A stretch of 64,000 bases of DNA from assembly GCA_002862205.1 (NCBI GenBank), contig PKCN01000312.1:1-64000 (forward strand), written 5' to 3'. Below the pieces are notes generated by a model. That model did no database searches and was not told the DNA's origin. It saw only the letters and a program-made list of their open reading frames with translations. Below are positions 1 through 64,000 of this stretch, piece after piece (position 1 is the stretch's first letter; every line of letters begins with the position of its first letter). The stretch comes from Planctomycetaceae bacterium (GTDB taxonomy: Bacteria > Planctomycetota > Planctomycetia > Pirellulales > Pirellulaceae). The position numbers and the translations under genes are program-made.

Positions 1-561
1 TCCGCGTTCAATCAGTTTGTCGATCAGTTTCATGATTCCGATCTCACTCACGGGATATCGCTGTCCCTGCATGGCGAGGAACCCTGTGGGATCAAGCCAC
101 AGGGTTTTCAGCCCCAGAAGCAGGCCAACTTCGTGGACGGCCATGGTACCGTCAAAAAGATCGGCACCCCAAATCACTTCCCGGCCTTTGAGATTTTGAG
201 GAGCATCGAAGGCGAGATAAACGCGCATCGGTGCATCATTGTTTTCATTGCGGCACCGCGTTTGTACTTTCATCTGTAGTTCGGATTCCGGACCCATGAC
301 TCCATTGGTGTCGAGTTCCTGTTTGACGAAACGAGCGGTGTAGTCATCCAGTGTCGTCGAGAGGTGTTCTTTGGCTGACTTTGCCATGTCGAGCACGTTG
401 GACATGGTCATCGCAGTGTTGGGTGTCTGCTCAGTGTTCGTTGGTGATGCATTGACCACCTTGTTCGGTGGTTGTTTGAACGATTGGTAGTAGTAATAAC
501 CACCGACCATTCCGACGACGAAACAGATCGCGAAGATTTTCTTTTTTTGCTTTGGAGTCAC
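1..561 (-). CDS. DUF1571 domain-containing protein (partial, C-terminus off window)
   Basis: Minus-strand frame from GTG at 561 (GGAAGGAAGG RBS-like upstream) reads VTPKQKKKIFAICFVVGMVGGYYYYQSF...MRVYLAFDAPQNLKGREVIWG...HEVG...LDPTGFLAMQGQRYPVSEIGIMKLIDKLIE; resembles the DUF1571 KGREVIY...LAMxGxRYPITExGI pattern. Confidence 0.72.
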   Translation of the reverse strand, partial: MTPKQKKKIFAICFVVGMVGGYYYYQSFKQPPNKVVNASPTNTEQTPNTAMTMSNVLDMAKSAKEHLSTTLDDYTARFVKQELDTNGVMGPESELQMKVQTRCRNENNDAPMRVYLAFDAPQNLKGREVIWGADLFDGTMAVHEVGLLLGLKTLWLDPTGFLAMQGQRYPVSEIGIMKLIDKLIERG

Positions 562-694
562 AGCTTTGCCTTCCTTCCGAGTTGGGGCGACTTCACGTAC
601 CAATAGAAAAGACCGCCGGGGAGTCCTCCGACGGTCTTCTCAATTTTGATTGACGTTGCATTTCCAAAGAAGATTTTCGTTTGGATAGGGCAGT

Positions 695-2428
695 CTAGAA
701 CTGACCGCCCTGCAAACCCTGCTGATTCTGCTGTACCGCGGCACCAATTGCTTGGAGGATACCTTCGCCGATTTCGAATGAGAACTTTTGACCGTTGTCA
801 ATTTTTTCGACGACGAGACTCATTTCACCGCCATTTGGTGCTCGTGTCAGTGCATCAAGCATGGCAGCGATGGTGTCGTTGGCTTCGATTGACTGGGCAT
901 AAGTAAGCATGGGCAGCATGGTCATGCGCATTTGACCAACAGGTCGATCAGCAGACGTCTTTGTCTTACCAGAGTCGATCAAGTCTTTCATTAACTTGTC
1001 ACTGTCTTTACCAAACGCCAAGTACATGGACTTTGCACCGGTGCCGATGTGGACGCGAAGTTTTTCGCCGAACATGCGGCGTGCTTCATCCGAGGACGCC
1101 GGGATATCAGCTTCAACCAAGTGCATGGTTACACCTTCATATTTGCCGATGTCGAATTTGAACTCGGGTGCACCAGGCTCATTTTCCACTTTGGCTGCGA
1201 CTTCCTTGGCGATTTTTGCCACTTCGTTTCCGTCCGCCACGAAGGCACCGAACACGAATTTGAAACCATCTTCGTCTGCCAGCAGTAACGCACCGAGATC
1301 ACTTTTTCCCTCTGAAGCAGATTTGACCGACAGTTCAATGACCCGATCAACCAAATCGTTGACGTCGTCACGTTGGCTGTCTGAAAGGCCAGCTTGGCTG
1401 TCCAGAGCAGAACGAACGGCTGACAATGATGCCTCCATGCTGGCTTTTGCGTCTTCAATTTGTTCCGGGCTGATAGAAGAGGCTTGATGGAAATAGGCAG
1501 CTGCACCTTCTCGGATGACGGAAGCAAATTGCGATGGGATCGCGCGGCTACCGTCGTACATGGACGCCAGCGTGCTGCCAGCAACCGCCGTGTAGCTGCT
1601 ATCAACTGTTATCTTTTGCTTGGCTTGGTTGATATTGAATCCAAACTGCAATTGATCGGTGTCTTCAATCAGTTGTTCAAGTTGCTTGATGGAGCTTTCG
1701 GCTGCTTCACGACTCGCTTCCGCATTGGGGCCGTCCTGCAGTGCCATCGCCTGCTCAAAGCCCATCTTGAGTTGATCTGTCAACATGTTACGTGTTTCAG
1801 CGGGAATCTGCTGCATTTTCATGCGTAGAGCCAGGTCGTATTTGTTCCCCATGCCCTCAAAGAGGGCGGTAGGATCTTCAGGAGCCAATGCCAGCACGTC
1901 TTTGGCAGTACCCATCACTGCCCAGTCACCCTTCTGTTGAATGTGAACCACATTGGCACCAACGATGATTCTCAGTGTGCCGTCTTTTTCTTCATCGTAT
2001 GGACCGGTCTGTGCTTCCAATCGCTTCAGCACAGTTTTGATGTCGTTGGTTGGTAACAGTACTAGTGGTTGAGGCATCCCATTCACCATCGGAACGACGA
2101 CGCCAATGGGGCGTGTCATATCCATGCCCTGAGTGAAAGTGCCTGCAAGCAGACCAAACATTCCGCCAGCTTGAGCTTGCCCGGCGACTCCGGTGACATA
2201 GTTAATGTCTTGTGTCAATTTGTTGACAGACCCGATGGTCATGACCAGAACTGGCTCGCTGGATGCAGCATCGCTGTCCTGAGCGGTTGCCAAGGGCAAG
2301 ATTGAGGTGGGAGCCGACAGTAGTAGCCCCACGGCCATCGCAGAGGCCAAAAAGCCGCGGCGAATCAAACGATTCGAGAACACCATTGTAAAAACCTTCC
2401 TCTGGGAAGCAGTGACCAGCGGAGCCAA
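695..2428 (-). CDS. secreted hypothetical protein (signal peptide; start may be internal at MVFSNRL)
   Basis: 577-aa ORF with hydrophobic N-terminus RRGFLASAMAVGLLLSAPTSILPLATAQ; no family recognised. Confidence 0.8.
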   Translation of the reverse strand: MAPLVTASQRKVFTMVFSNRLIRRGFLASAMAVGLLLSAPTSILPLATAQDSDAASSEPVLVMTIGSVNKLTQDINYVTGVAGQAQAGGMFGLLAGTFTQGMDMTRPIGVVVPMVNGMPQPLVLLPTNDIKTVLKRLEAQTGPYDEEKDGTLRIIVGANVVHIQQKGDWAVMGTAKDVLALAPEDPTALFEGMGNKYDLALRMKMQQIPAETRNMLTDQLKMGFEQAMALQDGPNAEASREAAESSIKQLEQLIEDTDQLQFGFNINQAKQKITVDSSYTAVAGSTLASMYDGSRAIPSQFASVIREGAAAYFHQASSISPEQIEDAKASMEASLSAVRSALDSQAGLSDSQRDDVNDLVDRVIELSVKSASEGKSDLGALLLADEDGFKFVFGAFVADGNEVAKIAKEVAAKVENEPGAPEFKFDIGKYEGVTMHLVEADIPASSDEARRMFGEKLRVHIGTGAKSMYLAFGKDSDKLMKDLIDSGKTKTSADRPVGQMRMTMLPMLTYAQSIEANDTIAAMLDALTRAPNGGEMSLVVEKIDNGQKFSFEIGEGILQAIGAAVQQNQQGLQGGQF

Positions 2429-2734
2429 GCGCCCGCCGGCGTATTGGAATTGGACAGACTAGGATTTCGAACACAGGAGCGGCGATTTGCAATCAAAACG
2501 AACTACAAAGACCGTTCGCCCCCAAGAGCTCGGTTACCTTTATATACCCTTGAACCGTTTCGACGGTTTCGGGCCTACTCTAAAAAAAGACAACTTTGAC
2601 TTGGCGGCAAGTTATCTACCTTCAGGCGCATTAAACCAGAACTGAGTGCAATAAGAGGTAAAAACCGAACTCATCAAGATTTTACCGGGATGTCGCTCAC
2701 ATCCTTTGCTCCCTCTCTGGAAGGGTCTGCTGTT

Positions 2735-2962
2735 CTATCTCTCTCGATAGACGATGCGACCCTTTGTGAGGTCGTAAGGCGAGAGTTCTACTCTCACCTT
2801 GTCACCGGGTACGATTCGGATGAAGTGTTTTCGCATTCGACCCGCAACGTGAGCCATCACTTCGCTGCCTGTTTCCAGTTGCACACGAAATCGCGTATTC
2901 GCCAATGCTTGCGTGACGGTTCCTTCGACTTCGAAGGCCTCTTCTTTATTTCCCAAAACCAA
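2735..2962 (-). CDS. infA: translation initiation factor IF-1
   Basis: 75 aa: [67 protein letters not shown], typical IF-1 S1 fold. Confidence 0.96.
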
Positions 2963-3109
2963 ACCTCAAATCAGGAATCGCTCTCGAAGGTGATACGAGA
3001 TTACCAGTCAACCGGTTGTATCGATGTTCGAGAGAGTGGCACTGACACTATTCACATCGGAATGGTCAAGCGAGAGCCACAAGTTCAACTATGAGCACAA
3101 AATGCGCTG

Positions 3110-3136
3110 CCCGCACGATGGTGCGGGACATTTTTT
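3110..3136 (+). terminator. stem-loop CCCGCAC-GATG-GTGCGGG followed by ACATTTTTT
   Basis: Perfect 7-bp stem at 3110-3116/3121-3127 with T6 at 3131-3136 on the + strand; lies in the rpsI-infA gap. Confidence 0.45.
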
Positions 3137-3139
3137 CCA

Positions 3140-3161
3140 TGTCACCCCCCGAGAGGTGACA
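3140..3161. other. second stem-loop TGTCACC...GGTGACA in the rpsI-infA gap
   Basis: Perfect 7-bp inverted repeat at 3140-3146/3155-3161, 8-nt loop. Confidence 0.5.
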
Positions 3162-3227
3162 CATTGATGTCCTCTAAAACCTTGGGCTCAAGCATCTCGG
3201 CGAGGCGATCAGGAAAACACAAACGAG

Positions 3228-3641
3228 TTATCGTTTGCTGAACTGGACGCCGCGACGAGCACCTCGAAGGCCAGGCTTCTTACGTTCTTTCATACGCGAA
3301 TCACGAGTCAGGAACCCGCCTTCGCGAAGCGTTTCATGCATTGTTTCGTCCAAGCTGACCAACGCCCGTGCCAGACCCATCCGAACGGCACCGCTTTGAC
3401 CGGTCATGCCCCCGCCTGAGACTCGAACCAAAACGTCGACCTGATCGGCTTTCTCGACGGCCGAAAGAGTCGCCACGATCGCAGCTTGGTGCTGGTCATT
3501 GACGAAATAGTCAGCCATTGGCTTACGGTTGACGGTGATCGTTCCACTTCCGGGGCGTACACGTACACGAGCTACGCTACTTTTTCGTCGGCCTGTGCCG
3601 AGTGCATCTCCGGAAATCTTGTCCTTTTTGACGGCGACCAT
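3228..3641 (-). CDS. rpsI: 30S ribosomal protein S9
   Basis: GTGRRKSSVARVRVRPGSGTITVNRKPMADYF...VSGGGMTGQSGAVRMGLARAL...LTRDSRMKERKKPGLRGARRGVQFSKR. Confidence 0.98.
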   Translation of the reverse strand: MVAVKKDKISGDALGTGRRKSSVARVRVRPGSGTITVNRKPMADYFVNDQHQAAIVATLSAVEKADQVDVLVRVSGGGMTGQSGAVRMGLARALVSLDETMHETLREGGFLTRDSRMKERKKPGLRGARRGVQFSKR

Positions 3642-3699
3642 AGGTTCAAATGCTGCTTAGGGGGTGTGTTGATGGGAGTACGTTTCGCAAGTCTCTCGA

Positions 3700-4152
3700 T
3701 TACGAGATTTTCTTGCCAGTTCGCTGAAGGGTTTCAGGCTGTTGTGCGGTGTGCGGGTGATCAGGGCCCGCGTAGATCTTCAATTTCTTGATCATCTGAT
3801 ACGCCAACTTGTTCTTCGGGAGCATCCGACGAACTGCGTGGTAGATCAAATCTTCCGGCTTACGTTCTTTCCTGTCGCCGTAACTCTCGAGCCGAAGTCC
3901 GGGGTAGCCGGTGTACCAGGTGTAGTGTCGGTCATCCATTTTCTTGCCGGTCATTCCGACTTTTTCTGCGTTCACGACGATGACAAAGTCGCCGCAATCA
4001 ACATGGGGCGTGTAGATGGGACGATGCTTACCCATCAGGACGACAGCGATATCACTTGCAAGTCGACCGAGGATTTCGTCGGATGCGTCGACGACATGCC
4101 ACTGTTGTTCGACTTGGCCTGGTTTGGCCATGGTTGTTGGTTGAGCCACCAC
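3700..4152 (-). CDS. rplM: 50S ribosomal protein L13
   Basis: WHVVDASDEILGRLASDIAVVLMGKHRPIYTPHVDCGDFVIVVNAEKV...AVRRMLPKNKL. Confidence 0.98.
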   Translation of the reverse strand: MVAQPTTMAKPGQVEQQWHVVDASDEILGRLASDIAVVLMGKHRPIYTPHVDCGDFVIVVNAEKVGMTGKKMDDRHYTWYTGYPGLRLESYGDRKERKPEDLIYHAVRRMLPKNKLAYQMIKKLKIYAGPDHPHTAQQPETLQRTGKKIS

Positions 4153-4376
4153 GGAATTGACTTATGGTTTGAATGGATCGAAATCGAAAACCGCCAAAAA
4201 CGGCAGAATGCCGGAGTGCGGGGAATCGAGGAATTTATCGAGCGTCGCCTTGCTGGGCAAGGCCTTTCGAGCCGATTCAGCATGAAAACGGCTCCAGATT
4301 CGTGTTCCGGGCCAAATTTTTTGCCTGAATGGCCCGGTGAGCTGCCATTGGAACGGTTTCACCCCATTTTTGGGAA

Positions 4377-5852
4377 TCACAAGAGTCGGTCAGGTCCGAA
4401 ACGCTCGACATACTTTTTCAGGCGTAGTTTCTTGCTTGCGGATTCACTCGTCATGTATCTCACGCTGCCGAAAATTGGGCGTTTTGGGCCCCAAGCACGG
4501 TCATACCGCCCCAACACCCAGAAGATTCCGTTGTACGAGTTGGGATCCCGACCATCGAGTCCATACTTGTTATTCAACTCGATCATGATCGAGAGTGCCT
4601 GCTGCGGCGATTCGGTCCAGTGCAGAATTTTCTTTCCCCAGAGCATCCGCATGTAGTTGTGCATCACACCGGTCTCCACCAGCTCGCGTTGTGCAGCATT
4701 CCAGAGCGGGTCCGCTGTCCTGGCGTTCTCGAATTCCTCCAACGTGTAAACGTAGGGACGCTCGTCCTGGGCATGCTCATCGAGCGTTTTTTGAGCCCAA
4801 TTGGGCAGAGACTCAAACTTGTCATAGTTGTGCGGTTGCCTGAAGCTGAGGTTGAAACCCATTTCACGCCAAGTCAGCACTTGGTCGAGAAATGCCTCCG
4901 CTGGTTCGCTTGTGTTCCAAAACCCGTGGTTCTTTCCGTTGGCAGGCGAAGCTTGATCAGGCGTCCAGTTTTCCTTTTCGAGCATTTTTTGAACGATTTC
5001 ATGTGCAGAGATATGACCGAAATGAAGGTGTGGGCTGAGGCCTGTTGTGACCTTTTCGTCTGGATGGTTGCGGTCATCTCCGTAGAGCGACAGGTCACGA
5101 TTGACAAACTGATCGAGCCGCGATTTGGCATCCAATGAACCACCAGCGACCGTGTTGCTGATCTTGACCCCATGGTCAATCGGAAGGCTCGTGATTCCGC
5201 CCCCATCCAGCAGGTAATTCAGGTCCGCTGGTGACCATTTCTCCAGAATCTTTCTGGGCAATGCATCGAGGCGAGGAAGTTTGATTCCCCGGAGAGGATC
5301 CACTTTTGGCATTTCCATCAGATTGTCTAGGATGTTTTTTTGCATCCAACGTCGATAACTGTGGGCTACTGTGAAGGTGCGTTCGGGCGCGCGAAGTGGC
5401 ATCACCCCATTACTGTCCACCAACTCCAGTCTTGCCGGCAGGCGATTCCGTGCTACACGGATCATCGTGGGGTGAAAGAAGCAGGGGTACTCGTCCGTCA
5501 CAATCGTGCAAGCTCTTGATGCCAATTCATGTAGTAAAGGCGATGCGCTCCCCACCTCCGTTTCAACGAACGGAAAGTACGTGACGGCTCGCTTGGCGAA
5601 AGAGTTCTGGTTGTCTCGCATCCCCTCGATCACGAATCGGTGGAGCCGATCGCTGGCCCAGCGATAGCGTAGACGCAATGGTTCAAAAACAATCAATGGC
5701 TTGCCGAACTGCCGAGATCGATCGATCGCGTGCTGCAGAGCAAAATTGTAGTTGAGCCGTCGAAAGGCCGTCATCCAATAAAGAACGTAGTCGCCATCCT
5801 CCCGTATCGGATGGTCATTGGCGTGCGTATGCCGTATCGAAGGAATCGCCAT
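4377..5852 (-). CDS. class II deoxyribodipyrimidine photolyase
   Basis: YVLYWMTAFRRLNYNFALQHAI...LSPHLHFGHIS...FLDQVLTWREMGFN...YMRMLWGKKILHW...WVLGRYDRAWGPKRPIFGSVRYM, class II photolyase motifs. Confidence 0.93.
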   Translation of the reverse strand: MAIPSIRHTHANDHPIREDGDYVLYWMTAFRRLNYNFALQHAIDRSRQFGKPLIVFEPLRLRYRWASDRLHRFVIEGMRDNQNSFAKRAVTYFPFVETEVGSASPLLHELASRACTIVTDEYPCFFHPTMIRVARNRLPARLELVDSNGVMPLRAPERTFTVAHSYRRWMQKNILDNLMEMPKVDPLRGIKLPRLDALPRKILEKWSPADLNYLLDGGGITSLPIDHGVKISNTVAGGSLDAKSRLDQFVNRDLSLYGDDRNHPDEKVTTGLSPHLHFGHISAHEIVQKMLEKENWTPDQASPANGKNHGFWNTSEPAEAFLDQVLTWREMGFNLSFRQPHNYDKFESLPNWAQKTLDEHAQDERPYVYTLEEFENARTADPLWNAAQRELVETGVMHNYMRMLWGKKILHWTESPQQALSIMIELNNKYGLDGRDPNSYNGIFWVLGRYDRAWGPKRPIFGSVRYMTSESASKKLRLKKYVERFGPDRLL

Positions 5853-6207
5853 CAGTCATTCAGATCAGGTGAGTGTTGAGTTGAAAGTGGCACTGAACCC
5901 ATTTTTTGAGCCCTGACTCAGACAGCACCGGTTGAGTCAGTTTCGTGCCGGACAATCACTGGAGCGGTATTTGTTACTGGTGATCTGAAGAAGGATAATC
6001 TTGATAACAAGCTCGATCAGACATCAGCAAACGCAGGGAACATTTCAGCGCTTGAGGGAATTGTACTGAACGGGGTAGCCACCCTCGCACTCCATTGGGC
6101 GGGATTGAGTGGCCAGTGAATTAAGCAGCCAGTGGTGTCGTTTTTTCCAGCGGCCGGTCGGCTTGGTCGTGACCGCTTGGTTGTGTCTGGCTGCGGTCAA
6201 CTGAGGG

Positions 6208-6275
6208 CTTCAGATGAAACGGGGCTTCAGATGAAACGGGGCCTCAGATGAAACGGGGCCTCAGATGAAACGGGG
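6208..6275. repeat. 4 x 17-bp tandem repeat (C[T/C]TCAGATGAAACGGGG)
   Basis: Four contiguous near-identical 17-mers read directly from the sequence. Confidence 0.95.
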
Positions 6276-6305
6276 CTCGGCTATTGGGATGACTCTCTGC
6301 GATTT

Positions 6306-7235
6306 TCATTCGTCACTGTCATTGGATTCTTCGCCGTTGCCTGTCACTTTCCGTTTACGCATGCGAATTTCATTTCCGACCTCATTATGGCTGACTTCAT
6401 CCATGAAGGCGTTGATCAGTAATAATCCACGGCCACCGGCACGTTCGATATTTTCCGGATCGGTGGGGTCACGTAATGCTGCAGCGTCAAACCCAGGACC
6501 ATCATCGCGGATGATGAAGATAATTTCTTCGCTAGTTGCTTCCAGCTTGATCGTGACTTTTCGATCACGATAGGGAGCTCGCTCTTTTCGTTCCGCAATC
6601 ATGTTGACGTAAGGCGTTCCGTTATCGCTTTGTCGCAGTTCCGAGGAAACTTCGAGATTTCCATGAATCATCGCATTCAAGAGGGCTTCATCCAAAGCCA
6701 TGGCGATCTGCATTCTTTCGCCTTCATCGAACAGGTCGAGTTCGACCATCGGCAATTCGAGTCTCGAAATGATATCCGGAATTTGAGATTCATCGTTCGC
6801 GACTTCCAGCGTGATGTTGCTTTCCACCGCATTTTGGGCAACCTGTGGGACAGCTTTGGTAGCTTTGTTGACCGCCATCACCTGCTGAAGCACTGGAATC
6901 AGGGTGTCGTTAAGTTCTCGTTTGGGCACGTAGCTCGCCGCACCTGCTTTTAGTGCCTGACTCGCAATTTCTTCGCTGCCTTGACTGGTCGTGAGGATGA
7001 CAGGAAGCGATGGCATCGACTCTTTGAGTGAGGCAACCAATTCCAGACCATTCATCTCGGGCATCTGCAAATCAGTGACGACCAGCAGTGGCATTGTCTC
7101 TTCGATGGAAGCAATTGCTTGAATGCCATCCATGGCGGATTGGACGACGAAACCCTCTTTCTCGAGCAAGAACTGAATTTGCCGGAGTTGTGTTGGACTG
7201 TCGTCCACGACGAGGATGTGCGAAGGGTCAGGCAT
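6306..7235 (-). CDS. response regulator with C-terminal RsbW-like HATPase domain
   Basis: Receiver ILVVDDSPTQLRQI...VVTDLQMPEMNGLELV...; C-terminal EALLNAMIHGNLE...IIFIIRDDGPGFD...GGRGLLLINAFMDEV = anti-sigma-kinase type HATPase. Confidence 0.88.
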   Translation of the reverse strand: MPDPSHILVVDDSPTQLRQIQFLLEKEGFVVQSAMDGIQAIASIEETMPLLVVTDLQMPEMNGLELVASLKESMPSLPVILTTSQGSEEIASQALKAGAASYVPKRELNDTLIPVLQQVMAVNKATKAVPQVAQNAVESNITLEVANDESQIPDIISRLELPMVELDLFDEGERMQIAMALDEALLNAMIHGNLEVSSELRQSDNGTPYVNMIAERKERAPYRDRKVTIKLEATSEEIIFIIRDDGPGFDAAALRDPTDPENIERAGGRGLLLINAFMDEVSHNEVGNEIRMRKRKVTGNGEESNDSDE

Positions 7236-7900
7236 AAGTTTTTAATCAGTCGGCGTCGATCGCTTCAGACTCATTGTCTTGTAAGTTCGTTCAATGCGAT
7301 TGGGATATGGGAGTGCTGTTGGCCGGGCCCACTAACCCAAGGAGGTATCGGTGATGTTGGCAATAATCCTTCATGTCCTCATCTCCGGGATGGATTTTCG
7401 GCAAATATAACTGGTTGAAACTCGGGTTTTGGCGTCTGTTCCCAAAGAACGTCGGTAGGGCTGCAAGGACTCGCCCGATATCACCAGTTACGACTGTATT
7501 GTGGATTCCCATTGACGAATGCGACAGTGGGCAGTTTGTGACGGTTAGTGAGCGTTGTGCGGCCGATGTTGGGGGGGCTTCGACGGGGTTCATCGTCCGT
7601 CTAGCACCAATCCGTTCACTAGTCTAGCTTCTGAGTTGGACTTGTGTGTTGAAATGCCGGGCCGGAACTTCCACAAGCTTTCAAATCAGTACGTGAACGC
7701 TGCAATCACAGACAGCTTCATCTGTAGTAGGATGCTGGTTTGCCATGCCAACGCTGATGTTTGTCCCGGTCACAGTCTATGCTGTGTGATTCCCGTCGCT
7801 GTGAGCGAGTTGTTTTCTCGCTACTGGCTGTTTTTGATCGAAAGTTATTTACGGATTTGGGGGGCGATCTTCGCTCCGGAATACTACCGAGAAATCAGCA

Positions 7901-9406
7901 TTGCGAAACCGAAATCCACGTATTCGTTATTTTTTTGGGTGCGTTACTGCAGCAATCTTGCTGCTAGGTGCCGGCTACATTGTTGCTGCTGCACATCTGC
8001 AGGCTCAAACCAATCCCTATTTAACCGCTGCAGACTTGTACCTGCCTCGCACCGTCGATGTGGTCATCCTCGTCTGGTCATTCTGGGTAGCTTCATCCGT
8101 TGGAAGCTTTTTGAATGTGGTTGCCTGGAGGATGCCTCGAGGGGAATCAATCAACGGCCGATCACATTGTCCACGCTGCCTTTCTCAGTTGCAGGCACGA
8201 GATAATTTTCCGGTTCTTGGTTGGCTGGCGTTGCGGGGACGTTGCAGCACATGCCGGTTGCCCATTTCAGCTCGCTACCCAGTGGTAGAAGCATTGGTAG
8301 GGCTGTCACTGACAGTCGTGGCAGTGGCGGAAGTCTATCGATCCTGCTTGCCGAGACAGGATCAAGGCATTGCTGGACCACTCTGGATGCCTGTGCTTGA
8401 TCCTTTCATTCTGATCACGCTTGTCTATCACATCGTGGGTCTGACCATGTGCTGGGCGGTTGGCTTGATTCGCCTCGACGGAAATCGACTACCGAGGAAT
8501 CTGTCAATTTTTTCGTTGGCAGTTTCGGCGATCCCTATTTTGATTTTTCCGTCACTGATGGTCGTTCCCTGGCAGATGGACTTGGGTGATGATTGGCGGC
8601 CGGATGACAGGTATTTTGATGCCATCATTCGAGTGATTACCGCATTGGTAGCGGCAACCGCTTTGGGGCGATATTTGGCGAAAGGGTTTTGTCCAACGGC
8701 GGATCCGAAGCTCGATCCACTGGGGAAATCGACCGTCCGACTGATTGATCTGATTGTGATTCTTTCGATTCCGGCACTGCTGGTAGGCTGGCAGGCATTA
8801 CCGGCGGTGATCGTGCTGGCGGCCGTACTCGCTTTTTGGATACGTCCCCTTCTACCTCCAAGTTGTGAGGCCCTGGGACGATTTGCAATTTCCATCCCAA
8901 TCGCTTTGACTTTCCAAATAGTGTTTTGGCGAAGTCTTGATGCGGCTGCCACCACAACTGGTTTGCAATTTCCGATATGGCCATCAGAAAATACATCCCC
9001 AGGGGTGATGTTGTTCTGGCTGTTCATGCTTGGAATTGTTCCACTTTGGCTGCGGGAATCTCCAGTGAGGGACGGCCTGCGTGAAGGCACTCCGGATGTA
9101 CCGGGTGATTCAGCGCTCGGCGATTGTGACTCGGATCAGCACCATTTAATTGAAGATTTTGATGTTGGCGAGGTAGCCGAATCGGATTTTGCGTTGGGGC
9201 TGGGAAGCGATGAACCCACCGTCGGGCCTAGTGATGAACCCACCGTTGGCCCGGGTGTTGAACCCACCGTTGGCCCGGGTGTTGAACCCACCGTTGGCCC
9301 GAGTGGTCGTGCTGCTTGGGATGATTCCCTCAGCGATTCCACTGGACCCGTGGATGATCTTGGCAGCGAGGATGGCGATCAGTTCAATCGAAAGCCGAAT
9401 TCCTAA
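7901..9406 (+). CDS. prepilin peptidase (A24) family-like membrane protein with C-terminal acidic repeat tail
   Basis: GSFLNVVAWRMPRGESINGRSHCPRCLSQLQARDNFPVLGWLALRGRCSTCRLPISARYPVVEAL, canonical A24 N-terminal domain with CxxC...CxxC; then TM segments and a DEPTVGPS-type repeat. Confidence 0.8.
   Translation: MRNRNPRIRYFFGCVTAAILLLGAGYIVAAAHLQAQTNPYLTAADLYLPRTVDVVILVWSFWVASSVGSFLNVVAWRMPRGESINGRSHCPRCLSQLQARDNFPVLGWLALRGRCSTCRLPISARYPVVEALVGLSLTVVAVAEVYRSCLPRQDQGIAGPLWMPVLDPFILITLVYHIVGLTMCWAVGLIRLDGNRLPRNLSIFSLAVSAIPILIFPSLMVVPWQMDLGDDWRPDDRYFDAIIRVITALVAATALGRYLAKGFCPTADPKLDPLGKSTVRLIDLIVILSIPALLVGWQALPAVIVLAAVLAFWIRPLLPPSCEALGRFAISIPIALTFQIVFWRSLDAAATTTGLQFPIWPSENTSPGVMLFWLFMLGIVPLWLRESPVRDGLREGTPDVPGDSALGDCDSDQHHLIEDFDVGEVAESDFALGLGSDEPTVGPSDEPTVGPGVEPTVGPGVEPTVGPSGRAAWDDSLSDSTGPVDDLGSEDGDQFNRKPNS
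9209..9304 (+). repeat. 4 x 24-bp in-frame tandem repeat encoding (D/V)EPTVGP(S/G)
   Basis: Units at 9209, 9233, 9257, 9281. Confidence 0.95.
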
Positions 9407-9516
9407 ACAAGGAATTGTTCGACTCACTCAGGCGATGGATGTTGAGGCTCGGTGATGATTTTGCCAAAGTTCCATCATTGTTGCTAATGCGGATTTCCTT
9501 TGACACAGCTGACAGG

Positions 9517-10023
9517 TCACTTTTCTGATTCATCACGTTCGGCTTCAGAGATCTCGGTTGGCCGCGGTCTCAACTGGCAAAACAGAGCTTTTTTCTGATC
9601 TGGCAGTGAATAGTCGAATCCACAGCTTTGCAGGAATCCCTCGGAAGAACTGATTGCGAGGATCTCCATGACGTTGAGTTTCCGAGCTCGTTCCACACAG
9701 GCGTCGACGAGTTGTCGTCCCACGCCACTGCCCTGAAAAGCCGTGTCGACTGCCAGGCATTGGAGTTCGGCAAGCTTGGGTCCGTAGATTTCGATGGCGG
9801 AGAAACCGATCAGTTCCTCAGTTTGATCCTCCGTCTCCTGGAAGGCCACAAATCCATGTCGCGTGAGCTCGATAATTTCGGCTTCCGTTCGGGCCAGAAG
9901 CAGGCGTTGCATTACATACGGTCGCATCAGGGCATGGATGGCCTCGGCATCAACTGGTTGTGCCTGTCGTAGCTGTATGCCAGTGTCCTGTTTTCCCGGT
10001 GACTCTGGATCCCGTTTGCTCAA
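9517..10023 (-). CDS. GNAT family N-acetyltransferase (ArgA-like)
   Basis: IQLRQAQPVDAEAIHALM...LAELQCLAVDTAFQGSGVGRQLVDACVERARKLNVMEILAISSSEGFLQSCGF. Confidence 0.87.
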   Translation of the reverse strand: MSKRDPESPGKQDTGIQLRQAQPVDAEAIHALMRPYVMQRLLLARTEAEIIELTRHGFVAFQETEDQTEELIGFSAIEIYGPKLAELQCLAVDTAFQGSGVGRQLVDACVERARKLNVMEILAISSSEGFLQSCGFDYSLPDQKKALFCQLRPRPTEISEAERDESEK

Positions 10024-11510
10024 TTCAATTGCACCGGGTTGGTGGCCTGTTTGATGGTCTGTCGCATCACCTTGACGGGGGCATCAAGTCCAGTGAACAG
10101 CTTGTATTGGTAAGCAGCTTGGCGTACGAACATGTCGATACCGGTGATGATTCGGCAATTAGCTCGCTTGGCATGCTTGATCAAAAGTGTGTTTTCCGGG
10201 TTGTAGACCGTATCAAAGACTGCCAGGTACTGGCTCATGGCAGAGGCGTTGTACGGTGAGGCATCCATTTCTGGGTGCATGCCCACTGGGGTGCCGTTGA
10301 TCAGCAAGTTGATTTTCGCTTCATGGCGTTGATCCCATTCGACGGTTCGGCAACCAATTTCGGCCGCAAGAATCTGCGCTCTCTCATGAGTTCGCGAGCT
10401 GATGATGACATCGCAGTGCCGTTGTTTCAGGCCCCAGGCAATTGCCCGCGATACCCCTCCCGCACCCAGCACCATTGCGGTGAGTCCCTGCATTGGTCTT
10501 TCCTGGGTTTTATCGATTTGGAAAGTTTCCTCAATGCAGTCCATTGCTGCTCGGTAATCGGTGTTGTAGCCCAGGCAGTCCTCGTTTTGAAACACCATGG
10601 TATTGACGGCACCGATTCCAGTAGCACTGGATTCGGCCTGCGAACAAAACTCGATTGCCTGTTCCTTGTGCGGAATCGTCACGCTCAAGCCACAGATGTT
10701 AAGGTCGGCACAGCTTTCAACCAGATTGGATAAGTCATTCTTGGGAACACGAAACGGAAAGTATCGAGCGTTCAGATTTTCTTCAGCAAATGCCTTGTTG
10801 TGAATCAGCGGGCTGTAACTGTGGGCTACGGGGTCAGCAACGACTCCAAAAAACTCGGTTTCCTCGTTAATGGTGTCATACTTGTACAGATCCCTCATCT
10901 CTTTCCAGTCGAGTTGTCCAGGTGCCATTTTTCGGCCGCCAGAGAACGTAGCATAGGTGAAGGGTGATCCAAGCCGATTAGCCAATAGGCGAGTGATGAC
11001 TCCAATTTCCCCCATGCAGATTCCGATGGTGGGGACCTTGGCATTTCGAACGAGTTCGATCATGCGAAGATTGTCAGCGAAGGAATTCGCCATTGTGGCG
11101 ATTTTGACGATATCGGCGTCTTCATCAGCCATCGCCGCGTGCAACTCCTCAAGGTTGTCGGGGGTCTCCGACATATCGTGGAAGCTGATGATTCGTTTTG
11201 TGTTACCGTAGCGAGGAATTTGGGAGGCAATATCAGCCTCAATGTCGACGTATTCGACGCCTGCTGCGATAGCGCTGCGGAGCAGCATTAAGCGTTCTTG
11301 CTCAGTTTTCATCCAACGCCCACCATCATCCCGACGGCGAGCGGTCAGGACCACGGGGCACGGTCGATTGTCGATCAGTCTGGAAAGACTGATAGCACGA
11401 CCGATGTAATCAAGCCGCAACTCAACCAGTTCGGCTCCTTGCTCAGCGAGGAACTTGTGTTCGGCAATCATCCGTTTATGACGGGCTCTACCGAGTGTTA
11501 CGCAAATCAT
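10020..11510 (-). CDS. aroDE: bifunctional 3-dehydroquinate dehydratase (type I)/shikimate dehydrogenase
   Basis: N-terminal MICVTLGRARHKRMIAE...VELRLDYIG...IISFHDMSETP; C-terminal GVVADPVAHSYSPLIHNKAF...VTIPHKE...GAVNTMV...NTDYRAAMDCIE...LGAGGVSRAIAWGL. ORF track opens at 11651, but homology begins at the internal ATG 11510. Confidence 0.93.
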   Translation of the reverse strand: MICVTLGRARHKRMIAEHKFLAEQGAELVELRLDYIGRAISLSRLIDNRPCPVVLTARRRDDGGRWMKTEQERLMLLRSAIAAGVEYVDIEADIASQIPRYGNTKRIISFHDMSETPDNLEELHAAMADEDADIVKIATMANSFADNLRMIELVRNAKVPTIGICMGEIGVITRLLANRLGSPFTYATFSGGRKMAPGQLDWKEMRDLYKYDTINEETEFFGVVADPVAHSYSPLIHNKAFAEENLNARYFPFRVPKNDLSNLVESCADLNICGLSVTIPHKEQAIEFCSQAESSATGIGAVNTMVFQNEDCLGYNTDYRAAMDCIEETFQIDKTQERPMQGLTAMVLGAGGVSRAIAWGLKQRHCDVIISSRTHERAQILAAEIGCRTVEWDQRHEAKINLLINGTPVGMHPEMDASPYNASAMSQYLAVFDTVYNPENTLLIKHAKRANCRIITGIDMFVRQAAYQYKLFTGLDAPVKVMRQTIKQATNPVQLN

Positions 11511-11756
11511 GGACTGTTGAAAACTGTGGATAAGGAAAAATGAATCAAAAACGAGGTTGGCATGGTTGAAACCAATAATCGTCGCTTCGCCGGTGGACTC
11601 CGCAGTCAAGAGCCTATAATAGACCGGCACAACTGAGCGAGCGGGGGTCATTCCCTACAGTAATCGGTTTTCAGACCCTTTGATTCCCAAGACACTTTGG
11701 CGTACCCCCCCTTTTTTAAGATGATTGAGTTGGAAACATCTCTCCAAGAGTTCCCT

Positions 11757-13013
11757 ATGTTCGTTACAACCCGTAGAAGCTGGCCATTCGTTGGAGCTAG
11801 ATGCCTCGTGAAAGGGCTGATTTTACTCGGTCTGGCAGTCCCTTCGTTGGTCAACGCAGAGGAAAATTTGGCATCTGGCGAGCAGATATCCGGTGATTCG
11901 AATGCGCAGAATTGGCCGACCGCTCGGGGGGATGCCCAATCGACAGGCCATGCCGATCAAACCCTGCCTGACGATCTGCAGGTGGTTTGGGAATACAAGG
12001 CTGACGAGGCAATCGAGACGACCCCTGTGGTGGTCGGCGAGCGGGTATTTTTGTCTGACGTGATGGGAAAGATTTACGCTGTTGATCGAGGCACAGGAAA
12101 AGAGATCTGGAAAGTTGATTTTGATACTGGCTTTCTCGCGTCACCCGCTGTTCAATCAGATCACTTGGTGATCGGTGATATTGATGGCAACCTTTACAAC
12201 CTCGACGCAGCCAGCGGAAAAGAACGCTGGCGAAAATCAACCGAAGGGGAAATTGTCGGCTCGGCCGCTTTTTACGGCGAAAATGTTCTGACAACGAGTC
12301 AGTCAGGAAAACTGCACTGTTTTCGACTGAAAGATGGAGCCGAGGTTTGGACTTACGAAGCCAATGATCAAATTCGTTGCAGCCCGACCATTGCCGGTGA
12401 TCGCACCTTTTTAGGGGGATGCGATGGCCAACTGCATGTGATCGATTTGAAGACTGGTAAGTCTGTCGGCAAGTCGTTTGAGCTAGGAGGACCGACGGGT
12501 TCGACACCCTGTGTCGTTGGCAACAGGGCATTTCTTCCGATCATGGATGGAGCTGTTCTCGCATTCGACTGGAAAGCGCAGAAAGAGCTGTGGCAATATA
12601 TGGATGAAGAACGTCCTCAGGAGTATCGCAACAGTGCGGCAGTCACCGACGAATGGATGGTTCTGAGCAGTCAATACAAGCAGGTAGATGCTATTTCCAT
12701 CTCAACCGGAAAGCTGAAGTGGAGGCACACGCTTCGCCGGCGTGCTGATGCATCGCCGGTGATCGCCGGAAAAGATGTCTGGATTGCGGCTACCGATGGA
12801 AGATTGATCAGGCTTGGACTCGATAATGGAACGAAGGAGAAATGGAGTTATGAAATTCGCGGTTCTTTTCTGGCTGGTCCTGCCATTGCCGGGCAGCAAT
12901 TGTTCATTGCTGATGATGATGGTGTTGTTCGCTGTTTCGGGGCAAAAAAAGGCCAGAATGGCGTTGGTGCCGACGTGACTGACCAAATCGAATCCACGGT
13001 ATCATTTCGGTAA
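11757..13013 (+). CDS. PQQ-binding-like beta-propeller repeat protein (secreted)
   Basis: Repeated blades (VYAVDRGTGKEIWKVDFDTGFLASPAV, LYNLDAASGKERWR, LHCFRLKDGAEVWTYEA) typical of PQQ-like/BamB-like propellers; signal peptide; start 11697 or 11757. Confidence 0.88.
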   Translation: MFVTTRRSWPFVGARCLVKGLILLGLAVPSLVNAEENLASGEQISGDSNAQNWPTARGDAQSTGHADQTLPDDLQVVWEYKADEAIETTPVVVGERVFLSDVMGKIYAVDRGTGKEIWKVDFDTGFLASPAVQSDHLVIGDIDGNLYNLDAASGKERWRKSTEGEIVGSAAFYGENVLTTSQSGKLHCFRLKDGAEVWTYEANDQIRCSPTIAGDRTFLGGCDGQLHVIDLKTGKSVGKSFELGGPTGSTPCVVGNRAFLPIMDGAVLAFDWKAQKELWQYMDEERPQEYRNSAAVTDEWMVLSSQYKQVDAISISTGKLKWRHTLRRRADASPVIAGKDVWIAATDGRLIRLGLDNGTKEKWSYEIRGSFLAGPAIAGQQLFIADDDGVVRCFGAKKGQNGVGADVTDQIESTVSFR

Positions 13014-13099
13014 CTGCAGTGGTCTACCGGGCTACATCGAATAAACTGTGCTACACACCTAGCAGATCTTTCACTTCCAAATAATATCGGCTTCCCTTC

Positions 13100-14419
13100 A
13101 TGGCTTCCGCGTCAAGCGACAAGAAAAAAACCGAAGTCGGCAGTTACTTCATCTCAAATTATCCACCCTACAGTCAGTGGAATCGTGATGAGTTACCCGC
13201 TGTTCATGAATCGCTTGATTGTGCCCCCAGTGAGCAGGCTCCTCTAGGCCTGTATTTACATATTCCTTTTTGTCGGAAGCGATGCAAGTTTTGCTACTTC
13301 AAGGTGTTCACCGACGTTAAAGCTGCTGAGGTGCAACGTTATGTTGATGCGCTTTGCAATGAAATTTCGCTCGTAAGCCAATTGTCCGTTATGGGTGATC
13401 GGCCGTTTCGTTTTGTTTATTTTGGTGGTGGTACTCCCAGCTTTCTGTCACCCAAGCAATTAACGAAACTTGCGGACCGTCTTCGCGAACACATCACTTG
13501 GGATGGTGCTGAAGAAGTAACGTTTGAATGTGAACCTGGGACACTCAGCGAGACCAAAGTAAAAACGTTAAGGGATGTTCTTGGCGTCACGCGTTTGAGT
13601 CTTGGTATCGAGAATTTTTCGGACAAGTTGCTGGAAGAGAATGGTCGTGCACACCTTTCCAAGCAGGTTTTTAATGCATGGGAATGGATTGCAGAAGCAG
13701 ATTTTCCAAACGTTAACATCGATCTGATTTCAGGCATGGTCGGCGAGACGTGGGACAACTGGAAGATGAATGTCGAAAAAACTCTGGAGTTGTCACCCGA
13801 GAGTGTCACGATTTATCAAATGGAATTGCCATTCAATACCGTTTACAGCAAAGACATTCTTGGCAATCAGGTAGAAAGTCCCGTTGCTGATTGGGATACC
13901 AAGCGAGCATGGGTTGATTATGCCTTCGCAGAATTTCAGAAAGCCGGTTACAGCGTCAGTAGTGCGTACACCGTCGTCAAAGATCCCACCAAAGTGAACT
14001 TCAGTTACCGTGACAACCTTTGGAAGGGGGCTGATTTGCTGGCCACGGGCATTGCCAGTTTTGGGCATGTCAGTGGAGTCCATTACCAGAATCTTGCTGA
14101 TCTCGAAAAGTATCTCACAAGCATCGAATCAGGTCGTCTTCCTCTTGGGCGTGGATTCGTGCCAAGTTCGCATCAGCGGTTGGTGCGAGAGATGATTTTG
14201 TTGCTCAAACGGGGCTATCTGGATGCCGGCTACTTCAGAGACAAATTTGGTGTGGAGATATTGGAAGAGTTCTCTGAGCAATGGCAGGGGTATGTCGCTG
14301 ACGGTTATGTCAAGCTGGATGGTGATGCCATTGACTTGACCACTGCAGGATTGCTTCGAGTAGACGCACTTTTGCCGCCGTTCTTTGAGGCTGAGTTTCA
14401 AGGAGTGCGTTACACGTGA
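13100..14419 (+). CDS. radical SAM protein, coproporphyrinogen III oxidase-like (HemN/HemW family)
   Basis: LYLHIPFCRKRCKFCYFKVF (CxxxCxxC), FVYFGGGTPSFLS, EVTFECEPGTL, RLSLGIENF, NVNIDLISGMVGETWDNW. Confidence 0.9.
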   Translation: MASASSDKKKTEVGSYFISNYPPYSQWNRDELPAVHESLDCAPSEQAPLGLYLHIPFCRKRCKFCYFKVFTDVKAAEVQRYVDALCNEISLVSQLSVMGDRPFRFVYFGGGTPSFLSPKQLTKLADRLREHITWDGAEEVTFECEPGTLSETKVKTLRDVLGVTRLSLGIENFSDKLLEENGRAHLSKQVFNAWEWIAEADFPNVNIDLISGMVGETWDNWKMNVEKTLELSPESVTIYQMELPFNTVYSKDILGNQVESPVADWDTKRAWVDYAFAEFQKAGYSVSSAYTVVKDPTKVNFSYRDNLWKGADLLATGIASFGHVSGVHYQNLADLEKYLTSIESGRLPLGRGFVPSSHQRLVREMILLLKRGYLDAGYFRDKFGVEILEEFSEQWQGYVADGYVKLDGDAIDLTTAGLLRVDALLPPFFEAEFQGVRYT

Positions 14420-14916
14420 GTGATGATGCTGCAGAATTTTCGGCTGATCCGGGATCAGAGGACTCCTTTTCCTTTGCCATGGGAGAGTTCACGGCTGAGT
14501 TTCCCCGAGATCGTTTCTATGCGACCAATCACATGTGGGCGAGTCAGGCCTCAACGGGTGTTTGGCGATTCGGTTTGACCGCTTACGCTGTCCGCCTGCT
14601 GCAGGATGTCTACTTTTTGGACTGGGAAGTGGAACCGCCTGCTGCGATTGCATTGCGGGCACACATTGGCTCCATCGAAAGCAAGAAAGCTGAAAGCGAT
14701 CTCTATGCACCGGTCGCGGGTTCACTCGCATCCATCAACGAACTGACGCTTAGTGATCCTTCTTTGATCAATGCAGACACCTATGGTGATGGCTGGTTGA
14801 TTGAACTTGCCACTCAGGATACGGATCGTCTGCTGGATCCTGCTGCCTATGCACAGCATCTGATCGAGGCTTGGCAAGTTGCCCAACGAACGATCAAAGG
14901 TCAAGCAAATCATTAG
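14416..14916 (+). CDS. glycine cleavage H-like (lipoyl-carrier) protein
   Basis: FYATNHMWASQ...WRFGLTAYAVRLLQDVYFLDWE...IGSIESKKAESDLYAPVAGSLASINELTLSDPSLINADTYGDGWLIELA; candidate lipoyl-Lys in ESKKA. Starts GTG overlapping the upstream stop (GTGA). Confidence 0.88.
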   Translation: MSDDAAEFSADPGSEDSFSFAMGEFTAEFPRDRFYATNHMWASQASTGVWRFGLTAYAVRLLQDVYFLDWEVEPPAAIALRAHIGSIESKKAESDLYAPVAGSLASINELTLSDPSLINADTYGDGWLIELATQDTDRLLDPAAYAQHLIEAWQVAQRTIKGQANH

Positions 14917-14924
14917 TAAGTGTC

Positions 14925-14968
14925 TGGGTTTTTCCGGCATTGGGTTTTCGGCACTGGGTTTTCGGCAT
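14925..14968. repeat. 3 x ~14-bp tandem repeat (TGGGTTTTCGGCAT)
   Basis: TGGGTTTTTCCGGCAT TGGGTTTTCGGCAC TGGGTTTTCGGCAT. Confidence 0.9.
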
Positions 14969-15020
14969 GACGGGGTAATCTCATGTCATGGATTGTGTTG
15001 GGTCGGTCAGCCCGGTTGGG

Positions 15021-16850
15021 TTATTCCGATTCGCTCTCTTCTGCTTTGCGTTGTTCATCGACCCATTGGCGGATTCGTTGTTCGAGCATGGGCAGCGGAA
15101 TGGATCCGGCTTCGAGAACCCGGTCGTGAAATGAGCGAAGGTCAAACTCTTCTCCCAGTGTTTTCTCAGCTTGCCGGCGGATGCGACTGATTGCCAGTTC
15201 CCCTGTTTTGTAGGCAAGCGCCTGCCCTGGCCATCCGATGTAGCGATCGACTTCAGCCACGATGTTGTGGGGGCTTAATGCCGTATTTGCGGTCATGTAG
15301 GCGATTGCTTTTTGGCGTGACCAGCCCATCCAATGAAGTCCGGTGTCCACAACCAGACGGCTTGCACGCCAAGCCTCCATGCTCAAACGCCCAAAGTCCT
15401 GATACGGGTCTTTGTAGAATCCAATGTCTTTGCCAAGGCGTTCGCTATACAGCGCCCAGCCTTCGATGAACGCAGTGAAATTACTTTCGCGGCTGATGGG
15501 ATGGAGGTCTTCAAGTTCTGCCTGAATTGCCAGTTGCAGATGATGGCCAGGCACGGCCTCATGAAGCGACAACGCTTCAAGTTGATACAGCGGTCGGGAG
15601 GACAAGTTGTAGGTGTTCAAGTAATAAACACCACCGCGTGTTCCATCGGTCGCTGGTGGCCAATAATACGCTGCTGTTGTTTGAGGTGCCACGTAGGCAG
15701 GAATTTCCCGAAGCCCGTATGGGATTCTTGGAAGATGTCCAAAGAGTTCTGGTAAACGACCGTCTGCACGCTTGAGAATCAAGGCTGCGGTCTGCATCAA
15801 TTCTTCCGCTGACTTGGCGTAGAATTTGGGGTCTGTTCTCAAGTGCTCAAGGAAATCATCGAGTGTGCCTTGAAAATCTACTTTTTGTTTGATCAATTCC
15901 ATTTCAGCTCGGATTCTTGCGTTTTCACTTACCCCGGTCTGATGCAATTCTTCTGGTGAGATTTTGATGGTGGTGAAACGCTGGATGCGATCAAGATAGA
16001 ATTCTCGCCCCATTGGCATCGCTGACGCTCCCACAGGTCCGCGACATGCGGGGAGGTATTCGGTTCTAAGAAAATCAGCAAAACGCTGATAAGCTGGAAC
16101 GACACTCAACCTGAGAGCGTCCTCGATTTGGTCACGGATCTGCTTCCATCGTTCGCGTTCAAGATTGCTTTTGGATTCAGCAGCGATGTTGGTCAGAAAT
16201 AGCGACTTGGATAAATCGTCAACGATATGTGACTCAACCTGTGAAAGTGAATCTCGCATGATGATTGCCGGTTGAACCAATCCCGCTTTGATTCCGCCAC
16301 GCAGCAGGTCAATTTGCTGATCAGTGTAGCGGTCAAAATCTCTGAGGCGAGCAATGTAGTTGGTAAAGTCCTGCTCGGATCTTGGCGCCATCACGCGGGG
16401 CAATTCCGGGAAACGGATATGAAAACCACCACGGTTATTGATTGGCATCAAATGGGTGTTGAAGCGAAAGTCAGCAAGTTGGCCCTCAAGTCGTTGCCGA
16501 AGCAATTCATGGTCTATTCGTTTCACCTCACTGAGGTCTTCAACCCGGACTGCTATCAGTTTCGCAAGGAATTCGCTCCGTCGATTTGCTCGTTTTTCAA
16601 TTGCTTCTGGGCTATCGTCAGCGAGGCGATCCTGCCCACGTGCATCACCGACATTGGTTGCCAGTAACGGAGAAGATTCCAATTCAAAATCCCAGACCTG
16701 ATCGAGCAGTTCCGTCAGTTCCTGATCAGCTGTGATTTGCTTTGAAGGGGTTTCCTGTCCCAGAGCGACGGTCGAAATCGGAAGCAGCAAAACGAGACAT
16801 AAAATTCGCTGGGTTGAATGGTATCGGGGAAAAGTCAGCATGGTTTTCAA
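15021..16850 (-). CDS. DUF885 family protein
   Basis: YQLEALSLHEAVPGHHLQLAIQAE...FIEGWALYSERLGKDIGFY...DTGLHWMGWSRQKAIAYM...EVDRYIGWPGQALAYKTGELAISRIRRQAE, including HExxxGHH. Confidence 0.92.
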   Translation of the reverse strand: MKTMLTFPRYHSTQRILCLVLLLPISTVALGQETPSKQITADQELTELLDQVWDFELESSPLLATNVGDARGQDRLADDSPEAIEKRANRRSEFLAKLIAVRVEDLSEVKRIDHELLRQRLEGQLADFRFNTHLMPINNRGGFHIRFPELPRVMAPRSEQDFTNYIARLRDFDRYTDQQIDLLRGGIKAGLVQPAIIMRDSLSQVESHIVDDLSKSLFLTNIAAESKSNLERERWKQIRDQIEDALRLSVVPAYQRFADFLRTEYLPACRGPVGASAMPMGREFYLDRIQRFTTIKISPEELHQTGVSENARIRAEMELIKQKVDFQGTLDDFLEHLRTDPKFYAKSAEELMQTAALILKRADGRLPELFGHLPRIPYGLREIPAYVAPQTTAAYYWPPATDGTRGGVYYLNTYNLSSRPLYQLEALSLHEAVPGHHLQLAIQAELEDLHPISRESNFTAFIEGWALYSERLGKDIGFYKDPYQDFGRLSMEAWRASRLVVDTGLHWMGWSRQKAIAYMTANTALSPHNIVAEVDRYIGWPGQALAYKTGELAISRIRRQAEKTLGEEFDLRSFHDRVLEAGSIPLPMLEQRIRQWVDEQRKAEESESE

Positions 16851-17086
16851 CTGGGAAGGATGGCTTTTTGAAATGTAATTTCAGAAGTGAGAAAAGGTAG
16901 CCTGTCGGTCTGAACTCGGTTGGAGGTCACGCAGGCATTGTAGGCAATGAAAGCCTTTGTGCAGAGAAATGGTTCGCATGCGTGCAGGTTCAGTTAAGCT
17001 ATGTTAGCGAGTTGAGCGGTGAACGCTATTTTGATGCGGTGGCGAAGTGCCGACGCATTTGGGTCGCAGGTAATCCGGGCAATCTG

Positions 17087-17953
17087 ATGTTTTTTAAAAA
17101 TGAAACTCTGTTGGTGAGGTTTTCAATGCGGTGTTTTGTGTTGCTGTGTTTTGTGTTGCTGTGTTTGGTCACTTCTGTCGCGACCGCTCAAGATTCGCTG
17201 GTACGGAAAAAAAACGGTAAAACCGCTTTGGAGGCGAAAAAAGTCGCTCCCAACGAAAGTATCCTTGCCCCTTATCGCGCGAAAGCAGTGACGAAGTGGG
17301 GAAAGGAAATTCGAAAAATTGAAGCGCGTGACAAGACGGAGACGGATCCCGAAGAGGCAATTCTTTTCATTGGTAGCAGCAGCATTCGAAGATGGGCGGA
17401 CATCGCCACCGACATGGCACCCTTTCGTACGATTCAACGTGGCTATGGGGGGGCAAAGTACAGTGATGTCGCGGTTTTTTCAAAGCGTTTGCTGCATCCG
17501 CATCAGTACCAGGCACTTGCTATCTTTGTCGGCAATGATGTGCAGGGGAAGCCTGAGGATCACACGCCCGATCAAGTCGAAGCACTTGCACGTTACGTCA
17601 TGTCAGTGTCGAAAAGTCACCAGCCAGATGCGCCCATCTTTCTGATTGAGGTGACTCCAACCTCAAGGAGGTATGCAGCATGGTCTGCGATTCGCAAACT
17701 GAATGAACGGTTGCGTGAAATCGCATTGTCAACGCCCAACACGCACTTTATTGCAACCGCAGAGCATTACTTGGATCCTGAGGGGAAGCCACGGGATGAG
17801 CTTTTTGTAAGTGATCTGTTGCATTTGAATGAGGCGGGTTACCAGCAGTGGGCAACATTGATTCGTAACCGAGTTGCTGAGACCCTGCAATTCAAGCGGG
17901 AATTTGAGGCGAAGGCGGAATCTGTGGAGGCCCGTGGATCTGGCAGGAATTGA
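17087..17953 (+). CDS. SGNH/GDSL-type hydrolase (secreted)
   Basis: ILFIGSSSIRRWADIATDMAP...IQRGYGGAKYSDV...VGNDVQGKPEDHTPDQV...LFVSDLLHLNEAGYQQWA; start uncertain (16982, 17087 or 17126). Confidence 0.86.
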   Translation: MFFKNETLLVRFSMRCFVLLCFVLLCLVTSVATAQDSLVRKKNGKTALEAKKVAPNESILAPYRAKAVTKWGKEIRKIEARDKTETDPEEAILFIGSSSIRRWADIATDMAPFRTIQRGYGGAKYSDVAVFSKRLLHPHQYQALAIFVGNDVQGKPEDHTPDQVEALARYVMSVSKSHQPDAPIFLIEVTPTSRRYAAWSAIRKLNERLREIALSTPNTHFIATAEHYLDPEGKPRDELFVSDLLHLNEAGYQQWATLIRNRVAETLQFKREFEAKAESVEARGSGRN

Positions 17954-18121
17954 GTTTCACGTCAGTTAGATCGCTGTTCCACGCAATCTATTTTGGAAAC
18001 CGCACGATTTAGCAACGCAATTGCCGGTTTCAAGCTTGTGACTGCCTGAAATCAGTTCGTAGACTCCCGCTGCGTTCTGTTTGAATGCGTTGTCATCTTT
18101 TTAACAAGGGAAGCAGTCAAC

Positions 18122-21100
18122 TTGGTCGGCAAGGAAGCCACCACTGTCTCGATACGGTTCGGAATTCGACTCGGTCTGTCGTCTTCCGTATTTGTTACTG
18201 CGCGCGTTGTGGTCATCCTTTGCTGCACTATTTTGACCACTTGCAGTGCGGTTGCTCTGGAAATCAGTTCTGAGGCGATTCATGTTCGGGGTAACGTCGT
18301 CTCGCGTTGGCAGATTGAAGATGCAGAAGCATCGTTATTGCAAGGTGATTGTGAGTTGGCCCATGGTGGGCGGACGCTCCGAGCTGATTCGATTCTGCTG
18401 TTGGTAGACGGTCCCGTGGGTCGCGTCCGAACTCGGATTGTGATTGCAGGGGATCCCGAAAAAAAGGGTGACATTCCTCAGGCGATGACGCTTTTGACTC
18501 GGGATGACCCACGAATCATCGCACCGCGTATTCTGAAGAAGCCGGTCGATGAACCAGAGTTACTGCGTTATTTGCCGGTTCCTGATTCATTTCGCGGCAG
18601 CGAGTGGTTGGCTACGATTCCGAATGCAGATGGTCGTTTGGAACAAGTGCAATTCGAAGAACCAATCGTTGCACCTCAGCCAGACAATGCCCTTCCGGCA
18701 CCCGCACAGGATTCGCCCGAATCATCCTCAGTACGTTTCCTGACAGGTGGAGGCACCAAATCGATTGAGATTGGGGCACGAGACGGATCGACTCAACTGC
18801 AGATTGAAATGAAGCCCCGACCGGAGTTGGGCGATACGGTTGTTTTGGCGAGGGGCGGAGTTACAGTTCTGATTCGTGATGTGACGGTCAGCCTGCCGGG
18901 CGGGATGATGGATCTTGGCACCATTTCGCTCTCGGCCGATCGTGTTGTCGGTTGGCTGCCGGAAGTGGGATCACTGTTCAACCGTTCCAACGCGAGTTCG
19001 CCATCTGATGGAGAAATCTATTTGGAGGGGGATATTGTATTTCGTCAAGGTGAGCGAATTATCTATGCCAATTCGATGTACTACAACATCGCCACACAGC
19101 AAGGCATGGTATTGGATTCTGAAGTCATCACGACCATTCCAAATTATCTCGGAGTGGTGCGTCTGAAAGCAGATGTGCTTCAGCAAGTTTCTCAAGGTAA
19201 CTTCATTGCATTTGATGCAGCGGTGACGAGCAGCCGTATGGGTGTGCCACAGTACTGGTTACAGAGTGAACGCCTGCAGCTGACAGACCGGCAACGAATC
19301 ATGCCGGACCCCAACACCGGTTTGCCAATCGGTCGAAGTGAAGCTTTTGTTAACAGTCGCGATAACTTTGTTTACTTTGGTGGGGTTCCGATACTCTATT
19401 GGCCCACATTTTCAACCAGTTTGGAGCGGCCAGGCTACTACGTATCTGGCATCAAGTTGCGAAATGATCAGATTTTTGGCACGCAAGTGTTGCTTGATTT
19501 TGATCTGTTTCAATTGTTTGGAATTGAAAATGCTCCACCCGGTGCAGACTGGGAAATGTCACTTGATTATCTGAGTGCGCGTGGCCCTGCGATTGGAACC
19601 ATGCTGGAGTACAGCTTGCCATCCATTTTTGGCGTCAACGGCCCCGTGGATGGTTATTTTGATACGTGGCTGATCCACGATGATGGCAAGGATGATTTGG
19701 GGGTAGGGCGACGTGATTTACAACCTTCGACAAAGTTCCGTGGTCGCTCTCTGTTGCGGCACCGACACTATCTGAATTCAAATCTTGAGCTGATTGCCGA
19801 GTTGGGTTGGATCAGTGACCGTAATTTTCTGGATCAATATTTCGAAGGTGAGTGGGATCGTGACATCAACGAGAGCACTGCTTTGCGATTGCGAAAGTAT
19901 CACAATAGCCATCTGTTTGATTTGACGGGGCAAGCCCGGATCAATGACTTTTTCACGACCACCGAAAACCTGCCCATGTTGGACCACTACATGATTGGGG
20001 GTTCAATTTTCGGTGACCGCTTCACTTGGTCAGCCCATAATAAAGTCGGTTATTCGCAACTTCAGGTCGGCGATTTTCCTGAGACTGCCCCTGAAAGCAA
20101 CATGTATTCGCCGATTGTGCCGCCGCCAGGAATTGTGGGGCTGAAAAGCGTGGGGCTGGAAAATGCCTCAGGTGTGGTTACCGGAACGCGACAAAAGCTT
20201 GCGTTGCCAGTCCAGCTTGGGCCAGTCAGGGTAGTATCCAGCATTTCCGGTGAAGCATCCTATTACGGCGAGGCTTCTGATGGCGAACCGCTCACACGAT
20301 TGTTGGGGCAAGGAGGGGTCGTTGCCACATTGCCCGCCTCACGAGTCGATCCGACCATCCAAAGTAGTCTGTTGAATATTCGGGGACTGGCGCACAAAGC
20401 CGAGTGGCAGGCCGAGTATTTTTACGCGGACAGCAATTCGAACCTTGATGCACTGCCACTCTACAATCCGCTGGATGATCACGCACAGCAGCAATACCGG
20501 TCACGCTTCTTGCGAAGCAATCCTGCTATGTTGGGCAAGCAACGCTATCAGACAAGGGATTATGCATTTCGGCAGGGCATTCAGAAGCTTGTTGCCAGTC
20601 CCAGTGATGTTGTAGCAGCGGATTTGCAACAGGTGCGAATTGGTTTGCACCAGAGATTGCAAACCAAGCGTGGTCTGCCGGGCCTTGAACGTATTGTGGA
20701 TCTTTTTCAGTTGGATCTGGACTTGCTCGTCTTTCCTGACGCGGATCGGGATAACTTTGGAAAGTCTCTGGGCCCTGCTACGTATGATATGCGGTATCAA
20801 GTTGGTGACCGTGTATCGCTTCTGAGTGATGGCTATTTTGATTTCTTCGACGGAGGTCTCCGGTCGATCAGCGCTGGGGTTCGTAGTACCCGTCCTGGTT
20901 TGGGTGATGTCTACTTCGGTTTATTGTCACTCGAAGGACCCGTCAGCAGCACGGTATTCAGAAGCAACCTTGATTATCGGTTGAACGAAAAGTGGATCAT
21001 TTCCAATGGACTGAGTTATGATTTCGGCAGCAACGGAAATGTTTCGCAGTCAGCTGGGTTGACTCGCATTGGCGAGTCTCTCCTGGTTCGGCTTGGTATG

Positions 21101-21229
21101 ACGTATGACAAGGGACGCGATAATGTGGGGATCGGGTTTACAATCGAACCTCGGTTCTGGCCCAGGCCAAAGTTGGGTCGAGTGGGAGGACAGTTGATCC
21201 CACCACCTGGTGTCGAGGGATTTGAATAG
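18122..21229 (+). CDS. LptD/OstA-like outer-membrane LPS-assembly family protein
   Basis: OstA-like N-terminus (ISSEAIHVRGNVVSR...LQGDCELAHGGRTLRADSILL; GEIYLEGDIVFRQGERIIYANSMYYNIATQQGMVLDSEV), NFVYFGGVPILYWPTF, then long beta-barrel-like C-terminus. Confidence 0.75.
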   Translation: MVGKEATTVSIRFGIRLGLSSSVFVTARVVVILCCTILTTCSAVALEISSEAIHVRGNVVSRWQIEDAEASLLQGDCELAHGGRTLRADSILLLVDGPVGRVRTRIVIAGDPEKKGDIPQAMTLLTRDDPRIIAPRILKKPVDEPELLRYLPVPDSFRGSEWLATIPNADGRLEQVQFEEPIVAPQPDNALPAPAQDSPESSSVRFLTGGGTKSIEIGARDGSTQLQIEMKPRPELGDTVVLARGGVTVLIRDVTVSLPGGMMDLGTISLSADRVVGWLPEVGSLFNRSNASSPSDGEIYLEGDIVFRQGERIIYANSMYYNIATQQGMVLDSEVITTIPNYLGVVRLKADVLQQVSQGNFIAFDAAVTSSRMGVPQYWLQSERLQLTDRQRIMPDPNTGLPIGRSEAFVNSRDNFVYFGGVPILYWPTFSTSLERPGYYVSGIKLRNDQIFGTQVLLDFDLFQLFGIENAPPGADWEMSLDYLSARGPAIGTMLEYSLPSIFGVNGPVDGYFDTWLIHDDGKDDLGVGRRDLQPSTKFRGRSLLRHRHYLNSNLELIAELGWISDRNFLDQYFEGEWDRDINESTALRLRKYHNSHLFDLTGQARINDFFTTTENLPMLDHYMIGGSIFGDRFTWSAHNKVGYSQLQVGDFPETAPESNMYSPIVPPPGIVGLKSVGLENASGVVTGTRQKLALPVQLGPVRVVSSISGEASYYGEASDGEPLTRLLGQGGVVATLPASRVDPTIQSSLLNIRGLAHKAEWQAEYFYADSNSNLDALPLYNPLDDHAQQQYRSRFLRSNPAMLGKQRYQTRDYAFRQGIQKLVASPSDVVAADLQQVRIGLHQRLQTKRGLPGLERIVDLFQLDLDLLVFPDADRDNFGKSLGPATYDMRYQVGDRVSLLSDGYFDFFDGGLRSISAGVRSTRPGLGDVYFGLLSLEGPVSSTVFRSNLDYRLNEKWIISNGLSYDFGSNGNVSQSAGLTRIGESLLVRLGMTYDKGRDNVGIGFTIEPRFWPRPKLGRVGGQLIPPPGVEGFE

Positions 21230-21380
21230 AAATCATCGCTTGGCCTACGGAAGTTAGCATGTGAGTCGAAGGAACGCTGCTGGCCTGGTTGCAACGGTCG
21301 TTGTGGTCAGACCGCGGTCATTGCTCTTGCAGTTCCCGAAGATCTCAAGCACTCGCCTCGAAGATATCCAAGATTTCTGG

Positions 21381-21707
21381 TTAGCGTGTGTGTTGGATCA
21401 CCCAATTCAGATACCCCTCCGTCGTATCGCTTACTGGTAACATGAGTATCTCAGGTTCTTCGTAGGGATGCAGTGCCGTCAGTTTCTCCTTGAGATCCTG
21501 CCAACACGCGTTGCCCGTTTTTATCATCAATCGATATTCCGTTGATGATTGGATGGCACCATCCCATTGGTAGTGACTGGTGACTGGTCCATCGATTTGA
21601 ATACAGGCTGCCAAGCCAGCGTCCAGGAGTTGACTGGCAAGTTGCTCGGCATCGTGGTGTGATGTGACGGTGGTGACCACAATCACAAGCTGAGTAGATG
21701 AATGCAT
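21381..21707 (-). CDS. cutA: divalent-cation tolerance protein CutA
   Basis: QLVIVVTTVTSHHDAEQLASQLLDAGLAACIQIDGPVTSHYQWDGAIQSSTEYRLMIKT...HPYEEPEILMLPVSDTTEGYLNWV; start at internal ATG 21707. Confidence 0.94.
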   Translation of the reverse strand: MHSSTQLVIVVTTVTSHHDAEQLASQLLDAGLAACIQIDGPVTSHYQWDGAIQSSTEYRLMIKTGNACWQDLKEKLTALHPYEEPEILMLPVSDTTEGYLNWVIQHTR

Positions 21708-21911
21708 GTCAGGAAGGGATGAAAAAAGAGGAGCCTGCGGGTTCTGGCTGAAGCCGACCTCAAAACATGGAATGCGGTCAACTGGTAATTTAGCAGGCAC
21801 ATGGTAAGCATATGCAGGTCGACTGACTGGTGGTCCAGGTTTGGGATACTGAATTTTGAAATGTTTGGCTGCTCCGATAGCTGGAAAATTCCAGCCAATA
21901 CGGCGCGGCGG

Positions 21912-21949
21912 CTGTCATCACGGAACTGTTCTGTCATCACGGAACTGTT
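21912..21949. repeat. 2 x 19-bp perfect tandem duplication (CTGTCATCACGGAACTGTT)
   Basis: Direct reading; just upstream of the permease start at 22002. Confidence 0.95.
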
Positions 21950-22001
21950 CTGCGTAGCAACGACGGCATGTTCTAATGGTTATTGTTGGAGAGACACAGA
22001 A

Positions 22002-25000
22002 ATGGCTGATTTGCAGGCAGCGAGCAAGATGACACCTTTCACGATGTCGCGGTTGATTCGCGCCAGCATGAGGTATTCGTGGCGGGTTTCAGGCTCCGTT
22101 GCGTTGGGAGTTGCGACGGCAACTGCTGTCATTGTGGGTGCCTTGCTGGTCGGCGATTCTATGCGGGGCAGCTTGCGAGGGCTTACCATCGAACGTCTCG
22201 GAAACACGGAAAGTGCGATTTTTCCGGGGGGGTTCTTTGAGGTTGATGGCTTGACCAAAGCGAATCTGAATCCCATTGCCCTGATGTTGTTCGAGAATGG
22301 TATCGTTGAGTTTCGTGGTGACGATGATGCGATTCGTCGAGCGGGGGCGGTACAGATCATTGGCTGCAACAGTGATTTTTGGCGGCTCGATGTCTCGGGG
22401 ATGCAGAAACCACCAACGCTCGACGATGACAGCGTGATCCTGAACCAGTCGATGGCGGCCGAGTTGGGTGTCCAAGTGGGAGATTTACTGACTTTGCGAT
22501 TGCCAGTTGAGCAGGCAGTACCCGCTGACAGTCCTCTGGGAAAACGGGACGCCGAGAGTGAGGGCTTGCCCCGCATGCGAATCGCAGGGATCGTCCCGGA
22601 TCGTGGATTGGGAATTTTTTCGGTCTCCCCAAGTCAGGCGGCACCTCGCAACATATTTGTCAGTCGCAGTGCTGTGGGCGAAGTCCTCGACCGGGAAGGG
22701 CAAGCGAACGCACTCTTGCTTGATCAGCCTGCAACGCTTCGGGACTTCAACATCAGCTTGGCGGATCTTGGACTTAACTTGCAACGCATCAAACGCCGCT
22801 TTGAACCAGAATCTGGAGAGCCAACGACAGTTTATGATTATTTCTGGTTGACCAGCGAGCGATTGTTACTTCCCGCGATTGCGGTGGATCGCATCAAGGA
22901 GGCTTTTCCCGAGGCAGAGTTGACTGAGACAACGACCTATCTCGCCAATGCGATTGAGCGTTTGAATGAGGAAGGCGAGGTCGTGGCTACGGTGCCCTAC
23001 AGCACCATCACTGCTGTTAATCACAGTCCCCAGTTACCACTGGATTATGGTGTTCCTGTGAGTTTGATCGGCGTTCAATCGCCTCAGGCAGCGATTGAGG
23101 GCCAAGTCATTCCCTTGGTGCTGAATCAATGGACTGCTGATCGATTGGGCGCAACACGGGGTACACCGTTACGAGTTGCCTATTACGAACCAGAGGTCGA
23201 GAATGGCAAAGAAATCGAGCGATTCTTTGCAGCAGTCGTGACCGATGTGGTGCCGATCACTCGACCAGCAACGCCGTACCGTCGACGCCGTGAAGCCAGC
23301 TTTGATCAGCCACCAACGGTTTATAACGATCCCGATCTGACACCTTCGGTGCCCGGAGTCACTGATCAGGATTCGATCAGTGACTGGGATTTACCTTTCC
23401 CATTGGAGCGGGAAATCAGCAAAGAAGACGATGCTTATTGGAATGAATACCGTTTGACGCCAAAGGCATTTTTGCCTCTGTCGATGGGGCAACAACTATT
23501 CGGCAGCCGTTTTGGAGAAACCACCGGTATTCGTATATCAATCTCAGCAGCGGCGGATCAAGACGCCCTGAGTCAGCGGCTCATGGAGATTCTGAAGCCA
23601 TCCTATTCTGAATTGGGCTGGTCCATCATACCGATCCGCGAACAACAGTTAGCCGCTTCCAGTGGAACCACTCCCTTCGATGGACTCTTCTTGTCGTTGA
23701 GTTTCTTTGTGATTCTGGCGGCTGTCATGTTGATTGCCATGTTATTTCGATTGGGGCTGACACAACGCATGACCCAATTCGGAACTTTGCTGGCGGTGGG
23801 ATGGACTCCCAAACGTGTCGCAGGCTTGGTGCTCCGAGAGGGGCTGTTGGTTGCGGCGGCAGGTGTTGTCTTGGGGGTGGTGGGTGGTTTTCTCTATGCA
23901 TGGATTGTGCTTTGGGCATTGCGTTCCCTTTGGGTGGGCGCCGTCACAGTGCCGTTTCTGACCTTTCACTGGACTCTTCAGAGTCTGTTCATAGGTTCGT
24001 TTGCGGGATGGGGGGTTGCCGCATTAACACTGTGGAAGACAGCCCGCTGGTTAACGCATCTCGATGCTCAGGACCTACTTTCGCGGCGTGATACAGACAA
24101 GATGGCCGATCGAAAATCAGGTCGAGGAAAGTTACCTCTGATGGCTGGATGTCTTGGTTGTTTCGCAGTTGGGGTGGGCGCCTTGGGTGCAACCGCAGCT
24201 GGTCAAATAGCAGCAGGTGCTTTCGTCGGCGGCGGAATGCTGCTTCTGGTTGCTGCGTTGCTTTTTATCTATGCTTCGTTGCGGAGTCCAAGTCGTCTTG
24301 CCATAACAACTCGTCAGGATTCATTTACGTTTCGTCAGCTCATTAGCCGCAACGCTTCCCGGCATCCGTTGCGTAGTACGATGACAATTGGTTTGATGGC
24401 AACGGCAGCCTTTTTGATCATGGCGATTTCAGCATTTCGTTTGCAGCCTGGCACGGAAGGAACAGGTGGATTTACTTTGATTGGACGGTCGTCGCAAACG
24501 CTTTCCAAGGATCTCAGGCAGACACAGGTCCGCTCTGAAATGCTTGGGGCAGACGCTCGCCTACTTACAGAAACCACAATCGCGCCATTGCGTTTGCGAC
24601 CGGGGCAGGATGCAAGTTGCAATAACCTCTACAAAGCGACTCGGCCTACGGTAGTTGGCGTTCCCGATTCGTTCAGTAAATTATTTGTCACATCATCTAC
24701 AGGATTACCGGGCTTTCAATGGGCAGCATACGGCGACGTCCCTGCTGGTCAATCACCTTGGGATGCACTTGAGGTTGATGCCAAGGGGACTGAAAACGAT
24801 CCCATACCGGTTGTGATCGATCAGAACACAGCAATGTGGAGTCTGCAGATGATGAAAGGTGTCGGCGAAATTCGTGCCTTTGAATATGAACCCGGAAAGC
24901 TTACCTATTTTCGTGTTGTGGGTTTGCTTGCCAATTCCATGTTGCAAGGCAAATTGCTCATCGGCGAAAACAACTTTGAACAGATCTTTCCCGACATCAG

Positions 25001-25523
25001 TGGATATCAGTATTTTCTCATTGCGGTGGACGACTCTCGAAGTGATAAGGTTGCCAGTGTCTTAGAAAATCGGCTTGGTGACATTGGGATGGATGTCATG
25101 GATGCGAACCGGGTCTTGTCAACGATGCTGGCAGTTCAGAATACTTACCTGCGCACCTTCCAAAGCCTCGGTGCATTGGGGCTCTTGCTGGGGACAATTG
25201 GATTGGCAGTATCGCAGCTGCGAAGTGTTCTTGAGAGACGTCAAGAGTTGGCGGTCATGCGTGCTATAGGTTTCAGTCGACGGCGGTTGGTTTCGGTAGT
25301 GATGGGGGAAACAGCAACCTTGTTGTTACTCGGGATTGGTTGTGGAGCAGTTTGTGCTGTTCTGGCAGTCTTGCCGCATGCTCTGATCAATGGTTTGGAC
25401 CCGCCGGTGGTAGAGCCTCTGGCTCTTCTGTTTGGAATTGCGCTATTTGGGTTGTGTGCTGGTTTGGCAGCGGTGCGACGAGTGAGCACGATGCCTCTTT
25501 TGGAATCGTTGCGTTCCAGTTAA
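22002..25523 (+). CDS. ABC transporter permease, FtsX/MacB type (large, two FtsX-like modules)
   Basis: SGSVALGVATATAVIVGALLVGDSMRGSLRGLTIERLG, central TM block, and C-terminal FQSLGALGLLLGTIGLAVSQLRSVLERRQELAVMRAIGFSRRRLVSVVMGE; start internal to ORF 21801. Confidence 0.88.
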   Translation: MADLQAASKMTPFTMSRLIRASMRYSWRVSGSVALGVATATAVIVGALLVGDSMRGSLRGLTIERLGNTESAIFPGGFFEVDGLTKANLNPIALMLFENGIVEFRGDDDAIRRAGAVQIIGCNSDFWRLDVSGMQKPPTLDDDSVILNQSMAAELGVQVGDLLTLRLPVEQAVPADSPLGKRDAESEGLPRMRIAGIVPDRGLGIFSVSPSQAAPRNIFVSRSAVGEVLDREGQANALLLDQPATLRDFNISLADLGLNLQRIKRRFEPESGEPTTVYDYFWLTSERLLLPAIAVDRIKEAFPEAELTETTTYLANAIERLNEEGEVVATVPYSTITAVNHSPQLPLDYGVPVSLIGVQSPQAAIEGQVIPLVLNQWTADRLGATRGTPLRVAYYEPEVENGKEIERFFAAVVTDVVPITRPATPYRRRREASFDQPPTVYNDPDLTPSVPGVTDQDSISDWDLPFPLEREISKEDDAYWNEYRLTPKAFLPLSMGQQLFGSRFGETTGIRISISAAADQDALSQRLMEILKPSYSELGWSIIPIREQQLAASSGTTPFDGLFLSLSFFVILAAVMLIAMLFRLGLTQRMTQFGTLLAVGWTPKRVAGLVLREGLLVAAAGVVLGVVGGFLYAWIVLWALRSLWVGAVTVPFLTFHWTLQSLFIGSFAGWGVAALTLWKTARWLTHLDAQDLLSRRDTDKMADRKSGRGKLPLMAGCLGCFAVGVGALGATAAGQIAAGAFVGGGMLLLVAALLFIYASLRSPSRLAITTRQDSFTFRQLISRNASRHPLRSTMTIGLMATAAFLIMAISAFRLQPGTEGTGGFTLIGRSSQTLSKDLRQTQVRSEMLGADARLLTETTIAPLRLRPGQDASCNNLYKATRPTVVGVPDSFSKLFVTSSTGLPGFQWAAYGDVPAGQSPWDALEVDAKGTENDPIPVVIDQNTAMWSLQMMKGVGEIRAFEYEPGKLTYFRVVGLLANSMLQGKLLIGENNFEQIFPDISGYQYFLIAVDDSRSDKVASVLENRLGDIGMDVMDANRVLSTMLAVQNTYLRTFQSLGALGLLLGTIGLAVSQLRSVLERRQELAVMRAIGFSRRRLVSVVMGETATLLLLGIGCGAVCAVLAVLPHALINGLDPPVVEPLALLFGIALFGLCAGLAAVRRVSTMPLLESLRSS

Positions 25524-25530
25524 GAGAAGG

Positions 25531-26271
25531 ATGGACATGTTTCAGATGTTGGATGATTTGATTGATCCAGCTGATCATCTGGCGCTGGATGAGGCTGTTC
25601 TTGTAAAGGAGTCAGCCGAGGCGGACAGATCACAGCCATGGGAAATATTGCGGGTGTGGGAGTTTGCCCGGCCCGTGGTTGTCGCAGGTCGATCAAGTCG
25701 TATTCGGGATGAAATCGATGTCGACTATTGCGAGTCGATGGAGATACCGATTTTGAGACGTTGCACCGGAGGGGCCTCCATTGTTGCTGGCCCCGGCTGT
25801 TTGATGTACAGCGTTGTTCTCGATCATGCCTGCCATGATGGGTTGAGGAAAATTGATGCAGCACACCATTATGTGATGGCTCGTGTGTTGGCAGCCGTAC
25901 AGCGGCAGGTTCCTGCAGCGAACCTGCAGGGCATCTGTGACCTCACATGGCGGAATCGCAAGTGTTCCGGTAACAGCTTGCGTGTTACCCGTGACAGAAT
26001 TTTGTATCACGGAACGGTTCTCTACGACTTTGATTTGACTATGCTGTCCCGGTGCTTGCTGAATGCTCCTCGTCAACCTGACTATCGAGCGGGGCGCGGG
26101 CACGATGCGTTTGTTACCAATGTGCCATTGGATTCCAGGAAATTGCGTCAACATCTTGCCGAAACATTCGAAGTGAGGGGTCGTCTGGATGCCGGGGCAT
26201 TGCACGTGGAAATCATGACATTGCGAAAGCAGCGATATGATTTGCATCAATGGCACTATCGAATTGAATGA
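25531..26271 (+). CDS. lipoate-protein ligase / biotinyl-lipoyl ligase family protein
   Basis: HLALDEAVL...LRVWEFARPVVVAGRSSRI...IPILRRCTGGASIVAGPGCLMYSVVL...GICDLTWRNRKCSGNSLRVTRDRILYHGTVLYDFDL, LplA/LipM motifs. Confidence 0.9.
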   Translation: MDMFQMLDDLIDPADHLALDEAVLVKESAEADRSQPWEILRVWEFARPVVVAGRSSRIRDEIDVDYCESMEIPILRRCTGGASIVAGPGCLMYSVVLDHACHDGLRKIDAAHHYVMARVLAAVQRQVPAANLQGICDLTWRNRKCSGNSLRVTRDRILYHGTVLYDFDLTMLSRCLLNAPRQPDYRAGRGHDAFVTNVPLDSRKLRQHLAETFEVRGRLDAGALHVEIMTLRKQRYDLHQWHYRIE

Positions 26272-26322
26272 ACCTGCACATTCAGATGATTCCCCAGTCA
26301 ATCAGTCTGGACCCATTAGAAA

Positions 26323-27765
26323 TTGAGTTTACCGTTGACAGATAAATCTTTGAATTACGATCGCTTGAGTGGAATGTTGGGCGAATTTGGTCAGGAGCAC
26401 GTGCTGCGGCATTGGGCCGACTTGGATGCCGAGCAGCGGGAAAATCTTTCAGAACAATTGAAAGGAATCGATCTTTCAGAGTTGGCGAGTTTGGTCAGTG
26501 GAGAAGACAAAGCGACTGATTTCGCTGGCTTGGCCATGAGGGCGGGCTCACCACCAGCGGTACGCGCTGACGGAAGTGGTGCTCACTGGTCTCCCATTCA
26601 AGCGAGAAAACGTGGCGAAGAAGCACTGAAGAATGGTGAACTCGGAGCAGTGATCGTCGCTGGTGGACAGGGGACACGACTCGGGTTTGATCAGCCAAAG
26701 GGCATGTTTCCGATTGGTCCGGTTTCCGGGCGAACTCTATTTCAGTTTTTCGCTGATCGCTTGCTTGCAGTGAACAAAAAATACGGGTGTCGTATTCCTC
26801 TGTACATCATGACCAGTGATGCAACTGATCAACAGACCCGCGATTATTTTGCTGCGAATGATAATTTGGGGATGCCTGTGGAGGATCTGCATATTTTCAA
26901 GCAAGGTGTGATGCCGGCCGTTGATTCAGGAACCGGGAAGCTGTTGATGGAGAGCAGGAGTTCGCTGGCCTTGAGCCCGGATGGTCATGGTGGGACTGTT
27001 TCTGCTTTGGATCGAAGCGGTTGCCTGACTGATGCAGTGAGTCGCGGCATTCAGCATCTTGCTTACATTCAGGTGGACAACCCGCTGGCCCAGCTCTGTG
27101 AGCCTGAGTTGATCGGTCACCATTTGATGGCAGCCAGTGAAATGACCACGCAGGTAGTCCGGAAACGCGATCCGATGGAAAGAGTGGGGAACGTTGTTCT
27201 GGTAGATGGGCAGGTGCAGATCATTGAATACAGTGATTTGCCAAAATCTGCCGCCGAAGCACTGAACGAAGATGGTTCGCTTAAACTCTGGGCCGGAAAT
27301 ATCGCTGTTCACCTGTTCAATGTCGAGTTTTTGTGTGGGGTTGCAGAGCAGGCCAACTCATTGCCATTTCATCGTGCGTTGAAAAAGGTGCCCTACTGTG
27401 ATGAGCGGGGGCAAGTGGTCTCTCCCGTTCAGCCGAACGCGACAAAGTTTGAAAGGTTCATTTTTGACTTGCTGCCGATTGCTCAAAATGCGTTTGTTGT
27501 CGAATCACTCGCCAGCGAGGTATTTGCACCTGTGAAAAACGCGGAGGGTGCGAAGACTGATACACCTGAAACCGCCAAAAAGGCAATCGCCGATTTACAC
27601 AGGGGGTGGTTGGAACAGGCTGGCGCTTGTGTGGATCAGGGGGTTCGGGTCGAGATTAACCCCATGCTAGCCCTTTCCGCCGATGATTTGAGTGAAAAGA
27701 TCGGGGCAAATCTGCGGATCGACGCAGATCGCTACTTTGACACAAAGATAGAATCCGGAGAATAA
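26323..27765 (+). CDS. UDPGP-family nucleotidyltransferase (UDP-N-acetylhexosamine pyrophosphorylase-like)
   Basis: GAVIVAGGQGTRLGFDQPKGMFPIGPVSGRTLFQ...YIMTSDATDQQTRDYF...IQVDNPLAQLCEPELIG; TTG start likely. Confidence 0.92.
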   Translation: MSLPLTDKSLNYDRLSGMLGEFGQEHVLRHWADLDAEQRENLSEQLKGIDLSELASLVSGEDKATDFAGLAMRAGSPPAVRADGSGAHWSPIQARKRGEEALKNGELGAVIVAGGQGTRLGFDQPKGMFPIGPVSGRTLFQFFADRLLAVNKKYGCRIPLYIMTSDATDQQTRDYFAANDNLGMPVEDLHIFKQGVMPAVDSGTGKLLMESRSSLALSPDGHGGTVSALDRSGCLTDAVSRGIQHLAYIQVDNPLAQLCEPELIGHHLMAASEMTTQVVRKRDPMERVGNVVLVDGQVQIIEYSDLPKSAAEALNEDGSLKLWAGNIAVHLFNVEFLCGVAEQANSLPFHRALKKVPYCDERGQVVSPVQPNATKFERFIFDLLPIAQNAFVVESLASEVFAPVKNAEGAKTDTPETAKKAIADLHRGWLEQAGACVDQGVRVEINPMLALSADDLSEKIGANLRIDADRYFDTKIESGE

Positions 27766-27904
27766 AGCACTTCTGCCCACGACAGATTCAATGCTGTTAT
27801 GCGATGATGTCCGTTGACATTTCGATACACGAAACCTCGCTCAGAGCGAGGTGTTGAATCAGACTCGGTCCTTTCACGACCTTCCCACCTCGCACGCTTG
27901 CATC

Positions 27905-29734
27905 ATGAACACAACATCGCTCCAAGTCCAAAGGCAAGGCAATGCCTGGGTTGGCCTGATCATTTGCTTGATTTTCATTGCGGCTATTGGAGGCGCCGGT
28001 TACGCGGTATTGAACAAGACCGGTTCGTCGGTTGATCCGGACGCCTTGATCACGCAGACCGCTCGCCGTGGGCCATTCGATCATATCGTGCTGGAGCAAG
28101 GTGAAGTTGAGAGTAGCAGCAACACGGAGATCGTTTGTGAGGTCAAATCCCGTGGCAGTGGTGGGACTGCCATCCTCTGGGTCATCGAGGAAGGTACCAA
28201 GGTCAAAAAGGGAGAGAAGCTTGTCGAGCTTGATGCGGCAGAGCTTGATTTGAATCTCAAGGAGCAGAAGATCCAGGTGATCACGGCAGAGTCAAGGTTA
28301 GCGACTGCTGAAGCGAAACTGGAGCAGGCAAAAATTGCGAGGCAGGAATACCTTGAAGGTGTGTACAAGACTGATGAAAAAGAGATTTTGAGTGAAAAGG
28401 CGCGAGCCGAGCAAGCCCTGCGCAAAGCGAGGTTGGAAAGCCAAAGCAGTGAGCGTTTGGTTGCCAAGGGACTTTTGAATGCACTCACTCTTGAAGCCAA
28501 CCAGTTTGCAGTGGCCGATGCACAGAACCAACTCGATGTGGCTGATAGTAAACTGCGTGTGCTGCAGAATCTCACCAAACAGAAAATGTTGGTGCAATTC
28601 GATAGTGACATCGAAGCTGCTGAAGCGGGCTTGTCTGCAGCGAGAAGTGAACTGATGGAAGAGACAACTGAATTGGCTGAGATCGAGGAACAGATCACCA
28701 AATGCATCATGTACGCTCCGGCCGATGGTGTTGTGGTACACGCCAACAGGTACAGCAGCCGTGGTGGAAACGCAGAGTTTGTGGTGGAAGCCGGTTCGAC
28801 CGTGCGAGAGCGTCAAGAGATCATTCGTTTACCGGATCCCTCGCTCATGCAGGTAAAGTGCAAAGTGAATGAGTCGAGAATCACACTCATCAGAGAGGGC
28901 ATGGCCGCTAGAATCTCGATTGATGCCATCCCCGGAATGAAACTTACCGGAAGAGTCATCAAAGTGAATCGTTATGCGGAACCGGGAAGCTTCTTTAGCT
29001 CATCAATCAAGGAATATGCGACGATCATCGAGATCATTGACCCTCCGGAAAATATTCGCACGGGAATGACGGCAACGGTGCAAATTTTTGTTGAGCAATT
29101 GGATGATGCGTTGCAGATTCCTATTGAGGGTCTTTATGAACATGGGTCTGACATGTTCACCTTGGTCATGAAGGGACCTGACCAATTCGAGACATTCAAG
29201 GTGGGTATCCAAGCGACGAATGACAAGATGGCAAGCATCAGTGAAGGCCTCGCTGATGAAGATGTTGTGGTTTTGAATTTGCGGGACCATCTCGATCTGA
29301 TGAAGCTGCCCGAGATCGTGCGTGAGGACAACAGTGGCATGCGTGATTTGGCAACCGCTGCCCCAACTGGCAGTGCAGGCGGGCGACCCGGTGCAGGCGG
29401 TGGGCGACCCGGTGCAGGTGGTGGGCGACCCGGTGCAGGTGGTGGGCGACCCAGTGCAGGCGGCGGGCGACCCGGTGCAGGCGGCGGGCGATCAGCCGCA
29501 GGTGGCGGATCAGGTGGTGGTGGACGGCCATCTCCGAGTGCCATTGCCGACATGACCATGTCGCGAAATGACAAAGACGGTGATGGAACTCTTTCTGCCG
29601 ATGAAATCAAGGCGATCGACAGTAACTTTCGAAGCATGATTACCGATGCCGATGCTGATTCCGATGGCAGCGTGACGAAAGCTGAATTGACCAAAGCAAT
29701 GACCAAGCGTATGAGTGGAGGTAGCGGCCGATGA
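27905..29734 (+). CDS. HlyD/MacA-like efflux membrane-fusion protein with GGRPGAG repeat and C-terminal EF-hands
   Basis: N-terminal TM, coiled-coil (LEQAKIARQEYLEG...LRKARLESQSSERLVAKG), APADGVVVHA, GMTATVQIFVEQLDDALQIPIEGLYEHG; then repeats and DKDGDGTLSADEI...DADSDGSVTKAEL. Confidence 0.9.
   Translation: MNTTSLQVQRQGNAWVGLIICLIFIAAIGGAGYAVLNKTGSSVDPDALITQTARRGPFDHIVLEQGEVESSSNTEIVCEVKSRGSGGTAILWVIEEGTKVKKGEKLVELDAAELDLNLKEQKIQVITAESRLATAEAKLEQAKIARQEYLEGVYKTDEKEILSEKARAEQALRKARLESQSSERLVAKGLLNALTLEANQFAVADAQNQLDVADSKLRVLQNLTKQKMLVQFDSDIEAAEAGLSAARSELMEETTELAEIEEQITKCIMYAPADGVVVHANRYSSRGGNAEFVVEAGSTVRERQEIIRLPDPSLMQVKCKVNESRITLIREGMAARISIDAIPGMKLTGRVIKVNRYAEPGSFFSSSIKEYATIIEIIDPPENIRTGMTATVQIFVEQLDDALQIPIEGLYEHGSDMFTLVMKGPDQFETFKVGIQATNDKMASISEGLADEDVVVLNLRDHLDLMKLPEIVREDNSGMRDLATAAPTGSAGGRPGAGGGRPGAGGGRPGAGGGRPSAGGGRPGAGGGRSAAGGGSGGGGRPSPSAIADMTMSRNDKDGDGTLSADEIKAIDSNFRSMITDADADSDGSVTKAELTKAMTKRMSGGSGR
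29375..29505 (+). repeat. in-frame ~21-bp tandem repeat encoding GGRPGAG
   Basis: GGRPGAGGGRPGAGGGRPGAGGGRPSAGGGRPGAGGGRSAAGG. Confidence 0.93.
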
Positions 29735-30546
29735 GTATGAACGATCCGTACGAGGTCTCATCTTCAGGGGAAACGACATCGATGAATGATTCGCGCAGAT
29801 TAGCGACTTCAATTCGGGATTTGACCAAGGAATACGTTCTGAAAAGTGAGACCGTTCGGGCGCTGCGTGGTGTTTCATTTGACGTGCCCGAAGGTGACTA
29901 CGTCGCGATCATGGGTCCATCGGGAAGTGGCAAAAGTACGTTGTTGAATCTGTTGGGTTGCCTTGATAAACCGACCAATGGAAGTCTTTATCTTGGTGAA
30001 GATGACATCGCTGAGATGACTGATGATGAGCTTGCCGAGATCAGGAGTACACGCATTGGATTTGTGTTTCAGTCTTATAATCTGATACAGCAACTGAGTG
30101 TGGTGGAGAACATTCAGGTGCCTCTCTATTATCAGGGGAGACTTGGGTCAGGAGAGAAACGGAGAGCCATGGAGTTGGCTGAACGCGTGGGTTTGGGAGA
30201 CCGCCTTGATCATCGCCCAGCTCAGTTATCTGGTGGTCAACAGCAACGAGTGGCTATCGCTCGCAGCTTGGTGAATGACCCTTTCTTTGTATTGGCAGAT
30301 GAGCCCACCGGAAACCTTGACTCCGCGACGACCGATGAAATCCTGCAGATTTTTGACGCGTTGAATGATGAGGGGCGGACGATCATCCTCGTCACTCATG
30401 AAGATGATGTCGCGGATCGCGCAAAACGCATTGTGCGTTTGAAGGATGGAATGCTGCACACTGATGAGCAGGTTAGCGAGGAACGGCGTGTCGCTGCCAG
30501 GCTGGCTCAGCGGCAAGCTGTCGAAGAGATGTTGGCGCGTGAGTAG
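29731..30546 (+). CDS. ABC transporter ATP-binding protein (MacB/LolD type)
   Basis: MGPSGSGKSTLLNLLGCLDKPT (Walker A), LSGGQQQRVAIARSLVNDPFFVLADEPTGNLDS; overlaps the upstream stop by ATGA. Confidence 0.97.
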   Translation: MSMNDPYEVSSSGETTSMNDSRRLATSIRDLTKEYVLKSETVRALRGVSFDVPEGDYVAIMGPSGSGKSTLLNLLGCLDKPTNGSLYLGEDDIAEMTDDELAEIRSTRIGFVFQSYNLIQQLSVVENIQVPLYYQGRLGSGEKRRAMELAERVGLGDRLDHRPAQLSGGQQQRVAIARSLVNDPFFVLADEPTGNLDSATTDEILQIFDALNDEGRTIILVTHEDDVADRAKRIVRLKDGMLHTDEQVSEERRVAARLAQRQAVEEMLARE

Positions 30547-30570
30547 TTCTGCCATCGGAGTTATAAATAC

Positions 30571-31902
30571 ATGATTTGGCTACGTACCTGGAAACTCGGT
30601 GTCAAGAGTCTCGCATTGCATCCGTTGCGGACTGTATTAACCATGCTGGGCATCATGATTGGTGTGACTGCTGTTATTGTTCTTACGGCAATCAGTCAGG
30701 GTGCAAGCGATCAGGTGCAACGTCAGATCGAATCTCTCGGCTCAACCACGATCATCGTTCGCAGTCGAAAACCAACGGAAGATAAACTCGCTGGATCGCG
30801 GGCTATGCAGTACGGCCTTCTTCGCAGTGACCTGGAACGAATTGTTGCAAATGTTCCCACGATTGAGGCGGCAATACCGATACGCGAAATCCGACGGCAG
30901 TTTACATACCGAGATCGCTTGATCGATGGGCGGCTGGTTGGATGCACACCAGCCTATGCTGATGTAAATAGCCTCAAAATACGAGCTAATGGTGGACGTT
31001 TTATCGGTGATGCTGATGATTTGAAGGCTGACACTGTGTGTGTTATCTCATCTGGGGTTGCGGAGGCGCTTTTTCCTTATGAAGAACCTCTGGGAAAACG
31101 AATCAATGTTCCCGAGCATACTGACAAGTACAAGATTATTGGGGTACTTGAGCACCGGAATCCTTCGGCTGCGATTGGTGGATCGCTCGACTCCCAGGAC
31201 TTCTCGTCGGATGTTTATATTCCGATCCGAACTCTGCGGACGAGGGTTGGCGATAAGATCGTGACCCGACGCAGTGGTCAGTTTCAAACGGAAATCATGG
31301 AACTGAACCAGATCACACTCCAGGCAACTTCGCCAGAGAAGGTTCGGCCCTCTGCGGCCCTGATCAAGAGTTTGTTGGCATCTAACCACAGTGATCTGAA
31401 TGATACGGCTGTTGTGGTGCCTCTGGAATTATTGGAGCAGGCGCGAAACATGAAATTGTTGTTCTTGGGAATAGCCATTCTGATTGCGTGTATTTCGTTG
31501 CTGGTCGGTGGCATTGGCATCATGAACATCATGTTGGCGAGTGTGACCGAGCGGACACGAGAGATCGGTATTCGCCGAGCTTTGGGGGCCAAGCGAGGAG
31601 ATATCGTCAGACAATTCCTTGTTGAAACCATTGTCCTCAGCTTTGTGGGAGCCTTTTTGGGCATCCTGGTTGGTTTTCTCAGCCTCTATGTCTATGAGGG
31701 AGCAATTTGGCTGTTTCAGGAGGGTTTTCCAGATCAATTCGCAAGCTTGCCGCAGCCGATCCGTGAGGCGACTCCCTCCATTGTGCTGTGGACGATCCCT
31801 TTGGCAGTGCTGATTGCAGTGAGCGTCGGCTTGGTCAGTGGGTTGTATCCTGCAGTGCGTGCGGCGAAGATGAATCCGATCGAGGCACTACGCCACGAGT
31901 AA
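30571..31902 (+). CDS. ABC transporter permease (MacB family)
   Basis: LRTVLTMLGIMIGVTAVIVLTAISQGASDQVQRQIESLGSTTIIVRS...LLVGGIGIMNIMLASVTERTREIGIRRALGAKRGDIVRQFLVETIVLS. Confidence 0.96.
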   Translation: MIWLRTWKLGVKSLALHPLRTVLTMLGIMIGVTAVIVLTAISQGASDQVQRQIESLGSTTIIVRSRKPTEDKLAGSRAMQYGLLRSDLERIVANVPTIEAAIPIREIRRQFTYRDRLIDGRLVGCTPAYADVNSLKIRANGGRFIGDADDLKADTVCVISSGVAEALFPYEEPLGKRINVPEHTDKYKIIGVLEHRNPSAAIGGSLDSQDFSSDVYIPIRTLRTRVGDKIVTRRSGQFQTEIMELNQITLQATSPEKVRPSAALIKSLLASNHSDLNDTAVVVPLELLEQARNMKLLFLGIAILIACISLLVGGIGIMNIMLASVTERTREIGIRRALGAKRGDIVRQFLVETIVLSFVGAFLGILVGFLSLYVYEGAIWLFQEGFPDQFASLPQPIREATPSIVLWTIPLAVLIAVSVGLVSGLYPAVRAAKMNPIEALRHE

Positions 31903-31931
31903 GATTCCGCGTGACTTGTTTTTGAGTTGTC

Positions 31932-32837
31932 ATGATGTTCACTTCGCAAGCAGGGCGTTATTGCCTGAGCCGTCGCATTCTTTATTCACTGGTTTTGGTT
32001 TGCATTGCCTTGGATGTGGCGTGGTCCGCTGATTCCGCAGGTGGTTTCAAACTGATGACGTACAACATCCGGTATGACAACCCGCGTGACGGCAAGGACG
32101 TGTGGGCCAATCGAGTCGATGCAGTGGTGGATCTGATTTCCAAGCAAGACCTCATTGGTTTACAGGAAGTCACGGCGGGGCAGTTGAAAACGCTGATTCA
32201 GAGACTTCCTGAATTCGATTTCTATGGTGTGGGGCGAGATGATGGTCGAAGCCGAGGGGAGCATGCTCCTGTTTTTTTCCGAAAGTCTCGTTTTGAATTG
32301 TTGGAGCAGCGAACGTTCTGGTTGAGTGCTCGTCCCAAGCAGATTGGTGTTGCCGGTTGGGATGCGGCGTTACCGAGAACTTGTACATGGGTGCTTGTGA
32401 AAGATAAAGTTGCAGGGAAAAAAATGTGGGTCGCCAACACACACTTTGATCATCGCGGTTCAACTGCGCGTTTGGAGAGCGGTCGGCTTATCAAACGAGT
32501 GGTAATGGATCAACCTGCTGAAATTCCTGTGGTTGTGATGGGCGACTTTAATTGTTTGCAGAAATCGCCGCCCTATCTTGCATTGATTGACAAAAAATTG
32601 ATGACTGATGCCCGTCTGTTGAGCAAACAGAAGATCGTTGGTCCCGATAGCACATGGAATGGATTTCGAGCAATCGCTTCAGGAAGGATCATTGATCACA
32701 TCTTTGTTCGCGGTCAAATTGAGATTGAACAGTTATCAACGTTGGATCCAAAGACCTCGCAGGGGCGTTATGCCAGTGACCATCTGCCCGTCCAGATTGT
32801 CGTGCACTGGGGTCAATCCAACGTGAACAAGAATTGA
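31932..32837 (+). CDS. endonuclease/exonuclease/phosphatase family protein
   Basis: FKLMTYNIRYDN...LIGLQEVTAGQ...VANTHFDHRG...VVMGDFNC...IDHIFVRGQIEI...YASDHLPVQIV. Confidence 0.93.
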   Translation: MMFTSQAGRYCLSRRILYSLVLVCIALDVAWSADSAGGFKLMTYNIRYDNPRDGKDVWANRVDAVVDLISKQDLIGLQEVTAGQLKTLIQRLPEFDFYGVGRDDGRSRGEHAPVFFRKSRFELLEQRTFWLSARPKQIGVAGWDAALPRTCTWVLVKDKVAGKKMWVANTHFDHRGSTARLESGRLIKRVVMDQPAEIPVVVMGDFNCLQKSPPYLALIDKKLMTDARLLSKQKIVGPDSTWNGFRAIASGRIIDHIFVRGQIEIEQLSTLDPKTSQGRYASDHLPVQIVVHWGQSNVNKN

Positions 32838-33754
32838 TGGCAAGGCTCTCCCGTCGAGATCGTTCACGCCTTTTGGTGGTGATCGCTGCTTTACTCTGGA
32901 GTACCAGTGGTTTCTATACCAAGGCTCCCTGGTTTGATGACTGGCCGATGGAAACGCGCGGCGTTGCCTTGACATTCTGGCGTGCTGTGTTTGCTGCCTT
33001 GACGGTGCTTCCATTTGTGCGTCGCCCGCAGTTCCGGTTTGCAATGGTGCCAATGTCAATGGCATTTGTTGCTATGACGTATTCGTTTTTGGTGGCCATG
33101 GTCAATGGATCGGAGACAACCACGATCTGGTTGCAGTACGTGGGTCCTGCGTGGGTTGCGGTGGCGGGATTGATGGGCATTGGTGACCGCCCTCGTCGTA
33201 GTGATTGGGTGATGGTTGGATTGTCGTTGGTCGGGATTGCATTCATGATTGGGATGGAAGCCCGAGTGACGGATGAGTCGTTGATTACAGGGCCAGTTGG
33301 GCTTGCTCTGTTTTCAGGGTTGATGTACGCGGTCGTCATGGTTTCCCTGCGAAGGTTGCGTGGTGTGGATGTGGCTTGGTTGGGATTGGTGAACCATCTG
33401 GTGAGTGTGGTGTGCCTGGCCCCATTGGTCATTGGCAAGGCTCCACTTCCCCACGGGGGGCAATGGATCGCCTTGTTCTGTCTGGGAGCATTTCAGTTGG
33501 CGATTCCTTACATGATCTTTGCCTGGGCAGTTCGAGAGGTGGAGAGTAATGAGGCGTCCTTGATCACGTTGTTGGAACCAGTGGCGGTACCGATTTGGAC
33601 ATTTCTGGCGTGGCGGAACTATTCGAATTATCAGTTTCCTCACTGGTGGACATTGGTGGGGGCGGCGTTCATTGCTGCCGGCTTTGTTTGGCGGTATGGC
33701 CTTGTTCGGCGAACGCGTAAGGTGGCGAATTCTTCGAGTGATGATGCTCCGTAG
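32837..33754 (+). CDS. EamA/DMT-family transporter
   Basis: ~10 TM segments; LLWSTSGFYTKAPWF...FWRAVFAALTVLPFV...AWAVREVESNEASLITLLEPVAVPIWTFLAWRN; TGATG coupling with the upstream gene. Confidence 0.9.
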   Translation: MARLSRRDRSRLLVVIAALLWSTSGFYTKAPWFDDWPMETRGVALTFWRAVFAALTVLPFVRRPQFRFAMVPMSMAFVAMTYSFLVAMVNGSETTTIWLQYVGPAWVAVAGLMGIGDRPRRSDWVMVGLSLVGIAFMIGMEARVTDESLITGPVGLALFSGLMYAVVMVSLRRLRGVDVAWLGLVNHLVSVVCLAPLVIGKAPLPHGGQWIALFCLGAFQLAIPYMIFAWAVREVESNEASLITLLEPVAVPIWTFLAWRNYSNYQFPHWWTLVGAAFIAAGFVWRYGLVRRTRKVANSSSDDAP

Positions 33755-34156
33755 CCGTGACGCTGTCGCTGGGAGGTCAAGCGGGCAAGACCGAGCAGGC
33801 CGCTCAAATGCGCCAACCGCCGGGAGATGCATGGCCCTTTGCGGGGGTCAGGAAGATTTCAGAGCGGAAAAAACGCCATTGGGGTGCCACAGCGGTGATT
33901 TGGCCAAGACCCACGGGATTGGCAGTGGATTGTTTTGAACCTGTGTTTTGGCACGTCCTCTACGACTCGGCATTTTTCTGCTATCCTCTGCCTCAATTTG
34001 CAGGTGCCAATTTGACTCTCCACGACCCGTTTTTGGAAACCCATTCGGGCGTGCTGGGGGCGAAAGCGACGGTTCTTCGAAGCCGGAATTGAGGTTTGGC
34101 ACCGTGTAAGTTCTGTGTATGAACCTCTCAATCTCCACGCCGTTGGAACTAAAAAC

Positions 34157-37100
34157 GTGCCTCGTCGCGACGACATCACCAAAATTCTGATCATCGGCAG
34201 CGGTCCAATTGTCATTGGGCAGGCTTGTGAATTTGATTACTCCGGAACTCAGGCTTGCAAGGCTCTTCGAGAAGAGGGCTATGAGGTCGTGTTGGTCAAC
34301 AGCAATCCTGCGACCATCATGACTGACCCTGACACGGCAGACGCGACCTACATTGAGCCTTTGACTTGGCAGATGATCGAGAAGATCATTGCCAAGGAAC
34401 GCCCGGATGCTCTGCTGCCTACGCTGGGCGGTCAAACCGGGTTGAATTGCGCCATGGATTTGGAAGCCAACGGAGTCCTCGAAAAGTATGGGGTGGAAAT
34501 GATTGGCGCGAATGCGGCAGTCATTGCCAAGGCAGAGGAGCGCGAGCAGTTCAAGGCTGCGATGGATAAGATCGGTTTGGATACCTGTAATGGGAAAACG
34601 GTCAAAACGCTGCAGCATGCTCGCGAAGCTCTCCAGATTGTCGGCTTGCCAGCGGTTGTGCGGCCGAGTTTTACGATGGGCGGCAGCGGGTCAGCGATCG
34701 CATACAACAAAGACGATTTTGATTCTCTCGTGCAAAACGGTCTCGATCAATCTCCTGTCACCGAAGTTTTGATTGAAGAATCGATCATTGGGTGGAAAGA
34801 GTACGAGATGGAGGTTGTTCGGGATAAAGAAGATAATGTGGTGATTATTTGTAGCATCGAAAACTTTGATGCAATGGGTGTTCACACCGGGGACTCGATT
34901 ACGGTTGCCCCGGCACAGACATTGACAGACAAGGAATACCAGCGAATGCGAGATGCATCGTTGGCAGTCATTCGTGAGATCGGCGTGGAAACCGGTGGCA
35001 GTAACATTCAGTTCGCGATCGAGCCCAGCACCGGCCGAATGATCGTGATCGAAATGAACCCGCGTGTCAGTCGTTCAAGTGCACTTGCAAGTAAAGCGAC
35101 TGGTTTCCCGATTGCCAAGATTGCAGCAAAGTTGGCAATCGGATATCTGTTGTGGGAATTGCCCAACGATATTACCAAGCAAACCAAGGCCTGCTTCGAG
35201 CCAACGATTGATTATGTGGTCACGAAGATGCCTCGATTCGCGTTCGAGAAATTCCCTGAAGCTGATGCGACGCTGACGACACAAATGAAAAGTGTCGGAG
35301 AAACCATGGCGATCGGTCGGACGTTTCGTGAGTCGATGCAGAAAGCGATGCGAGGTTTGGAGGTCGGCGCCTTTGGACTGGGGAGCGATAACAGGGATCT
35401 TTGGGGCACGGAGCAGCAGCCCGATCTTGATGAAATTCGCGCGAAACTGAGTACGCCCGGCGCTGAACGGATCTTTTATGTCCGATATGCACTCAAAGCC
35501 GGGATGACCATTGACGAGGTGTTTGGGCTTAGCAACATCGATGTCTGGTTTCTCGATCATCTTTCTCAGATCATCGAGCACGAACATCGTCTGATCGAAA
35601 TTGGTTCGCTTGATGCATTTACTCGCGATCAGATGTGGAACGCAAAAAGAGACGGTTTTTCTGATCGCCAGATTGCGAAAATTACAGCTGCAACGGAAAC
35701 ACAAGTTCGTGCCAAGCGATTGGAACTGGGCGTCAAGCCTGTGTACAAGAGTGTTGATACCTGTGCTGCTGAGTTCGAGGCATACACACCGTATTATTAC
35801 AGCACCTATGAAATTGAAGATGAATTGCCTGCCAAAAGTGACAAGAAACGAGTTGTCATTCTGGGTGGTGGTCCCAACCGCATCGGGCAGGGTATCGAAT
35901 TTGATTACTGCTGTTGCCATGCCAGTTTTGCGTTGCGCGAAATTGGAATTGAAAGTGTCATGGTGAACAGCAATCCGGAAACGGTGAGCACCGATTATGA
36001 CACCTCCGATATGTTGTTCTTTGAACCGTTGACCATTGAGGATGTTCTGAACATTTGTGATGCCATCCAGCCAGATGGCGTGATCGTGCAGTTTGGCGGC
36101 CAGACACCACTGAATCTGGCAAGAGGTTTGTCTGAAGCGGGCGTGCCGGTCATCGGTACAAGTGTGGATACCATTGAAGCGGCAGAAGATCGTGAGTTGT
36201 TCCAGCAGTTGATTGATGAACTGGGCTTGAAGCAACCTCCCAGCGGTATCGCGCGAAATATGGATGAAGCCCGTGTTGAGGCCAAGGTGATCGGATTTCC
36301 CATGCTGGTGAGGCCGAGCTTTGTACTTGGCGGTAGAGCGATGGAGATCTGTTATGACCAGGCCCAGTTTGACCGCTACGTGGCCGAGGCATTTGTGGTC
36401 GCGGATGGGCAACCCGTGTTGATTGACCGTTTCCTCGAAGATGCTACCGAGGTGGATGTCGATGCCATCGCTGATGGTACAGATTGTGTGATCATGGGGA
36501 TCATGGAACACATCGAGGAGGCAGGTGTCCATTCAGGCGATTCTGCGTGTGCGATTCCACCGTTCAGTTTGACTCAACCAGTGCTTCATGAAATTCGCGA
36601 GGCTACTCGCAAGCTCGCGGAGAAATTGAATGTCGTGGGATTGATGAACATTCAATTTGCGATCAAGTCTGAGGGACAAGGTCCCGTTCTTTACGTGCTG
36701 GAGGTCAACCCTCGAGCGTCCCGCACGGCGCCCTTCGTGGCAAAAGCAACCGGAGTACCCGTTGCGAGTATTGCCACGAAAGTCATGTCGGGAATCTCGC
36801 TTGCTGAGCAGAATATCACCGAGGAGCCGATTCCGCGGCATGTTTCCATCAAGGAAAGTGTCTTCCCTTTCCGTAAATTCGCTGGAGTGGATATCGTGCT
36901 GGGGCCGGAAATGCGCAGTACCGGCGAAGTGATGGGTGTGAGCGATAAATTCTCACTTGCTTTCGCTAAGAGCCAGATTGCAGCAGGTAGTCTGCTGCCA
37001 GACTCAGGAAAAATCTTTGTCAGTCTCAGCTCGCGGCACAAAGAGTCCGCCAAGGCCATTGGCATGGAACTGCGAGATCTTGGGTTTGAAATACTCGCTA

Positions 37101-37408
37101 CTTCGGGGACCGCAGCCCGGCTCGAAGAAGGTGGGGTGGAAGTGACGCGTGTTAAAAAGTTGGCTGAGGGGCATCCCAATCTCATTGATTACCTGAAGAA
37201 TGATGATGTCCAGCTGATCCTCAATACGCCTAGTGGCAAAGGCGCTCGAACGGACGAAGGCCGAATTCGGGCGGCGGCTGTCCAACACGGCGTGCCTTGT
37301 ATCACAACGTTGGCGGCTGCCGAGGTGGCGGTGCGGGCCATGCGAGCGACCAGAGGCAGCGAATTGGAAGTCGAATCGCTGCAAAGCCGCTATGCCAAGT
37401 CTCTTTGA
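34157..37408 (+). CDS. carB: carbamoyl-phosphate synthase large subunit
   Basis: [59 protein letters not shown]... with duplicated ATP-grasp halves and C-terminal MGS domain; start 34115 or GTG ~34157. Confidence 0.98.
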
Positions 37409-37460
37409 AGGATCTGGTCAGCTCAGTCGGAAGAATGCCGTCTTTCCTGACAAAAACAAA

Positions 37461-37495
37461 AGCTCCTACGGGCGGGGCAGGTGCCCGTAGGAGCT
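37461..37495 (-). terminator. 13-bp perfect stem-loop AGCTCCTACGGGC/GCCCGTAGGAGCT; T-rich tail on the minus strand
   Basis: Arms 37461-37473 and 37483-37495; minus strand continues TTTTGTTTTTGTC. Confidence 0.6.
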
Positions 37496-37498
37496 CGA

Positions 37499-37534
37499 TT
37501 TGCCGGAATGAAGGGGCAGTTCCGTTCCGGCAAA
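37499..37534. other. second stem-loop TTTGCCGGAA/TTCCGGCAAA
   Basis: Perfect 10-bp arms 37499-37508 and 37525-37534, 16-nt loop. Confidence 0.6.
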
Positions 37535-37703
37535 ATAGAGTAACGGAATCACAACCTGAGGAAGGATTTCGAACTCTTTGATCTGTTTCGACTTTTCCTA
37601 TCCGATGAACGCGAACATCTTTTAAAATCGGAAGTTTAATTTTTCAGCGCGTTCGCAAATCAGTTTTTATCCATCCACTCGGTACCGGGGCCATGCGTCA
37701 ACG

Positions 37704-39158
37704 ATGGTAAGTGAAAATCAGTCGGACTCCTCGGTAGAAGGGGTCCAAGCCACCCATGTGGAGAATTTTGATCCGTCCAGTCTCAAGCTGTTGGTGGTCG
37801 ATAACGAGGCGGCTCATGCGCGTGCAATGACGGAGAGTCTGGAGAAGGTCGGATACACGTGCGAAGTGGCGACCAGCGGGCCGGAGGCTGCCAGATTGGT
37901 GGAGCGTGAAACCTACGACATCATCATCACCGACATGGTCATGAACGATGTTGATGGAATGAAAATTCTCAAGCTTGCAAGTGAGCGATTGCCGGACTGC
38001 GAGGTCGTGATGGTGACTGGTCATGCAACGGTACCGGTGGCAGTCGAGGCGATGCAAAAAGGTGCTTTCAATTTTTTGGAGAAACCCATCACGCCAAACC
38101 GCCTGCGTGCTATTGCAGAGAAAGCTGCAGAAGCGGTGTCTCTCAAACGCAGGAATACTGAGCTTCTGCAACGACTTGATGAGCGTTTTGGTTTTGAGGG
38201 CATCATTTATGTCAGCAAGAAGATGCAAATGGTCATCGATCGTTTGCGTCGAATTGCTGCGACAGATGCAACTGTTTTGATCACCGGAGAAAACGGGACG
38301 GGCAAGGAGATCATTGCTCAGGCGATTCATCAAAACAGTCCACGCCGTAGCAAACGCATGGTAGCCATCAATACCGGGGCAATCGCCGAGAATCTTGTTG
38401 AAAGCGAGTTGTTTGGGCATGTAAAAGGATCATTCACTGATGCTGTGTCGGACCGTGAAGGTGCTTTTCAATATGCCAATGGCGGCACGCTATTTCTGGA
38501 TGAGGTTGGCGACATGCCTGCCAATACCCAGATCAAGTTGTTGCGTGTTCTGGAGGAGAATCAAATCACACGTGTGGGTGATAACAAGACGATCAAGGTC
38601 AATGTTCGCTTGATTTCCGCCACCAACCGTCCTTTGCAAGACATGATCGATGCTGGCACGTTCCGAAAGGACCTTTATCATCGTCTGAAAGTAGTGACGG
38701 TCGAGTTGCCGGCTTTGCGTGAGCGACTGGAAGACATCGTGCCATTGATGGACCACTTCCGGAAATCTTTTCTTCGTCGTCATGACAAGCCGATGGCCCA
38801 CTTCACCCCTGCGGTGACGAAGCGTTTCTTTTCCTATGACTGGCCTGGGAATGTCAGGGAGCTGCGCAATTTTGTTGAGACAATGGTTGTGTTGGATACC
38901 GATAGCAAGCTTGATCTGGATGACTTGCCACCGGAGTTGGCTGATGAGGCATTGGAAGATGAAGATGGCTTGCAGTTGCCGATTCAGGGTGATTCGAATC
39001 TGATCGGTAAGCCCTTGGGTGTGATTGAACGGTGGGCCATTGAGGAAACACTCAGGCTTACCAATGACAACCGTGACGAAGCAGCAAAGATTTTGCAGAT
39101 CGGCGCACGCACGCTCTATCGACGACTGGATCAATACAAGAAAGATGAGGAAGAGTAG
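37704..39158 (+). CDS. NtrC-type response regulator (receiver-AAA+-Fis HTH)
   Basis: LVVDNEAAHARAM...IIITDMVMNDVDG; GENGTGKEIIAQAIH; GHVKGSFTDAVSDREGAFQYANGGTLFLDEVGDMP; DWPGNVRELRNFVE; C-terminal Fis-like HTH. Confidence 0.95.
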   Translation: MVSENQSDSSVEGVQATHVENFDPSSLKLLVVDNEAAHARAMTESLEKVGYTCEVATSGPEAARLVERETYDIIITDMVMNDVDGMKILKLASERLPDCEVVMVTGHATVPVAVEAMQKGAFNFLEKPITPNRLRAIAEKAAEAVSLKRRNTELLQRLDERFGFEGIIYVSKKMQMVIDRLRRIAATDATVLITGENGTGKEIIAQAIHQNSPRRSKRMVAINTGAIAENLVESELFGHVKGSFTDAVSDREGAFQYANGGTLFLDEVGDMPANTQIKLLRVLEENQITRVGDNKTIKVNVRLISATNRPLQDMIDAGTFRKDLYHRLKVVTVELPALRERLEDIVPLMDHFRKSFLRRHDKPMAHFTPAVTKRFFSYDWPGNVRELRNFVETMVVLDTDSKLDLDDLPPELADEALEDEDGLQLPIQGDSNLIGKPLGVIERWAIEETLRLTNDNRDEAAKILQIGARTLYRRLDQYKKDEEE

Positions 39159-39169
39159 AGTGTGAAACC

Positions 39170-40252
39170 TCAGCACTCTTCCTGGGAGCCATGCGCTTCG
39201 CGTGGTATGTAGCGACCGGCTTGATTGTCGGAATAATGCTTGTCGATCATCTGTTCGAAATCGTCCCGCGTTCGGATCCGAGTCATGTCGCGTCGAACGT
39301 CTTCATGCTGGGGGTGGCACTGGGAATACTTGATGCAAAATTTTCTCATCAGTAGCGGCGTTCGCTGTTCGTTGTATGTTTGCGTGCATAAATCAAAATG
39401 CGTTCTTATTACTGCTGCCTGTTCAGTCAGATCCGGCGGCGGTGGCTTGGGGCGACCTTCCGCAAGAGCGTGTGCTTGTTGAAAGATCCAGGGATTTCCG
39501 ATTGCCCCGCGTGCAACGGTGACACCATCGATCCCGGTTTCGTGAATCATCCGCAGACAGTCTTCTGCGGTGAATAAATCGCCGCTGCCGAGGATGTTCA
39601 TTCGTGTCCCTACGTGTTGCTTGACGTCAGCAAGAAAAGACCATCGGCTGGGGCCAACATAGCGTTGCTGTACGGTCCGACCGTGCACTGTCGCTGCGGC
39701 CAGTCCGCAGTCCATGGCACCGTCGAGGATCTCAAAAAACTTGTCGCGGGATTCCACTGAATCATCAATACCACGCCGCATTTTTACAGTGACGGGGATC
39801 TCGGGTGGCACGATATCGCGGGTCCGCCGAAGAATATCAATTGCCACCGCAGGTTGTGAGAGGTGGAATCCGCCGCGACATCGTCCCAGTACCTTTTTGA
39901 CAGGACAGCCAAAATTCACGTCAATGATATCGAAGCCGGCTTCCACCAACTTCAGTGCGCCCAGGGAAAACTGCTCGGGTTCGGCACCCATCAATTGTCC
40001 ACCCACTGGATGTTCTGTGGGATGGATGTCCAGAAAGTGTTTTGTTTTCTGCCGTTTGCTGAGGGCTAACAGAAATTGATCCAGCATCACCTCGCATATC
40101 GCATAGCTGGCACCGTGCTGACGGGCAATCACACGCATCGGGAGGTCACTGTAGCCTGATAAGGCAGCTTGAACGATAGGAAAGCCAATGTTGACGTTCC
40201 CAATACTTAGCGGTGAGAGAGCAGGAAATGTAGACACAGGAATGACACGCAC
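39170..40252 (-). CDS. tRNA-dihydrouridine synthase (Dus family)
   Basis: IVQAALSGYSDLPMRVIARQHGA...QLMGAEPEQFSLGALKLVEAGFDIIDVNFGCPVKKVLG...VTVKMRRGIDD...VHGRTVQQRYVG...GSGDLFTAEDC...GVTVARGAIGNPWIF. Confidence 0.95.
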   Translation of the reverse strand: MRVIPVSTFPALSPLSIGNVNIGFPIVQAALSGYSDLPMRVIARQHGASYAICEVMLDQFLLALSKRQKTKHFLDIHPTEHPVGGQLMGAEPEQFSLGALKLVEAGFDIIDVNFGCPVKKVLGRCRGGFHLSQPAVAIDILRRTRDIVPPEIPVTVKMRRGIDDSVESRDKFFEILDGAMDCGLAAATVHGRTVQQRYVGPSRWSFLADVKQHVGTRMNILGSGDLFTAEDCLRMIHETGIDGVTVARGAIGNPWIFQQAHALAEGRPKPPPPDLTEQAAVIRTHFDLCTQTYNEQRTPLLMRKFCIKYSQCHPQHEDVRRDMTRIRTRDDFEQMIDKHYSDNQAGRYIPREAHGSQEEC

Positions 40253-40351
40253 TTTTTCAAAATCAATGAGCTCGACACGGTGAATTTGACAGCGATGTCG
40301 GTTAACGTAACGTTCTGGTATGTCTGGTACACGAACGCTTCGAAAAACGTC

Positions 40352-41473
40352 ATGATGCTACGCCTGTTAGTCACCGCGATCCCCATTATCGCGATTATTT
40401 CCTGTTTTGCCAACTCGCTCGCTGCCAATCCCACCATGAATATCCATTCCACCGTATTTGGCGTTACCAAGGGCGGTCAAGACGTCACGCGGTTCACTCT
40501 GACCAATTCGCATGGCAACAGTGTCTCTGTCATGACTTGGGGAGCCACACTGCTCGATGTCAATGTTCCTGACCGGAATGGAGATCGAGCAAATGTCAAT
40601 CTCGCGTTCGATGAACTTGCGCCATATATCGATGGGCATCCCTACTTTGGTAGCACCGTCGGTCGATTTTGTAACCGGATTGCGGAGGGAAAGTTCACGA
40701 TTGACGGCAAGGCCCATCAGGTGACGACCAATTCGGGAAAACACCACATTCACGGTGGGAAGATGAATTTTACCTACCAGAATTGGAGTGGCGAATCATT
40801 CCGTCAGAACGATGAAGTTGGCGTCCGATTTCAGCTCACCAGTCCTGATGGTCAGGAGGGCTATCCGGGAACGGTCCAAGCGACTGTTGAGTATTCGTGG
40901 AATGACAAGAACGAACTGCGAATCGCATTCAGTGCAACAACGGATGCACCAACACACGTTAATTTGACGAATCACAGTTACTGGAATCTTGGTGGGGCGG
41001 GAAGTGGTTCGGCAATGGACCACATCGCAACCATCCAAGCAGATCAGTATCTGGACGTGGATGACGATTTGATTCCCACCGGTAAACTGAATTCAGTTGC
41101 AGACACCGTACTGGACTTTCGAACTGGGACACCGCTTGGTGACCGAGTTGACCAGTTGGTCTCTACCAAAGGGTACGATCATTGCTATGTCGTCCGGGGA
41201 TCGGCGGGCCAGTTGCGTCAAGCGGCGCGGGTGGTTGATCCAAAATCCGGGCGAGTGCTCGAAATTGAAACCACGCAACCGGGAATGCAGTTGTATACCG
41301 CAAATCATTTACCAGGTAATGAAAAGTCCAACGGCTATGCAGGGCACGAAGCTTTTTGTCTTGAAACCCAACATTATCCCGATGCACCCAACCATAATTC
41401 TTTTCCAACGACCTTGTTGAATCCTGGCGAACGGATGCATGAAGTCACTGTGCACCGCTTCTCAGCCCAGTAG
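40352..41473 (+). CDS. aldose 1-epimerase (secreted)
   Basis: Signal peptide; GNSVSVMTWGATLLDVNVPDRNG...YFGSTVGRFCNRIAEGKFTIDG...HIHGG...NLTNHSYWNLGG...GMQLYTANHLPG; start internal to ORF 40280. Confidence 0.93.
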   Translation: MMLRLLVTAIPIIAIISCFANSLAANPTMNIHSTVFGVTKGGQDVTRFTLTNSHGNSVSVMTWGATLLDVNVPDRNGDRANVNLAFDELAPYIDGHPYFGSTVGRFCNRIAEGKFTIDGKAHQVTTNSGKHHIHGGKMNFTYQNWSGESFRQNDEVGVRFQLTSPDGQEGYPGTVQATVEYSWNDKNELRIAFSATTDAPTHVNLTNHSYWNLGGAGSGSAMDHIATIQADQYLDVDDDLIPTGKLNSVADTVLDFRTGTPLGDRVDQLVSTKGYDHCYVVRGSAGQLRQAARVVDPKSGRVLEIETTQPGMQLYTANHLPGNEKSNGYAGHEAFCLETQHYPDAPNHNSFPTTLLNPGERMHEVTVHRFSAQ

Positions 41474-41761
41474 TTACTTCTCTGTGTTCATTGGGCAGTG
41501 CAAAGCAGACGCCCGCAAACGCAGTAGAAGCCTTGTGTCTCGTGCTGCGTGATCAGTTCAGATGTCGGAAGCGGTGGTTAGGGGCGTAACATGCGGGTTT
41601 GGGAAAACGCTCCGAATGCGCGAACACCGAGAAGTGCCCGGTTTTTTCAATGATGAAGAAATTGAAATACTGTGGCCAACCGATCAGGTAAATCGTATTG
41701 AGATTTCCACTGGTTGCTAATCTTTGTAGAACACTTTGATGTTCATGAAAGAGGTGCTTCT

Positions 41762-42750
41762 ATGGCGGCGTGTTTGGTTTCTGGGCGTGTTTGCACACTA
41801 GCGTTAGCTGTACTGGCCTACGCCGTGGGCAGAACTCTGCATTCAACTCAGCGAAAATCGAGTCTGTTTTGTTTTACTTTCTGGCTGTGTTTGGCTGCTG
41901 CCTTGCCTTGCCTTTGCCTCATGCGGGCGGGATTCGAGGAATTGAGTTTCTGCCGCGTCCTGATGTTCTGCTGTGGTCAAGTCTCAGTGCCCCGTTTCTG
42001 TGTTTTACCGCTGGTCTAGCAGTCTGCAGTTCAGGTTTGCAATCCTACTCTTGCTCACTTGCTGCGATCAGTCTGGTGGGCACGGCTCTTGGCTAGACCT
42101 TGGTGCCTTTGCTTCGCTCAGACTTTTTGCCGGTGAACCTGAGTGAAGAAACTCAATGGGATGATGAGATTTTTCTTTTGAGTCATACCACCACCTGTGC
42201 ACCTGCTGTGGTCATTACTTTAATACGTCGTGCGGGAATCGTTGCCGAAGAATGGGATCTTGTGAGAGCATATTGGACGAGCGATCAAGGGATAGAATCC
42301 TTGGGTTTGTAAGGTGGAGTCAGGATTCATTCGAATTCTGCTTTACACAAAATTTACGTCGTGTCATCAAATACGGATGTCTGGTTGTCAGGGGGACAAC
42401 TTTCCCATTTGTCCATTGTTCGCTCTGGTGCATCCACGGATGCTTTCCCGGTCCGACTCCTTACATCTTGCCGTGATCGGCATGCTGTGGTGGTGTTTGT
42501 GCGCAATGAGACCGGTGACTGGTTGATCGGTGATCCTGCCTTGGGTCAGACGACATGGATTAATGAAGAGTTACAGTCACGATTTACGGGTGAGGCTCGT
42601 TACTCCCAAGCATCGCAGGAAATTCGAATCGCAGGTCAAGTTGCCAGTCCGCAGCTGTTCGCACCATCAGCATGCAGGTTGATACAGCACTGTCATTGGG
42701 AAGTCAGGCCAGTTCCGGCACTTCGTAACCTTTTCGATATTCCCGATTGA
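41762..42750 (+). pseudogene. decayed membrane-anchored C39-like cysteine peptidase
   Basis: Reading across frames: MAACLVSGRVCTLALAVLAYAVGRTLH...(frameshift ~41.92 kb)...LPLPHAGGIRGIEFLPRPDVLLWSSLSAPFLCF...TAG 42094...EIFLLSHTTTCAPAVVITLIRRAGIVAEEWDLVRAYWTSDQGIESLGL-TAA 42310-GGVR...DRHAVVVFVRNETGDWLIGDPALGQTTWINEEL. C...H...D order fits C39-like peptidases. Confidence 0.68.
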
Positions 42751-44155
42751 GGTATTGGTTCGCACTTTTGGATCCAGGTCCCAGGAATTGTTCGGTCTTG
42801 GCATCCAATTCCAGCATTGGACTGACGCGGATCTCGTTGTTGATGCGTGACAGGTCATGGGAAGCGAGATGTTCATCCATTTCGCCCATCAGAGTGGCCC
42901 ACTGCTTCAGTTCGATTCGGTTTGCTGTTTTTTTATCGAGTTTTTTTCCTGCGCGGAAAGCCACGTTTGCCAGATTGCACCATCCTGTGCTGTCATTTCC
43001 CACTGCAATTTCAGCATTCAAGATTGAAGCATCTCGCTTGAGCACAGCGTCGATGAAGTTGGCTTGGTGCAGAACTTTTGCTCCGCCTTTGAATTCCTTG
43101 ATTTTTTTCCCGGCTGAGTCATAGGCGGCCCCACGTCCCCGTTGGCCTTCGTAACTTCCTCCTTCGCAGTAAACAACGTAGCCACTACTTGGTCCAGGAT
43201 GCGAAGGGCTTTTTTTTCCGCCTGGCTTCGCTGGTAGATTGGAAAGTCCGATGACAACGGGGATCGAACCTGTATCAAAGAAGGCAAAGTGCACATTGGG
43301 TGTTTGCCCCGCGTCATTGAGCGCGACGCGACCACCCCCACCCAGGATTCGCTTCGGCAGTGCGACTGAATCCTGGAAGACATTGTTGCGGACATCATCA
43401 AGGACATGCACGCCCCAGTTGCCCATCTCACCTGATCCCGTGTTCCAATCCCAATGCCAGTCGTAGTGTAATTTTTCGCGGAAGATGGGTTCATCCTGCG
43501 CGGGGCCAAGCCAAAGGTCGTACTCGACATTCTTATCGATGGCGAGAGGTTTGTCACGTTTTCCGATCGACGGACGAACTCCGTAGCGATTGACACGCGT
43601 GGCGGTGATTTCACCCAGTGCTTTTTCTTGATGCAGGAACTTCTTGATTTCTGCTTGCATGGGATCAGATCGCTGCTGGGTCCCAATTTGGCAGATGCGA
43701 TTGTACTTGCGCGCAGCAGCAACCGTTTGCCGTCCTTCCCACTGGCTATGAGACAAGGGCTTTTCAACATAGACATCTTTCCCGGCTTGCATTGCCCATA
43801 TCGCGGCCAGGCAGTGCCAGTGGTTGCAGGTGGCTACGACAACCACATCGATGGAATCTGAGGCGATCAAATCACGAAGATCCGACCAGCCTTGCGCCTT
43901 GGGGTATTTCTGTTTTGCCAATCCAAGCCGTTTTTCGTCAACGTCACACAAACCTGCGATGTTGATGCCATCAATTTTGCTGAATTTTCCCATCAGTTGG
44001 CCGGCACGACCCCCGCAACTGACAAAGCCCAGATTCACTTCATCATTCGCGTTTGCCGCTCTCAATTTATCGGTTGTTAGGCTGGTTGTGAGGCCGGTCG
44101 CAAGTGTGCCAGCCATGAAATTACGACGATTGAAAACAGGCATGAGATTGATCAA
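42704..44155 (-). CDS. Gfo/Idh/MocA family oxidoreductase (Tat-like signal)
   Basis: NRRNFMAGTLATGL; LGFVSCGGRAGQLMGKFSKIDGINIAGLCDVDEKRLGLAKQKYP...VVVATCNHWHCLAAIWAMQAGKDVYVEKPLSHSQWEGRQTV. Confidence 0.95.
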   Translation of the reverse strand: MINLMPVFNRRNFMAGTLATGLTTSLTTDKLRAANANDEVNLGFVSCGGRAGQLMGKFSKIDGINIAGLCDVDEKRLGLAKQKYPKAQGWSDLRDLIASDSIDVVVVATCNHWHCLAAIWAMQAGKDVYVEKPLSHSQWEGRQTVAAARKYNRICQIGTQQRSDPMQAEIKKFLHQEKALGEITATRVNRYGVRPSIGKRDKPLAIDKNVEYDLWLGPAQDEPIFREKLHYDWHWDWNTGSGEMGNWGVHVLDDVRNNVFQDSVALPKRILGGGGRVALNDAGQTPNVHFAFFDTGSIPVVIGLSNLPAKPGGKKSPSHPGPSSGYVVYCEGGSYEGQRGRGAAYDSAGKKIKEFKGGAKVLHQANFIDAVLKRDASILNAEIAVGNDSTGWCNLANVAFRAGKKLDKKTANRIELKQWATLMGEMDEHLASHDLSRINNEIRVSPMLELDAKTEQFLGPGSKSANQYLNREYRKGYEVPELA

Positions 44156-44342
44156 CTGAAGTGGCAGGTTGAATCGAGGGAACCAGGCTACCTACATTCT
44201 CGCTGCTGGCGTTGGTGATTACGAGTGCCGTTTCGCCAATGTGGGTAAGTTGCCGCGTCTCAAGAAATAGCAGCGACGAGTGAGTATCGAATCTCATTTT
44301 AGTTGAATGAAATCCGACTGGTGTAATGGTTGATCGCTTCAA

Positions 44343-46307
44343 TCAAGGGCGAGCAAGAACTTCATCGAACAATTGATACGCTTCTTCGCGCATCGCAATT
44401 GGGAAGTCATGGCTACAGTCAGGTTGCAGGAGCTTCAAGCGTTTCTCTGCACCATACAGTGCATAAACAGTGGAGGCATTGTGTACTAGTCGACGGACGC
44501 TTGTCGCCTGAAAATTCGAATCATGTAAAGGCGCGACCACGAGGACTGGTCGAGGTGCGATGGCACTCAGGATTTCGTCGAAGTCGAACGGTATCTCATT
44601 CAGGTTTTCCCGATAATTGGTCAGCTTCGGCATATAGCGAAGTTGAGTCCAGCCCTTGCCTGCGATCCACTTCGTTTGGTCACCGCCGTAGTAATCCTGA
44701 TAGGAATCGAAACCGCAACTCGACACGACTACGGCGATCCGCTTGTCGAAAGCAGCTGTGTAGATAGCATTGTGTCCACCGAGTGAGTGTCCGATCGCTC
44801 CGATCGTATCCTGTTTGACAAATGGCAGTGAGCAAAGCAGATCGATCCCGCGTATGTTGTCCCACACCGCAAGCAGTGTGCCGCTTTCCCATCCCAGTCC
44901 TTTTACATCCGGCTGGTAGTCAGCAAGCAGTGGATAGGCGGGAGCAAGTGTGACATAGCCTCGGGACGCCAACTCACTTGCGTATTGTCGATTTGGCTTG
45001 CCGCCAAGGCCAACGACAACTCCGTTACCCACGGTATTATCGGTCGGGTGCAGGCAAAGGACCGCCGGGAACGGTTGGGCATTTTTTTTCAGGGCTGCTT
45101 TGGGAACACACAGAAATGCGGGCGTTTTGTTACCCGGTTGCGAATGATACAGGATTTTTCGCCGCACATATTCTCCGCAGTCGACTTCTTCCAGCAGTTC
45201 CATTTCAGGCGGGGGCAGGGATTTGAATTCGGGTAACTGACCCATCACGGACTGCATGGCAGAGAGGATGTTTTTCTTTCTTGGTGTCCATTCGCTTGCT
45301 GTCTTCGCAATGTGTGTCTGGCCATTGGGCATGGGGGACCTCAGCAGTGCATCACCATCTTGCTGCAGATTTTTTTCCGGCAACTCATCACTCGTTTTTG
45401 TCTCAGAGTCCTGGTTTTCTCTATCTGTTTTTTTGGGAGTATTCAGTCGTAGTATGGATAGAATTGCCCGATGATCGGAAGCAACTGATTCTTTGAGAAC
45501 TACCGTTTTGAGGACCGTCCAACGGCTCTTGGGTCGATACAAAATGAAGTCAATTTGTCGCATCGGCTTTGCTACCGGAACGGTCGGCAACACTGGACCA
45601 GCAATGGTCCACTGTTTTCGCAGCGTCTCCAAAGTCGTACTGCCACGAACATCGTTGAAATCCCCCGCGATCAGACTCGGTGTGTTGGGATCGGAAGCCG
45701 CAATTTCATTGACTGTGACAGCTGACGCGATGCGTTCTGAGTCATTTCGTCGGTGATCAAAATGGGTGGCAGTGAAATTAAATCTTACTTCTGTTCGTCC
45801 TTTACTCTGCCAGCGTAATTTCGAGCGAAGCAAGCCCCGCTGTTCGCCCTTGTTGTGATTCGGAAGCAGCCTGTGGTCTTTGGACTCTATTTCAAATCGA
45901 GTCAGGATCACATTTCCGTAAGAGCCGCCCTGCAGTGGGATATTTTCGGCGAACAGAACTCGCATGCCAGTGAGTTTGGCTAACTCGGAAGGTTGGTCGA
46001 CAGAGTTGCTGCGACGCGCTTGCTGATCGACTTCTTGCAGGGATACAACATCGGGATTTACGGATCGAATCACCTCCGCGATGCGCGGTAGATCCAATTT
46101 TCCATCTGTCCCTGCGGCATGGTGAATGTTGTAGCTCAGAACTTTGAGGATATGGCTGTTCGATTGGGTTTTCGTGTCGTCACCCTGAACAGCATCGATT
46201 TGGACCGTCTCACCATAAGTGGCAGGGCCAGATGCAGGTGGGACGATAAACCACGCAAATGTGGCCAGCAGCAAAACTGTTTGTGATTGGATGATGTGTG
46301 AGATCAT
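44343..46307 (-). CDS. fusion: endonuclease/exonuclease/phosphatase domain + dienelactone hydrolase-like alpha/beta hydrolase
   Basis: N-terminal LKVLSYNIHHAAG...VSLQEVDQQARR...TATHFDHRRND...IAGDFND...SDHRAILS; C-terminal FPAVLCLHPTDN...GYVTLAPAYPLLADYQ...DTIGAIGHSLGGHNAIYTAAF...APRPVLVVAP...CSHDFP. Start ATG 46307 overlaps the upstream TGA (ATGA). Confidence 0.88.
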   Translation of the reverse strand: MISHIIQSQTVLLLATFAWFIVPPASGPATYGETVQIDAVQGDDTKTQSNSHILKVLSYNIHHAAGTDGKLDLPRIAEVIRSVNPDVVSLQEVDQQARRSNSVDQPSELAKLTGMRVLFAENIPLQGGSYGNVILTRFEIESKDHRLLPNHNKGEQRGLLRSKLRWQSKGRTEVRFNFTATHFDHRRNDSERIASAVTVNEIAASDPNTPSLIAGDFNDVRGSTTLETLRKQWTIAGPVLPTVPVAKPMRQIDFILYRPKSRWTVLKTVVLKESVASDHRAILSILRLNTPKKTDRENQDSETKTSDELPEKNLQQDGDALLRSPMPNGQTHIAKTASEWTPRKKNILSAMQSVMGQLPEFKSLPPPEMELLEEVDCGEYVRRKILYHSQPGNKTPAFLCVPKAALKKNAQPFPAVLCLHPTDNTVGNGVVVGLGGKPNRQYASELASRGYVTLAPAYPLLADYQPDVKGLGWESGTLLAVWDNIRGIDLLCSLPFVKQDTIGAIGHSLGGHNAIYTAAFDKRIAVVVSSCGFDSYQDYYGGDQTKWIAGKGWTQLRYMPKLTNYRENLNEIPFDFDEILSAIAPRPVLVVAPLHDSNFQATSVRRLVHNASTVYALYGAEKRLKLLQPDCSHDFPIAMREEAYQLFDEVLARP

Positions 46308-46765
46308 GTACTCGCAGAAAAAAAGCAGGCAAGGAACAGACATGTATGTGATATCAAAACGCCCGTGGTGATGCGTTTGAATTTGGAGTGAAGTCCGAGG
46401 GTTGCAACACCGCATCCCAGTGCCGCAATAATGCAACCGCCCGCGGGGAACCACACGAGGGCTGGGATAACGAATCCCAGCAACATGATGGCAGCGACGA
46501 CACCACCCATGGCTGTGTATTGAAAGGGCCCCAAGTCCTGCAAGGCGATGACCTTTTGTTGTTTCACAGCTTTGCCACTAGGCGTGGCAGCGAAAGGCGA
46601 GCCAATTCGATCAGGTGTTTCGTCAACCACCCGCGCGAGAACCGGAGCCTCGTCACCAGCCTCTTCGTTGTGGGTGTTGGAGGCTTCCTCCGGTGGGCCT
46701 GCTGGAAGCTGTTGGGTGTCATCATCCGTGTTTGGTTGCGGCGATGTGTCCATTAGTGAAGTCAA
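46304..46765 (-). CDS. small membrane protein of unknown function
   Basis: Hydrophilic N-terminus then FQYTAMGGVVAAIMLLGFVIPALVWFPAGGCIIAALGCGVATLG...ISHTCLFLACFF (3 TM-like segments); coupled to the next gene. Confidence 0.65.
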   Translation of the reverse strand: MTSLMDTSPQPNTDDDTQQLPAGPPEEASNTHNEEAGDEAPVLARVVDETPDRIGSPFAATPSGKAVKQQKVIALQDLGPFQYTAMGGVVAAIMLLGFVIPALVWFPAGGCIIAALGCGVATLGLHSKFKRITTGVLISHTCLFLACFFSAST

Positions 46766-47167
46766 AGCCTTTGATTGCGAAAGGTTTATCGGGGGGCGTG
46801 ATGTTTTCAGGAGCCAATCAGTCGCGAATGAGCCGCGTTTGATGTCGATTTCATTATTGCCATAGTAGGTATCCCCAGTTTATTCTGGAGGTGCCACTCC
46901 GGTTCATCTTAGACGATTTTGATCGGACCGTTCGGATATGCCAGTACACAAGCCAGTACACAAACTGGTGCACAAACCAGCAAGCTGACCAATATCGGTG
47001 ATTGAAATCATGGCCCGGTATCCCTTGTGCCGGTGGTCAGGATTTGTGTCGTTTGTTTGGGTTGGTCGCGACTGATCCGGGATGCTCGATCAAAATCAGT
47101 CAGCTATACCGTAGATGGCACTGTAGATCGTGAAGACGTGCAACTTGAAATACCACTCAAATTACAG

Positions 47168-50100
47168 ATGAAAAAAACAGGAAATCTTCTACTGGACGCT
47201 AAATTTATTTGCGTTTCAAGCGTATTATCCGCAGTGCTGTTGTTTGGTGGTCCAGCGATCAAGGCTGAGGAGTTCAGGCAGCCTGAGCCTTTGGTTCCAG
47301 ACGTAGCTGAGGCTTCACAGGAAGGGGTCGAGTCGATGGCGGGAATTCGAATTCCGCCAGGCTGGGAAATTCAGTTGTATGCAGCTGAGCCTGAAATTGC
47401 CAATGTGGTTGCATTTGACATCGATAACCGGGGGCGGATTTACGTTTGCGAGACGTTTCGTCAAAACCGGGGAGTGACTGATAATCGTGCACATGACGAC
47501 GAATGGGTGCGGGCCGATCTGGCATCGCAAACCGTGCAAGATCGGATTGATTACCACAAAAGGTTGCTCGGGGACGCAGCCATCACCTACGCGCAGCATG
47601 ATGACCGCATACGCCGCCTCGAGGATTCTGATGGTGATGGAAAAGCTGATCGCAATTACATCCTGGCAAACGGATTCAATCGGCTGGAAGAGGGAACGGG
47701 TGCCGGGATTCTGGTTCGGGGAACTGACATTTATTACACGTGCATCCCGAAACTCTGGAAACTGACTGATCCTGACGATAACGGAGTGGCCGACGAGAGG
47801 GTTGTGTTATCGGATGGCTACGGAGTGCGTGTCGCATTTCGGGGGCATGATATGCATGGTCTTGTTCTTGGCCCTGATGGTCGTCTGTATTTCAGTATTG
47901 GTGATCGTGGATATCACGTCACGACCGATGACGGGCGCGTATTGGCCAACCCAGAATCAGGCGCTGTATTTCGGTGTGAGTTGGATGGATCGGGGTTGGA
48001 AGTTTTCGCCAGTGGTTTACGCAATCCACAGGAACTTGCATTCAACGATGTAGGTGATCTGTTCTCCGTAGACAACAACAGCGACAGTGGAGATCAGGCA
48101 CGCATCGTGCATATTCTTGAAGGAGGGGATTCAGGCTGGCGGATGCACTATCAGTACTTGCCTGATCGAGGTCCCTTCAATCGCGATCGAATTTGGGAAC
48201 CACTTCACCCGGAACAGCCGGCGTATATCGTTCCTCCTATCGCGAATTTGACCGATGGCCCAAGTGGCTTGGCATTTTATCCGGGAACTGGTTTCGGTGA
48301 TGCTCTCAAGGACAAGTTTCTGATCTGTGACTTTCGTGGCGGACCCGCAAATAGCGGAATCCGTGGTTTCATGTTGCAGTCGGAGGGTGCTTTTTATCGC
48401 CTCTCCAGTAACAGTGACCCGATTTGGTCCGTGTTGGCAACGGATATCGCTTTTGGTCCTGATGGTGCCCTCTATATCAGCGATTGGGTTGATGGTTGGG
48501 ACGGTTTGGGCAAGGGAAGGATGTACCGGGTAACGGATCCAGATTATCGTGACACTCCGCTCGTGAAAGAAGTGCAACAGTTGCTCGGAGCAGATTGGAC
48601 TCGGCATACCATTGAAGCACTCACGGATTATCTTGCCCATCCTGATCGGCGTATCCGCTTCGAGTCGCAGTGGGAACTGGCTCGACGGCATGAACTCGAT
48701 ACGTTGCTCGCTTTAACGACGGATGGGGAATTCAATCCCATCGGGCGTTTGCACGCCCTTTGGGGAGCGGATCAGATTATCCGGCGGGATCCGGAAGTCC
48801 GCGAGTCATCATTGAAAATGTTGCGTCCACTCCTGCAGGAAAAAGATGGCGTGCTGCGTGCCGCGGCAGCAAAAATTGCCGGCGAGAGATTGGATGCAAA
48901 CGCGGTGACAAGACTGCGAGAACTATTGAGTGATTCTTCACCACGCGTTCAATATTTTTCGACATTAGCTCTCGCCCAACTAAAGGATGCTGATTCTCTG
49001 CCGCAAGTGATGGAGCTCCTGGTCGCCGCCGATAACAAGGATCCGGCTTTACGGCATGCCGGGGTGATGTACCTCACAAGTCTTCGGAACCCGGCGAAAA
49101 TCGCGGATCTGCATAAGCACTCGAATGCAAACGTCCGGCGAGCTGCGGTGGTAGCGTTGAGGCGTTTGAAAGCCAAAGACATTTCCCTCTTTCTGAGTGA
49201 TTCGAGTGATCTTGTCGTGATGGAGGCCGTCAGGGCCATCCACGATGAGCCCGTCCCGTCAGCCATGAATGCCTTGGCAGACATGATTAGCGCATCGGAT
49301 GGTTCCAACGAGTCATTGAGGCGGGTTCTGAATGCCAATTATCGAATGGGAACAGCAGAGTCTGCTGCGAAACTGGCAGCCTTCGCGAGCCGGGAATCAG
49401 CACTGCCAGAGATGCGGATAGAAGCTTTGGAGATGTTAGGGCAGTGGGGAAAACCGGACCCCCGCGATCGTGTTTTGAATGCCTATCGCCCGCTGGTGGA
49501 GCGTAAAGCGGTGGTCGCGAAAAAGGTTCTCGAGCCACATCTTGCTTCTTTAATCACGTCCCCTGAGTCGGTTCGTGAAAAAGCCATCGATGTGGCGTCA
49601 AGATTAGGGATTGCCGGAATCGCACCCGTGCTGGTCGAGCGTATCTCAAATTCAGATCTTTCAGCCTCCACAAGAGCCGTGTCCCTGTCAGCTTTGAATC
49701 GACTGGATTCCAAGAAGGCGGTTGCCTTGGCAAAGCAAGTGAAATTGAAACCAGTGACGGATTTATTACCTCAGGCATTGCAAGTGCTGGCACAGCATGA
49801 CGCCGAAGCCTCTCTACCGCGTTTCATTGAGGCTACACAGAGCCGGAATATGAAAGTGAGACAACTTGCCTGGGATATCCTCGCTAATTGTGATGGCCCT
49901 GATGCCTTGGCGATCATTCAAAGTGGTGTTCAATCTTACATGGATGCCACACTTGCTGGGGATGTGCATTTGAATGTGATTGAAGCATCCAAAGGCAAGA
50001 TTGGCGATGAGCTTCAGGCAGCCTTGGATAGTCATGTCAAGGCATTGTCTGAGAAGGATCCGTTGGCTCTCTGGTTGGTTGCCTTGGAAGGAGGTGATGT

Positions 50101-50539
50101 TGCCAAGGGCAAGCAGAGCTTCTTTGAAAATACAAAACTGTCTTGTCTGCGATGCCACAAAGTTGATCGTGCGGGGGGAGCAGTGGGACCTGAGCTCACC
50201 CGTATCGGAGAACAAAAAGATCGAAGATATTTGTTGGAGTCCATCTGTTTGCCGAATGCGCAGATCGCCAAGAATTTTGAAACAGCAGTGATTGCCAATG
50301 ATCTTGGTCAGGTTTTTACCGGTATCGTGAAGTCTGAAAATGACGATTTCATCGAGCTGATTCAAAATGATGGTGGGCAAGTACGCGTTCTGATTGATGA
50401 GATCGTCGCACGGCGGAAAGGAAATTCTTCCATGCCAACAGACCTGATCAAGCTGATGTCCAAGAGAGAATTGAGGAATCTCGTCGCTTATCTTGCCAGT
50501 TTAAAGGGAAGCAAACGTGGTGCTGATGAGGTTGAGTGA
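47168..50539 (+). CDS. PVC-type heme-binding CxxCH protein (beta-propeller + HEAT repeats + cytochrome c domain)
   Basis: WEIQLYAAEPEIANVVAFDIDNRGRIYVCETFRQNRG...FASGLRNPQELAFN...HEAT-like helices...KGKQSFFENTKLSCLRCHKVDRAGGAVGPELTRIGEQKDRRYLLESI; start internal to ORF 47027. Confidence 0.92.
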   Translation: MKKTGNLLLDAKFICVSSVLSAVLLFGGPAIKAEEFRQPEPLVPDVAEASQEGVESMAGIRIPPGWEIQLYAAEPEIANVVAFDIDNRGRIYVCETFRQNRGVTDNRAHDDEWVRADLASQTVQDRIDYHKRLLGDAAITYAQHDDRIRRLEDSDGDGKADRNYILANGFNRLEEGTGAGILVRGTDIYYTCIPKLWKLTDPDDNGVADERVVLSDGYGVRVAFRGHDMHGLVLGPDGRLYFSIGDRGYHVTTDDGRVLANPESGAVFRCELDGSGLEVFASGLRNPQELAFNDVGDLFSVDNNSDSGDQARIVHILEGGDSGWRMHYQYLPDRGPFNRDRIWEPLHPEQPAYIVPPIANLTDGPSGLAFYPGTGFGDALKDKFLICDFRGGPANSGIRGFMLQSEGAFYRLSSNSDPIWSVLATDIAFGPDGALYISDWVDGWDGLGKGRMYRVTDPDYRDTPLVKEVQQLLGADWTRHTIEALTDYLAHPDRRIRFESQWELARRHELDTLLALTTDGEFNPIGRLHALWGADQIIRRDPEVRESSLKMLRPLLQEKDGVLRAAAAKIAGERLDANAVTRLRELLSDSSPRVQYFSTLALAQLKDADSLPQVMELLVAADNKDPALRHAGVMYLTSLRNPAKIADLHKHSNANVRRAAVVALRRLKAKDISLFLSDSSDLVVMEAVRAIHDEPVPSAMNALADMISASDGSNESLRRVLNANYRMGTAESAAKLAAFASRESALPEMRIEALEMLGQWGKPDPRDRVLNAYRPLVERKAVVAKKVLEPHLASLITSPESVREKAIDVASRLGIAGIAPVLVERISNSDLSASTRAVSLSALNRLDSKKAVALAKQVKLKPVTDLLPQALQVLAQHDAEASLPRFIEATQSRNMKVRQLAWDILANCDGPDALAIIQSGVQSYMDATLAGDVHLNVIEASKGKIGDELQAALDSHVKALSEKDPLALWLVALEGGDVAKGKQSFFENTKLSCLRCHKVDRAGGAVGPELTRIGEQKDRRYLLESICLPNAQIAKNFETAVIANDLGQVFTGIVKSENDDFIELIQNDGGQVRVLIDEIVARRKGNSSMPTDLIKLMSKRELRNLVAYLASLKGSKRGADEVE

Positions 50540-50962
50540 TCCATATTGTTCGTGTTGTGACGATTTGGGTTTGTCAGCCAATTGCGATGAATGACGGTCG
50601 ATTGGTACTTATCTGAATCGGTCCGGCTGGCAAAAAAACCGATTGCTCAAGTGCACGGATAGGCCTTGCTGGGTGTCTCCAATCGGGATTCTTCCGGTCG
50701 GGATTTTTCTGATCAGGGGCCTTCTTGCTGGGACAGGTTGTCAACAGAATCAGCGATTCGGGGTCCTGTTCATTGTTCAATGATTTGTTGCCTCGTCATT
50801 TTTCGTGACCTACATTCCAATAACCAACCAGGTTTCTGTGTGCGATTCAGGTCGCACGAGTGGGCAAGACAGAAGTGGTTGGTCTGCTTCTCAGTCATTT
50901 TGGGCTCGAATTGAGATTCGGCCCGCGAACGCAGTTACAGCCAGCCCACAGCTTTTTCAATC

Positions 50963-51295
50963 ATGACCTGCCAAGACCTTGCTAAGCGTATTTCCGGTTT
51001 GCGACCGGATCTTTCCCCTGTCGATGTTGCTCGCCTGACGTTAATGATCCTTGCTCGGAACAATGACGATGTGATTTTAAGCGACGATGATGCGTTGTAC
51101 GCCGAGTGGCGTCATGCTTCATTTCGATTGGAAGCAGCTTCTGATCAACATGCGGCGGTTGCCGTTGAACTCGAGCGTTTATACGAAGACAATCGAGTCG
51201 AGTTTAGCGAAGAGCAACTCTGGACTCTGTTGCGTGCAGTGAAAGTTCAGAGCCAACTGCTCGAGATCTATACGGAACAGACGCAACTTGTTTGA
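50963..51295 (+). CDS. small hypothetical acidic protein
   Basis: 110 aa, helix-rich; ends directly against the convergent acyltransferase stop. Confidence 0.65.
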   Translation: MTCQDLAKRISGLRPDLSPVDVARLTLMILARNNDDVILSDDDALYAEWRHASFRLEAASDQHAAVAVELERLYEDNRVEFSEEQLWTLLRAVKVQSQLLEIYTEQTQLV

Positions 51296-51904
51296 TCAAT
51301 GCTCTTTCAATTGTTGAACAGCTTGCCGGGCTCTTGCGAGAAAGGCATTCTTGGGTTCACCTGATTCCAGAAAGATCGGTGATCCAATGGTAATGCAACT
51401 GAGCAACGGAACTGGCAGAACTTCTCCTCTGGGCAGGATCCGGTTCACATTATCGATGTAGACCGGTACCAGTTCCAGATCAGGACGTTTTTTCGCCATG
51501 TAGAATAGGCCACTTTTGAAGTTTCCCATTTCGTCATCGCTTGATGACCTTCCACCTTCTGGGAACATGATCAGTGAATATACATCACCCATTTGCTGCA
51601 ACATGATATCGATGGGGCTCTTGTGAACCTTGATTTGCTTGCGATCGACAAGCAGTGCATTGAAGCTTTCAGCCATGTGGGGCTTAAGCCAACCTTTGGA
51701 CCAGTAATCTTTCGCCGCGACGGGACGTGTGATTCGGCGCAATTCGCGCGGCAACGCTGACCACAACACGACGGCATCGAGGTGGCTGGTGTGATTGGCA
51801 AAGTAGATGCGTTGACAGGTGTCCGGTTGGCAATCGACCCAACGTACTGTGAATCCACTGAATAGCTTTGCCAGTAGAACGATTACATGACTTGTGAATG
51901 TCAT
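51296..51904 (-). CDS. 1-acyl-glycerol-3-phosphate acyltransferase (PlsC-like)
   Basis: RIYFANHTSHLDAVVLWSAL (NHxxxxD), LIMFPEGGRSSSDDEMGNFKSGLFYMA. Confidence 0.9.
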   Translation of the reverse strand: MTFTSHVIVLLAKLFSGFTVRWVDCQPDTCQRIYFANHTSHLDAVVLWSALPRELRRITRPVAAKDYWSKGWLKPHMAESFNALLVDRKQIKVHKSPIDIMLQQMGDVYSLIMFPEGGRSSSDDEMGNFKSGLFYMAKKRPDLELVPVYIDNVNRILPRGEVLPVPLLSCITIGSPIFLESGEPKNAFLARARQAVQQLKEH

Positions 51905-51983
51905 TTGCTCAATCCTGGGTCAAAGTCGTTCGGCATGGTGCACGTGGAATCGAGGTAGCAAGCATGTTTGCTCAGGATCATTT

Positions 51984-54335
51984 TCATCCAACAATATTGT
52001 CCCCTGCGTTTTCCTGTTGGTGAATGGTTACAGGCCAGCCAGAAAATTGATTTTCAGCTTTTCCATCGGTGGCATCGATCAGGAAGCGAAAACTGTCAAT
52101 CAGGTATGTCTTTTCCTGTGTGTCGACAGTCACGAGCCCAAAGCCACTACCTTTTTGGTGTGCCTTTTCGTATCGATTTTTCTTTGTACCGACTTCCGGG
52201 TTTCCAACGGCGTAAACGTAAATCATGTTTCCGAAGCCGTCGAGGTATTCACCCGTATTTTCCAGCCCGTGTGTCGGTCGTTCTTGATGAGGCATTCCAA
52301 CGTCATCGGGTCGCCACCAACGCGGGTAGCCTGCGGCGATCGCGGGGGTGCAAAATGACCACATGCTGTCGCGTTGTCGGTCGACTCCATATTGTGAGAG
52401 CGACGTGAGGTGCTGGTCACCATTGATGTGCAGGGCTTTTGAGTCGCGAAGAATATCAATCGCGCGGTTGCGCGGTGTTTGCGGCCAACCCCCGGAATCG
52501 AGATCTGCTTTCAGATAACCATCATATTTTCCATGGTGCGTTGCCACGCCCGCAAATACTGTTTGGCTCAACAGAATTTTCATCTTGTGCCCACGCCAAT
52601 CTTTACCCCATTTTTCCAGAAAAGACTCTTGGCGGGATCCAAGTAATTGCAGACCCTTTTTGTCCAGCACGGATGTCTGAAAGTCTTGATCCTTGACATG
52701 ATCTGCGCGACCACTTCCAGTGTCGACCAACTGTGGACCGCTTTTGAATTGCCGATCTCCGAGGATAGCGAATCCGACGTTGCCGTAGACCATGTCACCG
52801 TAGTAAACACTGATACCTTGTTGGACGGGGGTGGAGTCGTAAAAATCCGGATGGTGTGAGGTGTTTGTCTTGTGAACCACATTAACCATGCGGGCGGGTT
52901 CTCTGTACCCGCCGTTTGATGAAGCGCCTCCCGTTTGAATGTCCATAGGAGCACCACCTTCACCCCAGATGTTGCCTTGGAAAACATCATGGTCATCCGC
53001 AATGCAGATGGTGGGTCGGTCACGCATCGCTTCCCGGAAAGACCATCCGAACATGTAGTACTTGCGCAGGTAGTTCAGGATCGCGGGTCCTGCCGGATCA
53101 CGAATCAGTCCGTATCCTCCATGGCTCTCGTACAGTTGATCACCTGAAAAATAGATCAGGTCCGGGTCAAGTTGGAGGATGTTTTCAGCCACAGGTTCAT
53201 AAGGAAAACCGTAGTGATTTTGGCATGTCAATGCTCCAATTCTCAGTGGGCGACCCGATGGATTGGATCTGATCTTTCCGATCCAACTAGATTCTTCCTC
53301 GGTCCCGTCTGTTTTTTGCTCGCGATACAACAATCGGAATGGGGTGGCCACTTTCTCGTTCCAGTTTGGAATTCGGAAAGTCGATGTCCATGCATCTGTA
53401 TCCAACGTTGCATTACCGAGTGATTTCCAGTTGCCATCGATGTTTACCTGCAGTTCAACCGCCTTGTTGTCTTGCTCTCCCAACGGTCCGGTTAGTGCGC
53501 TTATTTTGAGGACAAAACCCTCATCGCTACGTGAATCACTGAGGGAATACATTGACCAGAGGATCGGGCCGAATTCCCGTGACTTGTCGATTGTGAATGC
53601 ATTTCCCGCAACCGACCAATCTTTGAATCGGTACTGACCACCCTGTCCCTTTTTCAGCTTGGCATCAAAGTTATTCACGAGGGACACATTTCCGAGCACC
53701 GCCTCAGAGGGAACTTTTGCAGTCAGTTGATCAATTTTTTCTCCGCCAGTTGTTTCTGCTGTGAGGGTCAGTTCGATCTGACCGCTCTGGTCGCGTGCTA
53801 CCAGTTTCAGCGTGGTTTCCTGATCAAGATTGATGGCTTTGGTTCCGCGGTTGCGACCGAGCAGGAGTTTGTTCTCCAGAACTCCTGCATTGATTCCACC
53901 ATTGGCAAAACAGTTGCTGCGATATTCGTTCAGTTCACTTTTGGTTCCGATGCGAAAACCCGCACCGGCACCTTTACGTTGGCCACCAATTTTCTGCAGC
54001 GACACGCTCATATCCGCTGTGCCATTGGGATCGGTCCACTGATGCGTGATGAGGTGCAGATTGCGATTTCCTCCGGTTGTCTGGCACTCTGCTGCGCCAT
54101 CCTTCACACACCAGTCCTCCATGGGATTGGCCCAGATGCGTGAATCCAGCCAGACACGATCATGCGTGTCGGTCCATGAGATGATGGTAGCCTGATCCGA
54201 GGATTCAGGCGCCTGATCTGCTTTGCTCTTCCGGGTTGGATTCTGATCGCCACATAAGGTTCGTGAAAAGCCGAAGCATGCTCCTCCAAGAGCGAACAAT
54301 TTCAGAGCGATGCGTCGGGTCAGGGATTTCATCAA
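51984..54335 (-). CDS. alkaline phosphatase D-like (PhoD) metallophosphoesterase
   Basis: [18 protein letters not shown] signal; [12 protein letters not shown]...[21 protein letters not shown]...[28 protein letters not shown]...[17 protein letters not shown]. Confidence 0.88.
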
Positions 54336-54412
54336 ATCTTCTTTTCACTGGTCATGGCGTATTGAGTGTGATGGCGTGCTGGTTCGCTATACGATGCTCC
54401 ACTGGTGAAGCT

Positions 54413-56338
54413 TTAGAGTTCGATACCCGATAGTCCATCCCAGCGGACAAATCCCTCGATCGCGGCATATTCGGCGAGCCCAATCTCATCGTACCGTCTT
54501 GCGGTATCTGCGTTACGTTGTTCGGCTCGCTGCCAGAATTCTCTCACATCGGATCCGGGGAACAGAGCGCGATCTTTTTGTGATTCATGTTTGAAGATGG
54601 CCGCCCGCTTTTTCGCAACTTCAGTTGGGCTTAGCGGGACAGCCATTTCAACTTGATGGGGTGGCCATTCCTGCCAGGCTCCACGATACAACCATATTGC
54701 GCAGCTCTCGTACCATGCATCTCCCTCGCATTGCTTGCAGGCCTGCAGGATGGCTGATAGGCAAGTGCGGTGGGTTCCATGCGGATCGGAGAGGTCGCCT
54801 GCTGCGTAGATTTGATGGGGTTGGACGTCTTGAAGCAGTTCCAACGTGATGCGAATGTCTTCCGATGATATCGGACTCTTTTTAACGCGACCTGTTTGGT
54901 AAAACGGCAAATCAAGGAAATGAAGATACTCGTCTTTGACACCGCAGCAGCGAGCCCCTTCACGTGCTTCGCCGCGCCGGATCAAACCTTTTATTCGCTG
55001 AACCTGGTGGCTGTCTACCTGACCTGGTTGTTTCTTGCGTAATGCATCGTCGATGTGTGATTCCAGTTCTTCGAGTCCTGGAGCGTGAATCTGAAACTCT
55101 GCGCAAAAATCTTCGACGAACTCGGCAAATCGGATCGCATCTTCGTCAAAGACGGCGATATTTCCAGAGGTTTGGTAAGCAATGTGGACTTCGTGTCCCT
55201 GCTCGACCAAGCGAATCAAAGTTCCACCCATCGAAATCACATCATCGTCAGGATGTGGGGAGAAAACGATGATGCGTTTTGGAAAGATATCGTCACGATG
55301 CCCCGGGCGGTCACCAACTTGTTTCGCATGCTCTGGCTTACCCCCGGGCCACCCGGTGATTGTCGATTGCATGTAACGAAAGACTCTCAAATTAATGTCA
55401 TATGCATTCCCATGGGCTGCCAGCAGGTCCTGAAGGCCCTGCTCGTTGTAGTCCGCATCGGTGAGCTTGAGTACGGCTTTCCCAAGTTCCTGCGAGAGAT
55501 CGATCACGGCTCTTCTGATGGTCTCGGGATTCCAGCTGACTTCACCCAAAAGCCATGGCGCCTGAGATCTCGTCAGGCTCGAGGAAGCTGCTTCATCCAA
55601 CAGGAAGTGAGTGTCAGGGTGGTCTTGTAGAAAGGTCGCGGGGATCGTCGTATTGGCATAACCTTCGATGGTTTTCGCGACAATGTCGGCCTTACCTTCA
55701 CCAAACGCGAGCAAGAGAATCCGTTTGGCCTCCAGAATCGTACCCACACCCATTGTGATCGCATAACGGGGAACATTTTCCGCTCCGAAGAAGTCACTGG
55801 CGGCGTCAGTACGGGTGACGCAATCAAGGGTAATCATCCTCGTTCTGGTCGCTCGATCCGAGCCAGGCTCGTTCAAGCCAATATGGCCGGTACGATTAAT
55901 GCCCAGCAGTTGAATATCGATACCCCCGCACTCATGAATCAGTTGCTCATACTGGTGGCAGTATTCAGCGACATCCCCTTTGGAGATGGCTCCATCAGGG
56001 ATGTGAACGTTGCTGGGTTGGATGTCAACGAGATCGAACAAATGCTCGTGCATGAATCGAGCAATGCTCTGCAACTCAAAAGGTTGCATTGGAAAATATT
56101 CATCAAGGTTGAAGGTAATGACGTTGGCAAATGAAACCTCGCCATTTCTGTGCATGCGCACCAACTCATCGTAAACATTGACGGGGGTAGATCCGGCCAC
56201 AAGTCCGAGGACACACATCTGCCCTTTTGAGGCTTTGTCACGTATCAGTTCCGCAATTTCTCTAGCCGCTGCGACACTGGCGTCCGATGCGCGACTGAAT
56301 ACGCGACAGGGGATCCGTTCATTGGGGAATTCAATCAC
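54413..56338 (-). CDS. NagB-like glucosamine-6-phosphate deaminase fused to PIG-L/LmbE deacetylase domain
   Basis: N-terminal VLGLVAGSTPVNVYDELVRMH...TFNLDEYFPM...LLGINRTGHIGLNEPGS; C-terminal RIIVFSPHPDDDVISMGGTLIRLVEQGHEV...DLSDPHGTHRTC. Confidence 0.93.
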   Translation of the reverse strand: MIEFPNERIPCRVFSRASDASVAAAREIAELIRDKASKGQMCVLGLVAGSTPVNVYDELVRMHRNGEVSFANVITFNLDEYFPMQPFELQSIARFMHEHLFDLVDIQPSNVHIPDGAISKGDVAEYCHQYEQLIHECGGIDIQLLGINRTGHIGLNEPGSDRATRTRMITLDCVTRTDAASDFFGAENVPRYAITMGVGTILEAKRILLLAFGEGKADIVAKTIEGYANTTIPATFLQDHPDTHFLLDEAASSSLTRSQAPWLLGEVSWNPETIRRAVIDLSQELGKAVLKLTDADYNEQGLQDLLAAHGNAYDINLRVFRYMQSTITGWPGGKPEHAKQVGDRPGHRDDIFPKRIIVFSPHPDDDVISMGGTLIRLVEQGHEVHIAYQTSGNIAVFDEDAIRFAEFVEDFCAEFQIHAPGLEELESHIDDALRKKQPGQVDSHQVQRIKGLIRRGEAREGARCCGVKDEYLHFLDLPFYQTGRVKKSPISSEDIRITLELLQDVQPHQIYAAGDLSDPHGTHRTCLSAILQACKQCEGDAWYESCAIWLYRGAWQEWPPHQVEMAVPLSPTEVAKKRAAIFKHESQKDRALFPGSDVREFWQRAEQRNADTARRYDEIGLAEYAAIEGFVRWDGLSGIEL

Positions 56339-57360
56339 GTTGTTATTACCTGTTGTGCGACAATGGCTGCTCCAATGACACCGGCATCGTTACCGAGTGA
56401 AGCAAATTCTACTGTCAAATTGGTACCGACTTGCTCGAGAGTGGTGTCGTTGATCGTATTTTGTACGGTTGCCAGAAATCGTTGGCCCACCTTGGATTGG
56501 TTGCCACCGAAGGTCATCGCTCCGCCCAGCAAGACTACATCGGGATCGATCACCTGAGCCAGTTGACCGATTGCCTGGCCGAGATATTCGGCGGTTTGAT
56601 CAACCACGGCGGCGCACAAGTCACAATCAGCTTGTGCTCGTTCGGCAATATCTCGTGGGGTGATATCGCCTGTTGACAATAGCGTAGTGATGTCGGAGTT
56701 TTTTGCTGCCTCTGCTAATGACTGCAACTGTGCCAGCACTCCTTTCGATCCTGCGTACGCTTCCAAGTGACCACGTTTGCCACAAGTGCAGGGAAGGGCA
56801 TTGCTGCCAAATCTGATTGCGATATGACCAAGCTCTCCAGCACAACCGTGATCACCACCATAGGGAGATCCATTGATCACCAGACCGCAGCCCACGCCTG
56901 TGCCGAGCGTTACCAGCGCCAGCGACTTGTTTCCCAGCGATCTCGACGCGTGCTCTGCGTAGGCTGCAGAATTCGCATCATTGACCACTGCGTTTGGCAG
57001 ATCTCTCGCGTCGCCAAGCATCTGCCGCAGACGCTTTCCACGCCACCCCGGAAGGTTCACAACTTCGCGAAGAACTGATTCTTGTGTATCAAGCACACCG
57101 GGGACGGCCAAACCGATACCAGCTAAGGTGAAACGGTCGCTACCGAGGACAGACAACTCACGATCAGCAAAAGCGATAGCCGCGTCAAAGACGCGTTCGG
57201 GTGTGCCGAGTTCCGGAGTTGGTAACGTATCCTTGGCATGTACTGTACCCGTTGAATTAACAAGACCAAGTTTGACATTGGTTCCGCCAACATCGATCCC
57301 AAGAAATAAGGCTCCCTTGGAGAGTCGGGTCGTGGCACTGATCGCAGATTCGCTATTCAT
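56335..57360 (-). CDS. ROK family sugar kinase (glucokinase-like)
   Basis: LFLGIDVGGTNVKLGLV...LVTLGTGVGCGLVINGSPYGGDHGCAGELGHIAIRFGSNALPCTCGKRGHLEAYAG; 4-bp overlap with the NagB-PIG-L gene. Confidence 0.94.
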   Translation of the reverse strand: MNSESAISATTRLSKGALFLGIDVGGTNVKLGLVNSTGTVHAKDTLPTPELGTPERVFDAAIAFADRELSVLGSDRFTLAGIGLAVPGVLDTQESVLREVVNLPGWRGKRLRQMLGDARDLPNAVVNDANSAAYAEHASRSLGNKSLALVTLGTGVGCGLVINGSPYGGDHGCAGELGHIAIRFGSNALPCTCGKRGHLEAYAGSKGVLAQLQSLAEAAKNSDITTLLSTGDITPRDIAERAQADCDLCAAVVDQTAEYLGQAIGQLAQVIDPDVVLLGGAMTFGGNQSKVGQRFLATVQNTINDTTLEQVGTNLTVEFASLGNDAGVIGAAIVAQQVITT

Positions 57361-57665
57361 AAACGCGGTTGTAGGGCTGGCTAGGGAATCCCATCAGTTC
57401 ACGTGAAAATTGATCAAATTCGCCGCAAGCGAGTGATCGAGCACGTCAGCATGATCTTGTGCCTGATTCACTCTCAATGCACAGGACCCAGCAGAGGAGT
57501 ATCCTGTTCTGGTACTCTCCATCCTAATCAAAAACTGATTGCTGCGGCATATGAGTCTGGGAAACTGGCCGGCATGACGCAAAAAGAGTTGGTGGTAGTT
57601 AAGTCGAGTACTATTTGCATCGCACACGGCAGTTTCGATTCCCCGATCACCCCCAAGCAACGTGA

Positions 57666-57692
57666 CCCCCCGATGCGATCCGCACCGGGGGA
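57666..57692. other. G/C-rich imperfect hairpin in ROK-MBL intergenic region
   Basis: CCCCCG-A-TGCG-ATC-CGCA-C-CGGGGG: 10 bp with one A/C mismatch; no clear T-tract on either strand. Confidence 0.45.
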
Positions 57693-57869
57693 TTTGTGTG
57701 GCCTGACTATCCCCCGCTGGTTGCAGAAGTGTCGTAGTCACTCGCCGGCCACATCAGACTTTGATTCAAGGATATGAGTAACAGTTGGCACAACACATCG
57801 GAGGATGAGTTTCGATTTGTGGATGCACAAGTGACTGCGATTGGACCACGTTGGTCGGTCGTCACTGCA

Positions 57870-58664
57870 TTACTGATTCAGGCCGTCTGGAAGTCGGCCT
57901 GCTGCTACTTCTTCATCCCACTGATCCATGAGGGGCCAGCTTTCCGCGAGCGTACCGAAGTCGGCCATTTTCAAATAGCTACGCACTCTTTCAACGGTGG
58001 CATCAAGAAAATCACGATCATTGGCGAAGATTGGGCCGTGGCTGGGGGCTAACCATTTCACATCACTGTCACGGATTCGTTCTAGCGATGTGACAAAGTC
58101 TTTGATGTCGCTTCCATGATGTGCGTCGATGGCTCCAATGCATCCGTCGCGATAGATGTTGTCACCACTAAGCAGAACATCTCCAATGCGGAATGCAAGT
58201 TGACTGTTTGTGTGACCAGGTGTGTGCCAAACTTCAACTTTGAGCGAACCTACTTCGATGACATCTCCATCATTGACCTGATGTTCGATCTCGACAGGAG
58301 GCATTGCCATGCTCAGATCTTGTGCGGCGATTTCAGCGAGCGTGATCAGCGTATCACCAGACTGGAGAGGTGCCACGGCATTGGGGTGGGCCGTGACTGA
58401 TGTCTTTAACAATTGCTTGGCTTTTGCGAGGCCTTGAGTGTGATCCACGTCTGCGTGCGTAGCAACGACAGTTTTGCAGCGTGATAGGGGGAAATCAATT
58501 TGTCGAATGATTTCGATAAAATCCTCCACCGTTTCTTCGTATCCGATATCGATCAAGATCCACTCGTCGCCATCAAAGACAAGGTAGACATTGCACCCGA
58601 GAACTTCCCCTGCCTGAAAGTTCAGTTCGATAATTCCCGGGAAAATCTGTTTGCGGGTCAGCAT
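57870..58664 (-). CDS. MBL-fold metallo-hydrolase
   Basis: NVYLVFDGDEWILIDIGY...VVATHADVDHTQGLAKAKQL...VEVWHTPGHTNSQLAFRIGDVLLSGDNIY...KWLAPSHGP; start internal to ORF 58736. Confidence 0.93.
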   Translation of the reverse strand: MLTRKQIFPGIIELNFQAGEVLGCNVYLVFDGDEWILIDIGYEETVEDFIEIIRQIDFPLSRCKTVVATHADVDHTQGLAKAKQLLKTSVTAHPNAVAPLQSGDTLITLAEIAAQDLSMAMPPVEIEHQVNDGDVIEVGSLKVEVWHTPGHTNSQLAFRIGDVLLSGDNIYRDGCIGAIDAHHGSDIKDFVTSLERIRDSDVKWLAPSHGPIFANDRDFLDATVERVRSYLKMADFGTLAESWPLMDQWDEEVAAGRLPDGLNQ

Positions 58665-58803
58665 GGTATTCGTTGGAAAGATAGGAGGAAAACGTCGAGT
58701 GATTGTACGGTGAAAATGAACAATTCTGTAGCCCACCTTTGTCGCAGGGTGCTCGACAATTCACCGCAAAGGCGATATTTCGGTGTTTCTGGGCCGGCTT
58801 CTG

Positions 58804-59664
58804 CTACAAGATGTCAGCCAAACCATGCTGGTAGGTTGGAAAATACAGGTTGGAGACCAGATCGCGTTTCATTCTGCGGTTCCAGACCCGTTTATTACTC
58901 TCCGATCTTATACTTACCGAAGAACCGGCTTCTGCCGTCACAAATTGTGGTTTTTCTGATCCGGTTTGCCGGGCAATTTCCTCGTAAAACTGTGATCGCA
59001 CAATGGGGCGGTCATCGCTCACGACGTAAAGACGCTGGGTGCGTTTGCGGAAAACGGAGTCAACAGCCTGAGCCGCATCTTCCACATGAATCAGATTCAG
59101 AAACCCCTCTCTTGGCGAAGCGATGGGCCTTCCGGCGATGATATTGGCTGCCCGAGGAATGCGACCGGGGCCGTAGATGCCTGATAGTCGCAGGATTGTC
59201 CATTCCGATTCGGGACGCATTTGGTTCAATAATGCTTCCGCCATCAAGTGGGCACGCCCACCATCACGGTGGGGCCTTGTTGGGCTCGTTTCATCCACCC
59301 AAACGCCATTTTGTTGATGGTAAACACCGGTGGTGCTGATGTAGCAGATCTTCGTTTTCGGACTGATTACTTGGAGTAGGTTGCGCAGGCCACCAACTTG
59401 GGAGTCAAAGCGATTATGAGAACTGTGCCGGTCGTAGCTGACGCATATCACGATCTGTTTGACGTCAGGAAGGTTTGCCAGCGTTCGCCTGTCGGTCCAA
59501 TCAGCGACAATCGGATGAGTTCCTTCAGTGGCAAGTTGCTCCTGCCTTTGGGGGCGACGAGTGGTTGCATAAACCTTGTCTCCGTTACGAATTGCCTGTT
59601 GCGCTACCCGACGACCGAGGTAGCCGTAGCCAAAAATCATGGTTTGAACCGAAACATCGCTCAT
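58804..59664 (-). CDS. NAD-dependent epimerase/dehydratase (extended SDR-like)
   Basis: TMIFGYGYLGRRVAQQAIRNGDKVYATTR...ICYISTTGVYHQQNG...WTILRLSGIYGPGR...FLNLIHVEDAAQAV. Confidence 0.92.
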   Translation of the reverse strand: MSDVSVQTMIFGYGYLGRRVAQQAIRNGDKVYATTRRPQRQEQLATEGTHPIVADWTDRRTLANLPDVKQIVICVSYDRHSSHNRFDSQVGGLRNLLQVISPKTKICYISTTGVYHQQNGVWVDETSPTRPHRDGGRAHLMAEALLNQMRPESEWTILRLSGIYGPGRIPRAANIIAGRPIASPREGFLNLIHVEDAAQAVDSVFRKRTQRLYVVSDDRPIVRSQFYEEIARQTGSEKPQFVTAEAGSSVSIRSESNKRVWNRRMKRDLVSNLYFPTYQHGLADIL

Positions 59665-59716
59665 TTCAGGCGGTTTTCCTAAAAGGATGGGACACTTTTT
59701 TCAGGGATCTTGAATA

Positions 59717-60883
59717 GTGGTTATAATGAAACGTGTGCCTGAGGAAAGGTACGTGATCGCTAACTCCGCGTCGCGATTCGAGGCTGCTTTGAATATTTAC
59801 AACTTGAAATTATCCGTCTGCGGCAAACAGGTTTTGCGTGCCGTAGTGGTTGTCTTTCTGCTCTTTGGCTTTTCCGTCGTCGCCCAGAGACTGCAAGCCC
59901 AGCCTCCTTCGCTGGCAAAGGCGAGCGTGGCGGACCCGCCCAGTGGCACAATGGTTCCAGTGCCCAGCGAACTTCAGGGGATTTTTACTTTCGGCAAAGT
60001 ACCGCAATCCCTTGACCAGTTGAGGTTACTTGAACAGCAGTTCGGGCGGGTGTCTGAGGCAGCGAAGCTTTGCACTGTGAGCGTCAAGATTGGGCAGTCG
60101 CAGGGTTGTGGCGTGATCATTGATGGCGGCGGCAAGGTGCTCACTGCTGCCCATGTGGCGATGAGGCCCAACAAACCTGCCACTGTCATCCTTGCCAATG
60201 GGCGGCGTCTGAAAGCGACGACGCTTGGCTCGAATAAAAATGTCGATGCGGGCATGTTGCAGATCAACCCAGACCAAAACGAGGGAGAGGATTGGCCACA
60301 CGCTACGCTAGGCAGCAGTGACAAGCTGACCAACGGTATGTGGTGTATCGCAACGGGTCACCCAAGTGGTTTTGATCAGAAGCGAGGCGTCGTGACTCGT
60401 GTGGGGCGTATTTCCAGAGTCAACCGCGCCGCGTTGCGAACTGATTGTGCCTTGATTGGTGGTGACAGCGGAGGTCCTTTGTTCGATTTGTCCGGCCAAC
60501 TGATCGCGATTCACAGTCGGATTGGAAACGACGTCGAAGAGAATTTACACATCCCGATTGATAACTACAGCAAGTCGTGGGAACGTCTTGTTGCAGGTGA
60601 TTTCTGGGGTTCACTACCAGGATTTCGTCCTGTGCTTGGAGTGCAGGGAAAAACCGGTGAAGGGAAGGCTGTGATCAAGACCGTTCGGGCCGGTTCTGCG
60701 GCCTTGAAGGCAGGGATTAAGGAAGGGGACATCATCCAGAAGTTTGGAGATCGACAGATTTCAGATTTCCAGTCATTGAGGGAGGCCGTTGGGGAGACGA
60801 TGCCGGGTGAGAATGTTCGCGTGCAGGCTTTTCGTGAAGGATCCATCGTCTTTTTCCGGGTGGTGATCGGGCGGGGCGAGTAA
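59717..60883 (+). CDS. trypsin-like S1C serine protease with PDZ domain (active-site residues present)
   Basis: GCGVIIDGGGKVLTAAHVAM; NVDAGMLQI; IGGDSGGPLFDLSGQLIAIHSRIG; C-terminal PDZ SAALKAGIKEGDIIQKFGDRQISDFQSLREAV; start may be internal. Confidence 0.9.
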   Translation: MVIMKRVPEERYVIANSASRFEAALNIYNLKLSVCGKQVLRAVVVVFLLFGFSVVAQRLQAQPPSLAKASVADPPSGTMVPVPSELQGIFTFGKVPQSLDQLRLLEQQFGRVSEAAKLCTVSVKIGQSQGCGVIIDGGGKVLTAAHVAMRPNKPATVILANGRRLKATTLGSNKNVDAGMLQINPDQNEGEDWPHATLGSSDKLTNGMWCIATGHPSGFDQKRGVVTRVGRISRVNRAALRTDCALIGGDSGGPLFDLSGQLIAIHSRIGNDVEENLHIPIDNYSKSWERLVAGDFWGSLPGFRPVLGVQGKTGEGKAVIKTVRAGSAALKAGIKEGDIIQKFGDRQISDFQSLREAVGETMPGENVRVQAFREGSIVFFRVVIGRGE

Positions 60884-60932
60884 GGCGAGTAGCGAAAGAC
60901 TGAAAGAAAATTCGGATTGGGATTGGACAACG

Positions 60933-61961
60933 ATGGTGAATTGCAACATGCGATCTTACGCGAAGAAATTTCTGTTTGGTGCCATGGCAATGATGTTGGC
61001 AGCCGAAGCGAATCCATCGCGGGCACAGTTTGCAACTCTCGCACGTCGCGACAATGCATCCATGATGCAGTTGGTTCAGCCGATCGCTGAGAAAATTTCC
61101 GGGTCCGTTGTGCAGGTTTACAGCGGTGATCGCCCGGTCGCTCTGGGAACCATTGTCGCTGAGGATGGATTCATTTTAACGAAGCGGAGTGAATTAAGTG
61201 GCGATCCGATCCGCGTTCGTCTGAGTGATGGACAACTCTTGCCCGCACGTGTTGCTGCTGTGCGGCGAAGTAATGATCTGGCAATGTTAAAGATCGATAG
61301 TGATATCACGGTGAAGCCTGCTGAGTTCGCAGGTGAAGCACCACCGGTGGCGAGCTTTGTGATCAGTGTGGGGCGGAAGTCCAAGCCGATAGGATTGGGT
61401 GTGATTGGTGCCGAACCGCGGCGAGTTTCTCACATGGGGCGACTGGGCGTGTATTTGGCGAAGGGCCGACTAGAAGCACTGGTACGTCGTGTATTTAAAC
61501 ACAGTGGGGCTGAGGAAGCCGGTTTGAAAGAAGGGGATCTGATTGTTGCGATTAATGGCAAACCCGAAGGTACTCGTCTGGGTGTCATGGCAACGCTTCG
61601 CGGGATGTTTCCGGGAGAGAGCGTTCGCCTGACGATCACTCGGGATGATCCTGTCAAAGAATCCACTACGATGGATGTTGATGCTTTCATTCGTGACATG
61701 ACCGTGATAGGAGAGTCCGAGAGCGATGCGCGAGTTAACGGGCCGAGAAATGTACGCTTGTCTGGTTTCGATCAGGTCATGCAGCACGATACTGTGCTGG
61801 ACCCTGATGAATGTGGTGGGCCTTTGCTGGACACGCGAGGAAATGTGATCGGGATCAATATCGCCCGCGCTGGACGCGTTGTGAGTTATGCTCTGCCCGC
61901 TTCGTTGATTCTGCCTGAGATGGTTAGCATGCTTGCTGAAGCGCGTGCCGCCAACCGCTGA
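60933..61961 (+). CDS. S1C protease-like protein with degenerate catalytic residues and PDZ domain inside the protease fold
   Basis: VVQVYSGDRPVALGTIVAEDGFILTKRSELSGDPIRVRLSDGQ...RSNDLAMLKID; PDZ AEEAGLKEGDLIVAINGKPEGTRLGVMATLRGMFPGESVRLTITRD; then DPDECGGPLLDTRGNVIGINIARAGRVVSYALP. Confidence 0.85.
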   Translation: MVNCNMRSYAKKFLFGAMAMMLAAEANPSRAQFATLARRDNASMMQLVQPIAEKISGSVVQVYSGDRPVALGTIVAEDGFILTKRSELSGDPIRVRLSDGQLLPARVAAVRRSNDLAMLKIDSDITVKPAEFAGEAPPVASFVISVGRKSKPIGLGVIGAEPRRVSHMGRLGVYLAKGRLEALVRRVFKHSGAEEAGLKEGDLIVAINGKPEGTRLGVMATLRGMFPGESVRLTITRDDPVKESTTMDVDAFIRDMTVIGESESDARVNGPRNVRLSGFDQVMQHDTVLDPDECGGPLLDTRGNVIGINIARAGRVVSYALPASLILPEMVSMLAEARAANR

Positions 61962-62036
61962 TCTGAGGACGTGCATTGAGAACGTGCACTGGATTGGGTT
62001 CATTGCAAAGATCAATTCCAGCGCTGGTTTTCGTGC

Positions 62037-62531
62037 TCAGTTGAAAATTCTCTGCATGATGGTGACATCACACCACTTGTCCTCCATTCGGCCAATTTCC
62101 CGCTGTACTCCGACGATCTCGTATCCATGCCGTTGGTGAAACGAGATGCTTCGGTGGTTGTCACTGATTATTTTGGCAACGGCATGGTGTAATCCTGCTT
62201 CTCGGCAATGCTGTTCGATTTGAGTTTGCAACAGGTCCCCGATACCACGTCCGGTGGAATCGGGGTGAAGGTAGATAGCGGTCTCGCATGTGTACCGGTA
62301 TCCATGGCGGGCGCTGTGAGGTCTCACAGCCGACCAGCCGCGGATCTGGTGATCAACCGCGGCAACGAACCATGCATCAGGAAGTGGCTTTTCAATGAGC
62401 TTGCCGACTTCGCGGGCTGTCCATCGTTGCGTATCGAAGGTGGATCCTCCGATTTCGATATGATGGTTGTAGATATCGGAAATGGCAGTCGCGTCTCTTG
62501 CGACAGCCTTTCGCACTTGTGCTTCAATCAT
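62037..62531 (-). CDS. GNAT family N-acetyltransferase (phosphinothricin acetyltransferase-like)
   Basis: VRKAVARDATAISDIYNHHIEIGGSTFDTQRWTAREV...CETAIYLHPDSTGRGIGDLLQTQIEQHCREAGLHHAVAKIISDNHRSISFHQRHGYEIVG. Confidence 0.92.
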   Translation of the reverse strand: MIEAQVRKAVARDATAISDIYNHHIEIGGSTFDTQRWTAREVGKLIEKPLPDAWFVAAVDHQIRGWSAVRPHSARHGYRYTCETAIYLHPDSTGRGIGDLLQTQIEQHCREAGLHHAVAKIISDNHRSISFHQRHGYEIVGVQREIGRMEDKWCDVTIMQRIFN

Positions 62532-62557
62532 GCTTGCAGACTGCTATCACTTGGTCG

Positions 62558-63400
62558 CTACTTGTTTTTTGGTTGATCCAGTATGTTTCCATGGCCAGTG
62601 TATTTCCATAACCAGCGTATACTCTCACCAATCTGCGATTCGTGGTGCTCGGTTGCCAGACCATCGTGATCGAGTCCTCGCATGACAACTTTTCTGAATG
62701 GCCCACCGTATTGTTCCAGCATTTCATTCTGAAAATCGATCGGAACAAGTGTATCGAGTTCCGATTGCAGAATCACTGCAGGCAGGTTGACTTTCCCGGC
62801 TGTTTTCATTGTGTCCATGGAGTCGCATAGATCGGCAACCACCGGATTGATCAGTCCAAAGTGTGGGTAGGGTTTTGCTGCCCGCTTGATGACACGTCGC
62901 AGTGGGGGTGGGTTGCGAAGTATTAACCCTGTGCGGCTCGGATCCGGTGCATGGGTAGCTGCAATATGGAGAACACTGGCACATCCAAGGCTGTTTCCAC
63001 ACAACCAGATGGAAGTTTCCGGACCTGCTTGCCTTTGGGTGACTGCGGTCCAGAAATCTGACGCCGCGCAGGCCATGCTTGAGAGGCTTGCTTGTCCACT
63101 GCTGGCTCCGTATCCGGGAGGGTTCCAGGTCCAAATGGCCGATCGTTTTGATTCGAGCATTGAGGTTGGAAATGCAGTTGATCGTTCTGCACGCCCCGCG
63201 GTTCCGGGGAATTTGAGGACAAGTAGTTCGGGTCGCTCGGAGCCATTGTAGTTCTGTTGGACAAAACACTCGATTGCGTCCGATTCACATGGCAGCATCA
63301 CTCTTTCCATGTGCGGTGCCTGAATCGGGTGCTGCGATGGTCGCAGCACCATCCGATCAAGCAGGTGCCGCCGGAAAGAGCGAAGGGGTCGCCGCAGCAT
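62558..63400 (-). CDS. alpha/beta hydrolase
   Basis: LLVLKFPGTAGRAERS...WNPPGYGASSG...IWLCGNSLGCASVLHIAATH (GxSxG)...PAVILQSELDTLVP...RGLDHDG. Confidence 0.85.
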   Translation of the reverse strand: MLRRPLRSFRRHLLDRMVLRPSQHPIQAPHMERVMLPCESDAIECFVQQNYNGSERPELLVLKFPGTAGRAERSTAFPTSMLESKRSAIWTWNPPGYGASSGQASLSSMACAASDFWTAVTQRQAGPETSIWLCGNSLGCASVLHIAATHAPDPSRTGLILRNPPPLRRVIKRAAKPYPHFGLINPVVADLCDSMDTMKTAGKVNLPAVILQSELDTLVPIDFQNEMLEQYGGPFRKVVMRGLDHDGLATEHHESQIGESIRWLWKYTGHGNILDQPKNK

Positions 63401-63433
63401 GATGAAGGTTTGACCTCAAGTTCAGGGCTTGCC

Positions 63434-64000
63434 TCAATGGACACGTTGTCCCGGCAGAGCGCCATCATCGACACTCAAAATGAATACGTCTGCACCACCT
63501 GGACCGGCAGCTGTTACCATGCCTTCGCTGAGCCCAAAACGCATCTTACGGGGTTTCAAATTGGCGACCATGACAACCAGTCGTCCCACGAGGTTTTCGG
63601 GTTCGTAGGCAGCTTTGATTCCCGCGAACACCTGCCGACGCTCTTCGCCACCAAGACTGAGTGTCAGCTTCAGCAGTTTATTCGCTTCGGGGACGTGCTC
63701 AGCACTGACCACACGGGCGACCCTGAGGTCTATTTTGGCGAAGTCATCAATGGTGATTTCGTCAGCGAGCGGTTCATCTTTGAGCGGTTGGTCACTATCG
63801 TTAAAGGCAGGCTGATTTTCTGCTGCCGCATCTTCGGCTGCCAAGTCTTTGCTTTCTTCGATCATTTTTTTCAAGTCCTCAGGTTGTACTCGATCCATCA
63901 TACGTTTGAATTTTGATACCGGGGTTCCGACCAAAGGCTCTTTGCTTTGATCCCACGACGTAATTTCCTCACCCAGCAAGTCCCCACATTGCGTCGCCAG
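63434..64000 (-). CDS. metG: methionine--tRNA ligase, C-terminal part (5' end off window)
   Basis: [18 protein letters not shown]...[13 protein letters not shown]...[84 protein letters not shown], MetG C-terminal tRNA-binding domain. Confidence 0.93.

Follow-up and report, generated by a model that had tools for sequence, protein, structure and literature searches.

We identified, in a planctomycete genome, a protein that by sequence and profile alignment has the fold of an HtrA (S1C) protease without a usable catalytic triad, and in which the PDZ domain sits in loop L3 of the second barrel. This protein, here called pseudo-HtrA, is likely to be an exported, non-catalytic subunit dedicated to the HtrA protease whose gene lies just upstream, for which it would probably have a built-in regulatory or scaffolding role. 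In HtrA proteases, a textbook case of allosteric enzymes, the PDZ domain is C-terminal and signals via loop L3 to the active site. A review of DegS and DegP describes L3 as the relay from the PDZ domain to the active site and places Arg178 and Gln191 of DegS, and Arg187 and Gln200 of DegP, in the activation cluster (PMC11642142). The window, that is, the whole stretch of 64,000 nucleotides that was analysed, belongs to a genome of 7.8 Mb, to which Rhodopirellula and Rubripirellula metagenome-assembled genomes are the closest relatives that have a name. It contains the following features of the pair:

59717..60883, + strand: partner protease (P0002), GTG start, 388 aa; intact HtrA with His146, Asp177, Ser251 and a C-terminal PDZ (Pfam)
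60933..61961, + strand: pseudo-HtrA gene (P0001), ATG start, 342 aa, predicted exported (open reading frame list; orthologues share the start region)
60933..61025, + strand: predicted signal peptide, residues 1-31, ending ...KKFLFGAMAMMLAAEANPSRAQ (judged by eye; the hydrophobic stretch is weak)
61065..61427, + strand: first protease segment, residues 45-165, comprising barrel 1 and the first strands of barrel 2 (Pfam Trypsin_2, PDB HtrA alignment, profile alignment)
61176..61196, + strand: LTKRSEL at the TAAH site (homologue alignment)
61275..61277, + strand: Asp115, at the Asp102 position (144/144 homologues)
61419..61421, + strand: Arg163, aligned with the loop-L3 sensor Arg, DegP R187 / DegS R178 (PDB alignment)
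61434..61682, + strand: PDZ inserted in loop L3, residues 168-250, with the carboxylate loop LGV kept (Pfam, PDB alignment)
61740..61937, + strand: second protease segment, residues 270-335, the remainder of barrel 2 (PDB and profile alignments)
61782..61790, + strand: Gln284-His285-Asp286, where HtrA has QTD (homologue alignment)
61806..61823, + strand: DECGGP in place of GDSGGP, with Cys294 at the Ser195 position (homologue alignment)

A gap of 49 nt separates the partner from the pseudo-HtrA gene downstream, and with the flanking genes on the opposite strand the two resemble a two-gene unit; a promoter and terminator scan around the pair gave a signal no higher than in shuffles. As the first-pass annotation had read it, the partner is intact: it carries TAAHV, NVDAG and GGDSGGPL, and Pfam finds an unbroken Trypsin_2 domain (residues 130-265) followed by a C-terminal PDZ_2 (305-379). 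Among its homologues, the catalytic His is present in 129 of 130 non-gap sequences and the Ser in 122/122, with GDSGG kept, and the L3 Arg is retained in 119/122. The partner start at 59717 is uncertain: the GTG is followed 9 nt further in by an ATG, and for some orthologues the alignment begins only at about residue 77. At the position of the activation-cluster Gln, the partner (window 60029-60868) and its homologues have Gln in 23/122 sequences, against 115/135 in pseudo-HtrA. An epimerase-like gene (window 58804-59664, - strand), divergently transcribed, recurs beside the pair at 19 loci, together with other housekeeping-type genes.

In pseudo-HtrA, Pfam matches are limited to Trypsin_2 and PDZ models, with Trypsin_2 split in two by PDZ_2 (residues 169-244), and the chain terminates within barrel 2. 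Alignment to HtrA chains in the PDB pairs query residues 74-175 with chain 63-162 and 271-324 with 157-215, and the two protease halves meet within loop L3 of the HtrA chain (...SALGRSGL/NLEGLEN...); query residues 181-248 pair with 257-325, a PDZ domain that is C-terminal in the PDB chains. For the family profile A1 against the DegP-like 22kg, profile positions 33-134 correspond to chain 94-199, 248-301 to 206-264 and 137-225 to 270-370, and the profile matches PDB DegP, DegQ and DegS down to E 2.6e-44, as befits an S1C-type chymotrypsin fold. Around Arg163, GVVSVKPRE aligns with GIVSAKGRS, and the PDZ begins right behind this residue. With the PDZ cut out, the pseudo-HtrA barrel aligns to the partner family at 99.4% probability (hhalign profile alignment). 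The first-pass annotation had put the PDZ after the first barrel and ahead of DECGGPL rather than C-terminal to the protease. This order is right; the alignment of profile A1 to the PDB refines it, in that the insertion falls within barrel 2, at loop L3, and not between the barrels.

Pseudo-HtrA thus shares with DegS, DegP and DegQ (HtrA, MEROPS S1C) the fold, the L3 Arg and activation-cluster Gln positions, and the PDZ family, but whereas those enzymes have an intact triad and a C-terminal PDZ, here only the Asp of the His-Asp-Ser triad is retained and the PDZ lies within L3, with barrel 2 resuming behind it. We found no dedicated Pfam or NCBIfam model for the protein; the best NCBIfam match, TIGR02037, scores 82 bits where the cut-off is 416, and the other curated Do/DegP/DegS models also score below their cut-offs. 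AlphaFold with a shallow alignment of 8 sequences gave a mean pLDDT of 43.4 and a pTM of 0.31. Since a control model of the ordinary partner, built from an alignment of the same depth, scored about as low (mean pLDDT 44.5), this low score is due to alignment depth and not to pseudo-HtrA itself.

The loss of the old catalytic site is a family trait. The motif readings proposed from the window were confirmed in the 60933-61961 reading frame, where ILTKRSEL stands for TAAH, DPDECGGPL for GDSGGPL, and NDLAML keeps Asp115. The His57 position is taken by Ser86, the Ser195 position by Cys294, and Gly193-Asp194 by Asp-Glu. The ortholog alignment that had been suggested as a check found these substitutions conserved: position 57 holds Ser in 138 and Thr in 6 non-redundant homologues and His in none (n = 144), and counts of His at position 57 and Ser at position 195 came to 0 of about 136 and 0 of about 135 non-redundant homologues, which together with the PDB alignment sustains the idea of an S1C fold stripped of its catalytic residues. 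At position 195, the 135 homologues have Cys (122), Met (4), Ile (3), Gln (2), Val (2), Thr (1) or Leu (1). The oxyanion Gly is lost in nearly all of them, with charged or polar residues instead. These comparisons support a non-catalytic pseudo-HtrA. Other residues are nearly or fully fixed, namely Lys84 (144/144), Asp115 (144/144), His285 (138/143), Asp286 (142/143), Arg312 (139/143), Arg315 (140/143) and, in the PDZ, Gly172 (137/137), part of the intact Leu171-Gly172 carboxylate loop. Arg163 is Arg in 105/118 non-gap homologues, and Gln284, aligned with the activation-cluster Gln200 of DegP, is Gln at the frequency given above; folding alone could be sufficient reason for the conservation of these two residues.

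Such conservation at a former active site could also signal new chemistry. Cys294, or a Ser86/Lys84 pair with Asp115 and His285, might form a re-built catalytic site, so that the pair would be two proteases of different chemistry, and besides the invariance of Lys84 and Asp115 one can cite the Ser or Thr at position 86 in 144/144 homologues and a Cys294 that is invariant among 57 family sequences. The invariant polar Lys84, Ser86, Asp115 and His285 exceed the needs of a plain scaffold and to that extent count against our main reading; our guess is that they form a buried charge network. The divergent Cys enzyme that had been offered as an option in the first-pass annotation is, however, disfavoured: Cys294 is replaced in 13/135 homologues while its neighbouring residues stay fixed, and the deep members have Met, Ile, Val or Gln there, which makes Cys catalysis unlikely. 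With no His at position 57 and the oxyanion Gly gone as well, we regard a re-built enzyme as an unlikely account, although a Ser/Lys site could exist. MamO of magnetotactic bacteria, whose HtrA barrel has become a metal binder (PMC4794232), sets a precedent for a different use of the conserved Cys, His, Lys and Asp cluster, and the His-Asp-Cys set at the old active site would suit a pseudoprotease that binds a metal or another ligand. Yet the Cys is not universal, the surface di-His of MamO (H148, H263) lies at other positions, and the conserved neighbourhood of the pair yielded no functional clue, with no metal-handling gene recurring beside it; we hold this alternative to be improbable.

The linkage data support our main reading, a dedicated subunit. 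Among 146 non-redundant open reading frames with the split-protease/PDZ arrangement, 41 have an intact HtrA of the partner subfamily fused in front of them and 97 lie directly downstream of such an HtrA; 7 are unlinked (L165-L171) and 1 (L142) lies at the edge of its contig. Where no partner is nearby, these 7 are the truly unlinked copies, and the others are duplicates or contig-edge cases. The window's genome has the two-gene pair and a fused paralogue side by side. This 644-aa paralogue (L002; G000:C105, about 5825-7645) joins an intact HtrA to a divergent pseudo-HtrA with an L3 PDZ, and fused paralogues like it accompany the two-gene pair in other genera of the family. Parsimony puts the changes between the fused and the adjacent state on the barrel tree at 14 or more, a loose number given that many forks of the tree are weak; at least 2 of them are required by well-supported (starred) branches.

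The association also persists where linkage is lost. On the barrel tree the unlinked copies, from genera g39 and g154, fall into two groups that stand apart from each other. Of 8 genomes of these genera that were checked, 7 encode the partner subfamily at another place (G038, G128, G139, G113, G384, G496, G552); in G384, a genome on a single contig, megabases separate the two genes. The sole exception among the eight is G088, a 480-contig assembly in which the partner was not found. Across 197 genomes of the order, called present at score gaps (E <= 1e-45 for pseudo-HtrA, E <= 1e-55 for the partner), 95 have both genes, 98 neither, 4 pseudo-HtrA only, two of these being 65-70% complete, and 0 the partner only. 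The two-humped score distribution was known when these cut-offs were chosen, and the genomes are non-independent, so that shared ancestry inflates any p-value; our argument therefore rests on the pattern and the cases of lost linkage. Adjacency and fusion, repeated fusion and fission, and a co-occurrence that survives loss of linkage bear out the suggested pairing with the active protease, and on these comparisons a near-obligate partnership with one active HtrA subfamily is well supported.

These distributions bear on two further explanations. Pseudo-HtrA could be a stand-alone periplasmic PDZ adaptor or chaperone that feeds several proteases, its linkage to the partner reflecting shared regulation only; the PDZ groove motif (Leu171, Gly172) is intact and PDZ adaptors are common. 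The 41 non-redundant fusions with a single HtrA subfamily, the lack of any partner-only genome in the sample of the order and the retention of the partner in 7 of the 8 genomes checked where linkage is lost all speak against this explanation, to which we assign a low probability. That the gene is an ordinary decayed copy might be suggested by its missing catalytic residues, and is ruled out, to the point of deserving next to no credence, by an open frame, a dN/dS of about 0.08 against orthologues of about 78% identity, and a match in 196 of 199 sampled genomes of the family (E <= 1e-15). The partner gives a dN/dS of 0.09-0.13 (dS near saturation), and pseudo-HtrA is no higher; purifying selection on pseudo-HtrA is as strong as on its partner. 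Within Planctomycetota, the range of our survey (about 145 non-redundant copies of pseudo-HtrA), other families of the order have full-length members too, as do the class and scattered families across the phylum, and the same arrangement and substitutions recur in about 144 non-redundant homologues. A search of genome contigs with the single protein as query found only 7 close orthologues, and no relatives were found on viral contigs.

A dedicated non-catalytic subunit would not be without parallel. MamO promotes MamE-dependent proteolysis without catalysis, and binds metal (PMC4794232). MamE and MamO are an active and a dead HtrA that act together; in the planctomycete pair a dead S1C domain has an active HtrA as its near-obligate genetic partner, and may act on it. 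Unlike pseudo-HtrA, MamO keeps its His and Asp and has Thr as nucleophile, and no PDZ domain is mentioned for it in that study (PMC4794232); physical contact between MamE and MamO went undetected, whereas the planctomycete proteins are fused in 41 non-redundant cases. Plant Deg7 has the order PD-PDZ-PDZ-PDia-PDZ-PDZ, and the inactive domain of AtDeg7 is reportedly involved in trimerization (PMC3473262). One chain with an active and then a degenerate protease domain is what the 41 fused homologues, including L002, also show; in contrast to Deg7, the window's pseudo-HtrA gene is separate from that of the active protease, and its PDZ lies inside L3 rather than behind a protease domain. Yeast Nma111/Ynm3 resembles plant Deg7. 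A PDZ inserted within a protease domain is known from the CTP proteases Prc and CtpB (S41), which have an unrelated fold and are catalytically active (PMC6686036). Dead HtrA partners and a PDZ inside the CTP fold are thus already known; an HtrA barrel with a PDZ in its loop L3, and the planctomycete pair itself, appear to be new, as we found no description of either in the open-access PMC literature.

MamO/MamE and the dead domain of plant Deg7 provide precedents for the two halves of a mechanism that we propose for the pair. Pseudo-HtrA and its partner would form a mixed oligomer, in which the L3-borne PDZ, with an apparently intact groove, may capture the C-termini of misfolded or signal proteins, and the pseudo-barrel, with Arg163 and Gln284, would relay a signal to the partner's active site or hold it in place. 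The net effect could be activation, inhibition or assembly. More tentatively, and with our confidence in the whole switch reading staying on the doubtful side, Planctomycetota may have a two-part HtrA: the sensor would have moved into a dead sister subunit whose L3 PDZ senses peptides and whose retained activation-cluster residues switch the paired active HtrA, so that sensing and cutting are split over two chains. If so, evolution has repeatedly fused and separated the sensing and cutting chains. The pair is a natural test case for what signalling, as opposed to cutting, requires of the HtrA barrel, and the proposed subunit role gives a testable function to a widespread protein. Here, the PDZ is in L3 of a catalytically dead partner and has been retained there across much of the phylum. 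Some pseudo-HtrA barrels have several PDZ domains in tandem in L3, with two in L146 and L148 and four in L164 (ORF 1444-4881).
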